Source: Dehalococcoidia bacterium (GTDB taxonomy: Bacteria; Chloroflexota; Dehalococcoidia; Bin125). Taken from it: a DNA stretch of 64,000 bases. The DNA lies in NCBI GenBank assembly GCA_022828105.1, contig JAJEJC010000008.1:1-64000 (forward strand), given 5' to 3'. How positions within the stretch are numbered: position 1 is the first letter of the stretch; each line of letters opens with the position of its first letter. Shown in pieces: positions 1 through 64,000 of this stretch. The notes beneath the pieces are model-generated. The model made no database searches. It saw nothing but the letters and a program-made list of their open reading frames with translations, and was not told the origin of the DNA. Made by a program: the position numbers and the translations under genes.

Positions 1-207
1 CGCTCGCGCGGGGGGAGAGGCAGGCGCTTCCCTTCTCCCCCCGCCGCCAGGCGTTGTAGATGGCGCACACCCTTCCATCTCCCCCCGCCCGCAGGCGGGG
101 GGAGATGCCGAAGGCAGAGGGGGGCTCCGTGCGCGCGACGAGGGGCGTGCCCCCCTCTGTCCCTACGGGACATCTCCCCCCGCTCGCGCGGGGGGAGAGG
201 GGAACCG
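1..207. repeat. Palindromic two-hairpin repeat cluster 1
   Basis: Several copies of one intergenic repeat lie head to head. Each unit has a GC hairpin (CCCCCC-GC, short variable loop, GC-GGGGGG) followed by a small palindrome and a GAGGGGGG tail. The unit at about 78-124 carries the palindrome TGCC-GAA-GGCA. The inverted unit at about 152-205 carries TGTCCC-GTA-GGGACA. The spacer between them (about 122-152, GGCTCCGT..CGTGCC) recurs in the clusters at 940 and 1494, so the repeat also exists as a larger inverted composite. The window starts inside the cluster. Confidence 0.85.
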
Positions 208-238
208 AGCGGGTCCCTGCGGTCGCAGGGGCTGGGGA

Positions 239-679
239 TTAGTCGAGGAGGTCGTCGAGCACGACGGTGGGCAGGGCTTCGACTCGGCGGAAGTCGGCGT
301 CGTTGGTGATGAACAGGGCGCAGCCGGCCTGGATGGCGGTGGCGGCGTGTAGCGCGTCGGCGGTCTTGAGCCCGGTCGACGCACGCAGTCGGGCGCAGTC
401 CTCCCAGAGCCGACGTGTCGCAGGTATCAGGCGAACGTCGGGCGCCGCGAAGACGTTTCGGTACGCCGACTCCAGCGTTCGGAGCTCTCTCCGAAGCGGT
501 TGAACCAACGTCTCGGCCAGCACAAGCTCGCTGCAGAAAATAGTGAACTGACCTGCCTCGGCCTGTTCCCAGACCGGAGTCATCACGGTCAGATACGGTT
601 CGATCCGCTCAACGCTGTAGATGACGGCGGAGCTGTCCAGGTAGACCGACCCGCTGTCCGGCAGAGTCAACGATCCCAC
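239..679 (-). CDS. VapC-like PIN-domain toxin
   Basis: 146-residue PIN-domain protein, the usual length for the family. Acidic metal-binding positions are visible: D15 in YLDSSAV, E56, D108 in LKTADALHA, and D127/D129 in ITNDADF. PIN toxins of VapBC pairs are Mg2+-dependent RNases that cut tRNA or rRNA. The start overlaps the end of the upstream antitoxin gene by 13 bases, which fits a translationally coupled toxin-antitoxin operon. The pair sits between two palindromic repeat clusters. Family assignment is strong; the RNA target is unknown. Confidence 0.85.
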   Translation of the reverse strand: MGSLTLPDSGSVYLDSSAVIYSVERIEPYLTVMTPVWEQAEAGQFTIFCSELVLAETLVQPLRRELRTLESAYRNVFAAPDVRLIPATRRLWEDCARLRASTGLKTADALHAATAIQAGCALFITNDADFRRVEALPTVVLDDLLD

Positions 680-900
680 GAAGCGCGTTCTTCGGCGATG
701 TAGTCGTCGACTTCCTTGGCGGTCTTGAAGAGCCGCTCGCGGGGGCCGTCGTTGATGATCTGCCAGGCTGAACGGCGGCGCGGGGCGGGTTCGTGGAGGA
801 TGACGACTTCGACGGTCTGGCCGGCTTCGAGCTCGGGGCAGACGAGTTCGAGCTTGCCGCCGGGCTGGACGGTGACCTGCTGCTTGAGCGCTTGCGGCAT
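667..900 (-). CDS. VapB-like antitoxin
   Basis: 77-residue protein encoded directly upstream of, and overlapping, the PIN toxin. The N-terminal part (QVTVQPGGKLELVCPELEAG, then a hydrophobic VEVVIL strand) resembles the short beta domain of antitoxins paired with PIN toxins. The C-terminal half is basic and then acidic (KTAKEVDDYIAEERASWDR), as expected for a toxin-wrapping tail. The ATG at 900 is chosen because GAAGGG lies about 8 bases upstream. Longer in-frame readings run into repeat sequence and are not credible. The assignment rests on gene context plus length. Confidence 0.75.
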   Translation of the reverse strand: MPQALKQQVTVQPGGKLELVCPELEAGQTVEVVILHEPAPRRRSAWQIINDGPRERLFKTAKEVDDYIAEERASWDR

Positions 901-939
901 GGGATTGCCCTTCGATGCTCGCGGAGCCGTGCTCATTGT

Positions 940-1083
940 ATCGGGGGCTCCGCTCGCGCGACGAGGGGCGTGCCCCCCTCTGTCACTACGTGACATCTCC
1001 CCCCTGGAGGGGGGAGAGGGCAGGATCCCTTCTCCCCCCGCCGTGATGCGGGGGGAGATGCCGAAGGCAGAGGGGGGCATTCC
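940..1083. repeat. Palindromic two-hairpin repeat cluster 2
   Basis: Inverted pair of repeat units directly upstream of the toxin-antitoxin operon. The left unit contains TGTCAC-TACG-TGACA followed by CTCCCCCC-TGGA-GGGGGGAG. The right unit contains CCCCCCGC-CGTGAT-GCGGGGGG followed by TGCC-GAA-GGCA and the GAGGGGGG tail. The same spacer as in cluster 1 (GGCTCCGC..GACGAGGGGCGTGCC) precedes it. The stem sequences differ from the other copies while staying perfectly paired. Confidence 0.85.
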
Positions 1084-1493
1084 GGTTGGCAATTGGCGGG
1101 GGGAGTCGGTAGGCTGGGATGTACAACTGAATATTGGGGCCGAATCCCTGCGCGGTCTGACCGGGCGGGGAGCGGGGGACCCACCAACTTTGGGGTGAAT
1201 GCGAACCGTCTGCTCGCCGAGTCGATGAATCGCACGGCGCGCTCCCTTGCGCCGAACCCGTCAGCTAACCCCGTAGGCGACCGAGGGAGACGGCGCATCG
1301 GCAATGGTGCCGGCGCGCAGAGCAACACCCGTGTCTTGAGCACGGCTCCATCGGTTCGCCATTGGCCGCCGAAACGAGAGTCACGCCGGGAGCGACCGCC
1401 CGGCGCACTCAGGGGCACGGGTTTCTCGCTCACCCGGCCCCGCTTCCTGGCCGACCCCCGGACATCGCGTCCGGGGGTTCGGTTTATCCGGGA
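1084..1493. other. Intergenic region, no convincing gene
   Basis: About 400 bases without a supportable protein gene. The open frames here lack family resemblance and run into the flanking repeats. The stretch is rich in short inverted repeats (for example GCCGGG..CCCGGC near 1386-1405 and the 10-bp hairpin at 1454-1478), so an unrecognised structured RNA is possible. It does not match tmRNA, RNase P RNA, 6S RNA or SRP RNA by any motif I could find by eye. Confidence 0.5.
1454..1478. terminator. Perfect 10-bp hairpin, possible terminator
   Basis: ACCCCCGGAC (1454-1463) pairs perfectly with GTCCGGGGGT (1469-1478) around a 5-base loop. It is followed on the plus strand by TCGGTTTAT, a weak T-rich tail. 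It is not one of the palindromic repeat units that begin at 1494. A terminator or RNA hairpin is plausible, but no recognised gene ends into it. Confidence 0.4.
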
Positions 1494-1690
1494 GATTCTC
1501 CTCTCCCCCCGCGCTAGCGGGGGGAGAGGTCACGTAGTGACAGAGGGGGGCACGCCCCTCGTCGCGCGAACGGAGCCCCCCTCTGCCTTCGGCATCTCCC
1601 CCCGCCTAACGGCGGGGGGAGAGGGGAAGCGCTTGCCTCTCCCCCCTCCAGGGGGGAGATGTCACGTAGTGACAGAGGGGGGCACTCCGA
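1494..1690. repeat. Palindromic two-hairpin repeat cluster 3
   Basis: Three units in alternating orientation. The first (about 1503-1550) has CCCCCGC-GCTA-GCGGGGG and TCAC-GTA-GTGA. The second, inverted (about 1575-1625), has TGCC-TTC-GGCA and CCCCCCGCC-TAAC-GGCGGGGGG. The third (about 1637-1683) has CTCCCCCC-TCCA-GGGGGGAG and TGTCAC-GTA-GTGACA. It abuts the 3' end of the crotonase gene, whose stop lies at 1691. Confidence 0.85.
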
Positions 1691-2506
1691 TCAGCGGCCG
1701 ATGAAGTTGGGGGGGCGCTTTTCGAGGAAGGCCTTGGCTGCTTCCTTGTTGTCCTGGCCGGTGAAGGAGAGGCCGACGTGCGCGCCTTCCTGGTAGAGGG
1801 AGTCGCTGAGGCTGGCGGTGGCGGCGTAGTTGAGCGTCCACTTCATCATCGAGAGCACGGCGGTCGGGCCCTGGGCCAGCTCGCGGCAGAAGGCGAGGCC
1901 CTCGGGCAAGAGCTCGTCGTGCGGCACGATCTTGGTCACGATGCCCAGCGCCTCGGCCTCGTCGGCGTTGATCCGGCGGTCGAGCATCAAGAGCTCGCGG
2001 GCGCGGGTGATGCCGACCATCTGGTTGAGGAACCAGGCCACGCCGTAGTCGCCGGAGACGCCGATGTTGCGGAAGGCGGTGACGAAGCGGGCGCGGTCGG
2101 AGGCGATCCGGAAGTCGGTCGCGAGGCAGAGTCCGAGTCCGCCGCCGGCGGCGGGTCCGTTGACCAGCGAGACGGTTGGCGTGCCCATCTCGTGCAGCAT
2201 GCCGGTGGTCTGCTGCTGGCTGCGGTGGCTGCGTCGGTTGCTGACGCCGGGTCCGGGCGGCGGCGCGTCGGAGCGGCGGCTCATGTTGTTGATGTCTGCG
2301 CCGGCGGAGAAGCCGCGGCCGGCGCCGGTCAGCGCGACGCAGCGGATTTCGGGGTCGTCTTCGCAGTCGACGAGCGCGTCGGAGAGCCGCTGGAGCAGGT
2401 CGTCGCCGAAGGCGTTCATGCGCTCGGGCCGGTTGAGTGTGATCAGCGCCACGCCGTCGTCGCGCTTGTCGAGGATGACCGTGGCGTCGCCGTTGCTGTC
2501 GGACAT
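1691..2506 (-). CDS. Enoyl-CoA hydratase/isomerase (crotonase) family protein
   Basis: 271-residue crotonase. The oxyanion-hole segments FSAGADINNM and GPAAGGGLGLCLATDFRIAS are clear. At the second catalytic-Glu region of true hydratases (E164 of rat ECH) the sequence reads GVSGDYGVAWFL, with Asp/Gly as in PaaG-like members. The exact reaction (hydratase, isomerase or other acyl-CoA chemistry) is therefore open. The ATG at 2506 has GAAAGG upstream. It is transcribed away from the SRAP gene, with a 70-base intergenic promoter region between them. Confidence 0.88.
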   Translation of the reverse strand: MSDSNGDATVILDKRDDGVALITLNRPERMNAFGDDLLQRLSDALVDCEDDPEIRCVALTGAGRGFSAGADINNMSRRSDAPPPGPGVSNRRSHRSQQQTTGMLHEMGTPTVSLVNGPAAGGGLGLCLATDFRIASDRARFVTAFRNIGVSGDYGVAWFLNQMVGITRARELLMLDRRINADEAEALGIVTKIVPHDELLPEGLAFCRELAQGPTAVLSMMKWTLNYAATASLSDSLYQEGAHVGLSFTGQDNKEAAKAFLEKRPPNFIGR

Positions 2507-2576
2507 AGTTCAAGCCTTTCGTTAGCAGCGAATTCGTCGGTTCAATGCTAAGACTAGACCTGCCTACACTGACTCC

Positions 2577-3272
2577 ATGTGCGGGCGATTCACGCTGACG
2601 GTCGATTCGCTGGAGTTCGTCGAGGCGCTGCAGCGGCTCAATGTGCAGTTGTTCGGCGGCGATTTCAAGCCGCGCTTCAACATCGCGCCGACGCAATTGC
2701 ATCCGATCGTCCTCGCCGACGGCGAGGCGTTCGCCGCTCAGCCGGCGCGCTGGGGCCTGGTCAACTCCTGGGCCAAAGACGCCAAGCGCGCGGCGCGCCA
2801 GATCAATGCGCGCTCGGAGTCGGTCGCCGAATCGCGGGCGTACGCGCGGCCGTTCAAGCGCCAGCGCTGCCTCGTCCCCGCCGACGGCTGGTACGAGTGG
2901 AGCGGTCCCAGGGATCAGCGCCAGCCGCACTGGATTCATCGCGCCGACCGCGAGCCGTTCCTCTTCGCCGGCCTCTACGACATCTGGCATCCCGAGCCGG
3001 ATCGTCCGGCGATGACGTTCACGATCCTGACCCGCGAAGCGTCGGAGGCGCTGGCCAGCATCCACTCGCGGATGCCGGTCGTCTTGCCGCCGGATCGGCA
3101 GGAGGCCTGGCTCGATCCGGGCAACAACGAACCGGACTCCGTGCTGCCGCTGCTCGATCTGCCGCCCGACGACGCGTTTGTCGGCGACGCGGTATCGACT
3201 CGGGTCAACTCGGTCAGGAATGACGACCCTACGTTGCTGGTACAGGAAGAACAGCAGGCGCTCGGCCTTTGA
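2577..3272 (+). CDS. SRAP-domain protein (YedK/HMCES family)
   Basis: 231 residues, normal for SRAP proteins, which crosslink to abasic sites in single-stranded DNA to protect them during replication. The invariant features are all present: Cys2 exposed after Met removal (MCGRF), N77 in QINAR, E107 in DGWYEW, and H163 in SIHSRMP. The DinB gene starts 17 bases downstream, so the two may be co-transcribed. Confidence 0.93.
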   Translation: MCGRFTLTVDSLEFVEALQRLNVQLFGGDFKPRFNIAPTQLHPIVLADGEAFAAQPARWGLVNSWAKDAKRAARQINARSESVAESRAYARPFKRQRCLVPADGWYEWSGPRDQRQPHWIHRADREPFLFAGLYDIWHPEPDRPAMTFTILTREASEALASIHSRMPVVLPPDRQEAWLDPGNNEPDSVLPLLDLPPDDAFVGDAVSTRVNSVRNDDPTLLVQEEQQALGL

Positions 3273-3289
3273 GCGCCGTGGAGGACGAC

Positions 3290-3817
3290 ATGTTCACCGA
3301 TCTCGACGTGTTTCTGCGTTTTTTTCGCTCGGTCAATCGCCGCGCGGTCCGCGACGTGTCCGCGTTGCCGCCTGAGGCCGACGGCTGGACGCCCCAGGGC
3401 GGAGAAGGTGAGATGGCCTGGTCGATCAACAAGCTGATCGGTCACATGTGCGGCTCGCGTCTGTACTTCGCCAGCGCCTATCGACGCGAGGGCTGGATTT
3501 CTCCGGAGCCGCCCGACGTGTCGAGTCGGGAGCTCTGGGGCCCGGCGCTCGACGCCAGCTTCGAGGAGTTCAGCCGGCTCGTGACCGAGGTGGGGCCTGA
3601 AGGTCTGACCCGTCAGATCGAGATGATCGACACGCCGGGCGCCACGCTGACCGGTTGGCGCGTCCTGATGATGATGATGGAGCACGACATCCACCACCGC
3701 TCGCAGATCGACACCTACGCCGGTCTCAACGGCTGGGATCCGCCCGACATCTTCTTCCGCTCGGCAGAGACGATCGCCACGAAGCAGGCAGAGCAGATTG
3801 CGAAGTACCGCTCGTGA
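3290..3817 (+). CDS. DinB-family protein
   Basis: 175 residues with the DinB four-helix pattern: conserved His in IGHMCGSRLYF and HDIHHRSQIDTYAGL near residue 145. Members are metal-binding, and many use a low-molecular-weight thiol in transferase reactions; the substrate here is unknown. The ATG at 3290 is preferred over an upstream TTG because GGAGG lies 7 bases ahead. The stop overlaps the GTG start of the next gene, indicating translational coupling. Confidence 0.8.
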   Translation: MFTDLDVFLRFFRSVNRRAVRDVSALPPEADGWTPQGGEGEMAWSINKLIGHMCGSRLYFASAYRREGWISPEPPDVSSRELWGPALDASFEEFSRLVTEVGPEGLTRQIEMIDTPGATLTGWRVLMMMMEHDIHHRSQIDTYAGLNGWDPPDIFFRSAETIATKQAEQIAKYRS

Positions 3818-4785
3818 GCGGCGATCAAGCCGCGCCCTCACTGGCAGAAGTACGCAGGGCGCGAGAGATCATCGGGCGCACGCTGTCGTTGCCGACGCCG
3901 CTGGTCCACAGCCCCGGACTATCGGAGCGGTGGGACGCGCATGTCTCGCTCAAGCTGGAGTGCATGACGCCGACATCGGCGTTCAAGGTGCGCGGCGGCG
4001 TGTACCTGGCGTCGCAACTCACCGAGGACGAGCGCGAACGCGGTCTCGTCACGTCTTCGACCGGCAATCACGCTCAGTCGATCGCCTTCGGCGCGGCCTC
4101 AATCGGAGTCTCGGCGACGATCTTCATGCCGGCCAACGCGAATCCCGACAAGGTCGCGGCCACGAGGCGTCTGGGCGGCCGGGTAGAGCTGGTCGGCGAG
4201 CGCTTCGACGACTCGCGGCGGCTGGCGGAGGAGTTCGCGGCCGAACGCGGGGCGCGGTACGTCGAGCCGATTGAGCCCCGTCTGATCGCGGGCGTCGGTA
4301 CTGCCGCGCTGGAGATCCTGGAGGAGCAGCAGCCCGAGACCGACCTGGTGCTGCTGCCGCTGGGCGGCGGCAGCGGATCGTGCGGCTGGGTCACGGTGCG
4401 AGACGGACTCAAGCACCGCGCCGAGGTCTGGGCGGCGCAATCGGCGCAGTCGCCCGCGGCGCACGACGCCTGGCGCTCGGGCCGGCTCGAAGATCGGCCC
4501 AATCGCAGTCTGGCCGAGGGCGTCGCCACGGGGACGCCGTTCCCGATGGCGATCGATCTGCTGCGCGGTCGGCTGAACGATTTCATCCTCGTCGACGACG
4601 CGCAGATTCTCGACGCGATCCGGCTGCTCTGGGATGTACAGCACGTAATGGCGGAGCCGGCAGGCGCGGCGCCGGTCGCGGCAGCCGAGCAAGAACGCAA
4701 GCGCCTACGCGGGAAGCGGGTCGTGATCGTGGTCAGCGGGGCGAACGCGACGCGAAGCCAGCTTGTCGAGTGGTTGCAGGGCTAG
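3814..4785 (+). CDS. Threonine/serine dehydratase-like PLP enzyme
   Basis: 323-residue fold-type II PLP enzyme. The Schiff-base lysine lies in PTSAFKVRG, the substrate/cofactor segment is [14 protein letters not shown], and the phosphate-binding glycine loop is LGGGSGSCG. There is no C-terminal ACT domain, as in catabolic (IlvA/TdcB-short) or serine-racemase-like forms. GTG at 3814 overlaps the DinB stop (GTGA), so the two are coupled. Threonine ammonia-lyase is most likely; serine dehydratase or racemase is possible. Its 3' end overlaps the convergent pterin dehydratase by 4 bases. Confidence 0.85.
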
Positions 4786-5072
4786 CCGGCAACGTCGTTG
4801 ATCTGACTTGCCAGCACGAAGTCGAAGTCGGTGACGCCGCCGGCGTCGTGCGTGTTGAGGGCAATCTCGACCGTGTTGTAGACGTTGGACCAGTTGGGAT
4901 GGTGGTCGAGCTTTTCGGCCAGCAGCGCGACCGAGGACATGAAGCCGAACGCGGCGACGAAGTTGTCGAAGCCGAAGCTGCGGGTCAGCGAGCCGTCCGC
5001 GTAGGACCACCCGGCGATCTCCGACAGTCGGCCGCTAATCTCAGAGTCACTCAGCTTGCGTCGATCCGGCAT
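4782..5072 (-). CDS. phhB: Pterin-4a-carbinolamine dehydratase
   Basis: 96 residues, the usual length. The signature [17 protein letters not shown] carries the catalytic His pair and the downstream His in LNTHDAGG. The family dehydrates 4a-hydroxytetrahydropterin and can act in pterin or folate-type cofactor recycling. No aromatic amino-acid hydroxylase is visible nearby. It is transcribed convergently with the dehydratase-like gene. Confidence 0.92.
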
Positions 5073-5119
5073 GCGATCCTCCGATCGGCTCTGGTCTGTC
5101 TGGCGAGTATAGGAATCCG

Positions 5120-5557
5120 ATGGCGACGCTCGACGATGTCCGCGCGATTCTCGAATCGGCGCGTCACGGCTATCTCTCGACGGCGTCGAGCGAAGGCGAG
5201 CCGCACCTGCAGCCGGTCGTCTTCCAGGTCGTGGGCGATGCCGTTTACATCGCGATCGACGAAAAACCGAAGACGACCCTGCGGCTGCGGCGGCTGACGA
5301 ACATCGAAGAGAATCCGCGCTTCGCCCTGCTGGTTGATCGCTACGACGACGACTGGAGCCGACTCTGGTGGGTCCTGCTTCGAGGTCCCGCCGAAGTGCT
5401 CTGGCCCTCGGAGTGGGACGCAGTCGAGTCCGAGCGCGTGATCGCGGCGCTGCGCGCCAAGTATCCGCAGTACAAGTCGATGGACCTTGAGCAGCGCCCG
5501 CTGCTCAAGCTGATCCCGGATCGCGTCACGCGCTGGTCGGCGTCAGGCGACTACTGA
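5120..5557 (+). CDS. PPOX-class F420-dependent oxidoreductase (Rv0121-like)
   Basis: 145-residue split beta-barrel protein of the pyridoxamine-phosphate-oxidase superfamily. The segment [19 protein letters not shown] and the N-terminal [19 protein letters not shown] fit the F420-binding group related to Rv0121. It begins 47 bases from the divergent pterin dehydratase gene, so the two share a promoter region. The substrate is unknown. F420 use is inferred from the family and agrees with the LLM oxidoreductase genes later in the window. Confidence 0.82.
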
Positions 5558-5571
5558 GTCCGACGCTTTGC

Positions 5572-6369
5572 TTAGAGCTGGGTCCAGTCGCGGCCGGTGA
5601 GGTCGTCGTAGCGGCCGTCGGGACCGGTCCAGCCGCCGTCGACGACGAGCTGCTGGCCGGTGATGAACGAGGACTCGTCGGAGGCGAGGAAGAGCGCGGC
5701 ACGGGCGATGTCGATCGCTTCGCCGGAGCGTCCGAGCGGATGCAGATTGGCCCAGTCGCGCCGGGTTTGCTCGATCCGTTCATCGGGCAGCCAGCCCTGT
5801 CCCGTGGCAATGCCGCCCGGACAGATGCAGTTGATGCGAATCCCGCTTGAGGCCCACTCGCCGGCGGCGGCGCGGACCATGGCAATGACGGCGCCCTTGG
5901 AGGCGCAGTAGGCGGCAATGCCGGAGAGTCCGACCAGTCCGGCGACCGAGGCCGTGGCGATGATCGAGCCGCCGCCCGCGCGTTCGAGATGCGGAATGCC
6001 GTACTTCATGCCCAGCCAGACGCCGCGGATGTTGACGTCGGAGACGAGGTCGAAGGTCTTCTCGGGGCAATCGCGCACGTTGTCTTCGTTGGGTCCGACG
6101 CCTGCGTTGTTGTAGATCACGTCGATCCGGCCCCAAGCCTCGTCGGCGGCGCTGAACATGCTCTGCACGTCCTCGCCGTTGCGCACATCGGCCTCGACGA
6201 ACAGCGCGCCCTGTCCGATGTCGGAAGCAACCCAGGGTCCGCGCGAGGCGTTGCGGTCAGCGATCAGTACTCGCGCGCCTTCGGAAGCGAACAGCCGGGC
6301 CGTCGCCTCACCAATGCCCGAGGCGCCCCCGGTGATCACGGCGACCCTGCCTGCCAGTCGGTCGGTCAT
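5572..6369 (-). CDS. SDR-family oxidoreductase (paralog A)
   Basis: 265-residue classical short-chain dehydrogenase. It has the N-terminal TGGASGIGEATARLF nucleotide site, NNAGVG, catalytic Ser in ATASVAG, and the YCASK catalytic pair. It is highly similar throughout to the next upstream gene, including NVRDCPE and GVWLGMKYGIPHLERAGGGS. The two form a same-strand tandem duplicate 29 bases apart. The substrate is unknown. Confidence 0.92.
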   Translation of the reverse strand: MTDRLAGRVAVITGGASGIGEATARLFASEGARVLIADRNASRGPWVASDIGQGALFVEADVRNGEDVQSMFSAADEAWGRIDVIYNNAGVGPNEDNVRDCPEKTFDLVSDVNIRGVWLGMKYGIPHLERAGGGSIIATASVAGLVGLSGIAAYCASKGAVIAMVRAAAGEWASSGIRINCICPGGIATGQGWLPDERIEQTRRDWANLHPLGRSGEAIDIARAALFLASDESSFITGQQLVVDGGWTGPDGRYDDLTGRDWTQL

Positions 6370-6398
6370 GACGTCCTCCTGTTCCGCAAGAGCGCGGC

Positions 6399-7205
6399 CT
6401 ACGAGAAGTCGCGGCCGGTGAGGTCGCTGAAGCGGCGATCCACAGCGGTCCAGCCACCGTCAACAACGATGGCCTGTCCGGTGACGAACGAGGACTCGTC
6501 GGAGGCGAGATAGAGCGCCGTCTGGGCGATGTCGAGCCCTTCGCCGGAGCGGCCCAGCGGATGCGCCATCGCGCCCCGCTCGCGCCGCCGCTCCAGGTTC
6601 TCCGGGTCCTGCGGGCCCTGCGAGTCGTCGCCGATCCGGGTCGCGATCGCACCTGGGCAGATGCAGTTGATGCGGATGCCCTTGGCCGCCCATTCTCCGG
6701 CGGCTGCACGGGTGAGCGCGATCACACCGCCCTTGGAGGCGCAATAGGCGGAGATCCCGGCGAGTCCGGAGATGCCGGCGACCGAGGCGGTGGAGATGAT
6801 CGATCCGCCGCCGGCGCGCTCGAGATGCGGGATGCCGTACTTCATGCCCAGCCAGACGCCGCGTAGATTGACCGAGAGGATCTCGTCGAAGACCTCTTCG
6901 GGACAGTCGCGGACATTGTCCTCGCGGCTGCCGATACCGGCGTTGTTGTAGATGATGTTGACGCCGCCGAAGGCGTCGACCGCGGCGGCGTACATCGCCT
7001 GGACATCTTCGCCCTGGGAGACGTCGCCGGTGAAGGCGACGGCCGCTTCGCCGATTCCCGCGGCCGCGTCCTCGGCGCGTTCGGCCCAGCGATCCATGAC
7101 CAGCACCCGCGCGCCCTCCTCAACGAAGAGTTCCGCCGTGGCGCGGCCCATGCCGGAACCCGCCCCGGTGATCACCGCAACCTTGCCGTCCAGTCGTCCA
7201 GTCAT
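6399..7205 (-). CDS. SDR-family oxidoreductase (paralog B)
   Basis: 268-residue classical SDR: TGAGSGMGRATAELF, NNAGIG, Ser in STASVAG, and YCASK. It is transcribed first in the pair with paralog A. The proteins diverge mainly in the substrate loop after the CICPG motif (here IGDDSQGPQDPENLERRRERG). This suggests related but distinct alcohol or ketone substrates. Confidence 0.92.
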   Translation of the reverse strand: MTGRLDGKVAVITGAGSGMGRATAELFVEEGARVLVMDRWAERAEDAAAGIGEAAVAFTGDVSQGEDVQAMYAAAVDAFGGVNIIYNNAGIGSREDNVRDCPEEVFDEILSVNLRGVWLGMKYGIPHLERAGGGSIISTASVAGISGLAGISAYCASKGGVIALTRAAAGEWAAKGIRINCICPGAIATRIGDDSQGPQDPENLERRRERGAMAHPLGRSGEGLDIAQTALYLASDESSFVTGQAIVVDGGWTAVDRRFSDLTGRDFS

Positions 7206-7333
7206 GCGAATCGCTCCCCTCGCTGCCGCCTGGCATTGGCGCGGCGAGGCTTACGAAACGCTCGCCGCCGCGTGCGCAGTCTAGAAGCGATTCAGAGGGG
7301 CGAGTGCGAGCCGCTGCTGAAGCGTGAGGTCAA

Positions 7334-8593
7334 TCAGGTGAGCGCGTCGGCGATGGCGAGTTGAGCGATCCGCTCGTCGTCGTAACCGAGGATGTCCCGG
7401 AGGACGAGGTCGTTATCGCGGCCGATCGACGGCGCCGCCGAGCGATAGCTGGGCGGCGTTTCCGACATCTGCCCTTTGGCCGCCTCAAAGGCGGTATCGC
7501 CGTGGACCGGGTGCTCCATGCGGACGAAGTGGCCTCGATGCCTCATCTGCGGGTCGGCGGCCGAGGCGGCGCTGTTGGAGACGGCGTGGGCGGGGACGCC
7601 GAAGGCCTGCAGCATGTACTCCAGCTCAAGCGCTCCGCGCTCTGCGGTCCACCCGCTCACGAGCTGGTTGAGTTCGTCTTCATTGGATTTGCGAGCGCCG
7701 AAGTCGGCAAAGCGGTCGTCGCAGGTGAGTTCGCCCATGCCCATCGCCGAGCAGAGGTTTGCCCAGTCGGCGTCGTTACGGACCGCAATGGCGACCCAAT
7801 CGTCGTCGCCGGCGGCGCGGTAGCAGCCGTGCGGCGCCATGTCGGGATCGGCGTTGCCGACCAGTTGCGGCACGCGACCGTTGATCGTGTAGTCGAGCAG
7901 CGCGGTGCTCATGAAGTGGAGCGAGGATTCTGCCTGGGCCTGGTCGATGTAGAGTCCCTCGCCGGTGCGATCGCGATGATCGAGGGCGGCGAGGATCGTG
8001 GGCAGTGAGAATCGCGGCGAGAGGTAGTCGGTGTATGCCGAGTACGGGCCGATCGGCGCCTCACCGGGATTGCCGGCGAGCGCGATGTAGCCGCCGATTG
8101 CCGAGCCCATGGTGCCGAATCCGGCGACTCGCGAGAGCGGACCGGCTTGCCCGAAGAGACAGGTCGAGAGCATGATCAGGTCGGGCTTGATTTCCCTGAG
8201 CGAATCGTAGTCCATGCCCCAGGCTCGCATGGCGCGGGGCGAAAAGGACTCGGACAACACGTCGCACCACTTGATTAGGTCGAACACGACTTCGCGAGCT
8301 TCGGAGGTGGCGAGGTTGAGCGACAGGCCAAGCTTGTTGATGTTCATATTGCCGAACAGGCCCGAGTGATCGGGACCTTGCTCGTTGTTGTGGAACGGTC
8401 CGATGCCCCTGGCGGTCTCGATCCGATTTGCCGATTCGACCCGGATCACGGTCGCGCCGAAGTCGGCCATCGCGCGGGTCGCCGTTGGTCCGGCCACGAC
8501 CCACATCAGGTCGAGCACCTTGACTCCGGCGAGCGCACCTTCGGTCGGGATGCCCGGGGTGCTGGGCAGTGCGGTCGCACTTGAGGTTGTCAT
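7334..8593 (-). CDS. CaiB/BaiF (family III) CoA-transferase, catalytic-Asp subunit
   Basis: 419-residue family III CoA-transferase. The CoA-binding N-terminus (GVKVLDLMWVVAGPTATRAMADFGATVIRVE) is followed by the region holding the catalytic Asp, D189 in AYTDYLSP, 22 residues before GEG. That is the spacing of D169 in E. coli CaiB. The ATG at 8593 overlaps the stop of the upstream CaiB gene (ATGA), implying coupled synthesis and probably a heteromeric enzyme. A longer in-frame extension upstream is only an antisense reading of that neighbour. Substrates are unknown. Confidence 0.9.
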   Translation of the reverse strand: MTTSSATALPSTPGIPTEGALAGVKVLDLMWVVAGPTATRAMADFGATVIRVESANRIETARGIGPFHNNEQGPDHSGLFGNMNINKLGLSLNLATSEAREVVFDLIKWCDVLSESFSPRAMRAWGMDYDSLREIKPDLIMLSTCLFGQAGPLSRVAGFGTMGSAIGGYIALAGNPGEAPIGPYSAYTDYLSPRFSLPTILAALDHRDRTGEGLYIDQAQAESSLHFMSTALLDYTINGRVPQLVGNADPDMAPHGCYRAAGDDDWVAIAVRNDADWANLCSAMGMGELTCDDRFADFGARKSNEDELNQLVSGWTAERGALELEYMLQAFGVPAHAVSNSAASAADPQMRHRGHFVRMEHPVHGDTAFEAAKGQMSETPPSYRSAAPSIGRDNDLVLRDILGYDDERIAQLAIADALT

Positions 8594-9834
8594 CAGATCA
8601 CCCCTCGTTCCTGCAACTGAGCAAGATCCTCGGCATCGAGTCCGAGTTCGGCGTAGACCTCGGCGTTGTGCTCGCCGAGGTTTGGAGCGCGGCGGCGGTA
8701 CTCGAGCTGATTGGCCGAGAGCTGCACGAATGGTCCCGGGAAGCGAACCGGGTCGGGCCAAGCAGGCATCTCGTGCTCCCGCCAGAAGTTTCGCGCCTCG
8801 AACTGCTCCGAGTCGGCGACTTCGTCCACGGTGGTCACGGGGACGATCAGCAGGGAACGCGCCTGCGCCTCGGTGAACAATTCGTCTCGCGAGCGCTTGA
8901 TAATGAAGTCGCCCACCACGCCCAAGAGCCGGTCCCACTCCGAGAGCGGCCGCTGACCGGAGATGAACTCTGCGCCGAGTCCAATCCAATCGAGGTCGCG
9001 GTCTTCCTGCGTGCATTCGCCCTCGTCGTACATCCACTCGAACAGCCTGCGTGAGAACGGGCCGATGCCGGAACCGAAGAGGAAGGTGAGTGAGATGAAG
9101 CCGTCGGCGGCTTCCCAGATCAGCTTGCCGGTGAAGGGCCCGACGGCCATGCCGCCGGCGACGCGGGCGGTCTCGGCGGCGCCGATCGAGGCGGCGAGGT
9201 TGGCGGACATTGAGGCGGCGGCGACTGACTGCTGCGCGGAGATATCGACGTGTTGTCCGCGCCCGATTGATCTGCGGGCGTAGAGCGCGATCATTGCCGC
9301 GCTGGCGGCTTCGCCCGAGGCATGGAACCAGGCCTGCGGGACGGAGACGCGGACCGGCGCATCGCCGGCCCCGCCGGAGAGGATCAAGGGACCGCCGGCC
9401 GCCATCAGGATCAAGTCAGTCGCGGCATAGGTGGCCTTGGGCCCGGTCTGACCGAACGCGGAAATCGAGGCGTAGATCAGGTTGTCGTCCTCAGCCGAGA
9501 GCGCGTCGTATCCGAGGCCCCGGGCATCCATGACGCCCGGCGGGTCCGACTCCAACACGAAGTCGGCGGTCGCGGCCAGTTGACGGATCAGCGCCTGGCC
9601 GTCGGAGTGATCGAGATTGCAGGTGATGCCGCGCTTGTTGCGGGCATAGGCCCACCAGTAGAGCGAGCGGTCGGGGCTCGGATCGTCGCCGGCGAACGGG
9701 CCGACGGAGCGCGCGGACGAGCCCTCGGGCGGTTCCACGCAGATCACATCCGCGCCGAGGTCGGCCAGGATCTGTCCGGCCAGCATGCCGCGTTGATCGG
9801 TCAGGTCCAGCACGCGATACGGCGTCAGCAACAT
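8593..9834 (-). CDS. CaiB/BaiF (family III) CoA-transferase, subunit lacking catalytic Asp
   Basis: 413-residue family III fold: YRVLDLTDQRGMLAGQILADLGADVICVEPP and the GRGQHVDIS strand. Where active members have the catalytic Asp, the sequence reads SVPQAWFHASGEAA, with no Asp nearby. The protein is probably a structural or CoA-binding partner of the downstream subunit, as in known two-subunit family III transferases. The ATG at 9834 has GGAGGAG upstream. It is first in the pair. Confidence 0.88.
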   Translation of the reverse strand: MLLTPYRVLDLTDQRGMLAGQILADLGADVICVEPPEGSSARSVGPFAGDDPSPDRSLYWWAYARNKRGITCNLDHSDGQALIRQLAATADFVLESDPPGVMDARGLGYDALSAEDDNLIYASISAFGQTGPKATYAATDLILMAAGGPLILSGGAGDAPVRVSVPQAWFHASGEAASAAMIALYARRSIGRGQHVDISAQQSVAAASMSANLAASIGAAETARVAGGMAVGPFTGKLIWEAADGFISLTFLFGSGIGPFSRRLFEWMYDEGECTQEDRDLDWIGLGAEFISGQRPLSEWDRLLGVVGDFIIKRSRDELFTEAQARSLLIVPVTTVDEVADSEQFEARNFWREHEMPAWPDPVRFPGPFVQLSANQLEYRRRAPNLGEHNAEVYAELGLDAEDLAQLQERGVI

Positions 9835-9895
9835 CGGTCGGCGCTCCTCCCGCTCAGCGATTGAAGAGTATCGCAACGCACGACAGGACGGCGGA

Positions 9896-10966
9896 CTACT
9901 GGAGCGCGCCCGAACCGCTGATCTCCCAGGCCTCCTCGACATTGCCGTTGCGGTGCGCGTGGAGCGTCCGATGCAGGAGGACGGTGCTGTCGGAGTAATG
10001 AGGGACGAGTTCGACACGGTCGCCGATCTGCAGTGCGTTGCCGCCGTCCCGCGAGAGGTGCGTGTGCTCCGCGCTGAGGCCGACACACCGCCAGCCGGCG
10101 GGATTGATCACCGTGGGCATTCCAGTGTGGCGGCCGGTGGCCTTCCAGCCGGCGTCCCCTGCGGCGCGCTCTGCGTTGACCGCCGACACCACCTGACAGA
10201 GGAGGCTCAGCGCGCGCCGGTGGCCTTCGACGCCCATCTGCTCGTAAGTCAGGTCCATCAAGGCCGCGCCACCGGCCTGGAGTTCGTTGAGCACGCCTTG
10301 TTCCAGCACGTAGCGATAGTTGCCGCTGCCGCCTCCGGAGCGCAATCCGATCTCGTGGCCTTCGGCCTCGCACAGACCGTTGGCGCGATCGAGGATTGCG
10401 GCGGAAGCGGCGGTCTCGCGCTCCTTCTCGTCGTCGGGCAGACCCATCACGTGGCCCTCGTAGCCCATCAGACCGCGCAGGCGCAGCGCGGGGAGATCCG
10501 CGATCAACGCGCAGAGCGCCGGCGCGTGCTCGGGCGTGACTCCGCAGCGATGCAGATTGACATCGATGTCAATGAGCAGATCAATAGTCACGCCGGCGGC
10601 GTCGGCCGCCGCGGATATCTCGCGGATGTTGGTGGCGTCGTCGACCGCCACGCAGAGCGTCGCCAGTCGCGCCACCTCGACCAGTCGGGCCACTTTCCGT
10701 TCGCCGATGACTTCGTTGGCGATCAAGATGTCGGTCACGCCGCCTCGGGCCATCGCCAGCGCTTCGGTGGCCTTGGCGCAGGTGACGCCGACGGCGCCGG
10801 CGTCAATCAGCCTGAGCGCCATGGCCGGGGACTTGCAGGCCTTGACGTGCGGCCGCCAGACGATGCCGGCCTCGGCGCAGCGCCGCGCCATGAGCTGGGC
10901 GTTGTGCTCGAGCGCATCGAGATCGACCAGCAAGGCAGGCGTGTCCAGCTCCCAGATCGAAGTCAT
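9896..10966 (-). CDS. D-threonine aldolase/D-serine dehydratase-like PLP enzyme
   Basis: 356-residue alanine-racemase-fold (type III) PLP protein. The PLP lysine is K42 in RPHVKACKSPAMA. The C-terminal domain carries the metal-site segment VPHYSDSTVLLH (H323). Classical members have H-x-C or H-x-D there; here it is H323-x-S325, with D326 next. Metal use or reaction may therefore differ. It lies upstream of the CaiB pair on the same strand, and divergently 47 bases from the hydrolase at 11014. Confidence 0.8.
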   Translation of the reverse strand: MTSIWELDTPALLVDLDALEHNAQLMARRCAEAGIVWRPHVKACKSPAMALRLIDAGAVGVTCAKATEALAMARGGVTDILIANEVIGERKVARLVEVARLATLCVAVDDATNIREISAAADAAGVTIDLLIDIDVNLHRCGVTPEHAPALCALIADLPALRLRGLMGYEGHVMGLPDDEKERETAASAAILDRANGLCEAEGHEIGLRSGGGSGNYRYVLEQGVLNELQAGGAALMDLTYEQMGVEGHRRALSLLCQVVSAVNAERAAGDAGWKATGRHTGMPTVINPAGWRCVGLSAEHTHLSRDGGNALQIGDRVELVPHYSDSTVLLHRTLHAHRNGNVEEAWEISGSGALQ

Positions 10967-11013
10967 AGCATGCTCCCATCGAAGTCAATGGAATCCTAGC
11001 GAAACTCCGACCG

Positions 11014-11769
11014 ATGCCCTTCTCCCGGATCAATGGCCTGCGACTCTTCTACCACGAGCAGGGTCCCGACGTTTCCGATGCGCCGACCATCGTCTTCGTG
11101 CACGGGACGCAGGGCAACGCCTCGCTCTGGGCCGGCCTGATCGACAAGCTCTCGGACCGCTTCCACTGCGCGGCGCTCAACCACCGAGGGCGCGCGCCCT
11201 CCGAGTCGCCGGACTACCCGTCGCGGTACAGCATCGAGCAGTTCGCCGACGACCAGGCCGCATTCATCGAGCAGCGCGGCTACCGCAACGTCACGATGAT
11301 CGGTTGGTCGCTGGGCGTGCGGACGACACTGGCTTACCTGGATCGGCACGGATCGGAGCGTGCGGGGCAGGCAATTCTGGTCGCCGGTCCGCCCTCGCCC
11401 AACTTCGGCGGCCAGCCGTTGACTCCGCCTGATCAGGACGCGCCGCCGCGCGAGGTCTGGGGACAGCAGTTCCGCGCCTCGACCGAGGCATGCTGGGAAG
11501 GGTCGCAGCGCTCGCGGGCAACCTGCGACCTCGAGTCGACGCTGGCAGGCATCGAGATCCCGGTGGCGCTGTTCCCCGGCCGTCACGATCCGATCTGTCC
11601 GCACGCAGCGGCGGAGTTCATGGCGCGGGAGATTCCCGACGCCACGCTGGTGACGTTCGAGGAGTCCGGTCACGCGCCGCTGGTCACGGAATCGGAGCGG
11701 TTTATCGACGAAACGGTCGCCTTCATCGAACGCTGCGAGGCGTCGCGGCGGGCGCTCGCATCCTACTGA
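11014..11769 (+). CDS. Alpha/beta hydrolase
   Basis: 251-residue alpha/beta hydrolase. Visible are the oxyanion HGTQGN strand, nucleophile S99 in GWSLG, an Asp in PGRHDPICP, and the catalytic His in EESGHAPLV. Length and layout match small esterase, haloperoxidase-like or C-C hydrolase members. The substrate cannot be told from sequence. The start ATG follows the divergent promoter shared with the aldolase-like gene. Confidence 0.85.
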   Translation: MPFSRINGLRLFYHEQGPDVSDAPTIVFVHGTQGNASLWAGLIDKLSDRFHCAALNHRGRAPSESPDYPSRYSIEQFADDQAAFIEQRGYRNVTMIGWSLGVRTTLAYLDRHGSERAGQAILVAGPPSPNFGGQPLTPPDQDAPPREVWGQQFRASTEACWEGSQRSRATCDLESTLAGIEIPVALFPGRHDPICPHAAAEFMAREIPDATLVTFEESGHAPLVTESERFIDETVAFIERCEASRRALASY

Positions 11770-11821
11770 CGCCGAGAGCGCTGCGCTGCCTGCGACGCAT
11801 GGGCCGCCGGGCGCTCGGTGA

Positions 11822-14095
<2,274 letters not shown>

Positions 14096-14112
14096 CGCGC
14101 TTCGCAGCTCGG

Positions 14113-14985
14113 TCAGTCCACGACCAGCGGCAGCGATTCGTTGGCCGCGTATTCGGACATCGAGGCGTCGTAGACCGCGACGTTGTCGTAGCCGAGCAGG
14201 CTGAGAATGAAGGCGTCGTTTGAGGCGGCAATGCCTCCGCCGCAGTATGTGACGACCCGCTGCGATTTGTCCGGCGCGACCTCGGCAAACAGGTCGGCGA
14301 GTTCGTCTGATGGCCGGTAGAGGCCGGTGTCGGGATCGATCAGCTCCATCGCCGGGACGTTGGTCGAGCCCGGGATGTGACCGGCTCGGCCGTACGTGCG
14401 GCCTTCGTCGGCGCCCGAGTGCTGGTCGCGGCCCAGCGCGTTGATCAGGCAGCTCCCGCCCGACTCGACGAACGCATTGACTTCAGCCAGATCGGCGAAG
14501 CGGTCGAGGTCGGCCGTGGGTGTGAATGTCGCCGGCGCGTAGCTTGCCGATTCCGTGGACGCAGGCCGGCCCTCGTCCGACCAGCGGCGCCAGCCGCCGT
14601 CGAGCACGACGGCGTTGACGCAGCCCATCGAGCGGAACATCCACCACAGCCGAGCCGCCCACATCGAACCGAGCCGGTCGTAGAGGACCAGTGTCGAGGT
14701 CTCGGAGATGCCGTGACGACCGGCCGCCTCCGCAAAGGCGTCGGCCGAGGGCATCATGAAGCGCAGCCGCTGACTGTTGTCGGAGAAATCGGCCTGCAGG
14801 TCGAGGAAGCCGGCGCCGGGGATGTGGCCCGACTCGTACTCCGCCCGCCCCGACTCGACGCGGTAGCCGCCGCCGTCGCGCGGGCGCAGGAACACGGTCG
14901 ACTCGAAGATGCGGACATTGGGATCATCGAGATGGTCCGCCAGCCAGTCGGTGGAGACGAGATATTCGGGATGCGCGAACGTCAT
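14113..14985 (-). CDS. Thiosulfate/3-mercaptopyruvate sulfurtransferase
   Basis: 290 residues, two rhodanese domains. The N-terminal domain is inactive, with D103 at the loop position (LYDRLGSMWAAR). The C-terminal domain carries the active-site Cys248 in VTYCGGGIAAS. This loop differs from CGSGVTA of 3-mercaptopyruvate enzymes and CRKGVT of thiosulfate enzymes, so the donor is uncertain. The gene is convergent with katG, 17 bases apart. Confidence 0.9.
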   Translation of the reverse strand: MTFAHPEYLVSTDWLADHLDDPNVRIFESTVFLRPRDGGGYRVESGRAEYESGHIPGAGFLDLQADFSDNSQRLRFMMPSADAFAEAAGRHGISETSTLVLYDRLGSMWAARLWWMFRSMGCVNAVVLDGGWRRWSDEGRPASTESASYAPATFTPTADLDRFADLAEVNAFVESGGSCLINALGRDQHSGADEGRTYGRAGHIPGSTNVPAMELIDPDTGLYRPSDELADLFAEVAPDKSQRVVTYCGGGIAASNDAFILSLLGYDNVAVYDASMSEYAANESLPLVVD

Positions 14986-15116
14986 GAGTCACTCCTGTCA
15001 ACGACGGTCGTCATACCCGCGCTTGCCGCCGGTATCTCGTCGTGTGCATTCGGGGATCAATGTAGCTGGCGATAGACTGCCTCCGATCCTCCCGCAGCAC
15101 CTGAGACATCCCGCTC

Positions 15117-16082
15117 GTGGCCTATCTGAACACCTTCGCGCCCACCGCCGACGCCGTCGATATGACCTGCACCGACGAGTTCGCCTCGCTTTGCCAGTCG
15201 GCCGCCGACCTCGGCATCCCGCACGCGGCGAACGTGCGCTACGTCTCGCGCAACACGGTGATCAATCACCTCCGACTGCACCTGCTCGAATGGGGCGATC
15301 CGGCCAACCAGACGATCGTGCTGCTGCACGGCGGCAACCAGTCGGCGCATAGCTGGGACCTGGTCGCGCTGCACCTGGCCGACCGTTTCCACATCGTCGC
15401 TCCCGACCAGCGCGGACACGGCGACTCGGAATGGGCCCGCGACGCCGACTACGGCCCCGACCAGATGGCGTCGGACGCGCTGCAACTGATCCACGAAGAC
15501 GGTTTCGAATCGCCGATCGTGATGGGGCACTCGATGGGCGGCATGGTCACGATGCGGCTCACGGCGCGCGAGCCGTCGCTGCCGCGCGCAGTAGTGCTGG
15601 TCGACGTCGGACCCGAGGTCTCGCAGCGCGGCGCGGAGCAGATTCGCAACTTCGTCGTGCGCAACGTCGAGTTCGACCATCTCGACGAGTTCATCGACCG
15701 GGTCGCCGCCTACGATCCGTTCCGCTCGCGCGAGCACATGGAGCGCACAGCGCGCTACAACCTCGTGCATCGTTCGGACGGCAAGTACGTCTCCAAGTCG
15801 GACCGCATTCTGCACGATCCCGGCTTCCGCCGCGCGGCCGCGGACCGGCGCGATGTCGCCGACGGATTCCATGAGTTCGCCGGACCGACGCTGCTTGTGC
15901 GCGGCGAGTCGAGCAACATCTTGCAGGCCGAGGCTGCGAAGCGCTTCGTCGAAGAGCTGCCCGGCGCGCGGCTGGTCGAGGTACCCGACTGCGGACACAA
16001 CGTCCATTCCCAGAACACGCCCGGATTCATTGGGGCCGTCTCCGGCTTTCTGCACGCCGCCGCGGACGACGGCACGGGGTAG
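15117..16082 (+). CDS. Alpha/beta hydrolase
   Basis: 321-residue alpha/beta hydrolase: HGGNQSAHSWD oxyanion strand, DQRGHGDSE, nucleophile S139 in MGHSMGG, and catalytic His in PDCGHNVHSQN. It resembles epoxide-hydrolase/haloalkane-type lipases with a lid between residues 170 and 240. The start is uncertain: GTG 15117 is given, ATG 15162 also fits. The next gene follows 20 bases downstream. Confidence 0.82.
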   Translation: MAYLNTFAPTADAVDMTCTDEFASLCQSAADLGIPHAANVRYVSRNTVINHLRLHLLEWGDPANQTIVLLHGGNQSAHSWDLVALHLADRFHIVAPDQRGHGDSEWARDADYGPDQMASDALQLIHEDGFESPIVMGHSMGGMVTMRLTAREPSLPRAVVLVDVGPEVSQRGAEQIRNFVVRNVEFDHLDEFIDRVAAYDPFRSREHMERTARYNLVHRSDGKYVSKSDRILHDPGFRRAAADRRDVADGFHEFAGPTLLVRGESSNILQAEAAKRFVEELPGARLVEVPDCGHNVHSQNTPGFIGAVSGFLHAAADDGTG

Positions 16083-16102
16083 TTCTGGCGTAGGATCGAC
16101 TC

Positions 16103-16729
16103 ATGGCAGATCAGTACGTCGCGCGCGACCGCGAGACCGGCTTCGAAGTCACCGTGACCGGTGAGTTTCCCGAGCACCCCGACGACCGCATGAGGATCGC
16201 TCGCACGACCACGCTGTTCACCAAGCTGATGTCGACGCTGTTGCAGCACGACGAGTCGATGCGGCGGATGGGATTCCGCGCGATCGAGACGCAGCTTGAG
16301 ATTGCCGACGCGCTGATCCGTCAGGATCACGTCGAAGTCCAGCGGCTCGTGCGGGAAACGCTGACCTCGATGGGCGTCAGCGAGGACCAGCTTAGAGAGA
16401 TGGCCCAGCGCCTGGCCGAGGCGAGCGGTCTCGATCCGCGCGTGGCACAGGAGTTGTCGCGGGCGTTCGGCTTCGAATCCGAACCTGCGTTGACTGACGA
16501 CCCGACTGAAGCCGATGTACTGGATGCGACGGCTTCGGAGATGGATTCGGAGCGCGAGCCCCTCAATCCACAGATCCTCGAGCAACTGGACCAGTTGCTG
16601 GCCGATGCCGAGCGCACAATCGGCGAGGCCGGCGAGGCGGATCCCGACCCAGAGGCGGAGCCGGGCGCGAGCGGCGATACTGAAGACGAATCAGAACCGG
16701 ACGGCGATCAGAAAGGACCGGCGGCATGA
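16103..16729 (+). CDS. Hypothetical acidic protein
   Basis: 208 residues, no family recognised. Residues 1-140 are predicted largely helical and amphipathic (DRMRIARTTTLFTKLMSTLLQ, VQRLVRETLTSMGVSEDQ). Residues 145-208 are strongly acidic and low-complexity (Asp/Glu/Pro/Gly). There is no signal peptide or membrane segment. The stop overlaps the ATG of the following DinB gene by 4 bases, so the two are co-translated and may work together. Confidence 0.7.
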   Translation: MADQYVARDRETGFEVTVTGEFPEHPDDRMRIARTTTLFTKLMSTLLQHDESMRRMGFRAIETQLEIADALIRQDHVEVQRLVRETLTSMGVSEDQLREMAQRLAEASGLDPRVAQELSRAFGFESEPALTDDPTEADVLDATASEMDSEREPLNPQILEQLDQLLADAERTIGEAGEADPDPEAEPGASGDTEDESEPDGDQKGPAA

Positions 16730-17262
16730 GTCAAGCGGCGGTTGGATACATCAAGGACATGCTGAGTTTCATCCACGGCGGCTTTCGCGACGCGCGATCC
16801 GGCCAGACCGAGGAGCAGCTCCACTTCGTGCCCGACGGCGAGTCGCACTCAGTCGCCTGGGTGCTCTGGCACGCGGCGCGGGTCGAGGACCTGCTCGTCC
16901 AGGGCGCCTGGCAGGGTAAGGACGAAATCTGGCGCTCCGGCGGCTGGGCGGAGAAGACCGGCCTGCCCGAGCGCGGCTTCGGCACAGGACAGTCGACCGA
17001 GGAAGCCTCGGCCGTCGCGATCGGCGACATGGACCAGTTCTGGGCCTACCAGGACGCAGTCAACGAATCGACCCACGCCTTCCTCGACTCGCTCAGCGAT
17101 GACGACCTCTCGCGCGAGGTCAAGCTGGGCGACCGCACGGAGACGCTGGGCGAGTCGATCACCCTGCACCTCTGCACACATCTCAACGGCCACCGCGGCG
17201 AGATCAACCTGATCCGCGGCATGCACGGACTCGATCCGGTACGTCCCAACATGGGCGGCTAG
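16726..17262 (+). CDS. DinB-family protein
   Basis: 178-residue DinB four-helix protein. The conserved His positions are visible in VLWHAARVEDLL (residue 46) and LHLCTHLNGHRGEINLIRGMHGL (residues 145-165), which form the putative metal site. It is coupled by a 4-base overlap to the acidic hypothetical protein and followed by the epimerase gene after 27 bases. This suggests a small operon of 16103-19346. Confidence 0.82.
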   Translation: MSQAAVGYIKDMLSFIHGGFRDARSGQTEEQLHFVPDGESHSVAWVLWHAARVEDLLVQGAWQGKDEIWRSGGWAEKTGLPERGFGTGQSTEEASAVAIGDMDQFWAYQDAVNESTHAFLDSLSDDDLSREVKLGDRTETLGESITLHLCTHLNGHRGEINLIRGMHGLDPVRPNMGG

Positions 17263-17289
17263 CGGGAGCGGCTGAACTGGAGCCAGGCC

Positions 17290-18171
17290 ATGCACGTAGT
17301 GATCACCGGCGCAAGCGGACTGGTCGGCGGGGCGTTGATCACCGAGTTGCGCCGCCGCGGCGTCAACGTCATTGCGGTCTCGCGCAATCCGCGCGCCCAT
17401 GCAGCCCTCTCGGGCGTGACCTGGACCGGCTGGGACGGCCTGACCGACGCCGTCGCCGGCGCGGCCGGGGTCGTGCACCTGGCCGGCGAAGGCATCGTTG
17501 ACCAACGCTGGTCGAGCGAACGCAAGGCCGCACTGCGCTCCAGCCGCGTCGACACGACGCGACAGGTCGCGCAGGCGATCCGGGAGTCGGGCGAGAAACC
17601 GGGCGTGCTGGTCAGCGCCTCGGCGATCGGCTACTACGGCAATCTCGTCGAGCGGGAATCGACCGAGTCTGCGCCGGCCGGCGACGACTTTCTCGCTCAT
17701 CTCTGCGTCGACTGGGAGGCAGAGGCGCAGGGTTCGGGCGTGCGCACGGTCACGGCTCGGATCGGGATCATCCTGGCAACCGAGGGCGGCGCGCTGCCGC
17801 GTCTGCTCTTGCCCTTCAAACTCGGAGTGGGCGGACCAATCGGCATGGGACGCGCCTGGTGGAGCTGGGTGCACATCGACGATGTCGTCGGCGCAATCGT
17901 CCACGCGCTGGAGCAGACCGGCGTTGAAGGAGCGATCAACCTGACCTCGCCGAATCCGGTCCGCAACCGGGAGTTCTCCTCGGCGCTGGGTCGCGCGCTG
18001 AGCCGTCCCGCGCTCATGCCCGTGCCGCCACTGGCGCTTAAGCTGATGCTGGGCGAAGGCGCGAGCGTGCTGCTCGCTTCGCAGCGCATCCTGCCCACGC
18101 GGACGCTCGACCTCGGTTACCGGTTCAAGTTCACCGACATCGACTCGGCGCTGCAAGATCTGGTCGCCTGA
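17290..18171 (+). CDS. TIGR01777-family NAD-dependent epimerase (YfcH-like)
   Basis: 293-residue atypical SDR of the YfcH/TIGR01777 group. The signs are the N-terminal ITGASGLVGGAL nucleotide loop, LAGEGIVDQRWSSERKAALRSSRVDTT, SASAIGYYG, and a C-terminal DUF1731-like tail (SRPALMPVPPLALKLMLGEGASVLLASQRILPTRTLDLGYRF, described by its range 265-285). Function in bacteria is not established. The next gene begins 6 bases downstream. Confidence 0.9.
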   Translation: MHVVITGASGLVGGALITELRRRGVNVIAVSRNPRAHAALSGVTWTGWDGLTDAVAGAAGVVHLAGEGIVDQRWSSERKAALRSSRVDTTRQVAQAIRESGEKPGVLVSASAIGYYGNLVERESTESAPAGDDFLAHLCVDWEAEAQGSGVRTVTARIGIILATEGGALPRLLLPFKLGVGGPIGMGRAWWSWVHIDDVVGAIVHALEQTGVEGAINLTSPNPVRNREFSSALGRALSRPALMPVPPLALKLMLGEGASVLLASQRILPTRTLDLGYRFKFTDIDSALQDLVA

Positions 18172-18176
18172 ACGCA

Positions 18177-19346
18177 ATGGCAGACTCCATACCGCTGCGC
18201 TACGGGATCAACCCGCACCAGCAGCCCGCGTCCGCGGCGGCGATTGGCGAGTGGCCCTTCGAGGTGCTCAACGGTCAGCCCGGCTACATCAACCTGCTCG
18301 ATGCGATGAGCGCCTGGAACCTGGTGCGTGAACTGCGCGAGACACTGGGACAGCCGGCCGGGGCGTCCTACAAGCACGTCTCGCCGGCCGGCGCGGCGAT
18401 CGGGCTGCCGCTGTCCGAGCGACTGGCCCGCGCCTACGAGGTGGAGCAGCTTGATCTGTCGCCGGTCGCGACCGCCTATGTGCGGGCGCGCGGCGGCGAC
18501 CTGGTCAGCGCCTACGGCGACTTCGCCGCCGTCTCCGACACGGTCGATGCATCACTGGCGCGGTTCCTCAGGCGCGAGGTGTCGGACGGCATCATCGCCC
18601 CCGGCTACGAGCCCGAGGCGCTGGACATCCTGGCCAAGAAGAAGGGCGGCCGCTACCTGGTCCTGCAGGCAGATCCGACCCAGGAGTTGCCGGCCGTGGA
18701 GACGCGCGACCACTACGGCATCCGCCTGGAGCAACCGGTTGATCGCAAGCCGGTCGATGAGTCGAGTTTCAAGAATGCGGTCACTGAGCTGACCGGGTTT
18801 CCCGAGGAAGTCCGGCGCGACCTGCTCGTCGCCACGATCGCCCTGCGCTACACGCAGTCCAACTCGGTCTGCCTGGCGGCCGACGGGCAGGTGATTGGTC
18901 TGGGCGCGGGGCAGCAGTCGCGCATCCACTGCTCGCGACTGGCCTGCGGCAAAGCTGACCGTTGGATGCTGCAGCAGCATGACCGCGTGCTGGGGCTGGA
19001 GTTCGACCCGTCGCTCAAGCGTCCCGACCGCTTCGCAGGGCGCGAGCAATTCATCGCCTGGCAGGAACTGTCGCAGCCCGAGCGGGACCGCCTGCAGTCG
19101 CAGGTGACCAACTGGTCGGGTCCGTTGACCGACAACGAGCGGCGCGAGGGGATCAGCGCTTTTCGCACCGTGCTCAGCCACGATGCCTTCATGCCGTTCC
19201 GCGACAACGTAGACCGAGCGCAGGCGTCGGCGGTGACGCACATCCTCCAGCCAGGCGGCTCGATCGCCGACGAGGACACGATCGCCGCCTGCAACGAGTA
19301 CGGCATCGCCATGACGATGACGGGTCAACGACTGTTCCGACACTGA
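18177..19346 (+). CDS. Stand-alone AICAR formyltransferase
   Basis: 389 residues matching only the transformylase half of PurH. This enzyme transfers a formyl group from 10-formyl-THF to AICAR in purine synthesis. The start resembles the family (LRYGINPHQQP), and the catalytic Lys66-His67 pair is in YKHVSPAGAA. The C-terminus retains HILQPGGSIADEDTI. The IMP cyclohydrolase domain that precedes it in ordinary PurH is absent, and the upstream gene is an epimerase. A separate cyclohydrolase is therefore needed elsewhere in the genome. Confidence 0.92.
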   Translation: MADSIPLRYGINPHQQPASAAAIGEWPFEVLNGQPGYINLLDAMSAWNLVRELRETLGQPAGASYKHVSPAGAAIGLPLSERLARAYEVEQLDLSPVATAYVRARGGDLVSAYGDFAAVSDTVDASLARFLRREVSDGIIAPGYEPEALDILAKKKGGRYLVLQADPTQELPAVETRDHYGIRLEQPVDRKPVDESSFKNAVTELTGFPEEVRRDLLVATIALRYTQSNSVCLAADGQVIGLGAGQQSRIHCSRLACGKADRWMLQQHDRVLGLEFDPSLKRPDRFAGREQFIAWQELSQPERDRLQSQVTNWSGPLTDNERREGISAFRTVLSHDAFMPFRDNVDRAQASAVTHILQPGGSIADEDTIAACNEYGIAMTMTGQRLFRH

Positions 19347-19408
19347 GCGTCAGCACCGACGGGCAATGCCGCGCTGACCGCCGTGCGGATCGGTTGTAGG
19401 CTCAGTCC

Positions 19409-21052
<1,644 letters not shown>

Positions 21053-21174
21053 GTCGCGACGCAACCCCCGCTGCGCAGGCGCTACCATGCGCAGTGGACA
21101 CTGTGGGTCGCTGCTGTGCGGGACTGTGCTGACGATGCCGGTGCGAGGGCAAGACCCGGAGGAGATGCGGGGCG

Positions 21175-21399
21175 ATGGCGAACGGTGATCTCGGCGTGGC
21201 GCCAAGCGGGTTCCCACGATGCGCGCAATGCGAAGGGGGCGTGCTCGTGCCGCTCTCGGACTTTGGCGGCCAGGGAGCGGCGGTGCACTTCAAGGCATGG
21301 GTCTGCACCGACCCCAAGTGCCTGTTCAACCTCAAAATCCGCAACGGCGACGTCTACCTGAACGAGCCGATCTACGACGGCCGCGACGACCGCCGTTAG
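21175..21399 (+). CDS. Small two-CxxC protein, zinc-ribbon-like
   Basis: 74-residue protein with two cysteine pairs, C16-AQ-C19 and C44-TDPK-C49, flanking a beta-rich core. This is a likely zinc ribbon. The C-terminal RNGDVYLNEPIYD is hydrophilic. No function is recognised. It stands alone between cimA and the enolase-superfamily gene. Confidence 0.65.
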   Translation: MANGDLGVAPSGFPRCAQCEGGVLVPLSDFGGQGAAVHFKAWVCTDPKCLFNLKIRNGDVYLNEPIYDGRDDRR

Positions 21400-21476
21400 G
21401 TCGACCGTCGTCAGGTACGGCATCCTGCCTGATCCTCTCTGCCAGGGCAGATCTGGGTGCAGCTCCGCAATTGAGT

Positions 21477-21498
21477 CGCCCCCGCGTAGGCGGGGGCG
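21477..21498. terminator. 9-bp GC hairpin between genes
   Basis: CGCCCCCGC (21477-21485) pairs with GCGGGGGCG (21490-21498) around GTAG. A second imperfect copy of the GCGCAGGCGGGGGC arm follows at about 21501-21514. There is no T-run, so rho-independent termination is not assured. It lies in the 205-base gap after the small two-CxxC gene and is not the same as the two-hairpin repeat family. Confidence 0.35.
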
Positions 21499-21605
21499 CC
21501 GCGCAGGCGGGGGCAGCGCGACCACAGGGACCCTCGCTGGCCCCTCCTGCGCGGGGCCGAGTTTGATCGGTTTGCCCGAACACCTCACTGACGGAGAAGT
21601 ATGCA

Positions 21606-22745
21606 ATGAAGATCGCCCGCGTCGACACCTACCCGATCATGGCCTGGCGACCGCATCTGTTCGTCGCGGTGACGACAGACGACGGCACAGTCGGCATCGG
21701 CGAGTCCGGCCTCACCTGGCAGGAGCGGGCGGTCGTCGCCTGCGTCGAGCGGTTCGCCGACCTGCTGGTCGGCGAGGACCCGATGCGCACCGAACATCTC
21801 TGGCAACTGATGGCGCGGGCCTCGTTCTTTCCCGCCGACCTGGTCAACTCCGCCGCAATATCCGCTATCGATCTCGCGCTCTGGGATCTGAAGGGCAAGA
21901 TTGTGGGGCAGCCCGTGTCCAACCTGATCGGCGGACTCGTGCGCGAGCGGATGCAGTGCTATCCGCACAACGAGGGCGAGGACGACCCTGGGTTGTTGAT
22001 CGAAGACATCGAACGCACCGTGGCCGACGGCTGGCGCTTCGCCCGCTGGGGACTCAGCGGCACGGGCGGCAATCACTTCGACCCGGCCGACGCCGTTCGG
22101 AGCTCGATTCGCGCCATCGAAGCCGTCCGCTCGCACTTCGGTCCCGAGTTGGAGCTGTGCGTCGATGTCCACACGCGGCTCGATCCGCCGGACGCGCTGA
22201 CCTACTGCCGCGCCGCGGAAGACGTACGGCCGTACTTCATCGAGGACGCCTTGCGCTCGGAACGGCCGGAGTCCTATCGGCGATTGCGCGAGCGCACCGG
22301 CGTCCCGCTCGCGGCGGGAGAGCAATGGCACGGCAAATGGGGCTTCGCGGCGGCGATCGAGGAAGAGCTGATCGACTACGCGCGGATCGATCTCTGCCTC
22401 GTCGGCGGAATGACCGAAGCGCTGAAGATCGCGCGCTGGGCCGAGACGCATCACATCCAGATCGCTCCGCACAATCCGCTCGGACCGGTCTCCTCGGCCG
22501 CCGGTGCGCACTTGACCCTGGCCTCGGCCAATGCCGGCGTGCTGGAGATGGCGCGGGAGCCCGGCTCGACGCTCGAGGACGTGTTTCCCCAACAAACACC
22601 GTTCGGGCGAGGCCACGCGCTGCCGACCGATCAACCCGGCTGGGGTATCGCATTCAACGCCGAGGCTGCATCGAAGTATCCAGAACCGCCGACCGGGTTC
22701 GCCCCGATGCTCACTCAACGCGACGGATCGTTCACGAACTGGTAG
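21606..22745 (+). CDS. Mandelate racemase/muconate lactonizing enzyme family (sugar-acid dehydratase-like)
   Basis: 379-residue enolase-superfamily protein. Metal ligands are visible as Asp in CVDVHTR, Glu in YFIEDAL, and Glu in [12 protein letters not shown]. The catalytic Asp-His dyad lies in [11 protein letters not shown] and IAPHNPLGP. This pattern fits D-galactonate/galactarate-type dehydratases more than muconate cycloisomerases, but the substrate is not determined. It ends 24 bases before the tRNA-Pro gene. Confidence 0.85.
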
Positions 22746-22769
22746 AGCCTGGTAGTAAGCTGAATCGGT

Positions 22770-22846
<77 letters not shown>

Positions 22847-22905
22847 TTCCAACTCATCGAATCTCCGTGACGGCGGCCCCGAGGCCGCCGTTCGTGATCC
22901 TGCGC

Positions 22906-24231
22906 TCAGGTCCTTGCGAACGGAACGGGCAGCCGAGCCTGCATCGGCTGCTGCACTCGCGAGGCGGCGATGAAGATCACGGCCGACGCCGCCGCGCAGA
23001 TCGCATAGAGCAGCAGCGCATCGTCGTAGCTGCCCGTGTTGTCGAAGATGCTGCCCGCCACCAGCGGCGAGAAGAAGATCGCGATCGTCTCGAACATGAA
23101 TCCAGTGCCGAGAATCGTGGCGAAGTTGGACAATCCGAACGCGCGAGAGATCATTAGCGCCTCGAGCGGCGGCACCGTCGCGAAGCCCAGCACGTACAAC
23201 ACCACGTGCAGCGCGGTGCCGCCGTCGTTGCCGCCGATCAGGTAGAGCGTGATCATCGAGCCGGCGACGAACAGCGATCCGACCGCCGCGATCCGCTCCG
23301 GACGACGGATCCGCTCAAGCTGCGAGCCCGCGGCCAGCAACCAGATCACCGCGCCGCCGGCCGTGATTGAGACAATCAGCGCGGCCCGGGCGTCGCTGTA
23401 GCCGACCGACTGGTAGTAGGGATGCGCCTGCGACAGCCAGCCGAAGACGACGAAGAAGATTGCCATCAACCCGAACACGAGGAGCCAGAACAGCTTGGTT
23501 CGCAGCGCCTCGCGCACGGTCAGGCCGGCCAGCGACACCTCGGGCGCCGTGCTGAGCGCCGCGTCCGCCTCGAACGCAGCCGGGTGCGCGTGAGCCCGCT
23601 CGCCGCCCGGCGGCGGTTGATCGCGCACCAGCAGGAAGGCCACCGCATAGGCGCCAACGATCATGATGCCCGAGTAGATAAAGGCGTCTTCCCAGCCCAG
23701 CCGGGAGATCAGCAATTGGACCAAGGGCAGCATGACCAACTGCCCCATCCAGACCGACGCGCCGATCAGGCTGGTCGCGACTGCGCGGTGATCGTCGAAC
23801 CAGCGCACGGCCAGCGCCTGGGCGGGGATGTAGGCAATGCAGCCCAGCGAAATCGCGCTGATGCCCATGTACACGTACCACTGCCAGAGCTCACTCATGA
23901 ACGCCAGCAACACGAACGAGACACAGCACAGCGGCGCGCCGATCAGCATCAGCCGCCGCGGTCCGACGACGTCGATCAACCGTCCGATCAGCGGCGCGGT
24001 CGCGCCGACCACGCCGACGGTGACGGAGAACCCCAGCGAGACCTGCGCCCGCGACCAGCCGAAGTGATCCTCAAGCGGGAGCACATACGCCCCGAATGAC
24101 CCGAACGTCACCCCCTCGGCAACGATCATCGCCACGACCATCCCGAACAACACCCACCAGCCGTAGTACAGCCTGCCCAGCCGCCCCCGCCGACGTTTCG
24201 GTCGTTCGATAGCCCTCGCTTCCAGCGCCAT
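22906..24231 (-). CDS. MFS transporter (monocarboxylate/oxalate-formate antiporter-like)
   Basis: About 441 residues with 12 hydrophobic segments and a Lys/Arg-rich start before the first helix ([20 protein letters not shown]). The YYGWW opening and the [15 protein letters not shown] loop are typical of the OFA/monocarboxylate branch of the major facilitator superfamily. Segment [16 protein letters not shown] is the loop 2-3 MFS signature. It is likely an importer or antiporter of small organic acids. The ATG at 24231 is chosen; an in-frame GTG at 24264 is an alternative. Confidence 0.87.
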
Positions 24232-24365
24232 ACCGCGCAGGCTACCTTCATTTCCTCTCTCCACGCCTTGCTCACCACTCCTACGGCTCGGCGGTGGATG
24301 ACTCCTTCACGCCTTGTTCCCCGCTTCAACGGCTCGGCGGTGGGAGATGCCTCCGCACCTTGTTC

Positions 24366-24417
24366 TCCTCTCCCCCCGCTTCGCGGGGGGAGATGCCGCA
24401 GGCAGAGGGGGGCACTC
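24366..24417 (+). repeat. Palindromic two-hairpin repeat, single copy
   Basis: Single unit: CTCCCCCCGC-TTC-GCGGGGGGAG followed by TGCC-GCA-GGCA and GAGGGGGGCACTCC. The loop of the second hairpin is GCA where most copies have GAA. It lies in the divergent gap between the MFS transporter and amidohydrolase genes. Confidence 0.85.
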
Positions 24418-24477
24418 CGCCAAGACGCCAACGGGCTATCTTGCACTGGAGTCCCCGATCACGACGAGAGTTGCCCC

Positions 24478-25611
24478 ATGACCACCACGCTCAGCAGCAT
24501 CAGCACGACCCCGCTTCCCTGGCCCAACCAGCGCGAGCTGCCCGAGATCACCCGACCGTTGCCGGCCGGCACGACCGTCATCTCCGCCGACAGCCACTGG
24601 CTGGAAACCGGCGAGTTCGTCGACCGCATGCCGGCCAGTTACCGCGATCGCGCCCCGCGCGGATTCTTCAACGAGCGCGGCTTCCATATGGAGATTGACG
24701 GCGACTCGACCGACAACAAGGCCATGCCCAGCGAGATGATCGAGGGCCGCGCCGGCATGTGGGACGCCGACGTCCGCCTCGCCGAGATCACGCGCGAAGG
24801 CGTCGAGCAGGAGATCCTCTTCCCCCAGCGCATGCTCGGCGTAATCCGCAACAAGGACTTCGACTACATCCAGGCCTGCATGGACGCCTACAACGAGATG
24901 CTGGCCGAGTTCTGCGCCGAACACCCGGACCGGCTGCACGGCCTCGCCCTGCTCAACTACTGGGACCCCGAGCGCACCGAGGACGAGCTGCAGAAGATCA
25001 AGGCGCTCGGCTTCAAGGGCGTGCTCATGCCCTCGCTGCCGCCGCCGCACTCCAAGGTCTACTACAACGCCCGCGCCCTCGAACCGATGTGGCGCGCGAT
25101 CGGCGAGTCCGGCCTGCCGCTCAGCTTCCATGTCGGCGAGACCTTCGACGCCCGAGGCCAGGGCGGTCTGGCGACCACCATCGTCGTCGCCTTCCAGCCC
25201 TTCCGCCGACTCTTCGCGCTGCTCGCCTTCGCCGGCATCTTCGAGCGCAATCCCGGACTCAAGGTCGTCTTCACCGAGGGCGGCATTGCCTGGGTGCCCA
25301 GCGCGCTCTTCGACTGCGACAAGGTCTACGCCTCGTTCGAGAGCGAGATGACGCCCAAGCTGGCCAAGCCGCCCAGCCACTACTGGTTCGAGAACTGCTA
25401 CGCGACCTTCATCGAGGACCCCTCCGGTCTGCGCCAGCTCGACCTGATCGGCGTCGACAACGTCATGTGGGGCAGCGACTACCCGCACCCCGAAAGCGCC
25501 GTCGGCTACGGCCAGCAGTCCCTCTGGGACGTCTTCGACGCCACCGACTCAATCGAAGACGCCCAAAAGATCGTCGGCGGCAACGCCCAGAACCTCTGGG
25601 GTTTGCCATAA
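24478..25611 (+). CDS. Amidohydrolase family 2 (ACMSD-like TIM barrel) protein
   Basis: 377-residue amidohydrolase-2 type barrel. Candidate metal-site residues are Asp/His in SADSHWLET, His in SFHVGET, and Asp/His in WGSDYPHPES near the C-terminus. The family includes ACMSD and related decarboxylases or hydrolases of aromatic and cyclic acids. The start ATG follows CGAGAG weakly. Substrate is unknown; a role in degrading organic acids imported by the adjacent MFS is only an inference. Confidence 0.85.
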   Translation: MTTTLSSISTTPLPWPNQRELPEITRPLPAGTTVISADSHWLETGEFVDRMPASYRDRAPRGFFNERGFHMEIDGDSTDNKAMPSEMIEGRAGMWDADVRLAEITREGVEQEILFPQRMLGVIRNKDFDYIQACMDAYNEMLAEFCAEHPDRLHGLALLNYWDPERTEDELQKIKALGFKGVLMPSLPPPHSKVYYNARALEPMWRAIGESGLPLSFHVGETFDARGQGGLATTIVVAFQPFRRLFALLAFAGIFERNPGLKVVFTEGGIAWVPSALFDCDKVYASFESEMTPKLAKPPSHYWFENCYATFIEDPSGLRQLDLIGVDNVMWGSDYPHPESAVGYGQQSLWDVFDATDSIEDAQKIVGGNAQNLWGLP

Positions 25612-25657
25612 GGACCTTCCCAGTCCATCCTTACCCATCCCTTGACCTAGCAAGCTC

Positions 25658-27943
25658 ATGACATTCATTCGCAAGATTCAATCACTGGACGGCCATGCGG
25701 TCTTTCGAGACTTCACTTGGCCGGCCGATCTCCACGCCTTTAGCAAGTACAACCTCGTCTACGGCCCAAACGGCAGCGGCAAAACCACCGTCAGCCGGTT
25801 GCTCGATACTCTCTCCCAAAAGCAGGACCCTTCTGGACGAGTAGCGATCGAGCTAGGCAGTGACGACAATCGCACAATAAAGAATAGAGACTTTTCCAGC
25901 ACAGAGACTTCACTGCGGGTATTCAATGCTGACTTTATCGAGCACAACGTACGCGCAATCGCGGCAGGATCTGTCGAATCCATCTACATTGGCTCTCAGA
26001 ACGTACAAGAACAAGCGAATTTGGAATCGCTGCGCAGCGACCTCCAAAAGCGTGTTGAACAGTCACCAAGCCTAACTGAAAGGCGAGACGCTGCCGATCG
26101 GGCGTTCGAAAGGCACTGTATTGACACGGCCCGACGCATCAAAGAACAGCTGCGCTCTCCAGGTGATGCCACCAATCCCTACAATAACTTCGACCGACGC
26201 CACTACGAAGAGCGAGCCACGCCGCTCCTTGATGACCCTGACGTGGAACAGTTAATCCTGAGTGACGAAGAAGCCATAACGTACCTGCAACTCACCCGAA
26301 GTGCGCAACTGCCATCCATCCCGACTCCTGCGAATGACCTGACTACCATCACTGAACTACAGGCCGTGGTCCGGGACGCTCTTGCGCTGGTTGTGCTTGG
26401 GCAGCAAATCGACGATCTTGTCCAGGACTCGGAACTAGCTGAATGGCTGCGACACGGCCTCACACTGCACAGTAGTCGTGGCTCTGCCTCATGCCTCTAC
26501 TGTGAGCGAACGCCCCTTCCGGAGACGAGAACCGAGGCGCTTCGCGCCCACTTTAGCGATGCCTTTGAGAATGCTGTAGGCCAGATTGATGCCGCTGTCA
26601 CCGCAGTCTCAGACCAACGCAACCACTTGAACGAACTGATGCAACGCCTTCCAAAGACTGCCGAGTTCTACGACGATCTTAGAGGGGACATAAGCCACGC
26701 AACGATAGGCTTTCAGGCCGAAGTACGCTTACTCGACTTTGCTTTGGATCGCTGTCTATCGGCACTTCAGGCGAAGAGACAGAATCCCTTCGAGCATGTC
26801 CAGTTCGATCCTGACCTGAGCAACAACCTTCAATCCCGACTGGCAACCATCCATAGGAGCATTGAAGTGCACAACAGTAGGTCTGAGAATCTCCAGGCCG
26901 ACATCGACAATGCCCGGGAGAGAATCGCCCGAAGCATCACTGCGGAGAGTGTGCCTCTGTACAAGCAGTTGCTCCGAGACCGGGATGTGGCCCGAGTCAT
27001 GTTGGAGAGCAACACGCAACAGATTCGCGCTGTTCGCAGCGACATCACTGCAATCGAGGCCGAACAGCGGAACTTTGAAGAAGCTGCCGTACGATTACAG
27101 AACAACCTTAGGGCGTATCTGGGCCATGGAGAACTCGAGGTTAGAGTGGAGGGTGCGAAGTACTCTTTCAGGCGTGCAGGAGATCTAGCAACCCGCCTAA
27201 GCGAGGGAGAGAAGACTGCTGTTGCCCTACTATACTTCCTCCAAACATTGCATGATGAGCGCCTACCTAGAGACGAAGTGTGCGTAGTCTTGGACGATCC
27301 CGTTTCGAGTCAGGATGAAGGCTCGTTATATGCGGCGGTCAGCTTCCTCAAGGAGGAGCTTGAAGGGGTGGCGCAGATCATCATCCTGACCCATAATGAC
27401 CGACTGTTCGGCGAGATCAGGAAATGGTTCCGGAATGTGGAGGATCCGAATAGGCAGGAGCGATACGTGAGGTACTACTCATTGGAGACGGAAACTACGG
27501 ATGCAGGGCGTTGCGCGCGACTATCCCGCATTCCATCAGAGTTTGCAAATCGCGGTTCGTTGTATGAGTATTGGTTTTGGAGAGTAAAGCAGCACGCGGA
27601 TGGGAGAGGCGACCTAGTTGACGCCCACGGCCTTCCAAACATCGCACGACGATTGCTGGAGCAGTTTTGTGCATACAACTATCCCGAGTTTGTCAGGACA
27701 GCCAGGTTGGGGTCCTGCTTAGACGCTGCGCCAACCACTGAAGGATTTGAGGATTGGAGAAGAGAGAGACTAAAATCATTCGTCAATGACGAGTCGCATG
27801 GATGGCGCGCACAGTTTGGTTCTGCCGGCATCAGTCAACAAAAGGAATCCCGAAATGTCGCCGGTGACGTGCTGGCCTTCATGGAAGCTGTTGCACCTGA
27901 TCATGTGGAGAAGATGTCAGACCTGGTGGCGAAGTCAACCTAG
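25658..27943 (+). CDS. RloC-like ABC ATPase, candidate anticodon nuclease
   Basis: 761-residue AAA_13/SMC-type ATPase. Walker A GPNGSGKTT is at 36-44. A zinc-hook C279-LY-C282 lies between long helical arms (about 115-265 and 300-485). Then come the ABC signature LSEGEK (514-519), Walker B VCVVLDDP (541-548) and switch His579. The C-terminal region (630-761) carries R664-x3-E668 and H714 in NDESHGW, which resemble the Arg-x3-Glu and His triad of PrrC/RloC anticodon nucleases. RloC proteins cut tRNA in response to DNA damage or phage. The gene is visibly lower in GC than its neighbours and has no operon partner, so it was probably acquired. Confidence 0.75.
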   Translation: MTFIRKIQSLDGHAVFRDFTWPADLHAFSKYNLVYGPNGSGKTTVSRLLDTLSQKQDPSGRVAIELGSDDNRTIKNRDFSSTETSLRVFNADFIEHNVRAIAAGSVESIYIGSQNVQEQANLESLRSDLQKRVEQSPSLTERRDAADRAFERHCIDTARRIKEQLRSPGDATNPYNNFDRRHYEERATPLLDDPDVEQLILSDEEAITYLQLTRSAQLPSIPTPANDLTTITELQAVVRDALALVVLGQQIDDLVQDSELAEWLRHGLTLHSSRGSASCLYCERTPLPETRTEALRAHFSDAFENAVGQIDAAVTAVSDQRNHLNELMQRLPKTAEFYDDLRGDISHATIGFQAEVRLLDFALDRCLSALQAKRQNPFEHVQFDPDLSNNLQSRLATIHRSIEVHNSRSENLQADIDNARERIARSITAESVPLYKQLLRDRDVARVMLESNTQQIRAVRSDITAIEAEQRNFEEAAVRLQNNLRAYLGHGELEVRVEGAKYSFRRAGDLATRLSEGEKTAVALLYFLQTLHDERLPRDEVCVVLDDPVSSQDEGSLYAAVSFLKEELEGVAQIIILTHNDRLFGEIRKWFRNVEDPNRQERYVRYYSLETETTDAGRCARLSRIPSEFANRGSLYEYWFWRVKQHADGRGDLVDAHGLPNIARRLLEQFCAYNYPEFVRTARLGSCLDAAPTTEGFEDWRRERLKSFVNDESHGWRAQFGSAGISQQKESRNVAGDVLAFMEAVAPDHVEKMSDLVAKST

Positions 27944-28358
27944 GAGGAGACGGCAACCCGTCACCACGCCCTTAGCCTTTGTCGCTCACACGACGCTCCG
28001 CCATTACCTAAGAACAGATGCGCGTGTACTGTGATTACGACTCACGGGACCCTGAGACCAAGGCAACCAGAATGGCTAGTCCACAGATGTCCGAAATCCG
28101 TCGAGTCGCCACAGTTGGCCTACCCAGGACTGACCAGGACTTACCAACCCTAACCACCTCCAACCACTCCTCAGCCGCCGTTTCCCAGTGTTTTCCGCGG
28201 CCTCATGCACGTTTTTCCGCAGCGGGCCCCGGAAGAAAATTTCTCGACCAACCACCTTCCAATCAACAGCCCGCCACGGCGACGCTCGGCCGCTGCACCG
28301 CCTACCCTTCGGAGGGCGGCGAGACCGACGCCGCCCACGCGATGTAGCGAGGTAACCA
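27944..28358. other. Intergenic region after the RloC-like gene
   Basis: About 415 bases without a convincing gene; the one 109-codon frame inside has no protein-like pattern. The left part is lower in GC, like the RloC-like gene. Positions 28121-28220 hold a reverse-orientation copy of a dispersed repeat also found at 60191-60295. The region probably marks the edge of an acquired segment. Confidence 0.6.
28121..28220 (-). repeat. Dispersed TGGT-rich repeat, copy a
   Basis: Read on the minus strand it contains GGAAAAAC, then ACTGGG after 21 bases, then GTGGTTGGAGGTGGTTAG after 16 bases, then AGTCCTGGTCAGTCCTGG. The copy at 60191-60295 has the same blocks at the same spacings with diverged sequence between them. 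The conserved spacing argues for homology rather than chance. Confidence 0.7.
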
Positions 28359-30248
28359 ATGTCCGTTGAACGAATCGACATCACCCACCAGGGACCCTAC
28401 GCCGAGGGCAGGGAGTTTGGCGCGCATGGAGCCTTTGAGCTAATCCGCGCTCGGCTGCGCTATGCGGTCAATCCGCTGCTGGAGGACCACCGGCGCATCA
28501 CCGACCTCGAGTGCGCCAACCGCGGCACCGACGGCTGCGTCCGCTTCAACGGCGACCTCGTGCTAATGCGACCCATCGATCCGTCGGCCGGCAACGGGTC
28601 GCTGGTGATCGACGTGCCCAACCGCGGGCGCAGCCTGCTGCCCGGCGCGCTCAACCGCACGCCGCCCGAGTTCTCGCTCAGCGACCCCTTGCATCCCGGC
28701 GACGGATTCCTTTTCAGCCAGGGATTCAGCGTCGCCTCGGTCGCCTGGCAGTGGAACACGCCCGACATGGAGACGCTGCTCGACTTCGAAGCGCCGGAGG
28801 CGCTCGGTCTCGACGGCAAGTCGATCTCCGGCGAGACGATCACCGACCTGCGGCCAAGCGAGGCGGTGGCCTCGATGCCGATCGAACACCTTGGTCAACC
28901 GGGATACCCGGTCTCCGAGAACGAAGACGGCCGCGCCCGACTCTATGAGCGCGACTTCGAGGACGACGAGCCCCGCGAAATTCCACGCGACCGCTGGCGC
29001 TTCGCCCGACAGATTGACGGCGGCGTCGTAGCCAGCACGCGAGACCTGTGGCTCGAGGGCGGCTTCACGCCCGGCAAGATCTACGAGGTCGTCTATCCCA
29101 CCGACCGCTCGCCGGTCGTGGGCAGCGGCCTGCTCGCTTACCGCGACGCGGCGCTCTTCCTGCGCGACTGGCAGCGTTCGTACGAGCGCGTGCATGGATT
29201 CGGCATCTCGCAGAGCGGACGCTTCCTCCGCCATCTGCTCTACCTCGGCCTCAACCGCAACCCCGACGACCTCTCGCAGCGGGTCTTCGACGGCATACAC
29301 ATCCACGTCGCGGGCGGCATTCGCGGCGAGTTCAACCGCCGCTACGGACAACCGTCGCAACTTTTCCTGGCCGGTCCGATCCACGAGTTCCCGCACGCCG
29401 ACGTGATCCGCGACGACGCGTTGACCGGGGCGCATGACGGGCTGCTCAAGCGATCCGACGAGCAGGGCGTCACCCCGAAGGTCGTCAAGACGAACACGAG
29501 CTGGGAGTACTGGCGAGGCGACGCGTCGCTGGTCGACATCGACCCGTCCAGTGGCGAGGACGTTCCCCAGCATCCGCAGTCGCGCCACTACCTGCTCGCC
29601 TGCACCCAGCACGGCGCTGGCCAGGCCGAGCCGATTGACAGCTTCTATCTGACCGCAGATCGCAGCATGTACCGCCACAACGCCGTCGACCAGACTCCGC
29701 TGATGCGGGCCGCGCTGGTCAACCTGGATCGTTGGGCCGCAGGAGAGCGCGAGGCGCCGCCGAGCAGCGTGCCCAGTCTGGCCAACGGCACTGCCGTGAC
29801 CAGGGAAGAGGCGCTGGCTCAACTCGGCGATCGCCTGACCACGCCCGACGCCGACCGGCTGTCGCGTGTGCGCACGGTCGACTGGTCAACGCTGCCGCCG
29901 GTCGAGGGCGACGAGTACCAGGGCTACGTCTCGGCCATCGACGAGTCAGGCAACGAAGTCGCCGGTCTGCGCCTGCCCGATCTGACCCAGCCGCTGGGCA
30001 TCCACACGGGCTGGAACCCGCGCCATCCCGACACCGGCGGCAAGGACCTGACCAGCCACTTCGTCGGCCTGACGCAGTGGTTCGACCGCGACGAGATCAT
30101 CCGCCGCTACGGCGACAAAGAATCATACCTGGAGAGGGTGAGAGCCGACGCCGAGGCGCTCGCCGCCGAGCGGATCATCCTCGCTGAGGACATCGACCTC
30201 GTCGTCGCCAACTGCGCCGACCGCTGGGATGTCGCGGTGAGTTCGTAG
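28359..30248 (+). CDS. Large alpha/beta hydrolase-domain protein
   Basis: 629-residue protein resembling the alpha/beta hydrolase family seen in many environmental bacteria as hypothetical proteins (PF20091-like). The nucleophile region GFGISQSGRFLRHLLYLGLN (about 280-298) and the surrounding strand VSVA/IDVPNRGRSLL are recognisable. There is no signal peptide. Function is unknown; esterase-like activity is inferred only. The start has GAGGTAACC upstream of ATG. Confidence 0.8.
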   Translation: MSVERIDITHQGPYAEGREFGAHGAFELIRARLRYAVNPLLEDHRRITDLECANRGTDGCVRFNGDLVLMRPIDPSAGNGSLVIDVPNRGRSLLPGALNRTPPEFSLSDPLHPGDGFLFSQGFSVASVAWQWNTPDMETLLDFEAPEALGLDGKSISGETITDLRPSEAVASMPIEHLGQPGYPVSENEDGRARLYERDFEDDEPREIPRDRWRFARQIDGGVVASTRDLWLEGGFTPGKIYEVVYPTDRSPVVGSGLLAYRDAALFLRDWQRSYERVHGFGISQSGRFLRHLLYLGLNRNPDDLSQRVFDGIHIHVAGGIRGEFNRRYGQPSQLFLAGPIHEFPHADVIRDDALTGAHDGLLKRSDEQGVTPKVVKTNTSWEYWRGDASLVDIDPSSGEDVPQHPQSRHYLLACTQHGAGQAEPIDSFYLTADRSMYRHNAVDQTPLMRAALVNLDRWAAGEREAPPSSVPSLANGTAVTREEALAQLGDRLTTPDADRLSRVRTVDWSTLPPVEGDEYQGYVSAIDESGNEVAGLRLPDLTQPLGIHTGWNPRHPDTGGKDLTSHFVGLTQWFDRDEIIRRYGDKESYLERVRADAEALAAERIILAEDIDLVVANCADRWDVAVSS

Positions 30249-30262
30249 CTGACGCGACCCGA

Positions 30263-31447
30263 CTACACGACTCCCGACTCGGTCAGGGCCGCCAACTGCT
30301 CCGAGTCGAGCCCCAACTCCTCGGCCAGCACCTCGGCCGTGTGTTCGCCGAGCAGCGGCGCCCGGCGATTGACGGCCGGACTCTCGCTCAGCCGGATGGG
30401 GCAGCCGAGCAGCGTCATTGGCCCGCGCGTGGGATGCTCGATGTCGATCAGCATGCCCCGTTCCTTGAGGTGCTCGTTGCTGAAGATCTCGCCCGAGTCG
30501 AGCACCGGACCGGAGGGCACGCCGGCCTCGCGCATCGTCTCCATGACCTCGAACTTCGTCCGCTCCCGCGTCCACGATTCGATCGCCTGGCGGACATCGT
30601 CACCGTCGGTGCGGGTGATCCCGCCCGCACCGTTCGAGGGAATCAGATCGGGACGCCCGATCGTGTTCATCAGCGCCTCCCGCATCCGACCACTGGCGAC
30701 GACAATCCAGACCCAGTCCGAGCGTCCGCCCGGCTTGCAGGGAAAGAGTCCGGTCGGCGCGGTCTGGCCGTCGCCGTATGGCGGCGCCGGGTCGCCCGAC
30801 GCCTCGCGACGTGTCATCGGCACTCGCGTGTAGTTGGTCACTGCCTCCTGCATCGACAGCTCGACCTTCTGTCCGACGCCGTCGCGTTGCCGCTGCCAGA
30901 GCGCCGCCAGCATCCCGATCGCGGCCTGCACGCCGGTGCCGGTGTCGCCGACGGTCGGTCCCGGCTTGAGCGGCAGCGTGTCCTTGGTTCCGGTAATCGC
31001 CATCGCGCCGCCTGCCGCCTGCGCGACCATGTCGAACGACTTGGTCGGCGCCCAGGGCCCGGTCGTGCCGAAGCCCTTGACGGTGCAGTAAATCAGCGTG
31101 GGGTGAATCTCCCTGAGCGTCTCGTAGCCCAGGCCCAGCCGCTCCATCGTGCCCAGCGTGAAGTTCTCGACCACGATGTCGAACTTCGGCACCAGCTCGA
31201 GGAAGATCTCGCGCCCCTCGTCCGACTTCAGGTCGAGCGTCAGGGAACGCTTGTTGTTGTTCAGGGTGATGAAGTAAGTCGAGTCGTCGCCGCTCGCAGC
31301 GCCCAGGCGTCGCCCCGGCTCGCCGCGTCCGGGCGGCTCGACCTTGACAATCTGCGCGCCCAACCAGCCCAGCGCCTGCGTCGAGGACGTCCCCGCCTCG
31401 TACTGCGTCAAATCCAGAATCCGAACATCGGAAAGCGCCAAGGACAT
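30263..31447 (-). CDS. CaiB/BaiF (family III) CoA-transferase
   Basis: 394-residue single-domain family III CoA-transferase. It has DVRILDLTQYEAGTSSTQALGWLGAQIVKVEPP at the CoA site and the catalytic D168 in PTVGDTGTG, 22 residues before GVG as in CaiB. It is probably a homodimer, unlike the paired and fused members nearby. ATG 31447 is chosen over an upstream TTG because GGAGG is 7 bases ahead of it. Confidence 0.92.
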   Translation of the reverse strand: MSLALSDVRILDLTQYEAGTSSTQALGWLGAQIVKVEPPGRGEPGRRLGAASGDDSTYFITLNNNKRSLTLDLKSDEGREIFLELVPKFDIVVENFTLGTMERLGLGYETLREIHPTLIYCTVKGFGTTGPWAPTKSFDMVAQAAGGAMAITGTKDTLPLKPGPTVGDTGTGVQAAIGMLAALWQRQRDGVGQKVELSMQEAVTNYTRVPMTRREASGDPAPPYGDGQTAPTGLFPCKPGGRSDWVWIVVASGRMREALMNTIGRPDLIPSNGAGGITRTDGDDVRQAIESWTRERTKFEVMETMREAGVPSGPVLDSGEIFSNEHLKERGMLIDIEHPTRGPMTLLGCPIRLSESPAVNRRAPLLGEHTAEVLAEELGLDSEQLAALTESGVV

Positions 31448-31493
31448 GGTCGATCCTCCACTCAATCAGTGATGAGCAGAGGCTAGCGGAGTC

Positions 31494-31757
31494 TCAGGCG
31501 TTGACCTTGACCAACTCGTACTCAACCCACTTGCCATCGATCTGTTCGAGTTCAACCGTGCCGCCCTCGAGCTTCTCGAACTCGATCCCGGGAAGAATCT
31601 TGCGCCCCTCAGCATGCTCGATAGTCAGCTTTACCAGCTCACCATTGGCGTCAAGCTCAATCAAGTCGCCGACACCGACATCCACATAGTCCTCGACCAG
31701 CTCTTCCGAAAACTGCAGGACAAGGGTGTCGGTGTCCGCGAAGTAGGTGGCTCTCAT
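31494..31757 (-). CDS. DUF2283-family protein
   Basis: 87-residue DUF2283 protein: the N-terminal DTDTLVLQFSEE and the central VGDLIELDANGELVKLTIEHA match the family. Function is not established. It overlaps the upstream 78-residue gene by 4 bases (ATGA). Such pairs of a small basic protein plus DUF2283 occur often and look like toxin-antitoxin modules, but this is inference. Confidence 0.82.
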   Translation of the reverse strand: MRATYFADTDTLVLQFSEELVEDYVDVGVGDLIELDANGELVKLTIEHAEGRKILPGIEFEKLEGGTVELEQIDGKWVEYELVKVNA

Positions 31758-31990
31758 GGTCGGAACCTTCTGTCCAGGAAGGCGGTCATGACCGTCTCAC
31801 CGTCAGGCAACAGTACCACTCTGAGGTAGCGGCCGTTCAGCTCAGGCACGGTTCCCCAACGCCGAATGCGGCCATCGGTCTGCACAAACTCGCTCACGAG
31901 ATTTGCGACCACATGCTCAATCCAATCCAGCTCGATCCACTTCCTGTCTTCTGCGAGCCTGGATCTCTTGAAATGCTCCGTGGCTTTCAT
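31754..31990 (-). CDS. Small DUF4258-like partner of DUF2283
   Basis: 78 residues, basic. Segments WIELDWIEHVVANLV, QTDGRIRRWGTVPELNGRYLRVVLL and TAFLDRRFRP resemble small BrnT/DUF4258-like RNase-fold toxins. The stop overlaps the DUF2283 start by 4 bases. Order is this gene first, then DUF2283. A toxin role is a guess from arrangement and size. Confidence 0.65.
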   Translation of the reverse strand: MKATEHFKRSRLAEDRKWIELDWIEHVVANLVSEFVQTDGRIRRWGTVPELNGRYLRVVLLPDGETVMTAFLDRRFRP

Positions 31991-31999
31991 CGCACCTGG

Positions 32000-34192
32000 T
32001 CAGTCCGCCGCAACCATGACGCCCATCTCTGACAGATCCTGGTATCGATCTCCCAGCACCTCCGATGCCGCCGAACCTGGCAGCATTGCGGGACGTCCCA
32101 CACCGACCGGCGTCCTGCTCATCCGGATCGATGGTCCGTTGGTCCTGACTCGCCCTCGACCATCGTGCTCGCGAGTGATCGAGTAGCCGAGCCGCACCGC
32201 CCGCTTGTTGTTCATCGCGTCCTCGATCGTGCCGACCGGCGCCGCTCCGAGTCCGAGAGCCGTGAGCCGTTCGACCCACTCGGCGACGGTCCGAGTCTTG
32301 AACTCCGCTTCTGAGGGAATCTTGTCTGCTTGATCGGGGTGCGCGCCGACGAAGAGCCATCCATCGGCGGCCTCATACAGGCGGTGCGTCGGACTCTCGC
32401 CGAGCGCCGACTGGCCGGCCGGTTCGTCCCAGCGCTTGCCTTCGTAGCCGTGCAGCATGTTCGATTGCAGCGTGCTCGCCGTTCGCGCGAGCGCGGTGAA
32501 GACCTGCTGGCCCTCGCCGGTCCGCAGCCGGTGATAGAGCGCCATACCGACGGCAAAGGCGCCGTTGATGCCGGTACCGTAGTCGTTAATCGCAAACGGC
32601 TGCAGGGTCGGCTCGGCGTCGCCGTAGCGGGTCAGCATCCCGCTGGCCGACTGCGCCAGTTGCTCCCAGCCTGCGCGATGCGCCCAGGGGCCGATCTCGC
32701 CGAAGGCGTTCAGCGAGGCGTAGATCACATTCGGGTTGATCTGGCGTACCGACTCGTACTCCACTCCGAGACCGCCGACCTTGCCAAGGCGGTAGTTCTG
32801 AACCACGACATCGACTTCGGCGGCCAACTCCATGAACAGCTCGCGGCCCTCGTCGCGCTTGAGGTCGAGCATGACCGAGCGCTTGCCGCGATTGATGTCC
32901 TCGTGCAGCAGGATGCCGTTCTCGCGGAACGGATTGTCGATCTTGACCACGTCTGCGCCGAACTCGGCCAGCGTCCGCCCGCAGGTCGGGCCGGCGAGGA
33001 TGATGCAGAGGTCGAGCGCAGTCATGCCCTCAAGCGCCTGCGACAGCCGGTTGCCGGGCGCTCGCATCGCCGTTGGCGCGGTGCGCTGAAGCTCCGCCAG
33101 GATGTCATCCCGGTCGGCATCCGGCGCCTTGCGCGGACCGCGGATTTCGCCGGGCGTCTTCGACATCCGCACCTGAATGCCGGGCTGCAGCATCGGGCCG
33201 ATTTCGTGATCGTCCAGCTCGACGATGATCTCCGCCTCGCGCGCGTGAGGCTCGTCCAGCCACTCGGCCGAGTCGAGCGCTCGCACGGTCGGCGGCCCGG
33301 CCTCGTTGATCAGGTCTTCCCACTCTTGCGCCGTTCGCGTAAGGAAGATGTTGGTGAGCTGGGCGCGGGCGACGTCGGCGAGCGAGAAGTCTTGCCGGAT
33401 CTCGGACGCCTTGGACCACGGCTCGTCCAGCCATTGCGGCACGCCGGCGGCGACGCAGAACTGGCGAATGAAGTGTGAATAGGCGGCGTGGAAGAAGACC
33501 CAGCGGCCGTCCTTGCACTCGTACGGTCCAACCCAGGGCACAGGTCCGCCGGGCGCGTCGCGGTCGAGGAACTTGAGGCCGCGGATGCCGATCGCCTGGT
33601 ACATGCTGTCGTGCAGCGAGGCTTCGATCCGCTGGCCGAAGCCGTCGCGCTCGCGGGCGACGAGCGCCATGGCGACGCCGGCGCAGCCGACGAACGCCGC
33701 GTATGACGACGCAATCGGCACGGCCGTGTAGACCGGCTTGGGATACTGCCGCTCGAGTGAACCGCTGTATGTGCCCACTCCTGCCGAGACCACGCCTTCC
33801 CAACCGGGGATGGCGGCGCGGTCGTCGTCAGACCCAAATCCGGGCATCGAGAGATAGATCAAGCGGTCGTTGTTGGCCGTCGCTTCCTCGGCGCCGAGTC
33901 CGAGCTGATCCATCACGCCGGGCCGGAAGTTCTCGATCACGACATCGGCCTTGGCGACCAACTCCCGCGCAGTGCGCCGGCCGTCGGCGGACTTGAGGTC
34001 GAGCGAGATGCGGCGTTTGCCGCGATTCCAGACGGCGTTGGCCGGCGTGTCCCACATAGGACCTGAGGGGGGATCGATACGAATCACGTCTGCGCCGTTG
34101 TCGGCCAGCATCATGCCGGCCAGCGGGCCGGCCATGTACTGGCCAAAGTCGATTACGCGAAGTCCGTCAAGAGCGCCCACAGTGGCCTCCAA
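32000..34192 (-). CDS. Fused double-domain CaiB/BaiF CoA-transferase
   Basis: 730 residues, two complete family III CoA-transferase domains in one chain (about 5-380 and 385-725). Each begins with a CoA-site motif (VIDFGQYMAGPLAGMMLADNGADVI and LDLCIILAGPTCGRTLAEFGADVV). The N-terminal domain has AVPIASSYAAF (S162) at the catalytic-Asp position. The C-terminal domain has D537 in AINDYGTG, at the correct 22-residue spacing from GEG. So the chain carries one active and one inactive half, in the same order as the separate pair at 8593-9834. Substrates are unknown. Confidence 0.92.
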   Translation of the reverse strand: MEATVGALDGLRVIDFGQYMAGPLAGMMLADNGADVIRIDPPSGPMWDTPANAVWNRGKRRISLDLKSADGRRTARELVAKADVVIENFRPGVMDQLGLGAEEATANNDRLIYLSMPGFGSDDDRAAIPGWEGVVSAGVGTYSGSLERQYPKPVYTAVPIASSYAAFVGCAGVAMALVARERDGFGQRIEASLHDSMYQAIGIRGLKFLDRDAPGGPVPWVGPYECKDGRWVFFHAAYSHFIRQFCVAAGVPQWLDEPWSKASEIRQDFSLADVARAQLTNIFLTRTAQEWEDLINEAGPPTVRALDSAEWLDEPHAREAEIIVELDDHEIGPMLQPGIQVRMSKTPGEIRGPRKAPDADRDDILAELQRTAPTAMRAPGNRLSQALEGMTALDLCIILAGPTCGRTLAEFGADVVKIDNPFRENGILLHEDINRGKRSVMLDLKRDEGRELFMELAAEVDVVVQNYRLGKVGGLGVEYESVRQINPNVIYASLNAFGEIGPWAHRAGWEQLAQSASGMLTRYGDAEPTLQPFAINDYGTGINGAFAVGMALYHRLRTGEGQQVFTALARTASTLQSNMLHGYEGKRWDEPAGQSALGESPTHRLYEAADGWLFVGAHPDQADKIPSEAEFKTRTVAEWVERLTALGLGAAPVGTIEDAMNNKRAVRLGYSITREHDGRGRVRTNGPSIRMSRTPVGVGRPAMLPGSAASEVLGDRYQDLSEMGVMVAAD

Positions 34193-34226
34193 TTGGTGTG
34201 CTAAGGATGTTGTTAGAGGCTAGCGG

Positions 34227-34832
34227 CTATGGCGCTGCTGACAGCGCCTGCGAGATGGCCTGATCAACCGAGGCCAGGAGCTCGTCCACCGTGCCGTTGT
34301 TGTGCAGCACGAGATCGGCCTTGGGCGCCCGTTGGGTCCAATCGATCGCCGAGGCCATGCGTTGCTCTGCCTCCTCGCGAGTCAGACCGTTGCGGGCCAT
34401 CAGGCGATCGATTGCCCGCTCGTCCTCGGCGGCAACCAGCCAGCCTGCATCGCAGATCTCCATGTACGGACCCTCGAACAGGCGCACCGCCTCGAACACG
34501 GCAATCGGAGCGGGATCGTACTTGAGTTCCTTGAGCAGACGGATGAACTCGCCCTCGATGTCGCCGATGGCGGTGCGCAGCGCGGCCAGCAGGTCGGGCT
34601 TGCCGAAGACGATGTCGCCCAGCGCCTTGCGGTCGATGTACCCGTCGTCACCGACGACCTGCTCGCCGAACTGAGCCACGATTCGGTCGAAGGCGGGCTT
34701 GCCCGGCTCGTACATCGTGTGGACGTGGCGATCGGCGTCGATGTGCCTGGCGCCGTGCGCGTCGACCAGTCGCCGGCAGAGCAGCGACTTGCCCGAGGCG
34801 ATCGATCCGGTCACGCCGAGGATGTAGGCCAT
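34227..34832 (-). CDS. coaE: Dephospho-CoA kinase
   Basis: About 201-residue P-loop kinase of the CoaE type, catalysing the last step of coenzyme A synthesis. Walker A is GVTGSIASGKS at residues 6-16, with a DADR segment at about 34. The C-terminal part diverges from typical CoaE (ERAIDRLMARNGLTREEAEQRM), but the fold pattern fits. ATG 34832 is used; a GTG 6 bases upstream is possible. It lies next to the fused CoA-transferase gene, whose reaction needs CoA. Confidence 0.78.
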   Translation of the reverse strand: MAYILGVTGSIASGKSLLCRRLVDAHGARHIDADRHVHTMYEPGKPAFDRIVAQFGEQVVGDDGYIDRKALGDIVFGKPDLLAALRTAIGDIEGEFIRLLKELKYDPAPIAVFEAVRLFEGPYMEICDAGWLVAAEDERAIDRLMARNGLTREEAEQRMASAIDWTQRAPKADLVLHNNGTVDELLASVDQAISQALSAAP

Positions 34833-34924
34833 TCGCACAGATTACCCGCGACCGGAGATTCGGCATGCCTGACCCATCTACCCTGCTGGTCGGACGGACG
34901 CACCAAGCAACTGTCGAGAGCCTT

Positions 34925-35512
34925 ATGCCTGAACGCTGCGCGTGGCCCGGCGACGATCCTGACGAGATCGCCTACCACGATCTCGAGTGGGGCGTGCCGA
35001 CGCGCGACGAGGTCACCCTCTTCGAGGCGTTGACCCTCGAAGGCGCGCAGGCCGGACTCTCCTGGCACACCATCCTGATGCGCCGCGACGGCTATCGGCG
35101 GGCGTTTCTCGATTGGAACGTCGAACGCGTCGCAGGGATTGACGAGTCCGGCGTCGACCTGCTGGTCCAGGACACGGGCATCATCCGGCATCGCGGCAAA
35201 ATCGAGGCGACGATCGCCAATGCCCAGGCAACACTGTTGCTGCGCGATCAGGGGTTGACGCTGGCCGACATCGTCTGGGCCTACGCCGAGCCCGGACGCG
35301 AGCCGAATCCGGAGATCCAGTCGCAGACCGACCCATCGCGCGCCATGTCGCGGGAACTCAAGCGGCGTGGGTTCCGCTTCGTTGGTCCAACGACGTGCTA
35401 CGCCTTCATGCAGGCGGTCGGCATCGTCAACGACCATGCCGAGTACTGCTTCCGCTTCTCCGAAATTGCAGCAATGCGCGATACCCTGCTCAGCGAACGG
35501 AGCAATTCATGA
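34925..35512 (+). CDS. tag: DNA-3-methyladenine glycosylase I
   Basis: 195-residue Tag glycosylase, which excises 3-methyladenine from alkylated DNA. The opening RCAWPG, the YHDLEWGVP segment and LEGAQAGLSWHTIL are diagnostic. The zinc ligands are visible: Cys in RCAWPG, His in YHD, and His/Cys in NDHAEYC near the C-terminus. ATG 34925 is preferred over an in-frame ATG 60 bases upstream because family members start MxRCxW. The stop overlaps the next gene's ATG (ATGA). Confidence 0.94.
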   Translation: MPERCAWPGDDPDEIAYHDLEWGVPTRDEVTLFEALTLEGAQAGLSWHTILMRRDGYRRAFLDWNVERVAGIDESGVDLLVQDTGIIRHRGKIEATIANAQATLLLRDQGLTLADIVWAYAEPGREPNPEIQSQTDPSRAMSRELKRRGFRFVGPTTCYAFMQAVGIVNDHAEYCFRFSEIAAMRDTLLSERSNS

Positions 35513-36303
35513 CCTACCAACACCTGCAACTCGATATCTCCGACCGGATCGGGACGATCACCCTCGACCGGCCGGAGAAGCTCAACGCGCTTTCGCGAGA
35601 TCTGCACAACGAGATGGTGGCGGCCGCCAACCAGCTCCAGGCAGACGATGACGTACGGGTCGTGATTGTGACCGGCGCAGGCCGCGGCTTTTGCTCGGGC
35701 GCAGACCTCACCGGGCGGCCCAGGGACTCCGCTCCCGACACCCAGAACCAGCGGATGGACGAGTTCGGCTGGGTCGGTCACCAGGCGCTCGCATTCGGGC
35801 AGCTTGACAAGCCGACCATCGCCGCCGTCAATGGCGTCGCCGCCGGCGCAGGCATGAGCCTGGCGCTCTCTTGCGACCTCAGAGTCGGCTCTGAGAAGTC
35901 GCGATTCAAGGTGGTCTTCCTCGAGCGCTCACTCAGCCCCGACGCCGGCATGACCTGGTTCCTGCCGCGCGTCGTTGGATATCCGAAGGCCGTCGAACTG
36001 GTTCAGACCAGCCGATTCGTCGAGTCGGACGAGGCGCTGCAGATCGGACTGATCAACCAGCGCGTCGCGCACGAGGAACTGATTTCGAGCGCCCGCGCGC
36101 TTGCCACGGAGATTGCCTTCTGGCCGCCGCTCGCCTCGCGCGCCGCCAAGCGGGTGATGCAACGCAATCTCAATGCGACCCTCGAAGAGGCGCTGCGCAA
36201 CGAGATCACCGCGATCTCACACGCGACCCGCTCGGAGCACGATGTGCGCGAGGCGCAGGCGTCGTTTGTCGAGAAGCGACTGCCCGTGTTCACCGGGGAA
36301 TAG
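35509..36303 (+). CDS. Enoyl-CoA hydratase/isomerase family protein
   Basis: 264-residue crotonase coupled to tag by ATGA overlap. Oxyanion motifs are FCSGADL and NGVAAGAGMSLALSCDLRVGS. The region SPDAGMTWFLPRVVG carries Asp where hydratases have the second Glu, as in PaaG/isomerase-like members. The C-terminal SFVEKRLPVFTG is typical of the family. Function is acyl-CoA chemistry of unknown type. Confidence 0.9.
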   Translation: MTYQHLQLDISDRIGTITLDRPEKLNALSRDLHNEMVAAANQLQADDDVRVVIVTGAGRGFCSGADLTGRPRDSAPDTQNQRMDEFGWVGHQALAFGQLDKPTIAAVNGVAAGAGMSLALSCDLRVGSEKSRFKVVFLERSLSPDAGMTWFLPRVVGYPKAVELVQTSRFVESDEALQIGLINQRVAHEELISSARALATEIAFWPPLASRAAKRVMQRNLNATLEEALRNEITAISHATRSEHDVREAQASFVEKRLPVFTGE

Positions 36304-36314
36304 GCGGAGCCGAC

Positions 36315-36809
36315 GTGCCGGAGATCACCGTTCGCGAAGCAGTCCCCGACGACGCGCAAACGATCCTCGACTGCATCGTCGGTTTGGCCGAGTTTGAGCA
36401 CGAGCCGCGCTCGACGGTCAAGGCGACGGTCGAGAGCATTCGCCGCGACGGATTCGGTCCCGACCGTCATTTTGAGACGTTGATCGCCGAGCGCGAGGGT
36501 CGGCCGGTCGGCATGGCGCTGTTCTTCCCGCACTACTCAACCTGGTTGGGGACGCCGTCGCTGTACCTGGAAGACCTGTTCGTCGTGCCCGAGGCTCGGG
36601 GTACGGGCGCCGGATTCGCGCTGATGCAGGCGCTGGCGCAGATTGCCGAATCGCGCGGCTGGAATCGCCTCGACCTCTCGGTGCTGGACTGGAATCCGGC
36701 GCGGGAGTTCTATCACCGGCTGGGCATGACCGACGAGTCGGAGTGGCTGCTCTATCGGCTGGACGAGGACGGCGTCTCGGCGTTGGCACGAATGCAAGCC
36801 GATGGCTGA
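36315..36809 (+). CDS. GNAT-family N-acetyltransferase
   Basis: 164-residue GNAT fold. The acetyl-CoA pyrophosphate loop is VVPEARGTGAGFALMQAL, preceded by YLEDLFV, and the C-terminal REFYHRLGM is standard. It resembles the diamine/thialysine acetyltransferase (spermidine N1-acetyltransferase-like) branch. The start is GTG. The 3' end overlaps the next gene by 8 bases. Confidence 0.88.
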   Translation: MPEITVREAVPDDAQTILDCIVGLAEFEHEPRSTVKATVESIRRDGFGPDRHFETLIAEREGRPVGMALFFPHYSTWLGTPSLYLEDLFVVPEARGTGAGFALMQALAQIAESRGWNRLDLSVLDWNPAREFYHRLGMTDESEWLLYRLDEDGVSALARMQADG

Positions 36810-38004
36810 GCTCAAGGTCTACGGGGCGCCCTGGTGTCCCGACTGCCGGCGCTCGAAGGCCTTCCTTAGCGAGCACCGGATCGAGTACGACTGGATCGAC
36901 ATCGATCAGAATCCAGAGGCGCTCGCCCACGTCGAAGCGCTGCAGAACGGCGGTCGCTCGATTCCCACGATCATCCTGCCGGACGGCGGGATGCTGATCG
37001 AGCCCAGCGACGAGGAGCTGGCCCAAGCCCTCGACATCCAGGTCCGGCCCCAGCGGCAGTTCTACGACCTCGCGATCATCGGCGGCGGACCGGCTGGACT
37101 TGCGGCATCCATCTATGCCGCCCGCGAGGGCATCGATACCGTCGTGATCGAACGCTCGGCGCTTGGCGGTCAGGCCGGTCTGACCAACCGGATCGACAAC
37201 TACCCCGGTTTTCCCGACGGCGTTGACGGCAACGAACTGATGAACCGCTTTGTCGCCCAGGCGCGGCGCTTCGGCATCGAGCTGCTCTCGGCCGTCGGCG
37301 CGGTCGAGCTCGCCGCCCCGTCCGACGTTGAGGTCACGCTCTCCAGCGGCGACCGCGTCGCCGCGCATGCCGCAATCCTGACGCCCGGCAGTACCTACCG
37401 CCGGCTCGACGTGCCCGGCGAGCAGGCGCTGATCGGCAGCTCGGTCCACTTCTGCTCGACCTGCGACGGACCCTTCTACGCCGGTGCGACGCAGCTTGCC
37501 GTGATCGGCGGCGGCAACTCGGCCCTGGAGGAGGGTCTCTACCTGACCCAGTTCGCCGACGAGGTCCGAATCATCCACCGCGGCGACCAGCTCTCGGGAT
37601 CGTCCGTGCTGCAGGACAAGGTCCGCTCGCATCCGCAGATTCAGGTATCGCTCAACACCCGTGTCCAGTCGATGGAGGGCGAGACGAAACTCTCGGGCCT
37701 CGTGCTCCAGTCAAACGGCGACACTGTCCGTACGACGCCTGACGGCGTGTTCGTCTTCATCGGCCTGCAACCCAACACCGACTTCCTCCAGGGAGTCGTC
37801 GAGCTCGACGAGCGAGGGTTCATCCGCACGGACGAACGATTCCAGACCAGCATCCCCGCCATCTACGCCGCCGGAGACGCCCGCGCCGGATCAACCAAGC
37901 AACTCGGCGCCGCCGTCGGAGAAGGCATCACCGCCCTGATGATGGCCCGTGAACACCTCCGCGCCCACCAACACGTCCGCACACCATCGGTGGAGACGGC
38001 GTAG
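36802..38004 (+). CDS. Glutaredoxin-thioredoxin reductase fusion
   Basis: 400 residues in two parts. Residues 1-80 are a glutaredoxin/NrdH-like domain with C12-PD-C15 and the cis-proline SIPTI (P55). Residues 87-395 are a thioredoxin reductase: FAD loop GGGPAGL (94-100), redox pair C218-ST-C221 in the FCSTCDG motif, NADPH loop GGGNSA (236-241), and AAGDARAG near 355. The chain probably passes electrons from NADPH via FAD to the attached CPDC domain. The overlap with the GNAT gene points to co-transcription. Confidence 0.92.
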   Translation: MAELKVYGAPWCPDCRRSKAFLSEHRIEYDWIDIDQNPEALAHVEALQNGGRSIPTIILPDGGMLIEPSDEELAQALDIQVRPQRQFYDLAIIGGGPAGLAASIYAAREGIDTVVIERSALGGQAGLTNRIDNYPGFPDGVDGNELMNRFVAQARRFGIELLSAVGAVELAAPSDVEVTLSSGDRVAAHAAILTPGSTYRRLDVPGEQALIGSSVHFCSTCDGPFYAGATQLAVIGGGNSALEEGLYLTQFADEVRIIHRGDQLSGSSVLQDKVRSHPQIQVSLNTRVQSMEGETKLSGLVLQSNGDTVRTTPDGVFVFIGLQPNTDFLQGVVELDERGFIRTDERFQTSIPAIYAAGDARAGSTKQLGAAVGEGITALMMAREHLRAHQHVRTPSVETA

Positions 38005-38033
38005 CTCCGAGGAGTACTGCCCCTCGCAGGTGG

Positions 38034-39623
38034 TCAGTTGACCCGCTTGTCAACGCCTTCCCAGTAGGCCTCTCGGAGTTCGAACTTCTTGAGCTTGCCG
38101 GTGGCGGTTCGCGGGAGGGTTTCGACGAACTCGACGTTGCGGGGAATCTTGAAGCCGGCCATGTTCGAGCGGCAGTGGGCGACGATGTCGTCGCGGGTGA
38201 CGGCGTGGCCCTCGCGCGGCACGATCAGCGCGAGCGGGGTCTCGCCCCACTGCTCCGAGGGGATGCCGATCACGGCCGCCTCGAGCACCGCCGGATGGTC
38301 GTAGAGCACGTCCTCGACCTCGATGCTGGAGATGTTCTCGCCGCCCGAGATGATCACGTCCTTGGCCCGGTCGACAATGTTGATGTAGCCCTCGGCGTTG
38401 ACCGTCGCCATGTCGCCGGTGTGGAACCAGCCGTCGACGATGACCTTGTCGGTCTCCTCCTGTTGCTCCCAGTAACCGCGCAGCACGACGTTGGAACGGG
38501 CCACGACTTCTCCCACCTCCTCGTCGTCCCAGGCGACCTCGCGACCGGAGTCTCGGACGACCTTGACTTCCACTCCGATCACGTCGTGCCCGGCGCGGAC
38601 CTTGGTGCCGAAGTAGCCGTCTTCGTCGGCATTGAGGAAGGGTGCGACCTCCGAGACCGTGAGGATCGGCGATGTCTCGGTCAGGCCGTAGATCTGGATG
38701 AACTCCCAGCCGAGTTCCTTCTCCAACCGCTCGATGAACGACTGCGGCGGCGGCGCGCCGGCGACCGTGAAGCGCGGTTTGACCGTGATCTCGTAGTCAT
38801 CCTTGCGCTCGAACTCGAGGATCCGGGCCAGAACCGCCGGCGCCATGCAGGCGAAGGTGCAGTTCTCGTCCTGGATGACCTGGTAGATGTCGGCCGCGTC
38901 GGGCGCGCGGAGGACGACGTGCTTGCCGCCCATCGCGGTGATCGCGTACGGGCCGCCCCAGCCGTTGGCGTGGAACATCGGCAGCGTCCACATCTCGGCG
39001 TCGTCCTGCGAGATGCGCAGGTGAGCGATGAAGTTGTAGGCGTTGATGTAGGCATTGCGGTGCGTGATCATCACGCCCTTGGGCCGCGCCGTCGTGCCCG
39101 AGGTGTAGTTGATCGAGAGCAGGTCGGTCTCTTCCAGTCCCGGGTCGGGCGGCCGCTCGGTCGACTGAGCGGCGATCCAGTCCTCGTAGTTGGTCCAGCC
39201 GGTCACGATCTCGGCGTCGCCGTACGGAATCGCGATGAAGTGCTCGACCGTGCGGATGCCGCCGCGCACGTCGTCAACCAGGTGCAGGAACTCCGCGTCG
39301 ACCAGCGCGACCTTGGATCCGGAGTGCTCCAGCATGTACTCGAAGTCGGACGGGACCAGCCGGTAGTTCATTGGCACGATCACGGCGCCGATCGCGGCGG
39401 TCGCGTAGAAGGTCTCCAGGAACTGGTGCGAGTTGGGAGCGATAATCGCGACCCGGTCGCCCTTGCCGATCCCGGCGTCGAGCAGGGCATGCGCCTGTTG
39501 GTTGACGCGGGCGTTGAACTCGGACCAGGTCAAGCGCTTGTCGCCGTCGACGACGGCTTCGGCCGGCCCGTACAGCTTCGACGCGCGGCGCAGAAAATCG
39601 TTGACCAGCAGCGGGACTTCCAT
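38034..39623 (-). CDS. Acyl-CoA synthetase (AMP-binding)
   Basis: 529-residue ANL-superfamily ligase forming acyl-CoA from acid, ATP and CoA. Motifs: YTSGTTARPKGVM (A3), QIYGLTETSP (A5), DGWFHTGDMA (A7), DVIISGGENIS (A8), and the catalytic Lys in ATGKLKKFELR (A10). It resembles medium/long-chain fatty-acyl or alkanoyl ligases. ATG 39623 with GGGAG upstream is chosen; the longer in-frame reading is unlikely. Confidence 0.95.
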   Translation of the reverse strand: MEVPLLVNDFLRRASKLYGPAEAVVDGDKRLTWSEFNARVNQQAHALLDAGIGKGDRVAIIAPNSHQFLETFYATAAIGAVIVPMNYRLVPSDFEYMLEHSGSKVALVDAEFLHLVDDVRGGIRTVEHFIAIPYGDAEIVTGWTNYEDWIAAQSTERPPDPGLEETDLLSINYTSGTTARPKGVMITHRNAYINAYNFIAHLRISQDDAEMWTLPMFHANGWGGPYAITAMGGKHVVLRAPDAADIYQVIQDENCTFACMAPAVLARILEFERKDDYEITVKPRFTVAGAPPPQSFIERLEKELGWEFIQIYGLTETSPILTVSEVAPFLNADEDGYFGTKVRAGHDVIGVEVKVVRDSGREVAWDDEEVGEVVARSNVVLRGYWEQQEETDKVIVDGWFHTGDMATVNAEGYINIVDRAKDVIISGGENISSIEVEDVLYDHPAVLEAAVIGIPSEQWGETPLALIVPREGHAVTRDDIVAHCRSNMAGFKIPRNVEFVETLPRTATGKLKKFELREAYWEGVDKRVN

Positions 39624-39722
39624 CTTCGTCTCCCTCAATCTGCCGCGGCGCGACTCGCGGTGGCCGCGGGACATCACGGATTCGGGAACATTATTGCACT
39701 CGGAAGTGACAAGACCGTGCGG

Positions 39723-40496
39723 CTACTCGGCCGGGAACTCGGAGAGGGGGAAGACATCGTTGACGATCATCAGATTGTCGCTCGGGCAGTACGGCAGGAT
39801 GGTTCTGCGCCAGTCCGCATTGGAGATGTGCATCTGCAGCTCGTCGTCGAACCAGACTTCTGCCTCTAGCTCGTAGCGATGGTGGCGATTAACGGCGACG
39901 CCCTCGTGCGGCAGCTCAACGCGGATCGGGAACGCGCCGAGGTCTTCGAACTGGCCCTTGACCACCAGTTCGCGCTGCCCCGGATCGGTGGCATCCCAGA
40001 GCCTGACTTGCAGCACCGCGTCGTCGGGCAGATCGCCGTCCCAGAAGCCGGAGTGAATCTCAACGGGTAACGGTGCAACGCACCGATCGAACGGGTCGAC
40101 CGAGACGACGCGGACGTCGCGGTTGCGCGGATTCCCTCCGGTCAGCACCGGATGCACGGTGTCGTTGATGTACAGCAGTTCGCCGTTCGACTCGACGCGG
40201 GCGACGAGCGTGTACTCGTTGCGGTCGTCAATCTCGTCTCCGCTGTACTCGATGCGGAACCGGACGGGCAGACGCGCGGCATCGCGGATCAGATCGCGTC
40301 CCAGCTCGATCGCCGAGGCATCGGCGAGCGACGTGTCCTGCAGGGTCACCGTGACCGTCGCGCCCTCCGGCAGTTCCACGTCGCGGTGGAATAGAACCTC
40401 GCCGCTGATCGAGTCTCCCGAGCCGCAGCCTGCCAGCGCGGCCGCAGCCGCAAACAGTGCCAGCGTCGCCACCGCGTACACCACAATCCCGCGCAT
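39723..40496 (-). CDS. YbaY-like lipoprotein with two repeat domains
   Basis: 257 residues. The signal peptide is MRGIVVYAVATLALFAAAAA with lipobox LAGC, so it is likely a membrane-anchored lipoprotein. Two YbaY/YscW-type beta domains follow (about 30-125 and 130-255). The first is GEVLFHRDVELPEGATVTVTL, and the second is SGFWDGDLPDDAVLQVRLWD with RIVRVELP-like edges. The role of these domains is unknown; a secretion chaperone role is known only for the YscW relatives. Confidence 0.8.
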   Translation of the reverse strand: MRGIVVYAVATLALFAAAAALAGCGSGDSISGEVLFHRDVELPEGATVTVTLQDTSLADASAIELGRDLIRDAARLPVRFRIEYSGDEIDDRNEYTLVARVESNGELLYINDTVHPVLTGGNPRNRDVRVVSVDPFDRCVAPLPVEIHSGFWDGDLPDDAVLQVRLWDATDPGQRELVVKGQFEDLGAFPIRVELPHEGVAVNRHHRYELEAEVWFDDELQMHISNADWRRTILPYCPSDNLMIVNDVFPLSEFPAE

Positions 40497-40588
40497 GGCC
40501 GCTCCGTTCACCGTCCCCGCCGTGCATCCATTAGATAGCATCGAGACGGTTGCATGGGCGCACACGATGATCGAAGAGGGAGGACAGG

Positions 40589-42061
40589 ATGGAAGTTGTC
40601 ATTGGCTTGATCATCGGCCTGGCCATCGGCGGGGCTGTCGCCTGGCTCGTGCGGCGCGAGGCTTCGGGCTTACGATCCGACGCCGCCGACCTGCGCACGG
40701 AGCTGAACGACATCCGCAGCGTCCTGGGGGACGCCGAACGCGATAGGACCGAAGCCAACGCGAGGCTCGACGAGCGCTCATCCGTGCTGCAGCAAACCAC
40801 CGACGAGTTGGAGCAGGAGCGCGAGCGGGTCTCGACGCTCCGCGACAGCCTGGCCGACGCCCGTGAGGAACTGCAGCAGGTTGCCTCCGACCGCGAGGCG
40901 CGGATCGAGGAGCTACACAAGAAACAGGCAGAGATCGACACGCTGTTCAAGGGCGTCGCCGCCGATGTCGCCAGGGCCAGCAACGAGGAGTTTCGCAAGC
41001 AAGCGGCCGAAGACTTCAAGCGCCAGCGCGAACTGGCCGAGCAGGAGCTCAAGCAGCAAGTCGAGCCAGTCGGGAAAGAACTCGAACAACTGAGGAAGTA
41101 TGTGGGTGAACTGGAGAAGGCCCGGGCCGGTGCCTACGAAGGAGTCAACAAGCTCATCGAAGAGACTCAGAGACAAGTCGGCCGACTGAACTCCGAAACG
41201 GGCGATCTGCGGGAAATCCTGCGCTCAGCGCGGCATCGCGGTCAATGGGGTGAAGCCACGCTGGAGAACATCTTCGAACTCGCCGGCCTGCGCCAGAACA
41301 CCGACTTCTTCAAACAAGCTTCCGGTGAACGAGGAACCGGCATCGCCGATTTCGTCGTCCGATTGCCCGGCGGCAAGCGGATCATCATCGACTCCAAGAC
41401 ACCCTTTGATACCTATCGAGAGGCACTGAGCGCGGAGACGATTGAAGCCCAGGCTGAACTGCTCCAGCAACATGCGAAAACGGTCCAGGACACGGCCGCA
41501 GCACTCGCTGGTCGCAAGTATCAGGATCAATTCGACGATTCTCTGGACTTCGTAATCATGTGGATTCCGACCGACAGCATCCTCGAAGGGGCGACTCGAG
41601 CCGCACCAGCGCTGATCGAGGACACGTTCTCCAAGCACCGCGTGTTGCTCGCCACGCCGGTCACGATGATTGCTCTGGTCAGCGGCCTCGCAGCAGCGCT
41701 CAGGCAGGAGGAGGAGCAGGAACTGTTGCACGAGAACGCGCTTGCGATCCAGGCCGCAGGCCAACGCCTGTACGACGGTGTGCGTCGGCACGCACAGGTC
41801 TATGGCAGGCTGGGTAGCCAACTGGAGACACTGCTCCGAACCTACGACGATGGCGTTGGCTCCATTCAGGGCAATCTCTTGCAAGGAGCGCGCCAGATGC
41901 GCGAACTGGGTGGTGGACGCGAGGGGATCGCCGCACCGGAACCTGAAGAGATCCGGCTCTCACCAAGGAAGATCACGTCAAAGGATCTCCTCGACGTCGT
42001 CGAGCCGACCGGCGACTCACCGTCGATCGGCACGACCACGGCCCCTGCGCGTGATCGCTAA
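40589..42061 (+). CDS. rmuC: DNA recombination protein RmuC
   Basis: 490 residues. One N-terminal membrane helix (VIGLIIGLAIGGAVAWLVRR), a long coiled coil (about 25-205), and the RmuC nuclease-like core (about 215-430) with GQWGEATLENIFELAGL and IDSKTPFDTYREAL. The C-terminus is a less conserved tail. RmuC restrains inverted-repeat rearrangements, which may matter for the palindrome-rich intergenic regions here. The stop overlaps the convergent esterase stop by 4 bases. Confidence 0.95.
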   Translation: MEVVIGLIIGLAIGGAVAWLVRREASGLRSDAADLRTELNDIRSVLGDAERDRTEANARLDERSSVLQQTTDELEQERERVSTLRDSLADAREELQQVASDREARIEELHKKQAEIDTLFKGVAADVARASNEEFRKQAAEDFKRQRELAEQELKQQVEPVGKELEQLRKYVGELEKARAGAYEGVNKLIEETQRQVGRLNSETGDLREILRSARHRGQWGEATLENIFELAGLRQNTDFFKQASGERGTGIADFVVRLPGGKRIIIDSKTPFDTYREALSAETIEAQAELLQQHAKTVQDTAAALAGRKYQDQFDDSLDFVIMWIPTDSILEGATRAAPALIEDTFSKHRVLLATPVTMIALVSGLAAALRQEEEQELLHENALAIQAAGQRLYDGVRRHAQVYGRLGSQLETLLRTYDDGVGSIQGNLLQGARQMRELGGGREGIAAPEPEEIRLSPRKITSKDLLDVVEPTGDSPSIGTTTAPARDR

Positions 42062-42987
42062 CCCAGACACCCGCTGAGGAAGTTGTTGATCCGGTTGGTC
42101 GCGTCCATCCCGGCCGGCGTGGGGAAGCCGTCGAAGCCGTGCGGAGCGTCGGGGAAGACGTGCAACTCGGTCTCGTGACCCGCCGACTGCCAGCGCGCCG
42201 ACATGAACAGCGAGTCGTCAAGCAGCGGGTCGAGCGTCCCCACTGTGAAGATCGCCGGCGGCATGCCCGACAGATCGGCCAGCAGCGGCGTCACGTCGGG
42301 CAGATCGCGCAGCTCCGGTTCCTCCGGCGTCACGTAGTGGTCGATGAACCACTCCATGATCGGCGACGAGAGGATCAGATTGCGCTCGCCCCACAGACGC
42401 GCCGAGGGCGAGTGGCGCAGGTCGAACACGCCGTAGGTCAGCGCCGCGCCCCTGAAACCGGTGTAGCCGTGGTTGTCCCGCATTCGCAGTAGCGTGGTCG
42501 CCGTCAGGTGACCTCCGGCCGATTCGCCGCCGATCGTGAACGCGTCGGTGCCGAACTCCGACTGACCGTGCTCGACCAGCCAGACCGCCGCCGCCTCGCA
42601 ATCCTCGTTGGGACCGGGATACGGATGCTCGGGCGAAAGCCGGTAGCCGACCGAGACCACGGCTTGCTGAGTTGTCTGCGCCCGGTCCCAGAGCCGTTCG
42701 TCCTGACCGTCGTGCGAGCCGATTACCCAGCCGCCGCCGTGGATGTGCAGGTAGACACCGCGCACGACCGGCGGGATGAACACGCGGATCGGCACGTCGC
42801 CCGCCGGACCGGGAATCGTGCGCTCCTGTGCAACGTCGTCCAGCCGCGCCGGCGGCGGCCCCAATGGTCCGCCCGCGGCGAGGGTGTCGCGCAGCTCCTG
42901 CGGCTCCATCTCGTGCCAGGGCTTGCCCTGCGACGAGGCCTCCTCGATCATCACGTTCAGCGCCTGCGTCTGCGGGTCGGGCTTCAT
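42058..42987 (-). CDS. HSL-family alpha/beta hydrolase (esterase)
   Basis: 309-residue hormone-sensitive-lipase-type esterase: HGGGWVIG (84-91), nucleophile S156 in GGESAGG, Asp in TLDPLLDDS, and His in DAPHGFDGF. The N-terminal cap starts at MKPDPQTQALNVMIEEA, the same opening style as the esterases at 44721 and 45735. The start ATG 42987 is chosen because the long upstream extension is antisense to the DinB gene. Confidence 0.9.
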   Translation of the reverse strand: MKPDPQTQALNVMIEEASSQGKPWHEMEPQELRDTLAAGGPLGPPPARLDDVAQERTIPGPAGDVPIRVFIPPVVRGVYLHIHGGGWVIGSHDGQDERLWDRAQTTQQAVVSVGYRLSPEHPYPGPNEDCEAAAVWLVEHGQSEFGTDAFTIGGESAGGHLTATTLLRMRDNHGYTGFRGAALTYGVFDLRHSPSARLWGERNLILSSPIMEWFIDHYVTPEEPELRDLPDVTPLLADLSGMPPAIFTVGTLDPLLDDSLFMSARWQSAGHETELHVFPDAPHGFDGFPTPAGMDATNRINNFLSGCLG

Positions 42988-43053
42988 GGGCTTCCTCTTC
43001 GGTTCGTGGGATAGGATTCGCTTGTCTGCCGAGTATAGGAATTGGAGCCTACC

Positions 43054-43524
43054 GTGCCGCTCTCCGGCCCCGCGCTGCCCGCCTTCGAGACTACCTGCGA
43101 ACTGATCGAACGGATCCTTGCCGCCACCGACCGCCTGTCGGCCGATCAGCTTGATGCGGCGCCCTGGGACGAGTCGTCGACCATGTTCGTCCTCGCCACC
43201 CACGCGATCTCGGCGACGGAATGGAACTTTGTGCAGGTCCTCGCGGGGCTTGAGGTTGACCGCAGCCGCCAGGCCGAGTTCGACTCCAAGGCTGCCTCGG
43301 TAGACGACCCGCAGGGATTGCTCGCCGAGCGCTGGTCCGACGCGCGGTCTGCGATCGAGTCGGCGCTCGAGGGCCTCTCGGACGACGCCTGGGAGGGTCC
43401 GCACTACCACATGTTCATGGACAAGAACCTCAGCGGTCACGAGCTCGTCTGCCGCGCCCTCGCGCACACCGCCGAACACGTCGGCCACGCCGAGATGACC
43501 CGCCAGTGGCTGGACGCGCGGTGA
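43054..43524 (+). CDS. DinB-family protein
   Basis: 156-residue DinB-type protein (DUF664-like). The His in ATHAISATEWNF (about 53) and the final RALAHTAEHVGHAEMTRQWL (about 135-153) form the expected metal triad. GTG 43054 is chosen for GGAG at -10; an upstream TTG has no such site. The stop overlaps the start of the NagZ-like gene (GTGA). Confidence 0.78.
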   Translation: MPLSGPALPAFETTCELIERILAATDRLSADQLDAAPWDESSTMFVLATHAISATEWNFVQVLAGLEVDRSRQAEFDSKAASVDDPQGLLAERWSDARSAIESALEGLSDDAWEGPHYHMFMDKNLSGHELVCRALAHTAEHVGHAEMTRQWLDAR

Positions 43525-44657
43525 AGCGACTGCTCACTGCCCTCGCCGGTGTCGCCGGTTTCCTAACATTCGCAGGGACGCTGACGGCTTGCGCATCCGG
43601 CGAGGCCGACTCGCTCTCATTGGAGGACGCCGTCGGCCAGATGCTGCTGATCGGCGTCCGCGGTCTTGAGTTGGATGCGGAAACGGAAGCGCTGCTGGCC
43701 GACATCAAGCCGGGCGGCGTAATCCTCTTCGACTACGACGGACCCAGCGGCGGCGAGTTGCCCCGCAACGTCGCCTCACCCGGCCAGCTCAAGGCCTTGA
43801 CCGCCGCTCTTCAAGCGGCGTCCGATCGTCCCTTGTTGATCGCCATCGACGCCGAAGGCGGCTTCGTCAATCGGCTCAAGGAGAAGTACGGATTCGAGAT
43901 ACAACTTCCCAGTCACATCACGCTGGGAACGGGCACGCCGTCGGAGACCGAGGCGCTCGCCCGCGCGTCGGCGCGGCAACTCAGCGCTCTGGGCATCAAC
44001 TGGAATCTGGCTCCGGTCGTCGATGTCAATGTGTTCCCCGAGAGCCCCGCAATCGGTTACTGGGAACGCTCGTTCAGCGATGATCCCAACGTCGTCGCCG
44101 AGCACGCCGCCGCATTCGCTCGCGCCCATCGCGACGAAGGCGTCGTCTCCACGCTCAAGCACTTCCCTGGACACGGAAGCGCGGTCGGCGACACCCACCT
44201 CGGCGTGACCGACGTGACCGACTCCTTTGTCCGCGACGACGAACTCGCCCCTTACCGCGCGCTGATCGAGGACGGCTACAACGACCCGGTCATGACCGCC
44301 CACGTCGTCAACCGCAATCTCGATCCGTCGGCCCGTCCGGCCACGCTGTCCCGGCCAATCGTCACCGACCTGCTGCGCGGCGAGCTGGGTTTCGAGGGTG
44401 TGATTCTCTCCGACGACCTGCAGATGGGCGCGATTCTTGAGCAGTACAGCCTGGAGACTGCGGCCATTGAAGCGATCAAGGCCGGAGTCGACGTGATCCT
44501 GATCGCCAACCAAAACACCTACGACATCGACCACGTGCGCCGCATCAAGGCCGCGATCATCGCGGCCGTCGAGCGCGGCGAGATCTCCAGGCAGCGCATC
44601 GATGAATCAGTCGAACGAATCCTTGACCTCAAGCGCTGGTACGGACTGCGGGACTAA
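43521..44657 (+). CDS. Beta-N-acetylhexosaminidase-like lipoprotein (GH3, NagZ-like)
   Basis: 378 residues. N-terminal signal VKRLLTALAGVAGFLTFAG with lipobox LTAC. The catalytic GH3 barrel follows: IAIDAEGGFVNRL, KHFPGHGSAVGDTHLG (the His-containing loop that supplies the general acid in NagZ), and nucleophile Asp in ILSDDLQMGA. NagZ releases GlcNAc from muropeptides; a lipoprotein form would act outside the cell membrane. GTG 43521 is used because of GTGA coupling to the DinB gene. Confidence 0.9.
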   Translation: MKRLLTALAGVAGFLTFAGTLTACASGEADSLSLEDAVGQMLLIGVRGLELDAETEALLADIKPGGVILFDYDGPSGGELPRNVASPGQLKALTAALQAASDRPLLIAIDAEGGFVNRLKEKYGFEIQLPSHITLGTGTPSETEALARASARQLSALGINWNLAPVVDVNVFPESPAIGYWERSFSDDPNVVAEHAAAFARAHRDEGVVSTLKHFPGHGSAVGDTHLGVTDVTDSFVRDDELAPYRALIEDGYNDPVMTAHVVNRNLDPSARPATLSRPIVTDLLRGELGFEGVILSDDLQMGAILEQYSLETAAIEAIKAGVDVILIANQNTYDIDHVRRIKAAIIAAVERGEISRQRIDESVERILDLKRWYGLRD

Positions 44658-44720
44658 CCCGCGCACCGCTCGGAATCTCGGCGGTATCCTGTCCGCGTTG
44701 CGCAATCAGAGGAGTGAACC

Positions 44721-45647
44721 ATGCCACCAACCCCCGAAACCCAGGGACTGCTCGCCATGCTTGAAGAGGCCGGCGGCCCCGATATCTCCGAGCAGACGCC
44801 AGAGGAGGCGCGAGCCGCCATCGCCAACTTCGCCGCGATGCAGGCCGGCGCTCCTGAGCCCGCACGCGTTGAGAATCGCAGCGTGCCCGGTCCGGCCGGC
44901 GACATCCCGGTCCGCGTCTACGCCGCCGCAGGCGACAACCTGCCCGTCGTGATGTACTTCCACGGCGGCGGCTGGGTACTCGGCGACATCGACTCGCACG
45001 ACGGCACCTGCAAGCAGCTTCTGGCCGAACTCGGCGACGCCGTCGTCGTCTCCGTCCACTACCGGCTCGCGCCCGAGGACAAGTATCCGGCTGCAGCCGA
45101 CGACTGCTATGCGGCAGCGGCATGGGTCGCCGAGAACGGCTCCGAGATCGGCGCCGACGGCTCGCGGATGGCCGTCTGCGGCGACTCCGCCGGCGGCAAC
45201 CTCTCCGCCGTGGTCTCGCAAATGGCCCGCGACCGCGGCGGTCCGGCCATCGCTGCGCAGGTATTGCACGTGCCGGTCACCGACCATAACTACAGCTACC
45301 CCTCCTACACCGAGAACGCCGAAGGGATGCTGCTCACGCGCGCCTCGATGGTCTGGTTCTGGGACCACTACCTGCCCAACGCCGAGGCGGGGCAGGAAGC
45401 CTACGCCTCGCCGATCAAGGCCGACAGCCTCTCGGGCCTGCCACCGGCGCTGGTCCAGACCGCCGAGTACGACCCGCTGCGTGACGAGGGGGAAGCCTAC
45501 GCCGCCGCGCTTGAGTCGGCCGGAACCGAAGTCGACCTGCACCGCTACGACGGCGTTGTCCACGACCCCTTCATGATGTTCGCCGTCATCCCCACCGGCG
45601 TCGAGTGCCTCAAGGAAGCCGCTGCCTTCATCAACGCGCGGATCTAA
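44721..45647 (+). CDS. HSL-family esterase (tandem copy 1)
   Basis: 308-residue alpha/beta hydrolase: FHGGGWVLG (80-88), nucleophile S156 in CGDSAGGN, Asp in YDPLRDEG, and His in YDGVVHDPF. It is strongly similar to the next gene across its length (for example YRLAPE-KYPAA and YASPI-A), so the two are a tandem duplicate separated by one palindromic repeat. Natural substrates are unknown. Confidence 0.92.
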   Translation: MPPTPETQGLLAMLEEAGGPDISEQTPEEARAAIANFAAMQAGAPEPARVENRSVPGPAGDIPVRVYAAAGDNLPVVMYFHGGGWVLGDIDSHDGTCKQLLAELGDAVVVSVHYRLAPEDKYPAAADDCYAAAAWVAENGSEIGADGSRMAVCGDSAGGNLSAVVSQMARDRGGPAIAAQVLHVPVTDHNYSYPSYTENAEGMLLTRASMVWFWDHYLPNAEAGQEAYASPIKADSLSGLPPALVQTAEYDPLRDEGEAYAAALESAGTEVDLHRYDGVVHDPFMMFAVIPTGVECLKEAAAFINARI

Positions 45648-45657
45648 CCGCCGCCAT

Positions 45658-45700
45658 TCTCCCCCCGCTCCGCGGGGGAGATGCCGAAGGCAGAGGGGGG
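45658..45700 (+). repeat. Palindromic two-hairpin repeat, single copy
   Basis: One unit: CTCCCCCCGC-TCC-GCGGGGGAG, then TGCC-GAA-GGCA and GAGGGGGG. It lies exactly between the two tandem esterase genes. Confidence 0.85.
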
Positions 45701-45734
45701 TCCGCGCCCCGAACCACGCAGGAAAGAGCCACCC

Positions 45735-46667
45735 ATGCCAGTCACCGCAGAGACCCAGGCCATCCTCAACATGCGGGCCGGCGCGCCGCCTCTGAACGAA
45801 CTCTCGCCGCAGGAAGCGCGCAAGGCGATGGCTGCCCTGCGTCCGCAAGTTGAGCCTGAGACCGTCGCCCAGGTCCACGAGATGACCGTCCCCGGCCCGG
45901 CCGGAGACATCCCCGCTCGCGGTTACTTGCCGACCAACGATCCCAGTGGACTGCCCACGATCGTCTACTACCACGGCGGCGGCTGGGTAATCGGCGACCT
46001 CGACTCGCACGACGCCGTAGCCCGCGCGCTCTGCAACCGCGCCGGGATGAGCGTGCTGTCGGTCGACTACCGGCTCGCGCCCGAGGCCAAGTATCCAGCC
46101 GCGGCCGAGGACGCCTACGCCGCCGTCGCCTGGATCAACAGCATGTACGACCAGCAGAGCGGCCGCGCCGACCGCATCGCGGTGGCCGGCGACTCGGCCG
46201 GCGGCAACCTCGCCGCCGTGGTCGCCCAGATGGCCCGAGATCGCGGCGGCCCGCGGATCGACGCGCAGGTCCTGATTTATCCGGTCACCGACTTCAACTT
46301 CGAGACCGAGTCGTACAAGGTCAACGGCGGCGGCGAGTACGGACTCTCGGAAGCAGGCATGCGCTGGTTCTGGGACCTCTACCTCAACGACGACGCCGAA
46401 GGCGCGCAGCCCTACGCCTCGCCGATCCGGGCGGAGGACCTGTCGAATCTGCCTCGCTCGCTGACGATCACAGCCGAGTACGACTCATTGCGCGACGAGG
46501 GCGAGGCGTACGCGGCTGCGCTCGCGGCTGCCGGCGTGCAGTCGAGCTGCACTCGCTACGACGGCGTCATCCACGGATTCGTCAGCGCCTTCGCAGCCGT
46601 GCCCGAGGGCAACCAGGCCCTCGACCAGATCGCCGTCGAGTTGCGGTCCGCCTTCGGCATGGACTAG
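45735..46667 (+). CDS. HSL-family esterase (tandem copy 2)
   Basis: 310-residue paralog of the preceding gene: YHGGGWVIG (79-87), S154 in AGDSAGGN, Asp in YDSLRDEG, and His in YDGVIHGFVSAF. ATG 45735 follows GAAAGAG. It carries a slightly longer loop after the nucleophile (KVNGGGEYGLSEAG). A second palindromic repeat follows its stop. Confidence 0.92.
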   Translation: MPVTAETQAILNMRAGAPPLNELSPQEARKAMAALRPQVEPETVAQVHEMTVPGPAGDIPARGYLPTNDPSGLPTIVYYHGGGWVIGDLDSHDAVARALCNRAGMSVLSVDYRLAPEAKYPAAAEDAYAAVAWINSMYDQQSGRADRIAVAGDSAGGNLAAVVAQMARDRGGPRIDAQVLIYPVTDFNFETESYKVNGGGEYGLSEAGMRWFWDLYLNDDAEGAQPYASPIRAEDLSNLPRSLTITAEYDSLRDEGEAYAAALAAAGVQSSCTRYDGVIHGFVSAFAAVPEGNQALDQIAVELRSAFGMD

Positions 46668-46679
46668 CAGGGAACTCCC

Positions 46680-46727
46680 CTCTCCCCCCGCTTTGCGGGG
46701 GGAGATGCCGAAGGCAGAGGGGGGCTC
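46680..46727 (+). repeat. Palindromic two-hairpin repeat, single copy
   Basis: One unit: CTCCCCCCGC-TTT-GCGGGGGGAG, then TGCC-GAA-GGCA and GAGGGGGGCTCC. It sits between convergent genes, ending at the 3' end of the SnoaL-like gene. Confidence 0.85.
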
Positions 46728-46728
46728 C

Positions 46729-47106
46729 CTACCCGCCGGGCATCTGCTTCTGGAACGAGGCCATGTCGAAGTAGTCGCGCCAGCGGGCGATCTTGCCGTC
46801 TCGGATTTCGAAGACGCCGCAGACCTGCACTGCGACCTCGGTGCCGCCCATGTCGAAGCGGTCGATCCGCTCGTTGAGCACCACGTCGCCGCTTGAGGCC
46901 GAGTGCAGCACTTCCCAGCCCCGCGATGTCATCTGCGAGACGCCGGCCAGCGCCGCCTTGACCGCCTCAAGTCCCTCCGCCGGAGCCATCGGCATGTTGT
47001 GGTAGACCGCGTCGTCGGTGAAATACGACGCCAGTTGGTCGGCGTCGGGATGCTCCGCATCGAACTCCGCCATGAAGGCGTTGACCAGCGCTTCCGCATC
47101 GGACAT
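46729..47106 (-). CDS. SnoaL-like (NTF2-fold) protein
   Basis: 125-residue NTF2-fold protein. The pattern ALVNAFMAEFDAEHPDADQLASYFTDDAVYHNMP and the C-terminal GKIARWRDYFDMASFQKQ match limonene-1,2-epoxide hydrolase/SnoaL-like proteins. Function is unknown; a hydrolase or binding role is possible. ATG 47106 has AAGGAAT upstream. Confidence 0.82.
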   Translation of the reverse strand: MSDAEALVNAFMAEFDAEHPDADQLASYFTDDAVYHNMPMAPAEGLEAVKAALAGVSQMTSRGWEVLHSASSGDVVLNERIDRFDMGGTEVAVQVCGVFEIRDGKIARWRDYFDMASFQKQMPGG

Positions 47107-47157
47107 GAGGCATTCCTTTCGCTGCAGGCGTTGAGCCGTCGTCAAGTCTAGGCGTCG

Positions 47158-48216
47158 TCAGGCGCCCGACGACTCGCGGGCCAGGTCGGCCATCAGCTCC
47201 ATTGCCTCGGGTTGGTCCGTCCGGACGGTCAGGCCGGTGATGTAGCTGTCGGCCCAGACCTGGTAGCGCTCGCGAATCCGGGCCGGCGGTCCGAGCAGGG
47301 CCTGCTCGTCGAGGAACTCCTCCGGTACCTCCTCAATCGCCTCAGCCTTGCGGCCTTCCAGGTACAACTCCTGGATCCGCTCGGCGGCATCGCCGTAACC
47401 GCGCCGGACCATGCTCATCTTGTGGAAGTTGAGCGTCTTGTGGCCCATGCCGCCCACGTAGAGGGCGACGCGCGGCTTCATCTTGCGGAAGGCGTCGCGC
47501 AGGTCGTCGGTGATTTCGACTTCGGCCGACGACTGGACTTCAAAGTCGGGCCACCATTTGGCGGTGCCGCTCCTGGCTTCCGTGCGCTTGAAGCCCTCTT
47601 CGACCCAGGGCGCGAACAGGTCGGCGTTGTACGGCGTCAACCCCAGCGGCAGCCAGCCGTCGGCGACCTCGCCGGTCATCCGCACATTCATCTCGGTGCC
47701 GGTGCCCAGCCAGATCGGGATGTTGGGATTCATGTGCAGGATTGACCTGAGCGGCTTGGCCAGCCCGGCGCTGCCCGGTCCCACGTAGGGCAGCGCGATC
47801 TCCTTGCCGTCGTGGGTGACCGGTTCCTCGCGGGCCAGAATCTTGCGAATGATCGCCACATAATCGCGGATCCGCGTGTTGGGCTTGCCCCACGGCTCTC
47901 CGTACCAGCCCTCGACGATCTGCGGACCTGACACGCCGATCCCGAGGATCACGCGGTCGCCGCCGGCTAGGGCGTCGATCGTGGCGGCGGTCATGGCCGC
48001 GTTGGCGGCCGTCCGCCCGGCGAGCTGGATGACGCCCGTGCCCAGGCGGATCTTCTCAGTCACTGCCGCCAGGTAGGCCAGCGGCGAGAAGGCGTCCGAG
48101 CCATACGCTTCGGCGGTCCAGACCGAGTCGTAGCCCAGCTCCTCCGCCCGACGGACGAGGTCCACGGGCAGTGTCATGTTCGCGCCGGAGTATCCCAGCG
48201 AGAGTCCGAGTTTCAT
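47158..48216 (-). CDS. LLM-class F420-dependent oxidoreductase
   Basis: 352-residue luciferase-like TIM-barrel enzyme. The N-terminal GLSLGYSGANMTLP and the segment RLGTGVIQLAGRTAANAAMTAATIDALAGGD are typical of F420-dependent members of the Rv3520c type. The substrate is unknown. It is upstream of, and on the same strand as, the SnoaL-like gene, and 23 bases downstream of the VOC pair. Confidence 0.9.
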   Translation of the reverse strand: MKLGLSLGYSGANMTLPVDLVRRAEELGYDSVWTAEAYGSDAFSPLAYLAAVTEKIRLGTGVIQLAGRTAANAAMTAATIDALAGGDRVILGIGVSGPQIVEGWYGEPWGKPNTRIRDYVAIIRKILAREEPVTHDGKEIALPYVGPGSAGLAKPLRSILHMNPNIPIWLGTGTEMNVRMTGEVADGWLPLGLTPYNADLFAPWVEEGFKRTEARSGTAKWWPDFEVQSSAEVEITDDLRDAFRKMKPRVALYVGGMGHKTLNFHKMSMVRRGYGDAAERIQELYLEGRKAEAIEEVPEEFLDEQALLGPPARIRERYQVWADSYITGLTVRTDQPEAMELMADLARESSGA

Positions 48217-48239
48217 TGTTCAGTCCTTCCTGCTGCGGG

Positions 48240-48869
48240 TCAGCGCAGCGTGATCGATCCTTGAGGCCCCGCAATCACGGCGATCAGCGCCGGCTCGGGA
48301 CCTTCACGCAGTTCCAGTGCAACTCCCATCGCCTCGTGCGCCTTGCGCACCGCGGCGACATCAGGATGCTCGCCATGCCACGATGCGAGGCGCGCGCCCT
48401 TGACGGCCGTGGTCGACGGATGCCGCGCGTCGCCCCAGTCGATCAGGAAGGGTACGAGTCCGCCCAGAACCGGCGGCCAGATCGTGCGAGTCAGTCGCCA
48501 GTCGAGTCGCATGCCGTCTGCGAGCACGCGGCCCAGCGGCCGCACCTCGCCGATGTCGTATCCGGCGTCGCGCGCAGCGGCCGCGCGCTCGACGATCCCT
48601 GCGCCCGCCTTCCAGCACCAGTGCGGGACGTGCGCGCCGCGATCGCCGAAGTCGTCCATGCCGAACGGCAGCGGTCCTTCCGGATTCGGCTGCGCCGGGT
48701 CGGGCCCGATGATTTCCAGGTAGGCGTCGTCCTGCAGCGCGAGCAAGTGGTTGTACACGCCGCGTCCGGGAAAGTGGCCGCCGAGTTCGGGTCGCAGGCC
48801 GATTGCGGCTTCGATCTCGTCGACCGAGGCCTGCACGTCGGGCGTCGCGAGCACAATGTGGTCGAGCAT
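48240..48869 (-). CDS. VOC/glyoxalase-like protein (tandem copy 1)
   Basis: 209-residue protein with the Glyoxalase_3-like beta-alpha-beta pattern: MLDHIVLATPDVQASVDEIEA, GVYNHLLALQDDAYLEIIGPDP, and WRLTRTIWPPVLGG. It is closely similar to the next gene, so a tandem duplicate. No metal ligands can be assigned with confidence beyond H4 and E56. Function is unknown. Confidence 0.85.
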   Translation of the reverse strand: MLDHIVLATPDVQASVDEIEAAIGLRPELGGHFPGRGVYNHLLALQDDAYLEIIGPDPAQPNPEGPLPFGMDDFGDRGAHVPHWCWKAGAGIVERAAAARDAGYDIGEVRPLGRVLADGMRLDWRLTRTIWPPVLGGLVPFLIDWGDARHPSTTAVKGARLASWHGEHPDVAAVRKAHEAMGVALELREGPEPALIAVIAGPQGSITLR

Positions 48870-48889
48870 GACGATCCGCTCCGCGTCCG

Positions 48890-49516
48890 TTAGCGATAGC
48901 TGATCGAGCCGTCGGGACCCTGGAAGCTGGCGACCAGGGCCGGTTCGGCGGCTTCTCGCAGTTCGATGTCGATGCCCATCACTCGATGCGCGGCTCGTAC
49001 CGTGTCGAGGTCAGGGTGCTCGCCGTGCCACGATGCAAGCGTGACACCCTGGACCGCGGTGGTGGAGGGATGCGTCGCGTCGCCCCAATCGATCAGGAAC
49101 GGGAGCAGACCACCGAGATGCGGCGGCCAATCGCCGATCGTTAACCGCCAGTCGAGCCGTCCGCCATCGGGCAGATCGCGTCCCAGCGGGACGACCGGGC
49201 CCAGGTCGTAGCCGGCCTGCTTGATTGCAGCGGCGAGTTCGTCGATCTGTTCGTTGCCCTTCCAGCACCAGTGGGCGATATGCGCGCCCCGGCCGGACTC
49301 CCGTTCCAAGCCGAAGGGCATGGACCCGCCGCCTTCGTGCTCGGGATCGGGTCCGATGATCTCCAGGTAAGCGCCGTCCTGCAGTGCGAGCAAGTGGTTG
49401 TACGCGCCCATCTGCGTGAAGCGTCCGCCGACTTCGGCGCGCACGCCGGTCGCCGCCGCGATCTCGTCAACGGTGGCCTGCACGTCGGGCGTGGCCAGCA
49501 CGATGTGATCGAGCAT
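48890..49516 (-). CDS. VOC/glyoxalase-like protein (tandem copy 2)
   Basis: 208 residues; paralog of the previous gene with nearly the same start (MLDHIVLATPDVQATVDEIAA) and AYNHLLALQDGAYLEIIGPDP. ATG 49516 has GAGGAG upstream, better than an in-frame start 15 bases earlier. Genes from 47158 to 50741 run in one direction with short gaps and may form an operon. Confidence 0.85.
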   Translation of the reverse strand: MLDHIVLATPDVQATVDEIAAATGVRAEVGGRFTQMGAYNHLLALQDGAYLEIIGPDPEHEGGGSMPFGLERESGRGAHIAHWCWKGNEQIDELAAAIKQAGYDLGPVVPLGRDLPDGGRLDWRLTIGDWPPHLGGLLPFLIDWGDATHPSTTAVQGVTLASWHGEHPDLDTVRAAHRVMGIDIELREAAEPALVASFQGPDGSISYR

Positions 49517-49562
49517 GACGAGACTCCTCAATTCTCACAACTCGCAGTGGGTGTGTGCCGCT

Positions 49563-50741
49563 TCACTGGTGCGTTTCTTCAAAGTCGGCCTGAGCGCGAT
49601 CGCGCAGGTCGGGATCGGTCAGCCAATCGAGCGCGGCGTGGGCCATTGCTGTGGTCGCCGTCAGCGTGAGCTGGTGCCCTTCGTCACTGGCCGCCGCCGC
49701 CGTGAACTGCGGCGTGTGATTGCCGCTCTCGTGCGGGATGAAATACATCGGATGGATGGCGGGCACGACGTGGGAGACGTTGCCCATGTCGGTCGAGCCG
49801 AAGCTGCCCTGCACGCTGCCGTCGATATCGGCCGCCGTGACGCCCAGGTCGTGCCAACGCCGCCCGTATGCCTCGGCCAGTGGACCGTTGCTGGCCATGT
49901 TGCTGTAGCGTTCGCCGGCCTGCCATTCGACCGACCACTCGCAGCCCGTGGCCCGGGCGGCGCCCGCAAAGCAGTCTTCGACCCTGGTGATCGTCTCGTC
50001 CAGCAAGCGCTCGTATGGAGCGCGCACGTAGAACTCGGCCTGGGCGAAGTCGGGAATGATGTTGGGCTTCTCGCCGCCGTGATGGATCTTGCCGTGGATG
50101 CGCACGGTCGGGTTCGCCTGCTGGCGCAGCAGACCAATGGCCTGGTAGGCCAGCACCAGAGCGTCGAGCGCGTTACGCCCCTCCCACGGCGCGCCGGCGG
50201 CGTGCGCGTTCTTGCCGCGGAACTCAACGAAACAGGTATCGATGGCGAGCACGAACGGATAAATGATGTCGCCGGTGCCGGGATGGATCATCATCGCCGC
50301 GCCGACATCGTCAAACGCGCCTTCGTCGATCAGTCGGATCTTGCCGCCGCCGCCCTCTTCGGCGGGCGAACCCAGCACACGGACGGTGCCTTCGACGCCT
50401 TCGCGTTCGAGCGCCTCGGCGACGGCGAGTCCGGCCGCGACGCCGGAGATGGCGATCAGGTTATGTCCACAGGCATGGCCGATGCCCGGCAGGGCGTCGT
50501 ACTCGCTGAGCACGGCAATCGTGGGACCGCCCGAGCCGCGCGTGGCTTCAAAGGCGGTATCCATGCCGTACGCAGACGGCGTCACCTCGAACCCCGCATC
50601 GGCAAGCCACGAGGTCAACGCCCCGTGCGCGTGCACTTCCTCGTAGTTCTCCTCCGGATGGGAGTGGATGTCAAGGCTGAGGGCCCTGAGCGACTCGGAG
50701 GTCGCGTCAATCGTCTGTGAAGCAATATCCCAGAGCGACAT
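49563..50741 (-). CDS. M20-family amidohydrolase/peptidase (AbgB-like)
   Basis: 392-residue M20D-type metallo-amidohydrolase. Metal-binding segments: GIGHACGHNLIAIS (Cys/His), the SPAEEGGGGK Glu pair, an ACGH-linked dimerisation lobe about 180-300, and His in MVPAIHPMYFIPHESGNHTPQF (about 345-360, described by region). It resembles p-aminobenzoyl-glutamate and N-acyl amino-acid amidohydrolases. The substrate is unknown. Confidence 0.9.
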   Translation of the reverse strand: MSLWDIASQTIDATSESLRALSLDIHSHPEENYEEVHAHGALTSWLADAGFEVTPSAYGMDTAFEATRGSGGPTIAVLSEYDALPGIGHACGHNLIAISGVAAGLAVAEALEREGVEGTVRVLGSPAEEGGGGKIRLIDEGAFDDVGAAMMIHPGTGDIIYPFVLAIDTCFVEFRGKNAHAAGAPWEGRNALDALVLAYQAIGLLRQQANPTVRIHGKIHHGGEKPNIIPDFAQAEFYVRAPYERLLDETITRVEDCFAGAARATGCEWSVEWQAGERYSNMASNGPLAEAYGRRWHDLGVTAADIDGSVQGSFGSTDMGNVSHVVPAIHPMYFIPHESGNHTPQFTAAAASDEGHQLTLTATTAMAHAALDWLTDPDLRDRAQADFEETHQ

Positions 50742-50780
50742 TCGCTCCTCCTGTCACAAAACCAGGGCGGACGAATCCGC

Positions 50781-51587
50781 CTACTCCGTAAACCAGCCGC
50801 CGTCGGGGTGAATGATCTCTCCGGTCACGTAGGATGCCTCGTCGGAGGCGAGGAAACACGCTACTTTCGCGATCTCCTCGGGCTGGCCGAAGCGGCGCAT
50901 CGGAGTCAGGCTCAGGACCCACTGGTTGAGCTCCTCGTTGCCCGAGATCGCCGCGGTCATGGGGGTCTCGATAAAGCCGGGACCAATTGCATTGACGCGG
51001 ATGCCGTCCTGGACCAACTCCTGGGCCAGCACCTTGGTCAACATCCAGACGCCTGCCTTGGAAACGCAGTAGTTGGCCGCGCCCGGTTGCGGGAACTTGG
51101 CCATGATCGAGGCGATGTTGATGATCGAGCCGCCGTTGCCCAGCTCAATCATCTTGCGCGCGCAGGAGCGGTCGGTCATCATCACGCCGGTCAGGTTGAC
51201 CGCCATCACCTTCTCCCAGTGCTCGACGTTCTGATTGGTGATGAACGACGCGGTGCGGTCGTCGCCGATGTCGGCGGTCTCGCCCGAGACGTACTCCGCG
51301 TTGGAAATGCCGGCCGCGGCGACGACGATGTCGAGCCGGCCGAACTCGTCGGCACAGCGCTGTGCAGCGGCGTCGTTGGCCGCTTCGGTCGAGGTGTCGC
51401 ACTGGACCACGACGGCCCGGCGTCCGTGCGCCTCGACGGCGGCGACGGTTTCGGCCGCCCGGTCGGGCAGCAGGTCTGCCAGCAGCACGTCGGCGCCTTC
51501 CTGGGCGAACCGAATCGCGCAGGCAGCGCCAATGCCGCTCGCCCCGCCGGTGATCAATGCCGCCTGACCTTCAAGCGCTCCTGCCAT
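50781..51587 (-). CDS. SDR-family oxidoreductase
   Basis: 268-residue classical SDR: TGGASGIGAACAIRF nucleotide loop, catalytic Ser in NIASIMA, and YCVSK. An insert around residues 95-115 (SGETADIGDDRTASFITNQN) is longer than in the paralogs elsewhere in the window. Substrate unknown. Confidence 0.92.
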   Translation of the reverse strand: MAGALEGQAALITGGASGIGAACAIRFAQEGADVLLADLLPDRAAETVAAVEAHGRRAVVVQCDTSTEAANDAAAQRCADEFGRLDIVVAAAGISNAEYVSGETADIGDDRTASFITNQNVEHWEKVMAVNLTGVMMTDRSCARKMIELGNGGSIINIASIMAKFPQPGAANYCVSKAGVWMLTKVLAQELVQDGIRVNAIGPGFIETPMTAAISGNEELNQWVLSLTPMRRFGQPEEIAKVACFLASDEASYVTGEIIHPDGGWFTE

Positions 51588-51802
51588 GTCATCAGCCTCT
51601 CAATCCTGCATGATCGCCACGCGGCGAGCGCAGCCATTGGGATCCGTAGGCAGGATACGCGCTCGCGGACCCGTGGCGCTTCCGACGCGTCATGCGAGAC
51701 TGTGATGTCGTCGAGCTTGCCGTCGTTTGCGACGTGAGCGCCGATCTTCCTGACTCCGTTTCACGCGCGTCGAGCGATTCAAGGCCGTGAAGGGACCGAA
51801 CC

Positions 51803-53341
51803 ATGCGACAACTCATCTGGCTATTCCTGGGAGTCACAATTGGAGCAGGCGCGCTGGGCGCAGTGTGGGCGAGCGCCTCAGACACGGGCGACGATCCGTC
51901 GGGGGACGTGGACGTGCGAATCGTGCTCGAACGCTTGTCAGATGGCCGGGTGGAAGCCGGACTGCAACAGCGCGATCTCGACGGCGGGTGGAGCGAGACG
52001 CAGAGACCCAGGTTTCGCTTCCTTACGCCCGATGCCGTGAACGATCGGCCATTGTTCAGCTCGGAGATCACCGTCGACACCGAGAACCGGCACGAGCTTG
52101 TCGCGCGGGATTACGCCGACTATCTCTTTAGCGAGGGCGGAGCGATCGCCGAGAGATTCCATGAGCGATTCGGCGGCAGCGACGACGCGCCCAAAATGCT
52201 CTGCATCGTCGACCTCAACGATCGCGGCATTGAACCGCTCTGCGATGGCCTCGAGGCGGTCTATGCGGGCCCGGTTGAACGGATTGAGATCTCGAGCTAC
52301 GAGGCGTTCCGGCTCGACCTTGAGGCTCGACTGCTTGAGGATCGCGAGATTCGAGGCGCGTTCGCCACCAGCGTGCCGACGGCGAACGTCGTTGACGAGG
52401 TTCGCGAGGCGACTCGCCGATTCATTCGTTGGAGCTATTGGATCGAGCTGCTCGATCCGCACCTGCCCTCGCCGGACCATCTCTACTGCGTGATCGGCCA
52501 CGGCAGCGACGAGGACCTCTTCTGGGGCCTCTCGGCCGAGTCGTCGGTCGGCGCGGCAGGCATGCTGGGCCTCGACCTGCGTGCCGAGAGATACCCGACC
52601 GGCGCTGAGCAAGCCGACGCGGTCCGACGCTGCACGGCCGACGGCGCGGTGGCGATCGCCACCACGCTCTCCGAGCCCGATGCGCTGAAGCCGGCCGTGC
52701 AGGAAGCGATTGCCGCCGGGATTCCCGTGATCTCGTTCAACTCTGGCGTTGAGGATGCGGCAACAGTGGGAACTGCGCTGCACATCGCGCTCGACGACTA
52801 TGAGGCGGGCCGCATCGCCGGCGACGAGTTCAATGCGCGAGGCATTGAGGGGCACATCCTCTGCGTGATCCACGAACCGGCCAATCAAGGCTTGCAGGAT
52901 CGCTGCGATGGGTTGGAGGCCAGCTTCAACGGGACGGTCGAGCGCTGGAGCATGAACGACCGCGAGACCACCGTGGCCGAACTCCACGAGCGGCTCTCGC
53001 TGGGCGACGTGGACGGCGTGATTGGCCTCTCGTCGTCAATCGGCGCTGAAGTTCGCAGCGCGATCTTCCAGTACGACCGACGCCTGCCCGCGGCCACATT
53101 CGGCTTCAGCCGCACGATCGCCGAGTATGTCGCCGACGGCAGGTTGATGTTCGCCATCTTCGACCATCCCGAGATACAGTCCTACCTTGCGACCGTGGGA
53201 GCATTGCTGGCCGAGCGGCTGCGGATCGGTCCGCTCGCCTACTTCAACAGCGCGCAAATGTTGATCACGCCAACCGTCGTCGACGCAACGACAATGCAGA
53301 CCCTGCTTGACTCGTTGACGGCGGGGCCACAGCGGCCTTGA
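51803..53341 (+). CDS. Anchored periplasmic-binding-fold protein, extra half-domain (copy 1)
   Basis: 512 residues. A membrane anchor or signal is at 5-24 and a short beta segment at 36-75 (VRIVLERLSDGRVEAGLQQ). Residues 226-505 form a full sugar-binding-protein-like fold (Peripla_BP_4 type): GHGSDEDLFWGL, IPVISFNSG, and ILCVIHEPANQG. Residues 132-190 (LCIVDLNDRG...CDGLEA..G.VER) repeat 352-410 at a constant offset of about 220, so the chain carries an extra copy of half a lobe. No ABC permease or ATPase gene is near. The protein could be a sensor or receptor rather than a transporter subunit. Confidence 0.8.
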   Translation: MRQLIWLFLGVTIGAGALGAVWASASDTGDDPSGDVDVRIVLERLSDGRVEAGLQQRDLDGGWSETQRPRFRFLTPDAVNDRPLFSSEITVDTENRHELVARDYADYLFSEGGAIAERFHERFGGSDDAPKMLCIVDLNDRGIEPLCDGLEAVYAGPVERIEISSYEAFRLDLEARLLEDREIRGAFATSVPTANVVDEVREATRRFIRWSYWIELLDPHLPSPDHLYCVIGHGSDEDLFWGLSAESSVGAAGMLGLDLRAERYPTGAEQADAVRRCTADGAVAIATTLSEPDALKPAVQEAIAAGIPVISFNSGVEDAATVGTALHIALDDYEAGRIAGDEFNARGIEGHILCVIHEPANQGLQDRCDGLEASFNGTVERWSMNDRETTVAELHERLSLGDVDGVIGLSSSIGAEVRSAIFQYDRRLPAATFGFSRTIAEYVADGRLMFAIFDHPEIQSYLATVGALLAERLRIGPLAYFNSAQMLITPTVVDATTMQTLLDSLTAGPQRP

Positions 53342-53392
53342 ACCGGGTAGACCATTCCCTTCAGACCGGGCGCGCGGAACAGCAGGAGAGAC

Positions 53393-54985
53393 ATGATGCG
53401 AACACTGATGGCGATGTTGCTGGGCGCGCTCGTGGGCGCGGCGGCGCTTGGAGCAGTCTGGGCCGCCGTCCACGGAGGCCAGGACGAACAGCTTGAAGTC
53501 CGCGTCGCGGTCGAACGCCTTGCGGATGGGCGTGTCGAGATCGGTCTGCAGCAGCGTGCCGACTCCGGCGAGTGGGGCGAGACGCAGAGACCGCAGTTTC
53601 GCTTCCTTGCCCCTGGCGCGGACCCCGGAACGGTGAGGTACAGCTCACCGGTCGAGTTTGATCTCGTCACTCGAGCCGAGCGCATCACCGAGGCCTACCG
53701 GGCACAACTGGCCGAGAGCGGGCGAGGCATGGGGCACTACTTTGTGCGTCGATTCCACGCCGACGACGATCCCGAGACGCTCGCGCCTGTGCTTTGCCTC
53801 GTCGATCCCAATGAGACGGTCCTGGGTGCGATCTGTGACGGGGTCGGCGAGACATTCCCGACCGGCGTTGAGGTGATCACATCGAACGACTACGACGCCA
53901 TCGCCGATGAGCTTGAACGCCGCCTGTTGGCCGGAGAGGTCTCGCAAGTCATCGCGACGTCTTACCAGACCCTGGAGACCGCAGCTCTGGCGCGCGACCA
54001 CATCCTGCTCAACAATCCCGAACTTGGCTGGACGTGGATCCACTACTGGTTCGATCCGGTTGATCCGCAACTGCCCGGGGACGAGGACCTGTTCTGCGTA
54101 GTCAGCCACGGCGGCGATGATCTGTTCTGGGGTCTGGCCTCCGAGACGGCGACGTTCGCCGCGTCGGCGCTCGGCATCAACCTGCGCGCCGCGTCGTACA
54201 GCGAAGTGTCCGACCAGGCTGACGCGATCAGACAATGCGTCGACGACGGCGCCGTTTCGATTGCCACCACGTTGGTCGCACCGGACGAACTCGCTGCGGC
54301 GATTGAGGAAGCCACCGCCGCAGGCATCCCGGTGCTGTCCTTCAATTCGGGCGCGGAGGCGGCCGACCAGGTCGGCACCAGCTTCCACATCGGCCTCAAC
54401 GACCGGCGCGCGGGCGAGATTGCCGGCGAACAGTTCAATCGCGAGGGGATCGAAGGCACGATTCTCTGCGTGGTTCACGAAGCCAACAACGTCGGCCTGC
54501 GCGAACGCTGCGAAGGCCTCGCGTCCACCTACACCCATGGCAATGTCGAGGTCCAGAGTTACCCGGCCCGGGAAGCCGCCGATGCAGTGCTGGAGCGCTA
54601 CGCCGAGGGCGACATCGCGGCCGTGATGGCGCTCTCCGATACGGTCGGCGTACGAATCCTGTTCGCCCAGTGGCCTGACCCCGAGATCCCGTTGGCAACA
54701 TTTGGCTTCAACCTCGGCTTCGCCAAGTGGGTCGAAGACGGCAAGATCATGTTCGCGATCTACGACCATCCGCTGGTCCAGTCGTACCTGAGTGTGATGG
54801 GCGCGATGCTGATCGACCGAATGAAACTCGATCCCGTGACCCTCTTCAACGGCATGACCATGCTGATTGACCCGCAGATCGCGGATGCGGAACAGATGCG
54901 CCGGGTGACCAACGCGCTGATTCCGCCAGAAATCCAGGACCGCTATCTGAGTGACGACGAGAGCGGGAACGAGGAGTCAGAATGA
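53393..54985 (+). CDS. Anchored periplasmic-binding-fold protein, extra half-domain (copy 2)
   Basis: 530-residue tandem paralog of the preceding gene with the same order: anchor (5-25), beta segment VRVAVERLADGRVEIGLQQ (36-54), extra half-lobe (LCLVDPNE..ICDGVGE at 134-152), and full fold from about 233. The internal repeat partner LCVVHEANN..RCEGLAS is at 358-378. The C-terminus ends in an acidic tail (SDDESGNEESE). Strong similarity in GDD-LFWGL, SIATTL, PVLSFNSG and FNREGIEG shows common origin. Its start lies 51 bases after the first copy. Confidence 0.8.
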   Translation: MMRTLMAMLLGALVGAAALGAVWAAVHGGQDEQLEVRVAVERLADGRVEIGLQQRADSGEWGETQRPQFRFLAPGADPGTVRYSSPVEFDLVTRAERITEAYRAQLAESGRGMGHYFVRRFHADDDPETLAPVLCLVDPNETVLGAICDGVGETFPTGVEVITSNDYDAIADELERRLLAGEVSQVIATSYQTLETAALARDHILLNNPELGWTWIHYWFDPVDPQLPGDEDLFCVVSHGGDDLFWGLASETATFAASALGINLRAASYSEVSDQADAIRQCVDDGAVSIATTLVAPDELAAAIEEATAAGIPVLSFNSGAEAADQVGTSFHIGLNDRRAGEIAGEQFNREGIEGTILCVVHEANNVGLRERCEGLASTYTHGNVEVQSYPAREAADAVLERYAEGDIAAVMALSDTVGVRILFAQWPDPEIPLATFGFNLGFAKWVEDGKIMFAIYDHPLVQSYLSVMGAMLIDRMKLDPVTLFNGMTMLIDPQIADAEQMRRVTNALIPPEIQDRYLSDDESGNEESE

Positions 54986-55302
54986 ACCTCACTGCGGCGG
55001 TGTTCCTGCGACTCGCGCTTGTCACTCAGGTCATTCGAGTTCAGGACACTACTTGCGGATAGTGCGTCTGAGGGCGTAGCGTCCTAGACGACGGGGATGT
55101 TCTGGGAGTTACTCAATGACCAGCCCGTGCGGCTTGCTCTCCCCTTGCTCCCACCGTGTACTCCTTGGCAGTGCGTATCTCGTCTCGCGGAGGGCTGTCG
55201 CGCCCTCCGGAGAGTGGCTCAATGCGCACGCGTGGAGACTTCTTCCCCAGTAACCTGGGCGCCGCATTGCATTCCCGCGACGCCCGCGGAGGCCGTTGAG
55301 AG
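54986..55302. other. Intergenic region upstream of korA, hairpin
   Basis: 317 bases without a gene. At 55188-55209 a perfect 8-bp hairpin (CGGAGGGC, 6-base loop, GCCCTCCG) could be a terminator or an attenuator before korA. There are no recognisable riboswitch motifs by eye. The korA ribosome-binding site GGAGG is at about 55288. Confidence 0.5.
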
Positions 55303-57201
55303 ATGACCACCACATCACCGCAGGCGAACGGATCGGGCAACACCGCGACAGCATCCGGCGGCGCCGCGATCCAGGAACGTGATCGCGTCACCGTCCGTTT
55401 CGCAGGCGACTCCGGCGACGGGATGCAGTTGGCGGGCAACCGATTCGCCGACGCGACCGCCGTCTTCGGCAACGACTTCTCTACGCTGCCCGACTTCCCC
55501 GCCGAGATCCGCGCGCCGGCCGGATCGCTGGCCGGCGTTTCGAGCTTCCAGATCTCGTTCTCCAAGCATCAGATTTTCACGCCCGGCGACGAGCCCGACA
55601 CGCTTGTGGCGATGAATCCCGCCGCGCTTAAGTCTCACCTCGCAGCCCTGACCAAGGGCGGTCTGCTGGTCGTCAACGAGGACGCCTTCACTTCGGGCAA
55701 CCTGAAGAAGGCCAACTACCCGAGCAATCCGCTCGCGGACGGCTCGCTCGACGATTTCCGGATCATCAAGGCGCCGATCACGACGGCAGCGATCGCGGCC
55801 GTCGAGGACCTGGGGCTGACAACGCAGAACGCCGAGCGAACCAAGAACTTCTTTGCGCTGGGGCTGGTCTATTGGCTCTATGACCGCGACCTGGAGCCGA
55901 CGCTTGACTGGATCGAGCAGCGCTTCGGCCGGCTGCCAAACATCGCCGAGGCCAACCGGCGGGCGCTGTTCGCCGGCCACGCCTACGGCGAGACGACCGA
56001 AATTGCCGACGCCCACGTCCGCGTTCCGCCGGCGGTCCTCACGCCCGGCGAGTACCGCACGATCACTGGCAACCAGGCGCTGGTGCTGGGGCTGATCACG
56101 GCCTCGCACCTGACCGACCTGGAGCTGTTCTACGGTTCCTATCCGATTACGCCGGCCTCGGACGTGCTGGTCGAGTTGGCTGCGTTGCGCGAGTTTGGCG
56201 TGCGCACCTTCCAGGCCGAGGACGAGATCTCGGCGATTGGCACGGCCATCGGCGCGGCCTACGGCGGCGGCCTGGGCGTGACCGGCACCTCGGGTCCCGG
56301 GATCGCGCTGAAGAGCGAGGCGCTCAACCTGGCCGTGATGACCGAGCTGCCGCTGTTGGTGCTCGACGTCCAGCGCTCCGGTCCCTCGACCGGTATGCCG
56401 ACCAAGACCGAGCAGACCGACCTGCTGCAGGTGATGTTCGGCCGCAACGGCGAGTCGCCGCTCTGCGTCCTGGCCGCCAAGTCGCCCGGAGACTGCTTCT
56501 ACATGGTCCTCGAGGCCGTGCGGATCGCCTTCCAGTTCGTCACGCCCGTCGTGCTGCTCTCCGACACCTACCTGGCCAACACGGCCGAGCCCTGGCCTGT
56601 GCCTGACATCAACCAGCTCGACAAGATCGACGTGCCCTACCGCAAGCTGGAGCACATCGACCCCGAGGACTTCCAGCCGTACGCGCGCGACCCGGAGACG
56701 CTGGCGCGGATGTTCGTGCCGCCGGGCACCAAGGGCTTTGAACACCGCATCGGCGGTCTGGAGAAGTCCGATATCAGCGGTGACGTGGCGTACTCGCCGG
56801 AGAATCACCAGCGCATGACCGACCTGCGCGGTGAGAAGATCCGCCGAATCGCCAACTTCATGCCCGAGCTCGAAGTCGACGGACCCGATTCGGGCGACAT
56901 GCTCGTGCTCAGTTGGGGTTCGACCTACGGCGCCGTCTTCACCGCCGTGAACGACGCGCGCGAGGCGGGTCACGAGATCGCGCACGCCCATCTGCAGTAC
57001 CTCAACCCCTTCCCGCGCAACCTCGGCGATATCGTCTCGCGCTACAACAAGGTCCTGATTCCCGAGGCCAACACGGGTCAGCTACGCATGTTGATTCGGG
57101 CCAACTTCCTGGTCGACGCCCAGGGCTACAACGAAGTCACCGGACAGCCGCTGTCCGCTCGTCTGCTGACCGAGGCGATCATCAAGATGGCCAGCGAATA
57201 A
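55303..57201 (+). CDS. korA: 2-oxoglutarate:ferredoxin oxidoreductase, alpha subunit (gamma-alpha fusion)
   Basis: 632 residues. Residues 28-210 are the gamma (domain III) part (FAGDSGDGMQLAGNRFA, LPDFPAEIRAP). Residues 255-630 are the alpha part with SYPITPASD and AEDEISAIGTAIGAAYGG. Together with KorB it oxidatively decarboxylates 2-oxoglutarate (or a related 2-oxoacid) with CoA and ferredoxin. Fusion of gamma and alpha is the common two-subunit form. The korB gene follows 49 bases later. Confidence 0.92.
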   Translation: MTTTSPQANGSGNTATASGGAAIQERDRVTVRFAGDSGDGMQLAGNRFADATAVFGNDFSTLPDFPAEIRAPAGSLAGVSSFQISFSKHQIFTPGDEPDTLVAMNPAALKSHLAALTKGGLLVVNEDAFTSGNLKKANYPSNPLADGSLDDFRIIKAPITTAAIAAVEDLGLTTQNAERTKNFFALGLVYWLYDRDLEPTLDWIEQRFGRLPNIAEANRRALFAGHAYGETTEIADAHVRVPPAVLTPGEYRTITGNQALVLGLITASHLTDLELFYGSYPITPASDVLVELAALREFGVRTFQAEDEISAIGTAIGAAYGGGLGVTGTSGPGIALKSEALNLAVMTELPLLVLDVQRSGPSTGMPTKTEQTDLLQVMFGRNGESPLCVLAAKSPGDCFYMVLEAVRIAFQFVTPVVLLSDTYLANTAEPWPVPDINQLDKIDVPYRKLEHIDPEDFQPYARDPETLARMFVPPGTKGFEHRIGGLEKSDISGDVAYSPENHQRMTDLRGEKIRRIANFMPELEVDGPDSGDMLVLSWGSTYGAVFTAVNDAREAGHEIAHAHLQYLNPFPRNLGDIVSRYNKVLIPEANTGQLRMLIRANFLVDAQGYNEVTGQPLSARLLTEAIIKMASE

Positions 57202-57250
57202 CGACGAGATTGACGCAGGATCGAAGACACAGAGCCACAGGAGGCACGAG

Positions 57251-58306
57251 ATGGTACTCCACACGCCGCCATCCCCTGAACTGGTCGAGAACATCATCCC
57301 GATCGCGGACGAGGACCTCTCGCGCAAGGATTATGCGTCCGACGTCGACACCCGTTGGTGCCCCGGCTGCGGCGACTACTCGATCCTCGCCCAGATGCAA
57401 CGCTCGCTGTCCAACATCAACGTCGCGCCCGAGAAGATGGTCTTCGTCTCGGGCATCGGCTGCTCATCGCGCTTCCCCTATTACATGAACACGTACGGGA
57501 TGCACTCGATCCACGGCCGCGCGCCGACGATCGCATCCGGGCTCAAGCTCTCGCGGCCCGACCTGCAGGTCTTCGTGATCACCGGTGACGGCGACGCGCT
57601 GTCGATCGGCGGCAACCACCTGCTGCACGTGCTGCGGCGCAACGTGGATGTCAAGATCTTCCTCTTCAACAACCGCATCTACGGCCTGACCAAGGGCCAG
57701 TACTCGCCGACCTCGGAGCTGGGCAAGGTGACCAAGTCGTCGCCGGTCGGCACGACCGAGCGGCCGCTCAACCCGCTCTCCGTGGCGCTGGCCTCCGAGG
57801 CAACCTTCGTCGCGCGCAGCTACGACACCGACCCCCAGCACTTGCAGACCACGATCGAGCAGGCCGCTCGGCATCACGGCGCCGCCTTCGTCGAGATCCT
57901 GCAGAACTGCAACATCTTCAATGACCGCGCCTTCGCCGATTACACCGACCGCGAAGTCCGCGACGAGCGGCTGCTCTACCTCGAGCACGGTCAGCAAATG
58001 CTGTTCGGCGAGAACCAGGACAAGGGTCTGGCCGTCTCTGCGACCGGCCTCCGCGTGGTCGACGCGCACGGTCCCGACGCGGGCCTAATCCTGCACCACG
58101 ACGCGACGCGACCGTCACCGGACGTGCATCAGCTCCTGGCCCGCTGCAACTACCCCGAGATGCCAGTCCCGATGGGCGTCATCCGCCAGGTCACCGCTCC
58201 CACCTACGGCGACTACCTGGACGGCCAGATCGAGGTCCAGAAGTTCAAGAACCGCCACGACATCGCGCAACTCCTCAAGGGCCGCTCGACCTGGCAGGTG
58301 GAGTAG
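57251..58306 (+). CDS. korB: 2-oxoglutarate:ferredoxin oxidoreductase, beta subunit
   Basis: 351-residue thiamine-pyrophosphate subunit. The TPP motif starts at ITGDGDALSIGGNHL and closes at FLFNNRIYGLTKGQYSPTS. The N-terminal WCPGCGDYSIL and GIGCSSRFPYY segments supply cysteines for an iron-sulfur cluster. The strong ribosome-binding site CACAGGAGGCACGAG precedes ATG. Confidence 0.94.
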   Translation: MVLHTPPSPELVENIIPIADEDLSRKDYASDVDTRWCPGCGDYSILAQMQRSLSNINVAPEKMVFVSGIGCSSRFPYYMNTYGMHSIHGRAPTIASGLKLSRPDLQVFVITGDGDALSIGGNHLLHVLRRNVDVKIFLFNNRIYGLTKGQYSPTSELGKVTKSSPVGTTERPLNPLSVALASEATFVARSYDTDPQHLQTTIEQAARHHGAAFVEILQNCNIFNDRAFADYTDREVRDERLLYLEHGQQMLFGENQDKGLAVSATGLRVVDAHGPDAGLILHHDATRPSPDVHQLLARCNYPEMPVPMGVIRQVTAPTYGDYLDGQIEVQKFKNRHDIAQLLKGRSTWQVE

Positions 58307-58366
58307 GCGAGGAAGCCGCCGACCGCGGGAGTCTCGCCGACCCCAGCACCGACGGCAGATTGCCGA

Positions 58367-59143
58367 CTATCGCCCGCGATTGCCGCCTCCGTCGATGGTG
58401 TGCATGGCTCCGTTGATGTAGATGCTGTCGTCGGAGCAGAGCCAGGTGACCAGGCTGGCGACTTCTTCGGGCTCTCCGTAGCGACCCATGGGATTGGCGG
58501 CGGCGAACGCGTCGTGGACGGCTTCGGGGTTGTCGGGGTCGAACTGGCGCTCGAGGCTGCGCATCATGCGGGTCTCGATCGGACCGGGGCAGACCGCGTT
58601 GACGCGGATGTTCGGCGCGAGCTCCTGCGCGGCCGACTTCGTCATCCCGACGACGGCGTGCTTGGACGCGCCATAGGCGATGATGCCCGGCGTCGGCGAG
58701 AGACCGGCGATTGAGGCGGTGTTGACGATCGCGCCTCCGCCGGACTGCTGCATGGCGGGGGCGACATGCTTCATGCCCAGCCAGACGCCCTTGAGATTGA
58801 CGGCGATGACGCGGTCGAAGTCGGCTTCGTCGAGATCGGTCAGGGCCGAGCGGACGCCTTCGATACCGGCGTTGTTGAAGAAGGCGTCGACGCGGCCGTA
58901 GGCGGAGAGAGCCTGAGCGACGTAGTTGGCGACATCGGATTCTTGCGTGACATCCGCCTCGACGGCGATGCACTCGCCGCCGGCGTTGGAGACGGCGGCG
59001 ACGGTCTCGTCGAGGTCGGATCCCGCAAGGTCGACGGCGACCACCTTGGCTCCGTCGGCGGCGAAGCGGGCGCAGGTCGCGCGTCCGATACCGCCGGCTG
59101 CGCCGGTCACGATGACGACTTTGCCCTCGAATCGATCACTCAT
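58367..59143 (-). CDS. SDR-family oxidoreductase
   Basis: 258-residue classical SDR: TGAAGGIGRATCARF, NNAGIEG, Ser in NTASIAG, YGASK, and CPGPIETRMM. It is similar to the 5572/6399 paralogs (GVWLGMKHVAPAMQQSGGG). Convergent with korB; transcribed away from the rhomboid gene's 3' end across a palindromic repeat. Confidence 0.92.
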   Translation of the reverse strand: MSDRFEGKVVIVTGAAGGIGRATCARFAADGAKVVAVDLAGSDLDETVAAVSNAGGECIAVEADVTQESDVANYVAQALSAYGRVDAFFNNAGIEGVRSALTDLDEADFDRVIAVNLKGVWLGMKHVAPAMQQSGGGAIVNTASIAGLSPTPGIIAYGASKHAVVGMTKSAAQELAPNIRVNAVCPGPIETRMMRSLERQFDPDNPEAVHDAFAAANPMGRYGEPEEVASLVTWLCSDDSIYINGAMHTIDGGGNRGR

Positions 59144-59197
59144 TGGTCGGCGTCCTCTCTCGATTCTCGTTGTGCTGAGGATACTCGTGGCGTCAGG

Positions 59198-59243
59198 GAG
59201 CCCCCCTCTGCCTTCGGCATCTCCCCCCGCGGAGCGGGGGGAG
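59198..59243 (-). repeat. Palindromic two-hairpin repeat, single copy
   Basis: Inverted-orientation unit: CCCCCCTC-TGCC-TTC-GGCA followed by CTCCCCCCGC-GGA-GCGGGGGGAG. It lies between the rhomboid and SDR genes. Confidence 0.85.
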
Positions 59244-59255
59244 CGTGGAGATGGT

Positions 59256-60131
59256 TCAAAAGATCGGGTCGTACCTGCGGGGGGCGGCCCAATCGAGGGC
59301 GAGGTAGACGCAGAGGACGCCCAGCGCGAGCACCGAGAGTTCGGGCAACGGTCTGAGCAGCTTGATCCTGGTTGCGGCGCTGATGAAGCCCGTCCAGTTG
59401 GGGAAGCTCCAGAGGATCAGGGCGGCGAGCGCGCCGACGAACATGCCGCCGAGGTGTCCGCCGATGCTGACCCGGGGGATGAGCAGCGAGAAGACGATGT
59501 TGATCACGAGGAAGGCGAGGATGCCGGAGTCCTGCCAGCGGCGGCCGGAGGCGCGCTCGGCGATCACGACGGCGCCGGCCAGCCCGAAGACCGCGCCCGA
59601 TGCGCCGGCGGTGTAGGCGTTGGGTTCGACCATCAGCGCGCCCAGCGCGCCGCCGGTCAGCGAGACGCCGTAGAGCAGCAGCATTCGCCACCAGCCGATG
59701 GCCGGCTCCAGCATCCGGCCCAGCAGGACGAGGATGAGGACGTTCATGCCCATGTGCAAGAGTCCGTAGTGGAGGAAGGCGGAGGTAACGAGCCGCCACC
59801 ACTCGCCGTCGTAGACAAATGCGCCGTGCAGGGCGAAATCGCGATGGACCTCGGACACGCCGCCGCCCCAGAGCGAGAGCGAGCCGGTGTAGAGCGAGAC
59901 GACGACCCAGACGATGGCGTTGGCGATGGCGAGCGCGTTGGTGACGCGGTAGGGCGAGGCGGTCGACCACTCGCGGGTGCGCTTGCGGCCCTCGGCGACG
60001 CACTCGGGACACTGAAATCCGACCGGCGCCTGCACCATGCACTGCGTGCAGATCGGCCGGTTACAGCGCTGGCAGAGGACCCCGGCCCAGGTGTCCTGGT
60101 GCCGATAGCAGGAGGCATCGCGGGAGCTCAT
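59256..60131 (-). CDS. Rhomboid-family intramembrane serine protease with zinc finger
   Basis: 291 residues. The N-terminal cytosolic part has a B-box-like zinc finger (C8, H11, C20, C23, C28, C31, C41, C44). About six membrane helices follow (63-265). Catalytic and structural residues are H126-x3-N130 in HYGLLHMGMN, nucleophile S178 in AGASGAVFGLAG, and H226 in GGHLGGMFVG. It cleaves single-pass membrane proteins within the bilayer. ATG 60131 is supported by GAGCTC and the finger's start. Confidence 0.93.
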   Translation of the reverse strand: MSSRDASCYRHQDTWAGVLCQRCNRPICTQCMVQAPVGFQCPECVAEGRKRTREWSTASPYRVTNALAIANAIVWVVVSLYTGSLSLWGGGVSEVHRDFALHGAFVYDGEWWRLVTSAFLHYGLLHMGMNVLILVLLGRMLEPAIGWWRMLLLYGVSLTGGALGALMVEPNAYTAGASGAVFGLAGAVVIAERASGRRWQDSGILAFLVINIVFSLLIPRVSIGGHLGGMFVGALAALILWSFPNWTGFISAATRIKLLRPLPELSVLALGVLCVYLALDWAAPRRYDPIF

Positions 60132-60458
60132 GGGGTTCAGTGTATGAGGCAGTGGTCAGTGGTCAGGGAGCAACTTTTTTCTGAGCGGCATCCAGGAAAA
60201 ACAGCGCCGATCTCCAGTGTTTTACTGGGGATCGCGAAGTTCGGCGTGGTTGGAAGTGGTTAGTTTTGGTCAGTCCTGGTAAGTCGGTGGTCATGGTTGC
60301 GCGCCTTTCGCGGTTTGCAGAACGGACATTCTATATGGTACTCGAGTCGGGAACCGGCCGAGGTTGCGTAGGATGCAGGCATGTCCGACCCGCAGAGCTG
60401 AGCTTCCGTGCGGACGTCTGGACGTCTACTATGAGTCCTCACAGACGGAGGCTCGTTC
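60132..60458. other. Intergenic region upstream of the DNA methyltransferase
   Basis: 327 bases without a protein gene. Near 60150-60166 there is a TGGTCAG direct repeat. Positions 60191-60295 hold copy b of the dispersed TGGT-rich repeat, with the small palindrome CCAGT-GTTTT-ACTGG at 60214-60228. The ribosome-binding site GGAG lies at about 60447 before the GTG start. Confidence 0.65.
60191..60295 (+). repeat. Dispersed TGGT-rich repeat, copy b
   Basis: Blocks GGAAAAAC, ACTGGG (after 21 bases), GTGGTTGGAAGTGGTTAG (after 16 bases) and CAGTCCTGGT match copy a (28121-28220, minus strand) in sequence and spacing. The middle blocks differ and a CAGTGTTTT motif sits in the opposite orientation. 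Confidence 0.7.
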
Positions 60459-61679
60459 GTGGGAAGGTCCAAACACTCGCCCGGCACCGTGAGGGACGCG
60501 ATTGTCGGCTACCTGGACTCCCGCTACGGCGACGCGACCGTCACGGAGATCAGGAACGCAGTGGAGTCCGAGCTTGGCGATGTGCCGGCGTCGTCCGTGC
60601 GCTCGTATCTGCGCCTGAGACCAGACGTGTTCGAGCGGACAGGACACGGTCTATACCGGATCAGGAGAGAGCAGCAGGACCGCTCGACAGCGGTGGCCGA
60701 GGAAACCGCCTACTACGCGGCACCCGCCGTTGTGCGGGGACAGGCGCGGCTCTTTCAGTCCGACTGTTTCGACTGGTTCGAGACGTGCGCCGCCAACAGC
60801 TTCCACGCCATTGTCACCGATCCTCCCTATGGCCTGGTCGAGTACACCGAGGCCGAGCAGCGCAAGCTTCGCAGCGGCCGAGGGGGCGTGTGGCGAATTC
60901 CGCCATCGTTCGACGGACATCGGCGATCCCCGGTTCCGCGCTTCACAACTCTGAGCACCGCCGATTTGCAGTACATGAGCGACTTCTTTGAGCGCTTCGG
61001 AACCGAGGTCATTCGGATCCTGGTTCCAGGGGCTCACCTATTCGTCGCGTCAAACCCGTTGGTGTGGCACATTGTGGCAACCGCGCTTGCAGCATCAGGG
61101 CTCGAGAATCGTGGCACAATCACACGCCTCGTCATGACTATGCGAGGCGGCGACCGACCGAAGAACGCTCACGAAGAGTTTCCCGACGTTACCGTGATGC
61201 CGAGGTCCATGGCCGAACCCTGGCTCCTGTTCCGGAAGCCGCTCGAAGGTCGCGTACAAGACAACCTTCGCAAGTGGGGGACAGGCGGATTGCGTCGCGT
61301 CTCTGATCGACGCCCCTTCGGCGACGTGATCAAGTCTTCGCCGACGCAGCCAAACGAAAAAGCGCTCGCCCCTCACCCGTCACTGAAGCCGCAAGCATTT
61401 CTTCGTCAGCTGGTGCGTGCTGCCTTGCCACTAGGGGAAGGGATCATACTTGATCCCTTTGCCGGCTCAGGCTCGACTTTGGCGGCGGCCAATCACCTGG
61501 GCTTGCGCAGTGTAGGTATCGAACAGGATCCCACATTCGTTAAGTTGGCGGAGTCTGCGATTCCTGCGCTTGAAGCGATTACTTGTCCAGGTACACCCAA
61601 CTCTGCCGGAGCTTCGCAATGCCATACCTGTCAAGGGTCGCAGTCTGCGTTCCTAACTCGCTCCGGGGATTTCGTCTGA
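60459..61679 (+). CDS. DNA methyltransferase (N4/N6, beta class)
   Basis: 406 residues. An N-terminal winged-helix-like region (1-70, VRSYLRLRPDVFERTGHGLYR) precedes the methyltransferase. Motif IV DPPYGL (121-126) comes before motif I DPFAGSGST (332-340), the order of beta-class enzymes. Motif X-like HPSLKPQAFLRQLVRAALP is at about 306-323. The last 30 residues have no recognisable motif and are antisense to the remnant restriction gene, so the original C-terminus may be lost. GTG start with GGAG upstream. Confidence 0.85.
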   Translation: MGRSKHSPGTVRDAIVGYLDSRYGDATVTEIRNAVESELGDVPASSVRSYLRLRPDVFERTGHGLYRIRREQQDRSTAVAEETAYYAAPAVVRGQARLFQSDCFDWFETCAANSFHAIVTDPPYGLVEYTEAEQRKLRSGRGGVWRIPPSFDGHRRSPVPRFTTLSTADLQYMSDFFERFGTEVIRILVPGAHLFVASNPLVWHIVATALAASGLENRGTITRLVMTMRGGDRPKNAHEEFPDVTVMPRSMAEPWLLFRKPLEGRVQDNLRKWGTGGLRRVSDRRPFGDVIKSSPTQPNEKALAPHPSLKPQAFLRQLVRAALPLGEGIILDPFAGSGSTLAAANHLGLRSVGIEQDPTFVKLAESAIPALEAITCPGTPNSAGASQCHTCQGSQSAFLTRSGDFV

Positions 61680-61953
61680 AGTCGTCAACCGTTACGTGGC
61701 CGAGATAGACTTCGGTAAATCGCATCGGTGCTCTGTCGACCGCAGGTTCAGACTCGTTGTCGACCCGATAGACGAACACGCACATCCACTGCTCGCGAGC
61801 ACCGTGTGTATCAACGGCGCCTCCTTGCTTTCTGGTCGTCTTGATCTCAACGCCATCAGTCCCAGCCTGGATCCCACGGCGATGCCCCTCTCCCCCGGAC
61901 AGTCTATGGGAGAATGCCAAATCGCCGGCCGATTCCAGTCCTGCGGCAGTCAT
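61579..61953 (-). pseudogene. Truncated restriction endonuclease remnant
   Basis: 124 residues with a PD-(D/E)xK-like core: D33-GV-E36-I-K38 in AGTDGVEIKTT, then GGAVDTHGAREQWMCVFVYRVD and a C-terminal block (TEVYLGHVTVDDF to YLDK) that reads like the end of a type II enzyme. An in-frame stop lies 13 codons upstream of the Met (61990), so no full N-terminal domain can be encoded. Its 3' end overlaps the methyltransferase by 101 bases, convergent. A broken restriction-modification pair is the simplest reading; catalytic activity is unlikely. Confidence 0.6.
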
Positions 61954-62144
61954 CCGGCTGGAGATGCTGGCCGAACGTGCGGAGGAGGGTCAGTCGAGGT
62001 CGGTGACGGTGGCGCGTCGTGAGACACGGCAGTGGTAGGCGGAGTCGTCGGAGGGTCAGCGAGTGGAGGAGTTGGTGGGTCGGTTGTTGGGCTAGAGGTC
62101 GCGGAGGGTGCGGTCGATGCGGCGGAGGGCGTTGGTGATGGTGA

Positions 62145-62630
62145 TCAGGCGGGGGTGGCTTCGGTGAGGGTGACCGTGGGTGGGTTGTAGGAGAGGGCGA
62201 GGTCGAAGTAGCGGAGGACGTCACAGCCCAGCAGGCTGGGCATCTCCCAGTTGCTGACGGGAGTCGGTTGTGGACTTGAGGGTCGTGCGACGAGGACTGG
62301 CAGGTCGATGCTCAGCGGCGCGCCGCGATCGTCCCGAAACGTGAGAGTCGCCGAGCGGATCACGAACCCGCTTGCATCGCCGCTGATCCCGTACAGATCG
62401 AAACGCCCGGCGTCTCGTTCGAAGTCGATGCGGTGATAAGCATCGCCGAGGAGAATGCGCGCGTCCGTCGGGGTAAGCAAGGTGTAGTCGGCGCCCGTGT
62501 CGATGTGCAACTCCAGCGGCGCGCTTCGGTCACCAATGCGTGCCGAGGCTGCGACGACAGGTCGCATCACGTCGCCGAGCAGCGCGTGAAACGGTTCTTC
62601 GTAAAGGAAAATGCCGGGGATCGTCGCCAC
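62145..62630 (-). CDS. Retropepsin-like aspartic protease
   Basis: 161 residues. A single DTGA motif (D44-T-G-A) in LHIDTGADYTLL begins a retropepsin-type half. The downstream LGCDVLRYFDLALSYN supplies the hydrophobic Gly motif near 140. Retropepsin-type bacterial proteins act as homodimers; the substrate is unknown. Its last codon and the upstream gene's stop share one base (GTG start, TAG stop), so the two are coupled. Confidence 0.82.
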   Translation of the reverse strand: MATIPGIFLYEEPFHALLGDVMRPVVAASARIGDRSAPLELHIDTGADYTLLTPTDARILLGDAYHRIDFERDAGRFDLYGISGDASGFVIRSATLTFRDDRGAPLSIDLPVLVARPSSPQPTPVSNWEMPSLLGCDVLRYFDLALSYNPPTVTLTEATPA

Positions 62631-62929
62631 TAGGGGTTCCGACCGCCGGGAAGAAACGACGCCGCGTATGAGTGGCGCGAAGCTGGCCTCACGAAGTGGT
62701 GATACGCGGCGTTGCGTTGCCGGTCGGGCAGGGATTCTCTGGCGGCGAGCATGTCGGCGGGATTATCGAATGTGCGGATCGTTTGGCCGTCGTAGATCAG
62801 GATCCACTTGCCGCGAAGTTGCTCGGCCAAGTCCTGCTGCCGATCGCGCCAACAGGAGGCATTGCGCTCGAACTCGGCGAGTTGTGCGCACTGGGCTGCG
62901 GCGTCGGGCGCAGGAGGGCTGCTGACCAC
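62630..62929 (-). CDS. DUF5678-like small protein, partner of the aspartic protease
   Basis: 99 residues. A central segment FERNASCWRDRQQDLAEQLRGKWILIYDGQTIRTFDNPADMLAA resembles small DUF5678-type proteins often found beside retropepsin-like genes. The 5' end is GTG at 62929 side (MVSSPP); the stop overlaps the protease start. Function unknown. Confidence 0.72.
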   Translation of the reverse strand: MVSSPPAPDAAAQCAQLAEFERNASCWRDRQQDLAEQLRGKWILIYDGQTIRTFDNPADMLAARESLPDRQRNAAYHHFVRPASRHSYAASFLPGGRNP

Positions 62930-63038
62930 TTGGAGGCTCCGTTCTCTTGACGCCGATGCTAGCCCACTTCGCCGATTCTGCGCAGCGTCTACACTGGCGG
63001 GACTGAGTTGGCGCGCGTCTGCGATGGAGGAGTTTTCG

Positions 63039-64000
63039 ATGAAGTTTCACTGGTTCAACCTGATGCCCTGGCCGCATTTGCCGGATGATTTCCGGGAGAC
63101 GAATCGGTCCGTGTGGGTCGATGTTGACTCGCGGCTGTACGACCCGGTGGAGGGCCACCGCGTGTACAACGAGTACCTCGATCAGCTCGAGTACGCGGCG
63201 TCGCTGGGCTACGACGGTATCGGCGTCAACGAGCATCACCAGAACGCCTACGGGATGATGCCCTCGCCGCAGATCATGGCGGCCTCGCTGGCACGGCGGA
63301 CGCAGGACGTGACGTTGCTGCTGCTGGGCCAGTCGATTGCGCTGTACAACCCGCCGACCCGCGTGGCGGAGGAGATGGCGATGCTTGACGTGATGTCGGG
63401 CGGTCGGCTGGTGGCGGGTTTCCCGGTCGGCACGTCGATGGACGACAACTTCTGCTTCGGCTCGAATCCGGCAACACTGCGCGACAAGTACCGCGAGAAC
63501 CACGATCTGATCCGCCGCGCCTGGGAGGATCCCGAGGTCTTCTCGTGGAACGGCGAGTACAACAAGATTCGCTACGTCAACCTCTGGCCGCGTCCGATCC
63601 AGCAGCCGCCGCCGATCTGGATTCCGGGCGGCGGCTCGGTCGAGACGTGGGACTTCTGCGCCGAGATGGGCTACAACTACTCGTACCTGTCCTTCAACGG
63701 CTACGTCCGCGGCGAGGCGCTGATGCAGGGCTTCTGGAACCGCCTGGGCGAGCTGGGCGTCGATTTCAACCCGTTCCAGGGCGCGTTCGCGCAGCAGATC
63801 GTGGTCGCCGAGACCGACGATCAGGCGGAGCAGATGTACACCGAGCACATGCAGTACTTCTTCGACAAGTGCCTGCACGTGTATCCCGGCTACGCCGACG
63901 CTCCGGGCTACCGGACCGAGAACACGATCCGCGCCGGCCTGCGAGCGGGCGGCGCGCAAGGTCTGGGCGTGGCGCACACGCTGTCGTGGGACGACTGGGT
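63039..64000 (+). CDS. LLM-class flavin-dependent oxidoreductase (partial)
   Basis: Runs off the window end after 320 codons. Luciferase-like TIM barrel: the N-terminal MKFHWFNLMPWPHLP and the segment GYDGIGVNEHHQNAYGMMPSPQIMAASLARRT with LLLGQSIALYNPPTRVAEEMAMLDVMSGGR identify the bacterial-luciferase/alkanal monooxygenase group. ATG 63039 has GGAGGAG upstream. Substrate unknown; FMN-dependent in this branch. Confidence 0.9.
   Translation, partial: MKFHWFNLMPWPHLPDDFRETNRSVWVDVDSRLYDPVEGHRVYNEYLDQLEYAASLGYDGIGVNEHHQNAYGMMPSPQIMAASLARRTQDVTLLLLGQSIALYNPPTRVAEEMAMLDVMSGGRLVAGFPVGTSMDDNFCFGSNPATLRDKYRENHDLIRRAWEDPEVFSWNGEYNKIRYVNLWPRPIQQPPPIWIPGGGSVETWDFCAEMGYNYSYLSFNGYVRGEALMQGFWNRLGELGVDFNPFQGAFAQQIVVAETDDQAEQMYTEHMQYFFDKCLHVYPGYADAPGYRTENTIRAGLRAGGAQGLGVAHTLSWDDW

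Follow-up and report, generated by a model that had tools for sequence, protein, structure and literature searches.

A predicted RloC-type anticodon nuclease gene alone occupies a variable chromosomal slot in an uncultured Dehalococcoidia genus

The window analyzed here is a 64,000-nucleotide stretch of DNA from an uncultured Dehalococcoidia bacterium. An open reading frame on its forward strand, at 25658 to 27943, starts with ATG and encodes a protein of 761 amino acids that very likely belongs to the RloC family, having every sequence-level character by which RloC was defined (PMC2610378). The gene alone fills an approximately 2.7-kb slot that runs from an amidohydrolase gene to an alpha/beta-hydrolase gene, and it occurs as a single copy in its own genome (G000, a 2.74-Mb assembly of 10 contigs). 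Proteins of this type are already known, and what the locus adds is the slot, the separation of the gene from restriction-modification (R-M) genes, and a serine, Ser707, at a position of the predicted nuclease site.

Motifs, conservation, and family assignment

The predicted product is an ABC ATPase interrupted by long coiled coils, which surround a C279-x2-C282 hook. On the forward strand, the Walker A motif GPNGSGKT (residues 36 to 43) is encoded at 25763 to 25786, the coiled-coil insert that splits the ABC head (approximately residues 113 to 470) at 25994 to 27067, the zinc hook C279-L-Y-C282 at 26492 to 26503, the ABC signature LSEGEK (residues 514 to 519) at 27197 to 27214, and the Walker B/D-loop motif DDPVSSQD (residues 546 to 553) at 27293 to 27316. 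Within the insert, an AlphaFold2 (AF2) model places long helices at residues 113 to 165, 301 to 329, 339 to 375, and 391 to 470. A predicted HEPN-like nuclease domain (residues 625 to 761; 27530 to 27940) follows and carries the triad R664-x3-E668-x45-H714, the codons of which lie at 27647 to 27649, 27659 to 27661, and 27797 to 27799. An earlier reading made from the sequence only had named the Walker A, hook, signature, Walker B, and triad residues, and each was found where that reading had placed it. The Pfam model AAA_13 matched residues 15 to 739 (E 3.5e-114), and the PADLOC candidate defense family PDC-S06, a computational label without a mechanism for which several models cover different subfamilies, matched the full length of the protein (E 1.7e-163). 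A phmmer search of the protein against the PDB gave no useful match, and promoter and terminator scans performed no better than shuffled sequences.

Conservation was scored in a set of 97 full-length homologs, the window protein included, the sources of which were viral contigs, plasmids, and GTDB genomes spanning many phyla. GTDB homologs were retrieved by Walker B and H-loop patterns rather than by hook or triad, and thus conservation of the latter two is independent of retrieval. Both hook cysteines were present in 97/97 homologs, as were R664 and H714, while E668 was present in 94 and replaced by Asp in the other three; S713, directly before H714, was found in 96/97. Within the ATPase, G36, G41, and K42 were invariant where aligned and N38 was kept in all but one homolog; S515, G517, E518, D546, P548, S551, and D553 were each found in all 97, and D547 was found in 96. 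We conclude from the AAA_13 match and the conservation across the 97 homologs that the named motifs are not due to chance.

RloC has been defined by the arrangement R-X3-E-X36-52-H, often with Ser before the His, in proteins of 658 to 897 amino acids (PMC2610378). The window protein has the ABC motifs (Walker A, signature, Walker B/D-loop, and H-loop), a coiled-coil insert with a central CX2C that splits the ATPase, the triad R664-X3-E668-X45-S713-H714 within the defined spacing, a length inside the defined range, and a C-terminal domain homologous to that of PrrC by hhalign. The split ABC ATPase and the CX2C hook within a coiled-coil insert are common to the window protein and to RloC of Geobacillus kaustophilus and Acinetobacter baylyi ADP1 (PMC2610378, PMC3874168), with which it was compared by the published criteria; the triad spacing, the length range, and the usual lack of an adjoining R-M gene also fit, and the window protein differs in Ser707. 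PrrC is alike in its C-terminal N-x2-R-x3-E ... SH motif, which aligned residue for residue, but is approximately half as long (341 to 416 amino acids), lacks the coiled-coil hook, and resides in type I hsd operons, whereas the 761-residue window protein contains the insert and its gene adjoins no hsd gene. The RloC layout proposed by the sequence-only reading, and the HMM check that it had suggested, were thus borne out by the AAA_13 and PDC-S06 matches, by the alignment of the triad with that of PrrC, and by the near-invariance of hook and triad.

In Rad50 and SbcC, too, a coiled coil that bears a CX2C hook divides the ABC head, and whole-model structural searches returned SMC and Rad50 heads, which would suit a DNA repair ATPase of the Rad50/SbcC kind without nuclease function. 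Rad50 and SbcC, however, work with a dedicated DNase partner and lack a C-terminal HEPN domain (PMC2610378), the triad is near-invariant among the 97 homologs, and matches at E <= 1e-20 occurred sporadically, in 3 of 393 genomes of the class, unlike a housekeeping repair gene. A repair function of this sort is therefore highly improbable.

The window protein is approximately 34% identical to the nearest homolog found and represents a divergent lineage on a very long tree branch, such that its specificity may differ. RloC-type genes were also observed on IMG/VR viral contigs (L130, L131, and L138), on conjugative plasmids of Klebsiella, Citrobacter, Enterobacter, and Salmonella (L010 and many Enterobacterales plasmids), and in archaeal (Methanosarcinaceae) and Patescibacteria assemblies (L078 and L125). 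The viral-contig and plasmid copies show that the RloC-type family is mobile.

The C-terminal domain and Ser707

Homology of the C-terminal domain to PrrC was assessed by profile comparison, for which the PrrC profile was built from genes of Lysobacteraceae genomes that adjoin HsdS, HsdM, or RhuM, as true PrrC should. Alignment of the RloC-type family profile with this hsd-linked PrrC profile by hhalign gave a probability of 95% (E 2.3e-8) and set R664, E668, and H714 on the Arg, Glu, and His of PrrC. The C-terminal part alone aligned with PrrC at E 9.4e-4; its score, 26.9, exceeded those of all 100 column-shuffled controls (maximum, 22.6). The whole protein, modeled by AF2 from a 67-row alignment (mean pLDDT 89, pTM 0.65), showed ABC-head elements at its two termini and a hook flanked by long helices, and its PDB matches were SMC, Rad50, Lamassu, and PARIS AriA proteins. 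The last 137 residues modeled alone by AF2 (pLDDT 85.5, pTM 0.83) gave eight top PDB matches by Foldseek that were all HEPN proteins (HEPN-MNT toxins, AbiV, and SO_3166), with TM scores of about 0.46 to 0.53 and probabilities of up to 0.95 but weak E values of 0.65 to 1.1. A profile search of PDB sequences with the C-terminal domain gave no useful match. The structural model that the sequence-only reading had proposed as a check thus resembles HEPN RNases, though at modest E values.

PrrC and most of the RloC-type family have an arginine seven residues before the catalytic histidine, which we take to be the arginine of the HEPN Rx4-6H motif (PMC3710099). In the window protein this position is Ser707 (27776 to 27778), the sole serine among the 97 homologs; 74 of them have Arg here, 13 have Lys, and 6 have Asn. 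The protein therefore departs from Rx4-6H, with His714 kept and Arg replaced. The HEPN superfamily survey counts the Rx4-6H arginine as part of the active site but also allows for its loss (PMC3710099), and the motif stands outside the RloC definition applied here (PMC2610378). The residues essential in G. kaustophilus RloC are R692, E696, and H737, and mutations in this triad abolish anticodon nuclease activity (PMC2610378); counterparts of all three are retained in the window protein.

One way to read Ser707 is that the protein is a catalytically weakened or inactive relative, in which the HEPN domain would still bind tRNA or another RNA without cleaving it. Such a loss would agree with the serine at a position where 87 of 97 homologs have Arg or Lys, with the place of the arginine in the HEPN active site, and with the long branch. 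Nevertheless, the three counterparts of the essential residues are all kept, six relatives have Asn at position 707, and the reading frame is intact with complete ATPase motifs, which together make inactivation distinctly unlikely. Since the triad is kept but the HEPN arginine is replaced by Ser707, we consider tRNA cleavage by the window protein to be probable rather than certain.

Base composition and the variable slot

The GC content of the window gene is 0.541, compared to 0.663 +/- 0.018 in the 36 other long open reading frames of the window (z -6.8), and its GC3 is 0.589, compared to about 0.86 to 0.88 in the adjoining genes. The lower GC noted by the sequence-only reading is real and restricted to one gene, and what that reading had called an "island" amounts to one cargo gene in a slot with contents that vary between species. 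A second, milder GC dip (0.607) was observed at 60001 to 62000. Its foreign composition and its place in a variable slot lead us to conclude that the window gene was horizontally acquired.

The slot (25612 to 28358) is bounded on the left by the amidohydrolase gene (Amidohydro_2; 24478 to 25611, forward strand), which is 88 to 97% identical in 13 sister genomes, and on the right by the alpha/beta-hydrolase gene (Abhydrolase_10; 28359 to 30248, forward strand), which is 71 to 89% identical in 12 sister genomes. The genus was sampled by 15 genomes, 14 of which have the amidohydrolase and 13 of which have the hydrolase. Both flanks lie on one contig in 11 genomes, and a twelfth (G005) has the right end of its slot at a contig edge. 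Identity of the left flank stops at or just past the amidohydrolase stop codon and, in the nearest species, that of the right flank stops approximately 230 bases before the hydrolase start.

The gap between the flanks is 1.6 to 2.9 kb across the genus, and the cargo differs among 12 species, with CoA-transferase, HSDR_N, and RloC types each recurring. An RloC-type gene occupies the slot in the window genome and in G001, a CoA-transferase gene in G002, G009, and G011, and an HSDR_N protein gene in G006; G010 carries a gene for a protein similar to the HSDR_N protein and an adjoining two-gene pair. The other cargoes are a PIN-type pair (G007), a fragment matching PADLOC Orf5/HEC-06 with GmrSD_N below cutoff (G005), a bPH/SHOCT protein (G004), a lipoprotein-like protein and an unassigned gene (G014), and a periplasmic binding protein (G013). 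Several of these cargoes, namely, RloC, HSDR_N, the GmrSD-like fragment, and PIN pairs, are of defense type. The CoA-transferase was considered as a displaced ancestral occupant and provisionally set aside: only three species have it, and in each of them it lies in the slot.

An origin by transposon or integrase was rejected: no recombinase gene lies in the slot, its ends have no direct repeats or terminal inverted repeats of note, and 2.8 kb separate it from the closest tRNA gene. That gene, for tRNA-Pro (CGG), lies upstream of the slot at 22770 to 22846, between enolase-superfamily and MFS genes, and shows no sign of having served as an integration site. Because no repeats or recombinase genes mark the slot ends, we infer that cargo has been exchanged by homologous recombination in the flanks.

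Two of the three carriers in the class, the window genome and G001, belong to this genus and carry their RloC-type genes at the same site. The two proteins are only 28 to 33% identical, whereas the flanking amidohydrolases are approximately 91% identical, which makes separate acquisition or replacement the likelier history. Quick trees did pair the two proteins (SH-aLRT 99.7), but both branches are extreme in length, at 1.7 and 2.7 compared to a median of 0.34, and according to a warning of the tree tool, pairings of this kind may be spurious. Common inheritance is disfavored by the protein-flank disparity and the long-branch join. Speaking the other way is a 3' noncoding flank of about 150 bases (27980 to 28130) that within the genus is common only to these two genomes (75% identity over 121 bases; G001:C7:85830-85951). 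We conclude that either two separate acquisitions at the shared site or an older insertion in which the coding part was replaced would probably fit the sequences better than simple divergence does.

Restriction-modification context and proposed function

No restriction gene was found among the neighbors of the window gene, as the sequence-only reading had held; the neighbors are metabolic and encode an MFS transporter, the Amidohydro_2 and Abhydrolase_10 proteins, and CoA-transferases. One neighboring gene, at 32000 to 34192, encodes a 730-amino-acid protein with three CoA_transf_3 stretches, possibly a tandem fusion of two CaiB-like domains. In RloC at large, linkage to type I or III R-M was found for 8 of 73 genes (PMC2610378), and HsdM or HsdS lies within 4 kb in at least 27 of the best 80 GTDB relatives of the window protein (L050 to L129). 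The subfamily is therefore more often linked to R-M than the published proportion, and the window copy is an exception. The suggestion of a solitary defense gene thus holds as to solitary, in a neighborhood free of R-M genes that is usual for RloC at large, although the nearest relatives are often linked to R-M.

A complete type I R-M locus lies away from the window gene on contig C5 of the same genome (L228 5012-9547 and L246 390-3497), where hsdM, hsdS, and hsdR were named from sequence and an N6_Mtase match. A gene for a probable TIR-type protein (L228 9895-10737) was observed between hsdS and hsdR. The HsdM is 78% identical to the HsdM encoded beside the RloC-type gene of one relative (L055), and G001 has no HsdM of this kind at E <= 1e-60. 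The window genome could therefore supply a partner in trans, and G001 has no evident one.

These loci bear on the idea of a PrrC-like device that would be held under a type I R-M enzyme in trans and released when a phage blocks restriction. The frequent linkage among relatives, the hsd genes on C5, and the similarity of their HsdM to one encoded beside an RloC-type gene are in its favor. G001, however, lacks such an HsdM, nothing ties the RloC and hsd loci together in the window genome, and in A. baylyi DNA breaks activated RloC in the absence of R-M as well (PMC3874168). Control in trans by the R-M enzyme is accordingly unlikely.

The published biology of RloC suggests a course that would proceed from DNA ends or damage, which we propose for the window protein. 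Mutations in the hook raise, and zinc lowers, RloC activity (PMC2610378), inducers of DNA breaks activate RloC, R-M-deficient A. baylyi included, and tRNA-Glu and tRNA-Gln are cut in A. baylyi (PMC3874168). By analogy with the G. kaustophilus and A. baylyi proteins, the window protein would be subject to zinc control, activated by DNA breaks, and able to cleave tRNA, and it may also excise the wobble nucleotide. In such a mechanism, the ABC heads would dimerize with their coiled-coil arms tethered or gated by the zinc hook, and the C-terminal HEPN-type ribonuclease would be kept inactive until a trigger acted on the ATPase, the most likely one being DNA ends or damage that arise as phages attack. 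The ATPase, so driven, would release the HEPN domain, and the nuclease would cut tRNA anticodon loops, such that translation would stop as an abortive defense. Counting against a defense reading, a survey in Pseudomonas found RloC presence correlated with phage susceptibility, not resistance (PMC12447246).

As a tentative proposal, the site may be a one- or two-gene defense slot, the cargo of which is swapped by recombination in the flanks without mobile-element machinery, and the window gene may represent an RloC lineage that became detached from type I R-M and had its HEPN site rewired, with Ser or Asn for Arg, perhaps toward another RNA target. RloC is commonly annotated as a defense gene, but there is debate over what triggers it and how closely it is tied to restriction enzymes, and the members tested are few. 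Little literature was found on the defenses of this uncultured bacterial group, for which the slot offers a compact, uncluttered example of a locus that varies and includes several defense-type genes. Moreover, the locus provides a natural comparison between near relatives with RloC-type genes beside type I hsd genes and a solitary gene with hsd genes elsewhere (G000) or without that type of hsd (G001), and thus whether RloC needs an R-M partner is directly testable.
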